Below, piece by piece: positions 1 to 19,037 of a stretch of DNA of 19,037 bases (positions are counted from its first letter, which is position 1; every line of letters starts with the position of its first letter). The notes beneath the pieces were generated by a model, which did not search any database, had not been told where the DNA came from, and saw nothing but the letters and a program-made list of their open reading frames with translations. A program made the translations under genes and the position numbers. The stretch comes from Hyphomonas sp. UBA5111 (GTDB taxonomy: Bacteria > Pseudomonadota > Alphaproteobacteria > Caulobacterales > Hyphomonadaceae): NCBI GenBank assembly GCA_002414505.1, contig DHZF01000092.1:38885-57921 (forward strand), given 5' to 3'.

Positions 1-175
1 CGAACGACTTCCACCGCGGGGGCAGCTTTTAACCTGATAACTGTATCTCTCCCGCCATACTAGCCAAACGGGTCTTTTGGGCATTGTAAACCTGGTGCAT
101 TCGTGTGCCTGAACCGCTGCTGGTCGGGGCACTCAGACGCGCTGGTCCGTATGACAAATATGGGTCCCCTCGTTT

Positions 176-3100
176 TCAGGCTATGCAAGCAACGGGGTCT
201 GCCGCGTCAAGTTCAACCCTTAGCGGAGAGCCCCACCAAGCTACGCCATCTTGCACCAATTCAATTTCAATTGATGAGGCGCCTCCCTTTATCCAGGTTT
301 GCAAGGCCGTGACAGGCAAAAGATGCGTATCACCAGGCGCAATAGCCATGACAATTCTGCTGCGTAAATTTTCGCTGAAGAGAACATTGCCGCCTGCGTC
401 ATAGAGCCTGTAGCCTAAGGCGACACCAAAGCGACCGTCGTCCAGGCCCTGTCCGAACCAGGTCTCGTCGGACTCATTGGTAACCGCGACAGTGAATTTT
501 TTTGAGCCATCTTCCAGTTCGGACATAGAACCTGGCAAAATTGACAAGACGTGTGCCTGGCCTGATGGCGCAATAGGCTGCGTATGGCGCAGGCAGCCGA
601 GATCAGAGGCAGGGCGGAAACGATGGTCCGATTCCGGTTCGTATGATTTGTACCAACCCTGGTCTACAATGACGCCGAGAAGCTCTTCAGCGCTTTCCGC
701 CCAGTTTGGCCAAATGGGCTGTGATACGCGAGCTTGCCTGGCAGCCTTTTTCCAGTCTCTCTGGCAAAACAGGCGCAACGTCTTCAGCAGCGAAGCAGAT
801 GAGCCAGTGTCGAAAAAGCGCGAATGTTGTGCGCCATTAGTGACTTCCTTGAATACAGGAATGTCGCTCGCGATAATCGGTATGCCAAATCTGCCCGCTT
901 CCACAATTGGCAAGCCAAATCCCTCTGCGTATGAGGCTGCGATCAGTGCATCGGAGGCATTGTAGAGCGTAACCAATTCTGCATCGTCGACCTTGCTGCG
1001 CCAATGAAGGCGATTGCCATACTCCGGGTGCGACTTGATCCGGTCGGCGATGGCTTCGGCACCCCAACCAAACTTCCCGACAATTGTAAGGTCTGCATCC
1101 ATCCCGGATGCCCAGCCGACCTCAAAGGCATCAAGAGCGATATTATGCCCCTTGCGCGGTTCCAATGTTCCGACCATCAGAAAAGAGGGGCGCGGGCGCG
1201 TGCCCCGGGGAGCTGACACATCTACTTCGTCAAGATGGGAGAAGTCCGCTCCCAGTCGCCAGTATCCGATTTTCATTCTATGAGGATACTGAATTGACTT
1301 GAGAAGGTTGTATAATTCGTCGGCGACTGCCTTCGAGATACACACGAAACCCGTCGAGACTTCCAGCGCGGAAACAAGCCAGTCGCGAAAGACTGGAGGC
1401 ATTCCAGCATCACAGAATGCAGGCGTCTTCAGCGGCACCATATCATAGAGGCAGGATATGACTTCAGCCCCTCGCAGACGGGCCTCAATCAGGTGCCGCT
1501 TGTGCAGCTTGGCGCTGTCCCAAGAACTATCCAGCATAAAAACCGTATCGGAGGGACGGAAGATTATCGGATCACTTGTCGTTTTGTCGGGTTTATTGGC
1601 AAGCGAACTGTCGGCGCGATACCATCCTTCGAAGTCGTCTGAGAAGGTGGGGACCAGAGATGTTTTACCATATACATTCTGCTCACTGAAATTCGAACAG
1701 ATTTGCCTGACAACTCTCTGTATCCCCGTCCGGTACTGTGTTTGAATGGTTGAGGTGGCGTCAACGAGAAGCCTCTTTGTCTCCTCGACGAATGGCTCGG
1801 CCAGAGCCAGCGCTTCGACAAGCCCCGTAGTATGTAGTTTGCTGCGTTTGATTTCTACGGCAATGCGTTCACGTAAGGCCTGAGTATCAGGACGTTCTGC
1901 TGGCTGTCTGGCAATCTCTCTGAAAGCTTGCACGGCGGTTGCTGCCACTTTTTCCCAGCTAAAGGTCTGGAAGAGCTTGTCACGCAGATGGGCTATCTTT
2001 GGCTTCAGATCCGCCCCCTGAAGGATATGCTCAATCCGTTCGGAAAGTTCCTTGGGTGAATTTGGGTCGAACAGCATTTCATCAATCTGCACGACTTCCG
2101 GCAATGCGCCCGTGTTTGATGCAATGACAGGGGTCCCGCAGATCAGCGCTTCCAAAGCAGTTAGTCCAAACCCCTCCATATAGGAGGGTTGGAGTATTGC
2201 ATCGGCTGACTTGTAAAGCCGGATCAGTTCGCGATCAGAGACAAGGCCGCGTTGTTTGAGGGATGACGCCGGTAATCCTAGGTCGGCCCACGCTGAACTA
2301 ATCTCGTCGATCAGGGGCTGAGGGTGATCGCCAGCTAGAATGAAGTCGGTTTCATCCCGCAATTGCTTGTTGAGCAATGCGAACGCTTTTGGAATTATTT
2401 CCACATTCTTGCGCCAATCCAGCGCCCCAATATAGACCACTGATTTTCGGCAGCCTTCTCGCCGTTCATATTCATCAGCAGAAAGAAGGTCGAGAAAATG
2501 CAGGGAGACGCCGGCTGAAATATTGGTGCCTTTTGACCCTTTAATCAGATCTCTTGCTTCATTTAGTGAAAAATCAGAGATGGATAGAAGTTTGTCGAAT
2601 TTCTCGTGCTGGCTTAGCCTTCGCTCATATGTGTCGAGTTCGAGCTTTCTGCGAAGATACCGATCCTTGTATCTGTAGGGAATTGCATCATAGAAGATGG
2701 CCGCTAGTGGCGGGACGAGTCCGGCATTGGGAAATAATGGTACGGCGGGGTCAAAAAAGCCCTCAAATGTGCTTGCACATAGCGCTACGTCGGGCGCAAG
2801 ACAGTTTACATGATGTGTAAGAGCCATTTGGCTTTGCGCACGCGCGTCAGAATAACCGGCTTCAGCTTCCCCTATCGAAGTCATGCCATGCCATACATGT
2901 ATATGATCGTTGGTCAGGAAGGCGAGCAGTTCTCGGCGTGCTGCGATTGCCTCATCTGCCATGACTGCATTTAGCGACACGTGCAGGTCTATGTCGGATG
3001 CTGACTGCGATAACGCCCGCAGGAATTCGAACACATACCGCCCGATACCACGATTGCGGCTTGAGGTCTGAAGGCATTGGCCATCAACCCAGATTTTCAT
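176..3100 (-). CDS. Two-domain GT4 glycosyltransferase with C-terminal beta-domain
   Basis: This is a cytoplasmic glycosyltransferase of about 974 residues, probably extending or priming the polysaccharide exported by the ABC transporter of the same operon. Two GT-B (GT4-like) modules are visible. The first spans about residues 1-395, with RNRGIGRY near 15-22 and the EX7E pair E309/E317 in EGFGLTALE. The second spans about 440-815, with RTGIQR near 457-462 and E726/E734 in EGFGLPIVE. Residues about 845-970 look like a beta-sandwich of the kind often fused to glycan enzymes (VTNESDETW, LGYRLYD, LVQDGVAWW). I start it at 3100 because that ATG overlaps the upstream stop as ATGA and has AAGGGG 8 nt ahead; an in-frame start at 3148 would lie inside the previous gene. 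Two GT modules in one chain recall WbdA of E. coli O9a, but linkage and sugar cannot be read from the sequence. It is the last gene of the operon. Confidence 0.88.
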   Translation of the reverse strand: MKIWVDGQCLQTSSRNRGIGRYVFEFLRALSQSASDIDLHVSLNAVMADEAIAARRELLAFLTNDHIHVWHGMTSIGEAEAGYSDARAQSQMALTHHVNCLAPDVALCASTFEGFFDPAVPLFPNAGLVPPLAAIFYDAIPYRYKDRYLRRKLELDTYERRLSQHEKFDKLLSISDFSLNEARDLIKGSKGTNISAGVSLHFLDLLSADEYERREGCRKSVVYIGALDWRKNVEIIPKAFALLNKQLRDETDFILAGDHPQPLIDEISSAWADLGLPASSLKQRGLVSDRELIRLYKSADAILQPSYMEGFGLTALEALICGTPVIASNTGALPEVVQIDEMLFDPNSPKELSERIEHILQGADLKPKIAHLRDKLFQTFSWEKVAATAVQAFREIARQPAERPDTQALRERIAVEIKRSKLHTTGLVEALALAEPFVEETKRLLVDATSTIQTQYRTGIQRVVRQICSNFSEQNVYGKTSLVPTFSDDFEGWYRADSSLANKPDKTTSDPIIFRPSDTVFMLDSSWDSAKLHKRHLIEARLRGAEVISCLYDMVPLKTPAFCDAGMPPVFRDWLVSALEVSTGFVCISKAVADELYNLLKSIQYPHRMKIGYWRLGADFSHLDEVDVSAPRGTRPRPSFLMVGTLEPRKGHNIALDAFEVGWASGMDADLTIVGKFGWGAEAIADRIKSHPEYGNRLHWRSKVDDAELVTLYNASDALIAASYAEGFGLPIVEAGRFGIPIIASDIPVFKEVTNGAQHSRFFDTGSSASLLKTLRLFCQRDWKKAARQARVSQPIWPNWAESAEELLGVIVDQGWYKSYEPESDHRFRPASDLGCLRHTQPIAPSGQAHVLSILPGSMSELEDGSKKFTVAVTNESDETWFGQGLDDGRFGVALGYRLYDAGGNVLFSENLRSRIVMAIAPGDTHLLPVTALQTWIKGGASSIEIELVQDGVAWWGSPLRVELDAADPVACIA

Positions 3101-4752
3101 AGAGAGTGCCCCTTGTGGCGTTTGCTGGTGCGAAGCAAGGCTTCCCATGCGGCTACTGATTTTTTGTCAGGCGTCAGGTTCCATTTTCTTTGCGCGATGG
3201 GGCTGTGGTCTTGAAGTGATGGACGTCTGACTTGCGAAAAATGATCTATTTTTCTGCGCAATTGTGGGGATAGATTGGCGACAGCAAGAACAGGTGGTTT
3301 GAGCCAGGGCATTTTGCGGGCGATACGGAGACCCACAAGAAGAAGAGGGCGTAGTATCGCCCTAGCTCCCTTCAGTCCGCTACGAGCCAGTCCGCCTGCC
3401 CACCTTATGGGAGCTGAGATTCGCCAAGATGCCGACTGCCTCACCTGGCGCGCCCAGTCATGGGCCTGATCCGCATCATTCCGGCTTACCAGCAAAGCCT
3501 GTTCGAGTTTCGTGTTCTCGGAATATGAGACTTCCAGCGCGGTCTGGATTGTCGCCGCCATTGATTGGACTGCGGTCAGAGTAGAATTGATTTGCGAAAG
3601 CTCGCGATCGCGTTCCGCAATCAGGTTCAGCATTCTGTCGCGGTCTGCTTCCAGATGCTGGACATGGTTCTGTGTTGCCAATATTGCGTGTTTCGCCGCG
3701 TCGAGTTCGGTTCCAATACGGGCGATGTGTCCGTCGCGCTGCTTCAGCGCGGTCTCAATACTTTCGATTTGCCCATTACGCTGTTTCAGTTCGGCTTCAA
3801 TACGGGCGATGTGTCCGTCGCGCTGCTTCAGCGCGGTCTCAATACTTTCGATCTGCCCATTACGCTGTTTCAGCTCGGCTTCAATACGGGTGATATGTCC
3901 GTCGCGTTGTTTCAGCGCGGCCTCAAGAGATTCGGCTGAGTGCGTGACTTCCTTGAGCCTGGCTGCATGATGGTCTCGCTGGTGCCTCAAATCGGCCAGG
4001 CTGGCCTCGAGGACCGTGAGGTCATTCTGCGCGAGATGCAGTTTTTCGGCGACGTGCCCGGAGAAAGGCGAATGCTCACTGAGCGAAAAGTAGTCGAAGA
4101 AGTTTGGCGGAAGGCTGAAAGCCGTTGCGCGATCCTGATGGTCTTCGTGCACATAGAAACGGTTCAAGCCATCGAAATAAGCAAAGCTGTAGCCGCGTCC
4201 CGTGAGTTCATGTTCCCACGACTCATAGGCGGGGGACTGTGAATTCGGTAGGGTACTTTCTACCACGACAATCCATGGCCGTATCTGGCTCTCCCCCCAC
4301 GTTTCGAGCACCGCGCCTTCCATGCCCTCGACATCAATCTTGAGCCAATGGACATGCCGTCGATTAAACCGCTCGAAAATTTTCGATAAAGGCAAGCATG
4401 GCACTTTTATCAGCTCTACAGCACGGCCATCTTTCTGGTGACGCTCTGCATGCTGGCGAATGCTTGTTGTTAGTCCAGTGCCGCCAAACGAATATAGCTC
4501 GATTTCGCCGTCCGATTCGCCTACCGCCGCTTCAAGTACTTCTTCATCCTCGCGAGCTTCGCGCAGTCTTTGGGCAAATTCCGGCATTGGCTCCACGTGC
4601 ATGCCGCGCCAGCCTTTCTCATAAAACAGGAGACTGACAGAATCGACGACCGGGTCATTCGCGCCGATGTCGATATATGCGCCGTTGCTGACGTCCTTTA
4701 AGGCCCGCCAGAGCATGACATCTTCGAATTGCTGAGCATAAGAGACCGTCAT
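3097..4752 (-). CDS. FkbM-family methyltransferase fused to a long coiled coil
   Basis: This 551-residue protein has an N-terminal SAM-dependent FkbM-type methyltransferase (about 1-215): YIDIGAND at 26-33 is the SAM-binding motif, VEPMPE lies at 53-58, and LKIDVEGMEG lies at 137-146. Enzymes of this family O-methylate sugars or natural products. Residues about 235-435 are predicted coiled coil by eye and contain five 14-residue units (280-349). The C-terminal part has a SWRISAPIRW stretch followed by basic, hydrophobic helices that could lie on the membrane. The layout (methyltransferase, rod, membrane-seeking tail, next to wzm/wzt) resembles the chain-terminating WbdD of E. coli O8/O9a, although no kinase domain is seen. 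A role in capping chains and setting their length is therefore an inference. The start overlaps the wzt stop as ATGA and the stop overlaps the next start the same way. No good ribosome site precedes it, so coupling is likely. Confidence 0.85.
   Translation of the reverse strand: MTVSYAQQFEDVMLWRALKDVSNGAYIDIGANDPVVDSVSLLFYEKGWRGMHVEPMPEFAQRLREAREDEEVLEAAVGESDGEIELYSFGGTGLTTSIRQHAERHQKDGRAVELIKVPCLPLSKIFERFNRRHVHWLKIDVEGMEGAVLETWGESQIRPWIVVVESTLPNSQSPAYESWEHELTGRGYSFAYFDGLNRFYVHEDHQDRATAFSLPPNFFDYFSLSEHSPFSGHVAEKLHLAQNDLTVLEASLADLRHQRDHHAARLKEVTHSAESLEAALKQRDGHITRIEAELKQRNGQIESIETALKQRDGHIARIEAELKQRNGQIESIETALKQRDGHIARIGTELDAAKHAILATQNHVQHLEADRDRMLNLIAERDRELSQINSTLTAVQSMAATIQTALEVSYSENTKLEQALLVSRNDADQAHDWARQVRQSASWRISAPIRWAGGLARSGLKGARAILRPLLLVGLRIARKMPWLKPPVLAVANLSPQLRRKIDHFSQVRRPSLQDHSPIAQRKWNLTPDKKSVAAWEALLRTSKRHKGHSL
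3706..3915 (-). repeat. 84-bp in-frame tandem repeat in the coiled-coil segment
   Basis: The segment holds 2.5 copies of an 84-bp unit, encoding 28 residues or exactly four heptads. The protein units alternate LKQRDGHIARIEAE and LKQRNGQIESIETA, at residues 280-293, 294-307, 308-321, 322-335 and 336-349. Aligning 3714-3797 with 3798-3881 by eye gives two mismatches in 84 bases. The third copy, near 3882-3915, is more diverged. The high DNA identity points to recent duplication, and any gain or loss of a unit would keep both reading frame and heptad register. Confidence 0.93.
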
Positions 4753-6110
4753 CCATTGGTCCCGCGGTCAACAGAGAAGGATGCATCCAGCATTGTGGTG
4801 CCGATAAAATAGTCCTTGTCCGTATTGATTACGTCGAAAACAAACAGATTGTCAGTCCACTCGTAGTTGTTTTCCAAATGGGTGTCGGAGCTTACAAGCG
4901 CTGGAGAGACGGAATATGATCCAGGACCGAGGGCGCATTCAAATTCAAGCGTGTAAGTCAGACGCTCTCCCGCCGAAATGTCGGTTATTGCCTGACGCGT
5001 GAACCAAGTGTTCGTTCCCCAAACGACATGGCCGGTTCTGTCTCGTATCATCAACCCAAGGACGAGCTGAGGTACATGGCCCAGTATGTCCACATCTGTT
5101 TTCAGCAAGACCTTCTCGCCCACGCGTGCGGTGGCAATCTCCTTGCCGCTGGGGGCCGAGAACATCCGTATGTCTTTGACAACTGCGCGGAAATCTCCCG
5201 AACGCGTAACAGACCAACCATTCTTGTTGCGCCGCTGTTCGAGAGTGAGAATCGCATTTTGTTTTTCTGTAATCAGGACGTTGTAATAGTCGATCACTTC
5301 GTCTGGTGGGCCGTCGCGCAAGACAACCCCCTTGTCGATAAGAAGGACCCGGTCGCACAATTCGCGAACATCGGGCAGGGCATGCGTTACCAGAATGATC
5401 GTGCAGCCATTGTCTCGGAACTCACGAATCCGGGCGAAGCTCTTGTGCTGAAAATAGGCGTCCCCAACAGACAGGACTTCATCGACGATCAGGATGTCCG
5501 GCTGGGTGGCCGTTGCCAGGGCAAATGCCAGCCGGGCCTGCATGCCGCTGGAATATGTTCTCAAAGGCTTGTCGAAGAATTCGCCGATCTCGGCAAAGGC
5601 TTCGATATCCGGCATCAGGGCTTCGAGCTCAGCTGGCGAGTGGCCCAGCATGCCGCCGGACAAGCGCACATTTTCGCGGCCGGTAAATTCCGAATTGAAC
5701 CCCAGGCCAAGTTCAAGGATCGCGCTGATTGAATGGGCATGATCGATACGGCCTTTGGTTGGCCGCATTGTACCCGTGATGAGTTTCAGGAGGGTGCTTT
5801 TGCCGGCGCCATTCTGCCCGATCAACGCAATGGCTTCTCCCTTGCGAACATCAAAGGAGACATCCTTTGTAATGTGAACAACCTCACGGGGCTTAACCGG
5901 AAGGCCCATCCAGTGCCAGAAGCGGTGCATTCCGGAATTGTAGAGCGTGAAGCTCTTCGTGACGTTCTGGACACTTAGCACGACCGGACGGACGGAATTT
6001 TCCAGCGTCTCAACCGACTGCGCTAGGGCTCTGCCATCTGCCCCCTCATCGCTTCCGTAAGCAGGGGGGCTGTTGGTCTCTTTTACGGTCAGTAATATAT
6101 CCTTGTCCAT
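4749..6110 (-). CDS. wzt: Polysaccharide ABC transporter ATPase with C-terminal glycan-binding region (Wzt-like)
   Basis: This is the ATPase subunit, 453 residues, that powers export of a lipid-linked polysaccharide across the inner membrane together with the Wzm-like permease. The nucleotide-binding domain covers about 43-280: Walker A GQNGAGKST at 98-106, signature YSSGM at 186-190, Walker B DILIVDE at 205-211 and H-loop His243. The phrase VLSVGDAYFQHKS after Walker B is typical of the Wzt/KpsT/TagH subgroup. Residues about 285-453 form an extra C-terminal domain like Wzt-C, which in E. coli O9a binds the modified non-reducing end of the glycan. KpsT-type capsule ATPases lack such a domain, which argues for an O-antigen-like system. 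About 40 residues before the ATPase core look disordered. The start overlaps the wzm stop as TAATG, and the stop overlaps the methyltransferase start as ATGA. Confidence 0.92.
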   Translation of the reverse strand: MDKDILLTVKETNSPPAYGSDEGADGRALAQSVETLENSVRPVVLSVQNVTKSFTLYNSGMHRFWHWMGLPVKPREVVHITKDVSFDVRKGEAIALIGQNGAGKSTLLKLITGTMRPTKGRIDHAHSISAILELGLGFNSEFTGRENVRLSGGMLGHSPAELEALMPDIEAFAEIGEFFDKPLRTYSSGMQARLAFALATATQPDILIVDEVLSVGDAYFQHKSFARIREFRDNGCTIILVTHALPDVRELCDRVLLIDKGVVLRDGPPDEVIDYYNVLITEKQNAILTLEQRRNKNGWSVTRSGDFRAVVKDIRMFSAPSGKEIATARVGEKVLLKTDVDILGHVPQLVLGLMIRDRTGHVVWGTNTWFTRQAITDISAGERLTYTLEFECALGPGSYSVSPALVSSDTHLENNYEWTDNLFVFDVINTDKDYFIGTTMLDASFSVDRGTNG

Positions 6111-6904
6111 TACAGAGCATCCACGATTTCAGGGCTGGCGCGCCAGAAAACGAAGCCTGATAAAAGCATCAGTGCGAGGCCGAGACAGGCCGGATACAGC
6201 AGTGAGATATAATCGGGCGTGACACGGTACACGATGACATCGTGGTAGAATTTCACGACGGGTGTCATGGGATTGAACACCAGCAGCCTGCCGACTGACG
6301 AGCCCGCTTGATCATCGGTGTACACGATAGGGGTAAGCCAGAACCAGAGATTGGTCACGACCGTCATGACCTGGGCAATGTCGCGCGTGAAAATGTTCAT
6401 GACCCCCAGCACGACGCCCACACCAAACGCCAGCATGATGCTGACAGTCATCGGCAAGATCAGGCTGATCCATGCGAAGCTGGGGAAAAAGCCGTAAAGG
6501 GCAATTATCACCGCGACCGTCAAGAAAAGCAGGCCGTTATTGATCAGGGCTCCGCCGAGCACCACTATCGGCAGGTAGACCTTGGGAAAGCTGATCTTTT
6601 TCAGCACGTTCGAATATTCAAGGAACATGTTGATGCAGCGTGTCAGGATTTCAGTGAACAGTGACCAGGCCGTGATGCCTGCCAGAAGGTAGACCGAATA
6701 GGCACCTGCTTGTTCGATCCCGCCAAGCTTTGCTCCGAGCACTTCTGACAAAACAAGAGCGTAAATCGTGGCCATCGCGAGAGGCTGGAGCACAAACCAG
6801 AGTGTGCCTATTTTCGAACGTGCGACACGGGATTTGAACTCGCCGCCGATTGCTGCCGGAATAAAATGACGATTTCGCCAGAGAGGCCGCAGGAACTCAA
6901 ACAT
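6110..6904 (-). CDS. wzm: Polysaccharide ABC transporter permease (Wzm-like)
   Basis: This is an integral membrane subunit of the ABC-2 type polysaccharide exporter, partner of the ATPase encoded immediately downstream. It has 264 residues, the usual size for Wzm/KpsM proteins. About six membrane segments are visible, near residues 33-54, 72-90, 112-138, 144-172, 181-197 and 234-254, along with the family phrases FTRDIAQ (172-178) and NPMTP (211-215). I chose the ATG at 6904 because GAAAGG stands 6 nt ahead of it. A start at 6973 would add 23 residues (MLVRTYSRL...) that look unlike this family. It is the first gene of the four-gene glycan operon, and its TAA stop shares a base with the wzt ATG. 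A possible promoter lies at 7020-7047. Confidence 0.9.
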   Translation of the reverse strand: MFEFLRPLWRNRHFIPAAIGGEFKSRVARSKIGTLWFVLQPLAMATIYALVLSEVLGAKLGGIEQAGAYSVYLLAGITAWSLFTEILTRCINMFLEYSNVLKKISFPKVYLPIVVLGGALINNGLLFLTVAVIIALYGFFPSFAWISLILPMTVSIMLAFGVGVVLGVMNIFTRDIAQVMTVVTNLWFWLTPIVYTDDQAGSSVGRLLVFNPMTPVVKFYHDVIVYRVTPDYISLLYPACLGLALMLLSGFVFWRASPEIVDAL

Positions 6905-7019
6905 ATAAAACCTTTCAAACTCCCACCGCTGGTTGTGAGCGCCTGTCAGACGGGAATAAGTGCGAACCAACATCCAAACGTATTCAATACGCCATCGCCA
7001 AAATCAACCTCTGGCGAGC

Positions 7020-7047
7020 ATTATCACCAGGCTCTGCAGACATGCAA
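7020..7047 (-). promoter_or_regulatory. Possible promoter of the wzm operon
   Basis: On the minus strand TTGCAT (7042-7047) is followed after 16 nt by GATAAT (7020-7025), a good -10 match with a weak -35. Transcription would begin near 7013, about 110 nt before the wzm ATG. It sits between the hairpin downstream of metK and wzm, the only gene-free space ahead of the operon. The call is by eye only. Confidence 0.35.
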
Positions 7048-7058
7048 AGCATACGAGA

Positions 7059-7088
7059 GCCGCCGCCTGTCCCAGGACAAGCGGCGGC
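7059..7088 (-). terminator. GC-rich hairpin downstream of metK
   Basis: GCCGCCGC (7059-7066) and GCGGCGGC (7081-7088) form a perfect 8-bp stem, with extra pairing possible inside the loop (TGTCC with GGACA). It starts about 44 nt past the metK stop and precedes the wzm promoter region, so ending the ahcY-purU-metK transcript is its likely job. No clear T-run follows on the minus strand (TCTCGTATG). A Rho-independent role is therefore not certain, and the hairpin could instead protect the 3' end. Confidence 0.5.
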
Positions 7089-7132
7089 ATTTATAACGTT
7101 GTTTTTATTGAGTTTATTAATTTGGGTGGGAT

Positions 7133-8314
7133 CTAGTTGATGAGGCGCTTCAGTTCATCGACGAGATCGGTCTTTTCCCAGGTGAACGTACCGTTCGGGC
7201 CCGGCTGGCGGCCGAAATGGCCATAAGCGGCAGTGCCTGAATAAATCGGATTATTCAGCTTCAGGTGGGTGCGGATTCCTTTTGGGGACAGGTCGAACAG
7301 TTCGCGCAGGGTCTTGGCGATTCGCGCCTCGTCGGCGAGGCCCGTGCCGTGCGTGTCGACATAGATCGACAGGGGCTGCGACACGCCGATGGCGTACGAA
7401 ACCTGGATCGTGCATCGCTTGGCAAGGCCTGCGGCGACAACGTTCTTGGCAAGGTAGCGTGTGGCATAAGCCGCGGAGCGGTCGACCTTGGACGGGTCCT
7501 TGCCGGAGAAGGCGCCGCCGCCATGGGGCGCTGCGCCGCCATAGGTGTCGACGATGATCTTGCGGCCGGTGAGGCCGGCATCGCCGTCGGGGCCGCCGAT
7601 AACGAACTTGCCGGTCGGGTTGACGTAGAATTTGTCTTCCGGCGGGAACCAGCCCTCGGGCAGCACATCCTGCACGATCGGGCGCACGAGTTCGCGCAGC
7701 TCTTCAAGCGTTGCGCTCTCCTTGTGCTGGGTGGACACGACGATGGCGTTCACGCCGACGGGCTTTTCGTCGACATAGCGCAGCGTGACCTGGCTCTTGG
7801 CGTCAGGCTCGAATTCCGGACGTTCGCCGGAATGGCGCAGCTCTGCCATTTTCTGCAGTATCTGATGGGAATAGACGAGCGTGGCAGGCATCAGTTCAGG
7901 CGTCTCATCGGCGGCATAGCCGAACATGATGCCCTGGTCGCCTGCGCCTTCTTCGGCGTACAGGCCCTGGCCCTCTTCAACGCCTTGCGCGATTTCGGCA
8001 GACTGTCCGTGCACATAGCAGCTGACATCCATCTTTTCCCAATGGAAGCCGTCCTGCTCGTAGCCGATCTTTTTCACGACATCGCGCGCCGTCTGGATCA
8101 TCTCGTCATGTGTAATGGTTGACCCATTGTTCGTGCGCACTTCGCCAGCGAGGACGACGCGGTTGGTCGTGGTCAGCGTTTCGACAGCCACTTTCGACGA
8201 AGGGTCCTTTGTCAGGAACAGGTCGACAATGGCGTCGGAAATCTGGTCAGCAATCTTGTCCGGGTGACCTTCGGAAACGCTCTCGCTGGTGAATTCAAAG
8301 TCGTTCATTTTCAT
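7133..8314 (-). CDS. metK: S-adenosylmethionine synthetase
   Basis: This enzyme makes SAM from methionine and ATP in the cytosol and is the main source of methyl groups. The 393-residue protein is close to the usual family length. Diagnostic features are [10 protein letters not shown] at 11-20 (active-site His17), [12 protein letters not shown] at 123-134, and a [16 protein letters not shown] segment in the C-terminal half. Three in-frame ATGs stand in a row at 8320, 8314 and 8308 (Met-Lys-Met-Lys-Met). GAGGAA ends directly at 8321, so the ATG at 8314, about 7 nt from AGGA, has the best spacing and is my choice. Longer in-frame extensions to 8437 run into purU and are not credible. Only 31 nt separate it from the purU stop, so it is probably co-transcribed with ahcY and purU. 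Confidence 0.97.
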
Positions 8315-8345
8315 TTTCATTTCCTCGCAAGCGTCGCGTTGGGGA

Positions 8346-9197
8346 CTATCGGGCAAAGACAACCGTCTTGCCATCGTTGATGAATATTCTGTGTTCGGCG
8401 TGCGCCTTGACGGCGCGGAGCAGGGCGTTGCCTTCAAGGTGGCGACCTGTCTCGACCATGTCGGCAGGGCTGTAGGTATGATCGATCACTTCCGTGACTT
8501 GTGCGATGATCGGGCCCTCGTCCAGATCCCCGGTCACATAGTGCGCGGTCGCGCCGATGACCTTTACGCCGCGGGCATGGGCCTGGTGATAGGGCCTGGC
8601 GCCTTTGAAACCTGGCAGAAAGGAGTGGTGGATGTTGATGCACCGGCCTTCCAGGCGCCGGCAGGCTTCATCGCTGAGGACCTGCATGTAACGGGCGAGA
8701 ACCACGAGATCTGCACCGGTCTCATCCACGATCTCGATGAGGCGGGCTTCGGCGTCCGGCTTAGTGTCCTTCGTAACCGGCACATGAAACCAAGGCAGGT
8801 TCCAGTGGGCGAAATTGTCTTTAAGCGTTTTATTATTTGAAACGATGCCGACAACTTCGATAGGCAATTCCTTGCGCCGCGCGCCATACAGCAGGGTATT
8901 GGCGCAGTGATCCGATTTGGAGACCAGCAGCAATGCCTTGACCTTCTCATCACTTGGATGGATGGCCCAGTCTGCCTGCAACTCGCCGCCCAGACTGTTC
9001 AGTTCTGCTTCAAGGCCTTTCGGCGCCATTCCCTCTGGCCCGTGGAAAACGAGACGGGCAAAGAAGCGCCCCGTCTCTGGGTCCCCGAATGTCCTGGAAG
9101 ACGCGATGAAGCAATCATGGCGCTCCATCAGCCTGGCCAGGCTGGCCACAAGGCCAACCCGGTCAGGGCAAGAGAGGGTAAGGATATGTTCGCGCAC
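8346..9197 (-). CDS. purU: Formyltetrahydrofolate deformylase
   Basis: PurU hydrolyses 10-formyl-tetrahydrofolate to formate and tetrahydrofolate, balancing one-carbon pools. The protein has 283 residues. An N-terminal ACT domain (about 1-80, beginning [13 protein letters not shown]) is followed by a formyltransferase-like catalytic domain (about 85-283). In that domain N188, H190 (INIHHSFLP) and D226 (GDLDEGP) match the Asn-His-Asp triad of the family. The start codon is GTG (9195-9197), with AAGG about 11 nt upstream. The gene begins 20 nt after the ahcY stop and ends 31 nt before metK. Its place between two SAM-cycle genes fits a one-carbon operon: tetrahydrofolate freed here can carry methyl groups toward methionine synthesis. 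In E. coli the ACT domain responds to methionine and glycine; whether that holds here is not visible. Confidence 0.95.
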
Positions 9198-9217
9198 CGA
9201 AGGTCTGGCCTTGCTCT

Positions 9218-10612
9218 CTAGTAGCGGTAATGCTCTGGCTTGAACGGACCAGTCTGCTCCACACCGATATAGTCGGCTTGCTCACCGGACAGCTCAGTCA
9301 GCTGAGCGCCCAGCTTGTTGAGGTGCAGCATGGCCACTTTCTCATCCAGATGCTTGGGCAGGGTGTAGACCTTGTTTTCGTATTGATCAGCGCGCAGGTG
9401 AAGCTCAATCTGTGCCAGCGTCTGGTTGGTGAACGAGGCGGACATGACGAAGCTTGGGTGACCTGTGGCATTGCCAAGGTTCACCAGGCGGCCTTCAGAC
9501 AAGAGGATGATACGCTTGCCATCCGGGAAGGTGATCATGTCGACTTGCGGCTTGATGTTCGTCCACTCGAAATTACGAAGGCCTTCGACCTGAATTTCGT
9601 TGTCGAAGTGGCCGATATTGCAGACGATGGCCATGTCCTTCATCGCGCGCATATGGTCGACGGTGAGGATGTCTTTGTTACCGGTCGCGGTGACGAAGAT
9701 GTCGAATTTGGGCGCAGCTTCTTCCATCGTGAGGACGTCATAACCGTCCATGGCGGCCTGCAGGGCGCAGATCGGATCAACTTCGGAGACGGATACGCGG
9801 GCACCGGAGCCAGCCAGTGAGGCTGCAGAGCCTTTGCCGACATCGCCATAGCCGGCGACGAAGGCTTTCTTGCCGGCCATCATGACGTCTGTGCCTCGGC
9901 GGATCGCGTCGACGAGCGACTCTTTACAGCCATACTTGTTGTCGAATTTGGATTTCGTGACCGAGTCGTTGACGTTGATGGCGGGGAAGGGCAGCTCGCC
10001 CTTCTTTTCCAGCTGGTAGAGGCGGTTCACACCGGTTGTGGTCTCTTCAGAGACGCCGCGGATGCCGGCCTTGGTTTTCGCGAACCAGCCTGGCGAAGCT
10101 TTCATGCGCTTCTTGATCTGGGCGAAGAGGAATTTCTCTTCTTCCGAACCTGGCTTTTCCAGGAAAGCCGAATCGTTTTCAGCGCGCTCGCCCAGGATCA
10201 GGTACATTGTTGCGTCGCCACCATCATCGAGGATGAGGTTCGGGCCTTCACCATCTGGCCACTGGAACATGCGGTCTGTGTAGTCCCAATATTCTTCCAG
10301 CGTTTCGCCCTTATAAGCGAAGACCGGCGTGCCATTGGCAGCGATCGCGGCCGCAGCATGGTCTTGCGTTGAATAGATGTTGCACGAAACCCAGCGCACC
10401 TTTGCGCCAAGGGCTTCCAGGGTCTGAATCAGAACGGCTGTCTGGATGGTCATGTGGAGCGAACCACAGATGCGCGCGCCCTTGAGCGGCTGTTCCGGGC
10501 CAAACTCTTCGCGCGCGGCCATCAGGCCCGGCATTTCCGTTTCGGCAATCGCGATTTCCTTGTTGCCGTATTCAGCCAGCTTGATGTCGGCGACGTGATA
10601 GTCGTGTGCCAT
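9218..10612 (-). CDS. ahcY: Adenosylhomocysteinase (SAH hydrolase)
   Basis: This NAD-dependent cytosolic enzyme splits S-adenosylhomocysteine into adenosine and homocysteine and so removes the inhibitory product of methyltransferases. The 464-residue length is typical of the bacterial form with the internal insert. Visible features are SLHMTIQTA with His53, D130 in [19 protein letters not shown] with K220 and D224, the NAD-binding loop GYGDVGKG at 254-261, and the C-terminal KPEHYRY tail that reaches a neighbouring subunit's active site. The ATG at 10612 has AAAGGA 8 nt ahead. It is the first gene of the probable ahcY-purU-metK unit. The 144-nt leader region before it holds a hairpin (10664-10690), but I do not recognise a known SAM or SAH riboswitch there. 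Confidence 0.97.
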
Positions 10613-10663
10613 ATCAATGTTCCTTTATATGTTTATGCCGCGGTTAACATGACAGGCAGCCAA

Positions 10664-10690
10664 AGGCAACGCACGAAGTGCGCGTTGCCT
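10664..10690 (-). terminator. Stem-loop between the aminotransferase gene and ahcY
   Basis: On the minus strand AGGCAACGC..AC pairs with GTGCGTTGCCT, giving about 11 pairs with a two-base bulge and a TTC loop. It lies 66 nt after the aminotransferase stop and 51 nt before the ahcY ATG. Only three Ts follow it (CCTTTGG), so it is either a weak terminator of the upstream gene or a structured part of the ahcY leader. Confidence 0.4.
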
Positions 10691-10756
10691 GATAACAAAG
10701 CTTGGATACGCTTGAGATTGGAAGCGCTCGAGAAAGGCCCGTAAGGGCTCTAAAGC

Positions 10757-11917
10757 CTAGCCGTTGAAAGTCCGGACGGCGTCAATGATTTTCGCTTGGT
10801 CTGCTTCTTCCAGATACGGGTGCATCGGCAGGGCGATGACATGCTTGCTGGCCGCTTCTGTCACCGGCAGGGTGCCTGCGGGCGGCCTGTAGGCGGCGCA
10901 GAAATCCTGTTCGTGAATCGGCACGGGATAGTAGACAGCCGTCGGGACGCCCTGGCTTGTGAGGTGGGCCTGAAGACCGTCACGATCTTCATGTTCGATG
11001 ACATATTGCGCCCAGACGCTCTGGCCGCCTTCAATGACAGTCGGCACGCGCTTTACATGGCCTTTCAGGCCCTCGGCATAGCGGTCTGCCACAACTTGGC
11101 GCTTGTTGATCTCATCGGCAAAGATCTTCAGCTTCTCCAGCAGGACAGCGGCCTGGATCGTGTCGAGGCGGGAGTTCATGCCGACGCGCAGCGACAGGTA
11201 TTTCGGGTCATGATGGAAGTTGCGTTCTGCGGCGTCGGTGGGCGTCACCTTGCCATAGACGCGCAGCGACTCGATGCGCTCGGCCAGGGCCGCGTCATTG
11301 GTGATGATCGCGCCGCCATCGCCATAGCAGCCTAGCGGCTTGGCGGGGAAGAAGCTGGTCGTGGCAATATCGGCCCAGTCGGACGGATGCTTGCCGTTCA
11401 GGGTGCAGCCATAGCCCTGCGCCGTGTCAGCGATCAGCTTCAGGCCGAACTCGTCGCAGATCGCCTTGATCTCGGGATAGTTGGCGGGCTGGCCGAACAG
11501 GTCAACGGCGATGACGACCTTTGGCGTCAGCTTGCCTTCGGCCTTCACGGCCTCGACCTGCTTGCGCAGATGAGCCGGGTCCATGTTGTAGGTGTCGGGC
11601 AGGATGTCGACAAAGACCGGAGCCGCGCCGAGCCATGGCACAACTTGCGCCGTCGCCACAAAGGTGAAGGAGGGGCAGAACACGGCGTCGCCGGGCTTCA
11701 ACTCCCACGCCATCAGCGCAAGGGCGAGCGCATCGGTGCCATTCGCGCAGCTGACGGAGTGCGAGGCACCGCACCAGTCTGCCAGCTGCTTTTCAAGCTC
11801 TGTTACTTCAGGGCCGAGCACGTATCGACCGCTTTCCACGACGCTCAGGATCGCGGTGTTGATCTCGCTCTCAATACGTTTGCGCTGGGCCTGAAGGTCG
11901 ATAAAGGGAATGGACAA
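10757..11917 (-). CDS. DegT/DnrJ/EryC1 sugar aminotransferase, WbpE-like
   Basis: This is a PLP-dependent enzyme of 386 residues that would transfer an amino group to a keto sugar nucleotide, yielding an amino sugar for envelope glycans. Residues NGTDALALAL (59-68), DTAQGYG (164-170) and FFPAKPLGCYGDGG (189-202) are typical. K193 should form the Schiff base with PLP. From memory, the wording around GMNSRLDTIQAA, GVPTAVYYPVP and ALPMHPYL is close to Pseudomonas WbpE, which acts on a 3-keto-GlcNAcA nucleotide; the substrate here is not proven. The start is a TTG (11915-11917) with CAGG about 7 nt ahead. No ATG is available, and the protein begins right at the family's IDLQAQ motif. Partners of the WbpA/B/D kind are not in the window. 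Confidence 0.9.
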   Translation of the reverse strand: MSIPFIDLQAQRKRIESEINTAILSVVESGRYVLGPEVTELEKQLADWCGASHSVSCANGTDALALALMAWELKPGDAVFCPSFTFVATAQVVPWLGAAPVFVDILPDTYNMDPAHLRKQVEAVKAEGKLTPKVVIAVDLFGQPANYPEIKAICDEFGLKLIADTAQGYGCTLNGKHPSDWADIATTSFFPAKPLGCYGDGGAIITNDAALAERIESLRVYGKVTPTDAAERNFHHDPKYLSLRVGMNSRLDTIQAAVLLEKLKIFADEINKRQVVADRYAEGLKGHVKRVPTVIEGGQSVWAQYVIEHEDRDGLQAHLTSQGVPTAVYYPVPIHEQDFCAAYRPPAGTLPVTEAASKHVIALPMHPYLEEADQAKIIDAVRTFNG

Positions 11918-12438
11918 GGGGAAACCTGCTTGCTGTGTTCAGAATGAACCGGCGAATACAATTGGCGCAGGGCATGTGCAAGACACGACTCACTCACGTC
12001 TCGTTACAGTCTGCTGCATCATCTGAAACGGTTCAGCGGGTTTGCGGACATTTAAACAGCTTCACCTGCTGTTTTATTTCAGGCGTGTGGAGCCCGTCGC
12101 GCTGGGGCCTTTGCCGCATGCCATTCGTGCCGCAATCTCGCCTCAGACTGTCCTTAAGACCTGCTTCGAATTTCGTCGTCATATGTGTGGATTGAAGCAA
12201 TTGGGCGGGCTATGCTGAACCTCTCTGGCGCGTTTTGGTAACGAAACGTGAAGATTACTCACATTCAATCCCTAATGACGCCGGCCTCCTGATGAGGCCA
12301 TTGCCAATCGGACTTGCGACTTATCAAGCCACTCAGTAGGTGTGATTCAGATGCTTCGGAATCAGCTATTCGAAGCTATCGTGTGTAAAGCGCCAAGCCC
12401 GTTGCTTTGATGCGCACTCAGGGGAGTTTAAACTGAAG
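11918..12438. other. 521-bp gene-free divergent region with hairpins
   Basis: This spacer lies between the minus-strand aminotransferase and the plus-strand AGE gene and must hold both promoters. Three short inverted repeats are visible: AAACAGC/GCTGTTT (12054-12074), GGCCTC/GAGGCC (12283-12299), and GCTTCG-AAT/ATTCGAAGC with one bulged base (12353-12376), the last about 60 nt before the AGE start. A weak promoter-like pair, TTGAAGC and GCTATGCT (12192-12216), also occurs. Small open frames here have no recognisable protein features. No RNA gene was recognised. Confidence 0.5.
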
Positions 12439-13683
12439 ATGCCAATCAAGTTTCTTGCCGCAGCAGATCGTTTGATGACTTGGTGCAGCAGCGCCGCTTT
12501 GCCTGTCTGGTCGTCCTACGGCGTTGATTCCAACGGGCGTTTTGTCGAGCAGATTTCGCAACAAGGCTCAGCTGAAGCTGACGTCAATCGGCGCGTGCGG
12601 GTTCAATTCCGGCAATTTTATGCACTTACCCATTCCCATATTCTGGGGCTGAGTACGGATTTGATCGAGACTGCAGAGCGAGCGATGACGCAGGCGATTG
12701 CCGACAGCTTTGATGCTGACGACGCCGCACTGGAGCGCGGATGTGCACTCCTGCTGAGAGCCGATGGCAGTGTGCTGGATTCGACACGGGATTTGTACAC
12801 TCAGGCCTTTTATCTGCTGGCGCTCGCCTGGCGCTTCCGGTTGAGCCAGGACACGAAATGGCTTGAGGCGGCAGACAGGGAAATCGCGTTTCTGGAGCAG
12901 CAGATGGGCTCTCCCGAGGGCGGCTATATCGAGAGCATTCCGCCCAGACTGCCGCGCCGCCAGAACCCTCACATGCATTTGTTTGAAGCCTTTCTCGCCT
13001 TGCACGAGGCGTCAGATGAGGCGCGATACTTGAAGCTGGCGGACAAGATTTTTGATCTCTTCGAGGCCCATTTCTTCGGTGAAGAGAGCGACTGCATCAT
13101 TGAGTACTTTACGCAGGACTGGCAGCCAGATCCGCTGCAAGGGGGACGGATCGAGCCCGGGCACATGATGGAGTGGGCTTGGCTCGTTGACCAATATGGC
13201 AAGCAATCCGGACGGTCCGTATCGGCCTATTCTCAGCGCCTCTACGCAAAAGCGCGCGAAATCGGCCTGGATCCCGTGACCGGCCTGCTGATGGATGAAG
13301 TGCGTATGGATGGAACACCGATCCGCAGAACGCGCAGATCGTGGCCGCAGACGGAATATATCAAGGCGGCATCCGTGCTTGCACAATCTGGCTATGCGCC
13401 AGCATTGGGCCACGCGGCAGAGGTGATCGAGACCCTTCTCGACACATATCTGAATACGGATGTTCCCGGCATCTGGCGGGATTCATACAATGCGGATGGA
13501 GTGGCGACGGACAATTCCGCCCCGGCGAGTACCTTCTATCATTACATGTCTGCGATTGGGGCTGTTTCGGAATTGTCGCAGGCTATCCGAACGAAAGGCC
13601 TTGCGGGGCAATTACCGGAAGACGGGGATAAACCTCCAGGCGGCGTACAGGTCGCGCGGCGCAGGGCGGGTTCCCCGCTCTAG
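12439..13683 (+). CDS. AGE-family sugar 2-epimerase/isomerase
   Basis: This 414-residue protein belongs to the (alpha/alpha)6-barrel N-acylglucosamine 2-epimerase superfamily, cytosolic enzymes that epimerise or isomerise sugars such as GlcNAc/ManNAc, mannose/fructose or cellobiose. Supporting motifs are RRVRVQFRQ (51-59), NPHMHLFEA (176-184, with H178 and H180), EPGHMMEW (239-246, with H242) and a late STFYHYMSA, the positions where this superfamily places its catalytic histidines. The substrate cannot be decided; a mannose isomerase or similar is as likely as a true N-acyl epimerase. The start at 12439 has GGGGAG about 12 nt upstream, a rather long spacing; an alternative ATG lies at 12475. 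The last 30 residues or so (PPGGVQVARRRAG) look like a loose tail. It stands alone on its strand, with the gene for a GT2 enzyme converging from the right. Confidence 0.85.
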   Translation: MPIKFLAAADRLMTWCSSAALPVWSSYGVDSNGRFVEQISQQGSAEADVNRRVRVQFRQFYALTHSHILGLSTDLIETAERAMTQAIADSFDADDAALERGCALLLRADGSVLDSTRDLYTQAFYLLALAWRFRLSQDTKWLEAADREIAFLEQQMGSPEGGYIESIPPRLPRRQNPHMHLFEAFLALHEASDEARYLKLADKIFDLFEAHFFGEESDCIIEYFTQDWQPDPLQGGRIEPGHMMEWAWLVDQYGKQSGRSVSAYSQRLYAKAREIGLDPVTGLLMDEVRMDGTPIRRTRRSWPQTEYIKAASVLAQSGYAPALGHAAEVIETLLDTYLNTDVPGIWRDSYNADGVATDNSAPASTFYHYMSAIGAVSELSQAIRTKGLAGQLPEDGDKPPGGVQVARRRAGSPL

Positions 13684-13771
13684 AGCAATGGATTTGCCAT
13701 AAACCTGTTTGGCGATAGCACGGGCTCAGGCCATTCCAGGTCCAAGGCGCGCGCCCGTCGCAAATCAGATC

Positions 13772-14836
13772 TTACGGGCGCAGCTCACGTACATGCGTCT
13801 TTCGCTGGCTCATCCGGAACGGGTTCCAGGCCATGGCGCGGGCCAGCTTCCAGATAGAGACAACGGCCTTCCGATTGGCCTTGCCGCTTCGCCGCATCTT
13901 TCCTGCGCCTTTCAGGCCATCGCGCATGCCGCGCCAGGTTTGCCGCACACGGCCAATCATGGCGCCCCGCATCAACAGATACAGCGACAGTGTAATGTGT
14001 CCGGGCAGGGTGATCAGGAACAGCGATGTCGGCATGTTCTTGGCATAGGTCCATACCCGGTTGCGGGTGCCATGATAGATGGCAAAATCGCTGGCGCGGC
14101 CAGACAGCCCGCCCCCGACATGATGGATGATTGCCTGCGGCAGGAAGATACAATTATGGCCGGAGAGGTGCATGCGAAAGCCGATATCGACATCTTCACA
14201 GAAACAGAAAAACGCTTCGTCCATGCCGCCATGCGCCAGATAGGTGTCCCGGTGGAACACCGCGCCCGCGCCGCAGGGGCTGAAGCATTCGCCTTCTTCC
14301 GGCAGCTCGCTTGAAGGGCGCCCAAAGCCGCCGCGCCACGGAATGCCGAAGATCAGATAGGCGTCGCCCGCACCATCCAGCCGGTCCGGATTGACGGCAT
14401 CAAATTGTGCGGAGGCGAACATTTTCGTGTCCGGGTGGCGCTGCTGCCCTTTGGCAATCTCTTCCAGCCAGTTCGGCTCGGCCTGCGCATCGGGATTGAG
14501 GCAGACCAGCCATTCTCCCTGCGCCTTGTCCGCGGCCAGATTGGTGGCGCGCGCATAGCCGTGATTTTCCGTTTCCGCCATCAGGATGAAGTGCGGCAGG
14601 GCCTCTGTTTTCAGGCCGGTGGCGGACCCGTCTGTCGAGGCATTATCGATCAGGATGACTTCGAAATCCCGGCGCGTCTGCCGCGCCAGAGAGTCGAGCG
14701 CCTGCTGGATGTAGGCGCCGCCATTGAAGTTCACGATGATAATGGAGAAGCTCGCCCGGTCCGTTTCGGCCGGGGCATTCTGGGCGGTTGTCATATTGAT
14801 CATGGTGTTTGCGTAGATTCCCGCCTTTTGAGACAT
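13772..14836 (-). CDS. Family 2 glycosyltransferase (rhamnosyltransferase-like)
   Basis: This 354-residue protein has an N-terminal GT-A fold (about 29-245): FSIIIVNFNGG at 30-40, DNASTDGS at 64-71, LNPDA at 113-117 in the place of the DxD motif, and CEDVDIGFR at 213-221 with the ED pair (214-215) of a likely catalytic base. This subgroup is often annotated as rhamnosyl- or dTDP-sugar transferases acting on envelope glycans. A hydrophobic stretch at about 271-289 and a very basic C-terminus (after 296) suggest attachment to the inner face of the membrane. The start at 14836 has only AGAAAG directly ahead; Met12 (14803) or Met15 are alternatives. It faces phhA across a 103-bp divergent spacer and converges with the AGE gene. 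Donor and acceptor are unknown. Confidence 0.87.
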   Translation of the reverse strand: MSQKAGIYANTMINMTTAQNAPAETDRASFSIIIVNFNGGAYIQQALDSLARQTRRDFEVILIDNASTDGSATGLKTEALPHFILMAETENHGYARATNLAADKAQGEWLVCLNPDAQAEPNWLEEIAKGQQRHPDTKMFASAQFDAVNPDRLDGAGDAYLIFGIPWRGGFGRPSSELPEEGECFSPCGAGAVFHRDTYLAHGGMDEAFFCFCEDVDIGFRMHLSGHNCIFLPQAIIHHVGGGLSGRASDFAIYHGTRNRVWTYAKNMPTSLFLITLPGHITLSLYLLMRGAMIGRVRQTWRGMRDGLKGAGKMRRSGKANRKAVVSIWKLARAMAWNPFRMSQRKTHVRELRP

Positions 14837-14903
14837 CTTTCTGGCATTTTATGATTGTAGCGTCGAGATCGCTAAGAGAGTTGAAAGCACCACATAGTTT
14901 CAT

Positions 14904-14932
14904 TTGTAACCATATTCGAGCTGCGATATAAG
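14904..14932 (+). promoter_or_regulatory. Probable phhA promoter
   Basis: TTGTAA (14904-14909), a 17-nt spacer and TATAAG (14927-14932) make a good sigma70-type promoter with four and five of six consensus bases. Transcription would start about 7-8 nt after the -10 box, that is at or next to the phhA ATG at 14940. The transcript could therefore lack a leader. Confidence 0.55.
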
Positions 14933-14939
14933 GGTGCCC

Positions 14940-15809
14940 ATGAGCAGCACATCACAGAAAAATCGTTACCAGGATGCCCCCCGCGCGGCCGATTTCACGA
15001 TTGATCAGGCTTGGGACACCTATAGCGCCGCTGAGCATGACCGGTGGGACCGCCTGTTCCGCCGTCAGCGCGAGATTGCCAAGGGCCGGGCCTGCGACAC
15101 GGCCTTGAAGGCGATAGAGGAGCTGGAACTTTCAGCCACCGGCATTCCGCATATGGGGGAGCTATCCGACAAACTGGAAAAGATCACCGGCTGGCGCGTC
15201 GTGCCGGTTGCAGAGCTGGTGCCGGATGAGACTTTCTTTGACCATCTGGCCAATCGCCGCTTTCCGGCGGGGGCCTTTATCCGGCCGGAGGAAGAGTTCG
15301 ACTATCTGCAGGAGCCGGACATCTTTCACGACATTTTCGGCCACGTGCCGCTGTTGGCCAATCCGGTGTTTGCGGACTTCATGGAAGCCTATGGCAAGGG
15401 CGGCCAGCGCGCCATGCAGCTCGGCCAGTTGCACAACCTCGCGCGGCTCTACTGGTACACGGTGGAATTCGGCCTCATCCGCGAAGCAGGTGATTTGCGC
15501 ATCTATGGCGCCGGCATTCTCTCAAGCCCCAACGAGACCGTGTTTGCGCTCGAGGATGACAGCCCCAACCGGGTCGCCTTCGACCTGCAGCGCATCATGC
15601 GCACCAAATATATCATCGACGACTTTCAGCAGACCTATTTCGTGATCGACAGCTTCGACGCCTTGCTGGACGCCTGCTACCAGGATTTCGGTGGCGTCTA
15701 TGATGAGGTGAAAAGCAAGCCGGACATCGAGGCCCATGAAACCGTGCCGGAGGACGCGCTGATCCATCGTGGATCGCTCGACTATTTCCGCAAGAAGGCG
15801 CAGGTCTAG
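14940..15809 (+). CDS. phhA: Phenylalanine 4-hydroxylase
   Basis: This iron- and tetrahydropterin-dependent monooxygenase converts phenylalanine to tyrosine, opening phenylalanine catabolism and, in some bacteria, feeding pigment or tyrosine pools. It has 289 residues, the size of the single-domain bacterial enzymes (no regulatory ACT domain). The iron ligands are visible: H130 and H135 in DIFHDIFGHVP and E176 in YWYTVEFGL. A GTG six bases upstream (14934) is in frame, but the ATG at 14940 is preferred, with AAGGG 5 nt ahead. That AAGGG overlaps the -10 box, so it may not be in the mRNA. No pterin-recycling partner (phhB) is next to it. Its TAG stop overlaps the stop of the convergent gene. 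Confidence 0.96.
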   Translation: MSSTSQKNRYQDAPRAADFTIDQAWDTYSAAEHDRWDRLFRRQREIAKGRACDTALKAIEELELSATGIPHMGELSDKLEKITGWRVVPVAELVPDETFFDHLANRRFPAGAFIRPEEEFDYLQEPDIFHDIFGHVPLLANPVFADFMEAYGKGGQRAMQLGQLHNLARLYWYTVEFGLIREAGDLRIYGAGILSSPNETVFALEDDSPNRVAFDLQRIMRTKYIIDDFQQTYFVIDSFDALLDACYQDFGGVYDEVKSKPDIEAHETVPEDALIHRGSLDYFRKKAQV

Positions 15810-16477
15810 CCGACGCTGAGAGCGAGAATGCGGCTGATCTGGGCATAGGGCAGGCCGGTCTCGGCTTGCCAGTGATTGAAGGCCGCCTGCACTTTCTTCA
15901 GTGCGGATTTGGATTTGGCCTCAGGCTTGTCCAGCACCTCTTCCCGTACCAGGGCGTGGCAGACATCGCCGGACGTGATCCAGGCATCCCAGCCCGAGAA
16001 GCGCAGGAAATACTGCCCCGTCGCCCCGCCAAGGCGAGAGCCGTTTGTGTTCAGGTGAGCGAGGAGCCCGGCCTGGTCGTCAGCGGGCCAGACTGAGAGG
16101 AACGCGCCGAAGCTGCCATGCGCCTTGGCGGTGTCCGCCACGAATTTCGCATTCTCAAGCGTCGCCTTGATCTTCTGGCCATTGCGCACGATGCGCGTAT
16201 CCGACACGAGCTGACCCAGCATCTCGTCGCCAAAGAAAGCGAGCCTGTTCGGATCGAAGCCCTCGAAGGCCGCTTCAAACCCGTCCCATTTCGCATCGAT
16301 GACTTTCCAGTTGAAGCCGGCATTGAACACGCAGCGCGTCATCGTGGCGAGGTACCGGTCGTCGGGTATCTTCTTCAGGGATTTTGCCTGATGGGCATTC
16401 TGCGACATCTCCAAAACAGCGGCGCGATCTCCATGATGCTGCGCGGCGAAATCGATGATGCGATCAAAAGGATTCAT
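15806..16477 (-). CDS. Divergent Tag-like DNA-3-methyladenine glycosylase family protein
   Basis: This 223-residue protein aligns by eye with E. coli Tag over about residues 43-115. [10 protein letters not shown] (51-60) matches Tag's QQAGLSWITVL region, [10 protein letters not shown] (71-80) matches FHQFDPVKVA, and [15 protein letters not shown] (91-105) matches the LVQDAGIIRHRGKIQA stretch. The family excises alkylated bases such as 3-methyladenine. Two things differ from what I recall of Tag: the N-terminal Cys-Gly-Trp with its zinc-binding residues is absent, and the base-contacting glutamate position appears to be occupied by Cys49 or a neighbour. Activity or substrate may therefore have changed. 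GGGAGG stands 8 nt ahead of the ATG at 16477, a strong ribosome site. The stop codon overlaps the phhA stop in a CTAG, leaving no space for a terminator. Confidence 0.72.
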
Positions 16478-16566
16478 CTGTCAGGCCTCCCATGAGCAGT
16501 CTGTCACAAGGCCCGGAAATGTCTAAGAGTCTTGACCCCATAGGGAAAAGCAGGGATCGCTGGGGA

Positions 16567-17523
16567 ATGCATTATGTCCCCCGAATTCTCGTCACCGGCG
16601 GCGCCGGATTCATCGGCTCCTTTCTGTGCGAGCGCCTGCTCGATACCGGCGCGGAAGTGCTCTGTGTCGACAATTTCTTCACGGGCCGCCGTACCAATGT
16701 CGCGCACCTGCTCGACAATCCGCGTTTTGAAGTGATGCGCCATGACGTGACCGTGCCGCTGTTTGTCGAGGTCGACCAGATCTACAACATGGCCTGCCCG
16801 GCGAGCCCGGTACACTACCAGTTCGACCCAGTGCAAACGACCAAGACCAGCGTGCATGGCGCGATCAACATGCTGGGCTTGGCCAAGCGGACGCGCGCGA
16901 AGATCCTTCAGGCCTCGACGTCTGAAGTCTACGGCGATCCGGAAATCCATCCCCAGACCGAGGATTATTGGGGCAATGTGAACCCGCTGGGTCCGCGCGC
17001 CTGTTATGATGAAGGCAAGCGCTGCGCGGAGACCCTGTTCTTCGACTATTACCGCCAGCACAAGGTCCAGATCAAAGTCGCGCGGATTTTCAACACGTAT
17101 GGGCCGCGCATGCATCCGAACGATGGGCGCGTCGTGTCCAATTTCATCGTTCAGGCGCTGAAGGGCGAAGACATCACGCTTTACGGTGATGGCGAGCAGA
17201 CCCGCAGCTTCTGCTATGTGTCCGATCTGGTCGACGGTCTGGTCCGCCTGATGAACACCGGAGACGATGTGACGGGGCCGATCAATCTCGGCAATCCGGG
17301 CGAGTTCACCATCCGCCAGCTGGCCGAGAAGATCATCGAGATGACCGGCGCGCGTTCAAAATTGGTGCACAAACCTCTGCCGCAGGATGACCCTCGCCAG
17401 CGCCAGCCGGACATTACCCGCGCCCGCGAAACGCTGGACTGGGCCCCGACGATTGCGCTGGAAGAAGGTCTCAGGCCGACGATTGCGTATTTCGAGGAAG
17501 AAGTCCGCGCAATGCTGGGATAG
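16567..17523 (+). CDS. UDP-glucuronate decarboxylase (UDP-xylose synthase)
   Basis: This short-chain dehydrogenase-type enzyme turns UDP-glucuronate into UDP-xylose with tightly bound NAD, supplying xylose units for surface glycans. From the chosen ATG it has 318 residues. It begins with the Rossmann motif TGGAGFIG (10-17), and carries ASTSEVYG (116-123, with the Thr118 and Glu120 expected in this family) and the catalytic Y147-x3-K151 in CYDEGK. The phrase [12 protein letters not shown] is typical of UXS rather than GalE. In-frame ATGs at 16492 and 16519 (CAAGG 7 nt ahead) would add 25 or 16 residues without family resemblance. I prefer 16567, with AGGGA 10 nt ahead, but the start is uncertain. 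The gene diverges from the Tag-like gene and ends in a hairpin terminator. Confidence 0.92.
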
Positions 17524-17569
17524 GTTTGGTAAAGGCCCTCGGCCCCTGCCGGAGCATCAAATCCATAAG

Positions 17570-17592
17570 TTCGATCCACCGGATCGAATTTT
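17570..17592 (+). terminator. Rho-independent terminator of the UDP-xylose synthase gene
   Basis: TTCGATCC (17570-17577) and GGATCGAA (17581-17588) form a perfect 8-bp stem around the loop ACC, followed by TTTT. It stands 46 nt after the stop codon. On the opposite strand it also lies 17 nt past the tRNA 3' end, so it may stop tRNA transcription from the other side, although no T-run follows there. Confidence 0.65.
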
Positions 17593-17609
17593 CGCGACTC
17601 CGGATGTGA

Positions 17610-17686
17610 TGGTGGGCCCGGCAGGATTTGAACCCGCGACCAAACCGTTATGAGCGGTCCGCTCTAACCAACTGAGCTACAGGCCC
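17610..17686 (-). tRNA. tRNA-Ile2 (anticodon CAU)
   Basis: A complete 77-nt cloverleaf, including an encoded CCA (17610-17612), can be drawn. The acceptor GGGCCTG (17680-17686) pairs with CGGGCCC with one G-T, the D-arm is GCTC/GAGC, and the anticodon stem GACCG/CGGTT carries the loop CTCATAA. The anticodon CAT is at 17650-17652. The loop, the TTGGTC variable region and the acceptor resemble E. coli tRNA-Ile2 rather than the elongator or initiator tRNA-Met. C34 should therefore be changed to lysidine by TilS so that the tRNA reads AUA. The G1-C72 pair rules out an initiator tRNA. No integrase or duplicated 3' end suggests an integration site. Confidence 0.93.
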
Positions 17687-17695
17687 CAACCGCCT

Positions 17696-17723
17696 GTTTT
17701 AGCGTGCTTCTTTGCCTTGGCAA
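17696..17723 (-). promoter_or_regulatory. Promoter of tRNA-Ile2
   Basis: On the minus strand TTGCCAA (17717-17723) is separated by 13 nt from GCTAAAAC (17696-17703). The second box matches the Caulobacter housekeeping -10 consensus GCTANAWC at every position, and the spacing falls in the usual 10-14 nt. The start would be a few bases before the mature tRNA 5' end at 17686. Confidence 0.6.
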
Positions 17724-17819
17724 TGAGCTGTCTGTGCCAATGGAGCGAGATTCCGTCCTGATTTCTGGCAGACGAGTTGCATGGTGTGTCGCCACCACTT
17801 AGACGAAAGGTTGGGGACG

Positions 17820-18890
17820 ATGACAGGAGTTTCAAACTTCATGCAGGGCCGTTCAAAGCGGATTCTGGTAACGGGTGGCGCCGGTTACATCGGATCGCAC
17901 ACCTGTGTCGAGCTGCTGAGACGGGGATATACCCCTGTTATTGTCGACAATTTCGTCAATTCGAGCTTGGCCGCCGTCGACCGGATTTGCCAAATAAGTG
18001 GCGCGAACGACGTGCCGGTCATCGAGGCCGACATCCGCGACAGCGGCATGATGACCCGTATCCTGCGAGAACATAATTGTGCCGCCGTGATCCACTTCGC
18101 CGGCCTGAAGGCGGTGGGCGAATCCACGGCCCAGCCGCTCGACTATTACAGCAATAATGTGCATGGCTCGCTCAGCCTGCTGGAAGCGATGAAGCAGGCC
18201 GGGGTCGGCCATATCGTGTTCTCGTCCTCGGCCACGGTTTACGGGACACCACAATTCCTGCCCTATACGGAAAGCCATCCGCTGGCCCCGACCAATCCCT
18301 ATGGCATGACCAAATATGCGGTCGAGCTGATGCTGAATGACCTTGTCGCCTCGGGCGCCGGAATCAATGCCGGGATCCTGCGCTATTTCAATCCGATCGG
18401 CGCGCACCCGACCGGCCTGATCGGCGAGGACCCGAATGGTGTGCCGAACAATCTGATGCCGTTCGTGGCGCAGGTGGCCGTTGGCCGCCGCCCGCATCTC
18501 AACGTGTTCGGCAATGACTATGACACACCTGATGGTACGGGCGTGCGCGACTATATCCATGTCGTGGATCTGGCCGAGGCTCATATCGTCGCGCTGGAGA
18601 AGCTGCTCGACACCCCGGACAGTTTCACCGTCAATCTCGGGTCCGGAAACGGCTATTCGGTCCTGGATGTCGTGAAGGCGTTCGAGAAAGCCAGCGGCCG
18701 GGACATTCCGCTCGAATTCGCAGAACGCCGCCCCGGCGACCTGCCGGCCTATTGGGCCGATCCGACCCATGCGATGGAACTTCTTGGCTGGAAGACCCGT
18801 TTGACGCTCGAAGACATGTGCCGAGACCAATGGGCCTGGCAGAGCGGAAATCCGGAAGGATATCCGCAACGCGAGGTCGGCGCCGCCTGA
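17820..18890 (+). CDS. galE: UDP-glucose 4-epimerase
   Basis: GalE interconverts UDP-glucose and UDP-galactose with bound NAD, in galactose use and in supplying galactose for envelope glycans. The product has 356 residues from the chosen ATG. The Rossmann loop VTGGAGYIGSH is at 17-27, FSSSATVYG at 134-142 gives the catalytic Ser/Thr, and NPYGMTK at 159-165 gives Y161 and K165. The late segment ADPTHAMELLGW is typical of the family. The ATG at 17820 has AAAGG 9 nt ahead. The ATG at 17841 (AGGAG 11 nt ahead) is nearly as good and would start closer to the fold; a longer frame from 17781 is less likely. The gene stands alone after the tRNA, and a lipoprotein gene follows 61 nt later. Confidence 0.94.
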   Translation: MTGVSNFMQGRSKRILVTGGAGYIGSHTCVELLRRGYTPVIVDNFVNSSLAAVDRICQISGANDVPVIEADIRDSGMMTRILREHNCAAVIHFAGLKAVGESTAQPLDYYSNNVHGSLSLLEAMKQAGVGHIVFSSSATVYGTPQFLPYTESHPLAPTNPYGMTKYAVELMLNDLVASGAGINAGILRYFNPIGAHPTGLIGEDPNGVPNNLMPFVAQVAVGRRPHLNVFGNDYDTPDGTGVRDYIHVVDLAEAHIVALEKLLDTPDSFTVNLGSGNGYSVLDVVKAFEKASGRDIPLEFAERRPGDLPAYWADPTHAMELLGWKTRLTLEDMCRDQWAWQSGNPEGYPQREVGAA

Positions 18891-18922
18891 CGCAGGTTTG
18901 ACACAATGCGCTGGTAGCCATC

Positions 18923-18949
18923 GGTCTCGATCAATAAACCGAGGAGACC
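18923..18949 (+). promoter_or_regulatory. Hairpin covering the lipoprotein ribosome binding site
   Basis: GGTCTC (18923-18928) can pair with GAGACC (18944-18949), and an alternative CTCG/CGAG or TCGGT/ACCGA pairing uses the same bases. The GAGGAG Shine-Dalgarno (18941-18946) lies inside the right arm, two bases before the ATG region, so folding would hide it. A TTGACA at 18898-18903 is a good -35 but lacks a convincing -10 partner. Confidence 0.35.
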
Positions 18950-18951
18950 CC

Positions 18952-19037
18952 ATGCGCATTTTCCGGAATCTGTTTATCGCCTCCAGCGCCATTGCCCTGG
19001 CAGGAACCCTGTCTGCCTGTGCGCAGATGCCGTCCCA
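18952..19037 (+). CDS. N-terminus of a secreted lipoprotein (cut by window end)
   Basis: Only 28 codons are present. They read as a lipoprotein signal peptide: MRIFRN, a hydrophobic core (LFIASSAIALAG) and the lipobox LSAC with the lipidated cysteine at residue 23, followed by AQMPS. The protein should be processed by Lgt and LspA and anchored in the inner or outer membrane. GAGGAG lies 5 nt before the ATG. Function cannot be told from the signal peptide. Confidence 0.78.
   Translation, partial: MRIFRNLFIASSAIALAGTLSACAQMPS

What the first reader, a model, noticed from the sequence alone, without database searches (positions are those of the whole stretch)
176..6904. ABC-exported polysaccharide operon with an FkbM-coiled-coil protein in the place of WbdD
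Sequence: four genes fused by TAATG/ATGA overlaps encode Wzm-like permease, Wzt-like ATPase with an extra C-terminal domain, an FkbM methyltransferase with a ~200-residue coiled coil and a membrane-seeking tail, and a two-module GT4 enzyme. Established: in E. coli O8/O9a, chain length is set by WbdD (methyltransferase, coiled-coil rod, membrane-binding tail) working with WbdA, and Wzt-C reads the cap. Inference: the same logic is built here from a different methyltransferase family, without the WbdD kinase domain, so capping would be by simple O-methylation. This could be a convergent or variant terminator/ruler system.
Basis: partly seen in the sequence, partly recalled or inferred. Interest (0 to 1): 0.75.

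Follow-up and report, generated by a model that had tools for sequence, protein, structure and literature searches.

The report
Swappable-cap terminator for exported sugar chains
A marine bacterium carries a machine that builds a surface sugar chain, measures it with a rod-shaped protein and probably stops it with a methyl cap; relatives carry a different capping enzyme on the same kind of rod, so caps look like exchangeable parts.

Summary
A Hyphomonas contig carries wzm-wzt-FkbM/coiled-coil-GT4x2, fused by TAATG/ATGA overlaps and colinear with E. coli O9 wzm-wzt-wbdD-wbdA. The polymerase is a WbdA relative (28% over 808 aa). AlphaFold gives a 183-residue helix after the FkbM head.

'Convergent' is not supported: the C-terminal anchor/docking module is homologous to WbdD's (HHalign 99.3%; reversed controls under 0.4%), while the heads are unrelated in sequence. 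It is the WbdD chassis with another head. All four genes occur in order in 33 of 80 loci, in several phyla. Kinase-less capping (E. coli O8) and an FkbM length controller (Ochrobactrum) are in print.

New points: (1) an unannotated sulfotransferase-fold head sits on the same chassis; (2) in four of five Hyphomonas types the Wzt cap-reading domain follows the head (65-66% identity within, 38-42% across), not Wzt's ATPase domain; the fifth fits neither; (3) the docking peptide follows the polymerase type (8 of 8 versus 0 of 43); (4) the ruler is a tandem repeat that steps by 28 residues between close relatives.

Cap chemistry and length control are inferred, not shown.

The parts
6110..6904 (-). 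wzm: permease of the polysaccharide ABC exporter
   Evidence: PF01061 2e-12; 36% identity to E. coli O9 Wzm over 257 columns
4749..6110 (-). wzt: ATPase of the exporter with C-terminal carbohydrate-reading domain
   Evidence: PF00005 and PF14524; 38% to E. coli O9 Wzt over 391 columns; best PDB sequence match 8dku, residues 75-446
4752..5219 (-). Wzt C-terminal domain (residues 298-453), the presumed cap reader
   Evidence: PF14524 at 302-438; in four of five Hyphomonas types identity follows the head type, not the ATPase domain
3097..4752 (-). FkbM/coiled-coil terminator protein, 551 aa
4078..4752 (-). FkbM methyltransferase head, residues 1-225 (presumed cap writer)
   Evidence: PF05050 4e-28; the Foldseek PDB matches listed are mostly SAM methyltransferases, best E 2e-4
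3520..4068 (-). coiled-coil ruler, helix 229-411
   Evidence: AlphaFold; heptad scan
3704..3926 (-). tandem DNA repeat that encodes part of the ruler (84 bp = 28 aa; half unit 42 bp = 14 aa)
   Evidence: TRF 2.7 copies, 93%; the two full adjacent units differ at 7 of 84 bases
3100..3435 (-). C-terminal anchor/docking module, residues 440-551, beginning SASWR
   Evidence: HHalign to WbdD tails 99.3% over 121 columns; without the first 15 residues 97.1%
3121..3165 (-). C-terminal helix LTPDKKSVAAWEALL, presumed polymerase docking peptide
   Evidence: AlphaFold helix 530-544; peptide type matches polymerase type 8 of 8 vs 0 of 43
176..3100 (-). GT4x2 polymerase (974 aa)
   Evidence: two Glycos_transf_1 stretches; WbdA relative, 27.6% over 845 columns, E 8e-89; invariant E309/E317 and E726/E734 in an alignment of ten

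Best explanation
The four genes make and export an O-polysaccharide-type glycan. The GT4x2 enzyme polymerises it on a lipid carrier at the membrane. The FkbM/coiled-coil protein oligomerises through its coil, sits on the membrane through its basic C-terminal helices, and holds the polymerase by its last helix. Its FkbM head stands about 30 nm away and O-methylates the non-reducing end when the chain is long enough to reach it, which stops growth. The Wzt C-terminal domain binds the methylated end and admits the chain to the Wzm/Wzt channel. Shown by sequence or model: gene order, domains, a long helix with heptads, homology of tail and polymerase to WbdD/WbdA, covariation of docking peptide with polymerase, and covariation of Wzt C-domain with head in four of five Hyphomonas types. 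Inferred: activity of each enzyme, cap chemistry, oligomerisation, length control. The sugar may be D-rhamnose (gmd and a reductase nearby), which is a guess.
For: Order as in E. coli HS wzm-wzt-(708-aa methyltransferase, taken as WbdD)-wbdA. Polymerase a WbdA relative. Coil predicted. Tail homologous to WbdD: 99.3%, 97.1% without the motif, reversed controls 0.2-0.4%; the WbdD C-terminal region recruits WbdA (PMC3482155 passages). All four genes in order in 33 of 80 loci, 20 with gaps of at most 60 bases at wzt-FkbM and FkbM-GT4. Docking peptide type follows polymerase type. Wzt C-domain identity is 66% FkbM-FkbM (G000-G016), 65% sulfotransferase-sulfotransferase (G010-G001), 38-42% across, although the ATPase domains of that FkbM pair are the least alike of the four (58%); trees of the two domains conflict in the same way. 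In 42 of 42 other FkbM loci the C-domain is nearer the Hyphomonas FkbM type than the sulfotransferase type (mean +9.8 points; ATPase domain +0.5) (see caveat). Coil insertions and truncations change chain length in WbdD (PMC5082667 passage).
Against: No polymer structure or mutant is known to me for this organism. Of the 80 loci only 34 passed both my coil threshold and the SxSWR motif; some FkbM heads have little or no coil, so FkbM next to wzt is not always a ruler. The writer-reader covariation could come from linkage, since the Wzt C-domain and the head are neighbours on the DNA. G002, a fifth Hyphomonas type, has an FkbM head but a C-domain only 35-40% like all others; a third sulfotransferase locus, G493, has one at 21-24%. 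In the C-domain tree the sulfotransferase pair plus L063 is sister to the Hyphomonas FkbM group (90/86) on a long branch (1.25), so the 42-of-42 result may only show that the sulfotransferase C-domains have diverged fast. Foldseek E-values for the head are weak.
Confidence: 0.76

Rival explanations
1. The FkbM head methylates residues along the repeat unit (decoration), not the chain end; the coil is a scaffold that keeps it near the polymerase.
For: FkbM proteins methylate many substrates (recalled); 10 of 80 loci carry a further FkbM-like methyltransferase beside or fused to Wzt, and some FkbM heads have no coil.
Against: The head sits at the far end of a long rod on a WbdD-type tail, and another chemistry (sulfotransferase fold) occupies the same place; decoration needs neither a ruler nor a matching Wzt C-domain.
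Confidence: 0.12
2. The protein is a terminator, but the coil does not set length; length is set by the ratio of polymerase to terminator.
For: Ruler length varies widely: 46-388 residues, median 142, in the 99 of 120 family members with the motif.
Against: In WbdD, coil insertions and truncations shift the modal length (PMC5082667 passage); between close relatives the coil changes by whole 14-residue units, keeping register.
Confidence: 0.15
3. The covariation of the Wzt C-domain with the head and with the second methyltransferase reflects only linkage, or fast divergence of one C-domain lineage, with no recognition of the cap.
For: The 3' part of wzt abuts the head-coding 5' part of the next gene in many loci; the second methyltransferase lies next to or is fused to wzt in all 10 loci that have it; the sulfotransferase C-domains sit on a long branch; G002 and G493 fit neither type.
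Against: Wzt C-domain specificity for its own polymer is known for O8/O9a (Cuthbertson 2005, seen only as a cited title). In L080 and L090 the terminator is not next to wzt and the C-domain is still nearer the FkbM type.
Confidence: 0.33

Closest known systems
WbdD/WbdA with Wzm/Wzt, E. coli O9/O9a (Klebsiella O3)
   Same: Gene order; WbdA-like two-module polymerase; Wzt with C-domain; coil; homologous membrane/docking tail
   Different: Head is FkbM (PF05050), not the WbdD methyltransferase plus kinase; heads not alike by HHalign (1%); part of the ruler is a tandem DNA repeat
WbdD of E. coli O8 / Klebsiella O5
   Same: Methylation without a kinase (PMC3482155 and PMC11231755 passages)
   Different: Not FkbM as far as described; its sequence was not compared here
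Klebsiella O7 ORF6, O4 ORF7, O12 WbbB
   Same: Terminator at the far end of a coiled coil in an ABC-exported pathway (PMC11231755)
   Different: Cap enzymes differ (methyltransferase-kinase of another kind, Kdo transferases); polymerase modules fused to the coil in O7 and O12. Described from the paper; sequences not compared
FkbM in Ochrobactrum O-antigen clusters
   Same: FkbM gene suggested to control O-polysaccharide length (passage of PMC10888714)
   Different: Coil, tail, polymerase docking and Wzt reader are not discussed in the passage seen; the 2020 paper it cites was not looked up

Membership tests
Coiled-coil chain terminators of ABC-exported glycans (WbdD class in the wide sense) | gene lies with wzm, wzt and polymerase genes | tested here: met
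Coiled-coil chain terminators of ABC-exported glycans (WbdD class in the wide sense) | cap-forming catalytic head joined to an extended coiled coil | tested here: met
   FkbM head and 183-residue helix; activity and oligomerisation not tested
Coiled-coil chain terminators of ABC-exported glycans (WbdD class in the wide sense) | C-terminal membrane/polymerase-recruiting region | tested here: met
   homology to WbdD tail; binding not tested
Coiled-coil chain terminators of ABC-exported glycans (WbdD class in the wide sense) | controls chain length and is needed for export | not testable with these tools
   needs a mutant
WbdD in the strict sense (O9a) | kinase domain | tested here: not met
   no kinase in Pfam/NCBIfam
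WbdD in the strict sense (O9a) | WbdD-family methyltransferase domain | tested here: not met
   HHalign of heads 1.1%; Pfam PF05050 instead of PF13489/PF08241
FkbM methyltransferases (PF05050) | profile score above Pfam gathering cut-off | tested here: met
   99.2 bits vs 22.7
WbdA-like two-module GT4 polymerases | two GT4 modules colinear with WbdA, both with the E-x7-E pair (motif recalled) | tested here: met
Wzt with cap-reading C-domain (PF14524) | Wzt_C domain | tested here: met
   100 bits vs 30.4; binding not tested
PAPS sulfotransferases (for the alternative head, P0121) | sulfotransferase fold | tested here: met
   first 27 Foldseek PDB matches are all sulfotransferases, but only two at E below 0.001 (best 4e-4); no Pfam match at 0.01; activity untested

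The most novel reading that the evidence does not exclude
ABC-exported glycans use a modular cap code. One old chassis (ruler, anchor, polymerase dock) takes interchangeable heads (WbdD methyltransferase-kinase, plain methyltransferase, FkbM methyltransferase, and a previously undescribed sulfotransferase that would end chains with sulfate). The head moves together with the matching Wzt C-terminal reader as a writer-reader cassette, the dock evolves with the polymerase, and the ruler length changes by slippage of heptad-multiple DNA repeats.
Probability: 0.45. Interest if true: 0.82.

Novelty: new variant of a known kind. Interest (0 to 1): 0.66.

Why it matters
End caps govern length and export of these chains in the known systems, yet they are hard to see by NMR and can be overlooked (PMC11127046 passage). 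If the head and the Wzt C-domain can be read from sequence, the cap of many uncharacterised clusters becomes predictable, and four natural Hyphomonas combinations (two heads on two docks) give a ready test of which part does what. A sulfate-capped chain and a ruler whose length is set by repeat copy number would both be new to this field, as far as my ten paper searches in an open-access library reach.

Tried and rejected
Convergence with WbdD: rejected for the tail. Relation of the FkbM head to the WbdD methyltransferase: none found by HHalign. Homology of the extra C-terminal stretch of the polymerase to Wzt_C: 2.7%, not supported. metK/ahcY next to the operon as a sign of SAM supply: the flank is shared with H. 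beringensis, but I found no reason to call it functional. Sulfotransferase heads: 2 of 42 Hyphomonas genomes (5 matched, three of them not through the head); 0 of 385 in a class-wide draw (without a positive control in that draw this shows little); 2 of 299 in a phylum draw. FkbM heads with coil: 4 of the 37 Hyphomonas genomes (G000, G002 cut by its contig end, G013, G016). The Ensifer plasmid hit (L158) is a fused gene with no wzm/wzt match within 29 kb. G310 has the polymerase but no coiled-coil neighbour. In L063 (Mesorhizobium) the Wzt C-domain joins the sulfotransferase pair in the tree (99/89) and a Sulfotransfer_2 gene lies next to wzt, but raw identity does not favour that grouping (46/43 to the FkbM pair, 42/42 to the sulfotransferase pair) and its branch is long, so I hold it as a hint. 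The SxSWR motif selected the tails used in HHalign; the test was repeated without it. The docking-peptide pattern was written after seeing sequences; of two later cases one fits strictly (G010) and one nearly (G540). Heptad coils favour 21-bp periods by themselves, so the period statistic overstates its case.

Papers: PMC11231755 outline with abstract, passages, and part 1 of 2 of the Discussion; PMC3482155, PMC13168486, PMC5082667, PMC10888714, PMC4153317, PMC11127046 passages only. PMC4650267 (Hagelueken 2015) and a 2020 review asked for by a recalled DOI were not held. Statements that something was not found in print rest, in that library only, where most subscription journals are missing.
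Full report
WHAT IS THERE. The window lies on contig C148 of a 3.26 Mb draft genome. Its nearest named relative among my matches is Hyphomonas beringensis, 79% identical over the whole FkbM protein, so I call it Hyphomonas. On the minus strand, wzm (6904-6110), wzt (6110-4749), the FkbM/coiled-coil gene (4752-3097) and a two-module GT4 gene (3100-176) overlap as TAATG, ATGA and ATGA. Pfam supports each name. No kinase domain was found.

COMPARISON WITH THE PROTOTYPE. The O9 locus of E. coli HS has the same order: wzm, wzt, a 708-aa methyltransferase, wbdA. The record does not name the third gene; I take it for WbdD by place and by the 708 residues given in PMC3482155. Blastp of the window proteins gives Wzm 36%, Wzt 38%, and the GT4 enzyme against WbdA 27.6% over 845 columns, E 8e-89; the FkbM protein has no match to WbdD above chance. 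Both GT modules keep their glutamate pairs (E309/E317, E726/E734) in an alignment of ten (their catalytic role in GT4 enzymes is recalled).

THE ROD AND ITS TAIL. AlphaFold, with a 59-sequence alignment, places a continuous helix at 229-411 after the methyltransferase domain, then helices at 460-480, 482-492, 496-508 and 530-544 (pTM 0.48, so relative positions are not reliable). The tail begins with a motif, SxSWR, found 60-260 residues from the C-terminus in 97 of 120 FkbM relatives, 69 of 120 relatives of another headed family (below) and 87 of 121 WbdD-family proteins, against 9 of 2400, 9 of 2400 and 6 of 2420 shuffles. After dropping near-copies and tails of 180 residues or more (89, 60 and 72 left), profile-profile comparison gives FkbM-WbdD 99.3% over 121 columns, sulfotransferase-WbdD 99.7%, FkbM-sulfotransferase 99.7%; four reversed controls 0.2-0.4%. 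Without the first 15 residues: 97.1%, 99.0%, 98.3%. The heads show nothing (1.1%, 0.5%, 0.2%). The literature assigns polymerase recruitment to the C-terminal region of WbdD (PMC3482155 and PMC11231755, passages). I conclude that the tail is shared by descent and the head is what differs.

HOW COMMON. A scan of species genomes matched 301 relatives, of which the best 80 were kept. In these 80, within up to 10 kb and not always adjacent: wzm upstream in 45, wzt in 56, a Wzt C-domain in 41, a GT4-type enzyme of about 770 aa or more downstream in 51, all in order in 33; in 20 of these the wzt-FkbM and FkbM-GT4 gaps are at most 60 bases. 55 passed my coil threshold, 50 had the motif, 34 both. Some loci are cut by contig ends. 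Hosts of the 33 include Proteobacteria, a Nitrospirae, a Bacillota and a cyanobacterium. In the protein collection 2148 proteins match at 1e-8 among the 7994 candidates scored, the candidate list being capped.

A SECOND HEAD. In Hyphomonas genome G010 a polymerase 45% identical to the window's follows a coiled-coil protein that matches the window's coil and tail (30% over residues 259-543) but has another head, with an RSGSTYL motif. It has no Pfam match at 0.01. 128 proteins, itself included, match at 1e-6 among the 7998 candidates scored. In an alignment of 48, RNPWDQWWS is invariant. AlphaFold models the head well (pLDDT mostly above 90), and the first 27 Foldseek PDB matches are sulfotransferases, best E 4e-4, two below 0.001, TM-scores low because of the coil. 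In three of the four loci with upstream context (G010, G001, G493) the order is wzm-wzt-this gene (in G001 the contig ends in the gene); in the fourth, on an Ensifer plasmid, the gene is longer and has no wzm/wzt nearby. A third head, a UbiG-like methyltransferase without kinase, precedes a window-type polymerase in G540. I infer that heads are exchangeable and that the second one would make a sulfate cap.

DOCK AND POLYMERASE. Among the 51 loci with a downstream polymerase, the C-terminal peptide P-x(5-9)-W-x3-L occurs in 8 of 8 whose polymerase resembles the window's in both modules (380 bits or more) and in 0 of 43 others; 26 of those 43 fit another pattern of the kind LSPRARQIYxDLK and 17 fit neither. 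E. coli WbdD ends LLPPEVYEIYLKLTKNK. The pattern was written after inspection and the loci are not independent. Both dock types occur with both heads.

WRITER AND READER. Four Hyphomonas types form a natural cross: G000 FkbM/W-dock, G016 FkbM/other dock, G010 sulfotransferase/W-dock, G001 sulfotransferase/other dock. The Wzt C-domain is 66% identical between the FkbM loci and 65% between the sulfotransferase loci, but 38-42% across, while the ATPase part is 58% for the FkbM pair, 72% for G000-G010 and 81% for the sulfotransferase pair. The drop along Wzt between heads begins near residue 290-300. A fifth type, G002, has an FkbM head and a C-domain 35-40% like all the others; its Wzt carries a further methyltransferase-like domain. 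Trees agree with the cross: by ATPase domain G000/G013 join G010/G001 (100/99) to the exclusion of G016; by C-domain G000/G013/G016 group (99/96). In 42 of 42 other FkbM loci with a C-domain (L057 left out as a near-copy) it is nearer the Hyphomonas FkbM type, mean +9.8 points, against +0.5 for the ATPase domain, where 28 of 42 are positive. This is weaker than it looks: the 42 share ancestry, the contrast rests on two sulfotransferase loci, and in the C-domain tree that pair (with L063) is sister to the Hyphomonas FkbM group (90/86) on a long branch, so fast divergence would give the same result. The third sulfotransferase locus, G493, has a C-domain unlike either type (21-24%). A further trait behaves alike: 10 loci have an FkbM-like second methyltransferase beside wzt or fused to it; this needs 6 changes on the ATPase-domain tree (bootstrap 5-6) and 1 on the C-domain tree (bootstrap 1-2; clade support only 57/77). 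Other methyltransferases between wzt and the terminator (L071, L121, L128) were not counted. Recognition and simple linkage both fit; I favour recognition because Wzt C-domain specificity is established for O8/O9a.

THE RULER. Part of the coil DNA is an 84-bp repeat, 2.7 copies, 93% alike. The window, H. beringensis and P0003 have five, three and one 14-residue units, 28 residues per step, between similar flanks. Tandem repeats occur in 25 of the 80 FkbM genes, none starting before base 711 of the stretch given; the best-scoring period is a multiple of 21 bp in 17 of 25 (1 in 7 expected among multiples of three, p 1e-9, but heptad coils favour such periods). Rulers span 46-388 residues, median 142, in the 99 of 120 proteins with the motif; the window's is 214, about 32 nm at 0.1485 nm per residue (rise recalled), against about 20 nm for WbdD (PMC5082667 passage). 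I predict longer chains than O9a and a shorter mode in H. beringensis.

POLYMER. A GDP-mannose 4,6-dehydratase (above its NCBIfam cut-off) with a sugar reductase/epimerase (no equivalog above cut-off) beside it lies on the same contig; similar-looking pairs, not run through a family search, lie directly before wzm in G002, G010, G016 and L063. A D-rhamnose polymer is a guess from this.

STANDING. The kind is known: coiled-coil terminators are described as widespread (PMC11231755), kinase-less capping is known from O8, and an FkbM length controller was suggested for Ochrobactrum. What I did not find in print is the tail shared by FkbM proteins and WbdD, the sulfotransferase head, the repeat-built ruler, or the covariation of head and Wzt C-domain (searches named in Tried and rejected). 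Hence: new variant of a known kind.

Noticed in passing
window 7133-11917: metK, purU and ahcY (SAM cycle) lie directly upstream on the same strand, followed by a DegT aminotransferase; the same flank is present in H. beringensis (L047).
   Followed up: partly
L055 4451-6444: gmd and a sugar reductase/epimerase on the window's contig; similar-looking pairs lie next to wzm in G002, G010, G016 and L063, hinting at a GDP-6-deoxyhexose polymer.
   Followed up: partly
L055 7747-9237, 10388-10747, 11457-13763: UbiA-family enzyme with a weak HAD match, a small EamA protein and a 768-aa protein without a Pfam match above cut-off near the operon: recalls a three-component pentofuranose-adding system (compare PMC11127046).
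   Followed up: no
L050 910-3009; L058 7905-10001: Wzt proteins of about 700 aa with a second methyltransferase-like domain fused to the C-terminus (PF05050 above cut-off in L058, by similarity to the L077 protein in L050/L070); a separate version lies beside wzt in eight other loci.
   Followed up: yes
   Followed up: partly
L063 9222-10001: A Sulfotransfer_2 gene lies between wzt and a short FkbM gene in Mesorhizobium sp. ORS3324, whose Wzt C-domain groups with the sulfotransferase type in the tree.
   Followed up: partly
L062, L083, L098, L103, L104, L131: Single proteins of 1525-1930 aa that begin with the FkbM head; in five of the six, all but L131, GT4-like parts are joined on, like the one-protein formats of Klebsiella O12 and O7.
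   Followed up: no
window 179-580: C-terminal stretch of the polymerase (about residues 841-974) is conserved in relatives, has no Pfam match and is not like Wzt_C by HHalign; could hold the glycan.
   Followed up: partly
L154 4846-6030: A UbiG-like methyltransferase on a short coil with the same tail motif, before a window-type polymerase: a possible third head.
   Followed up: partly
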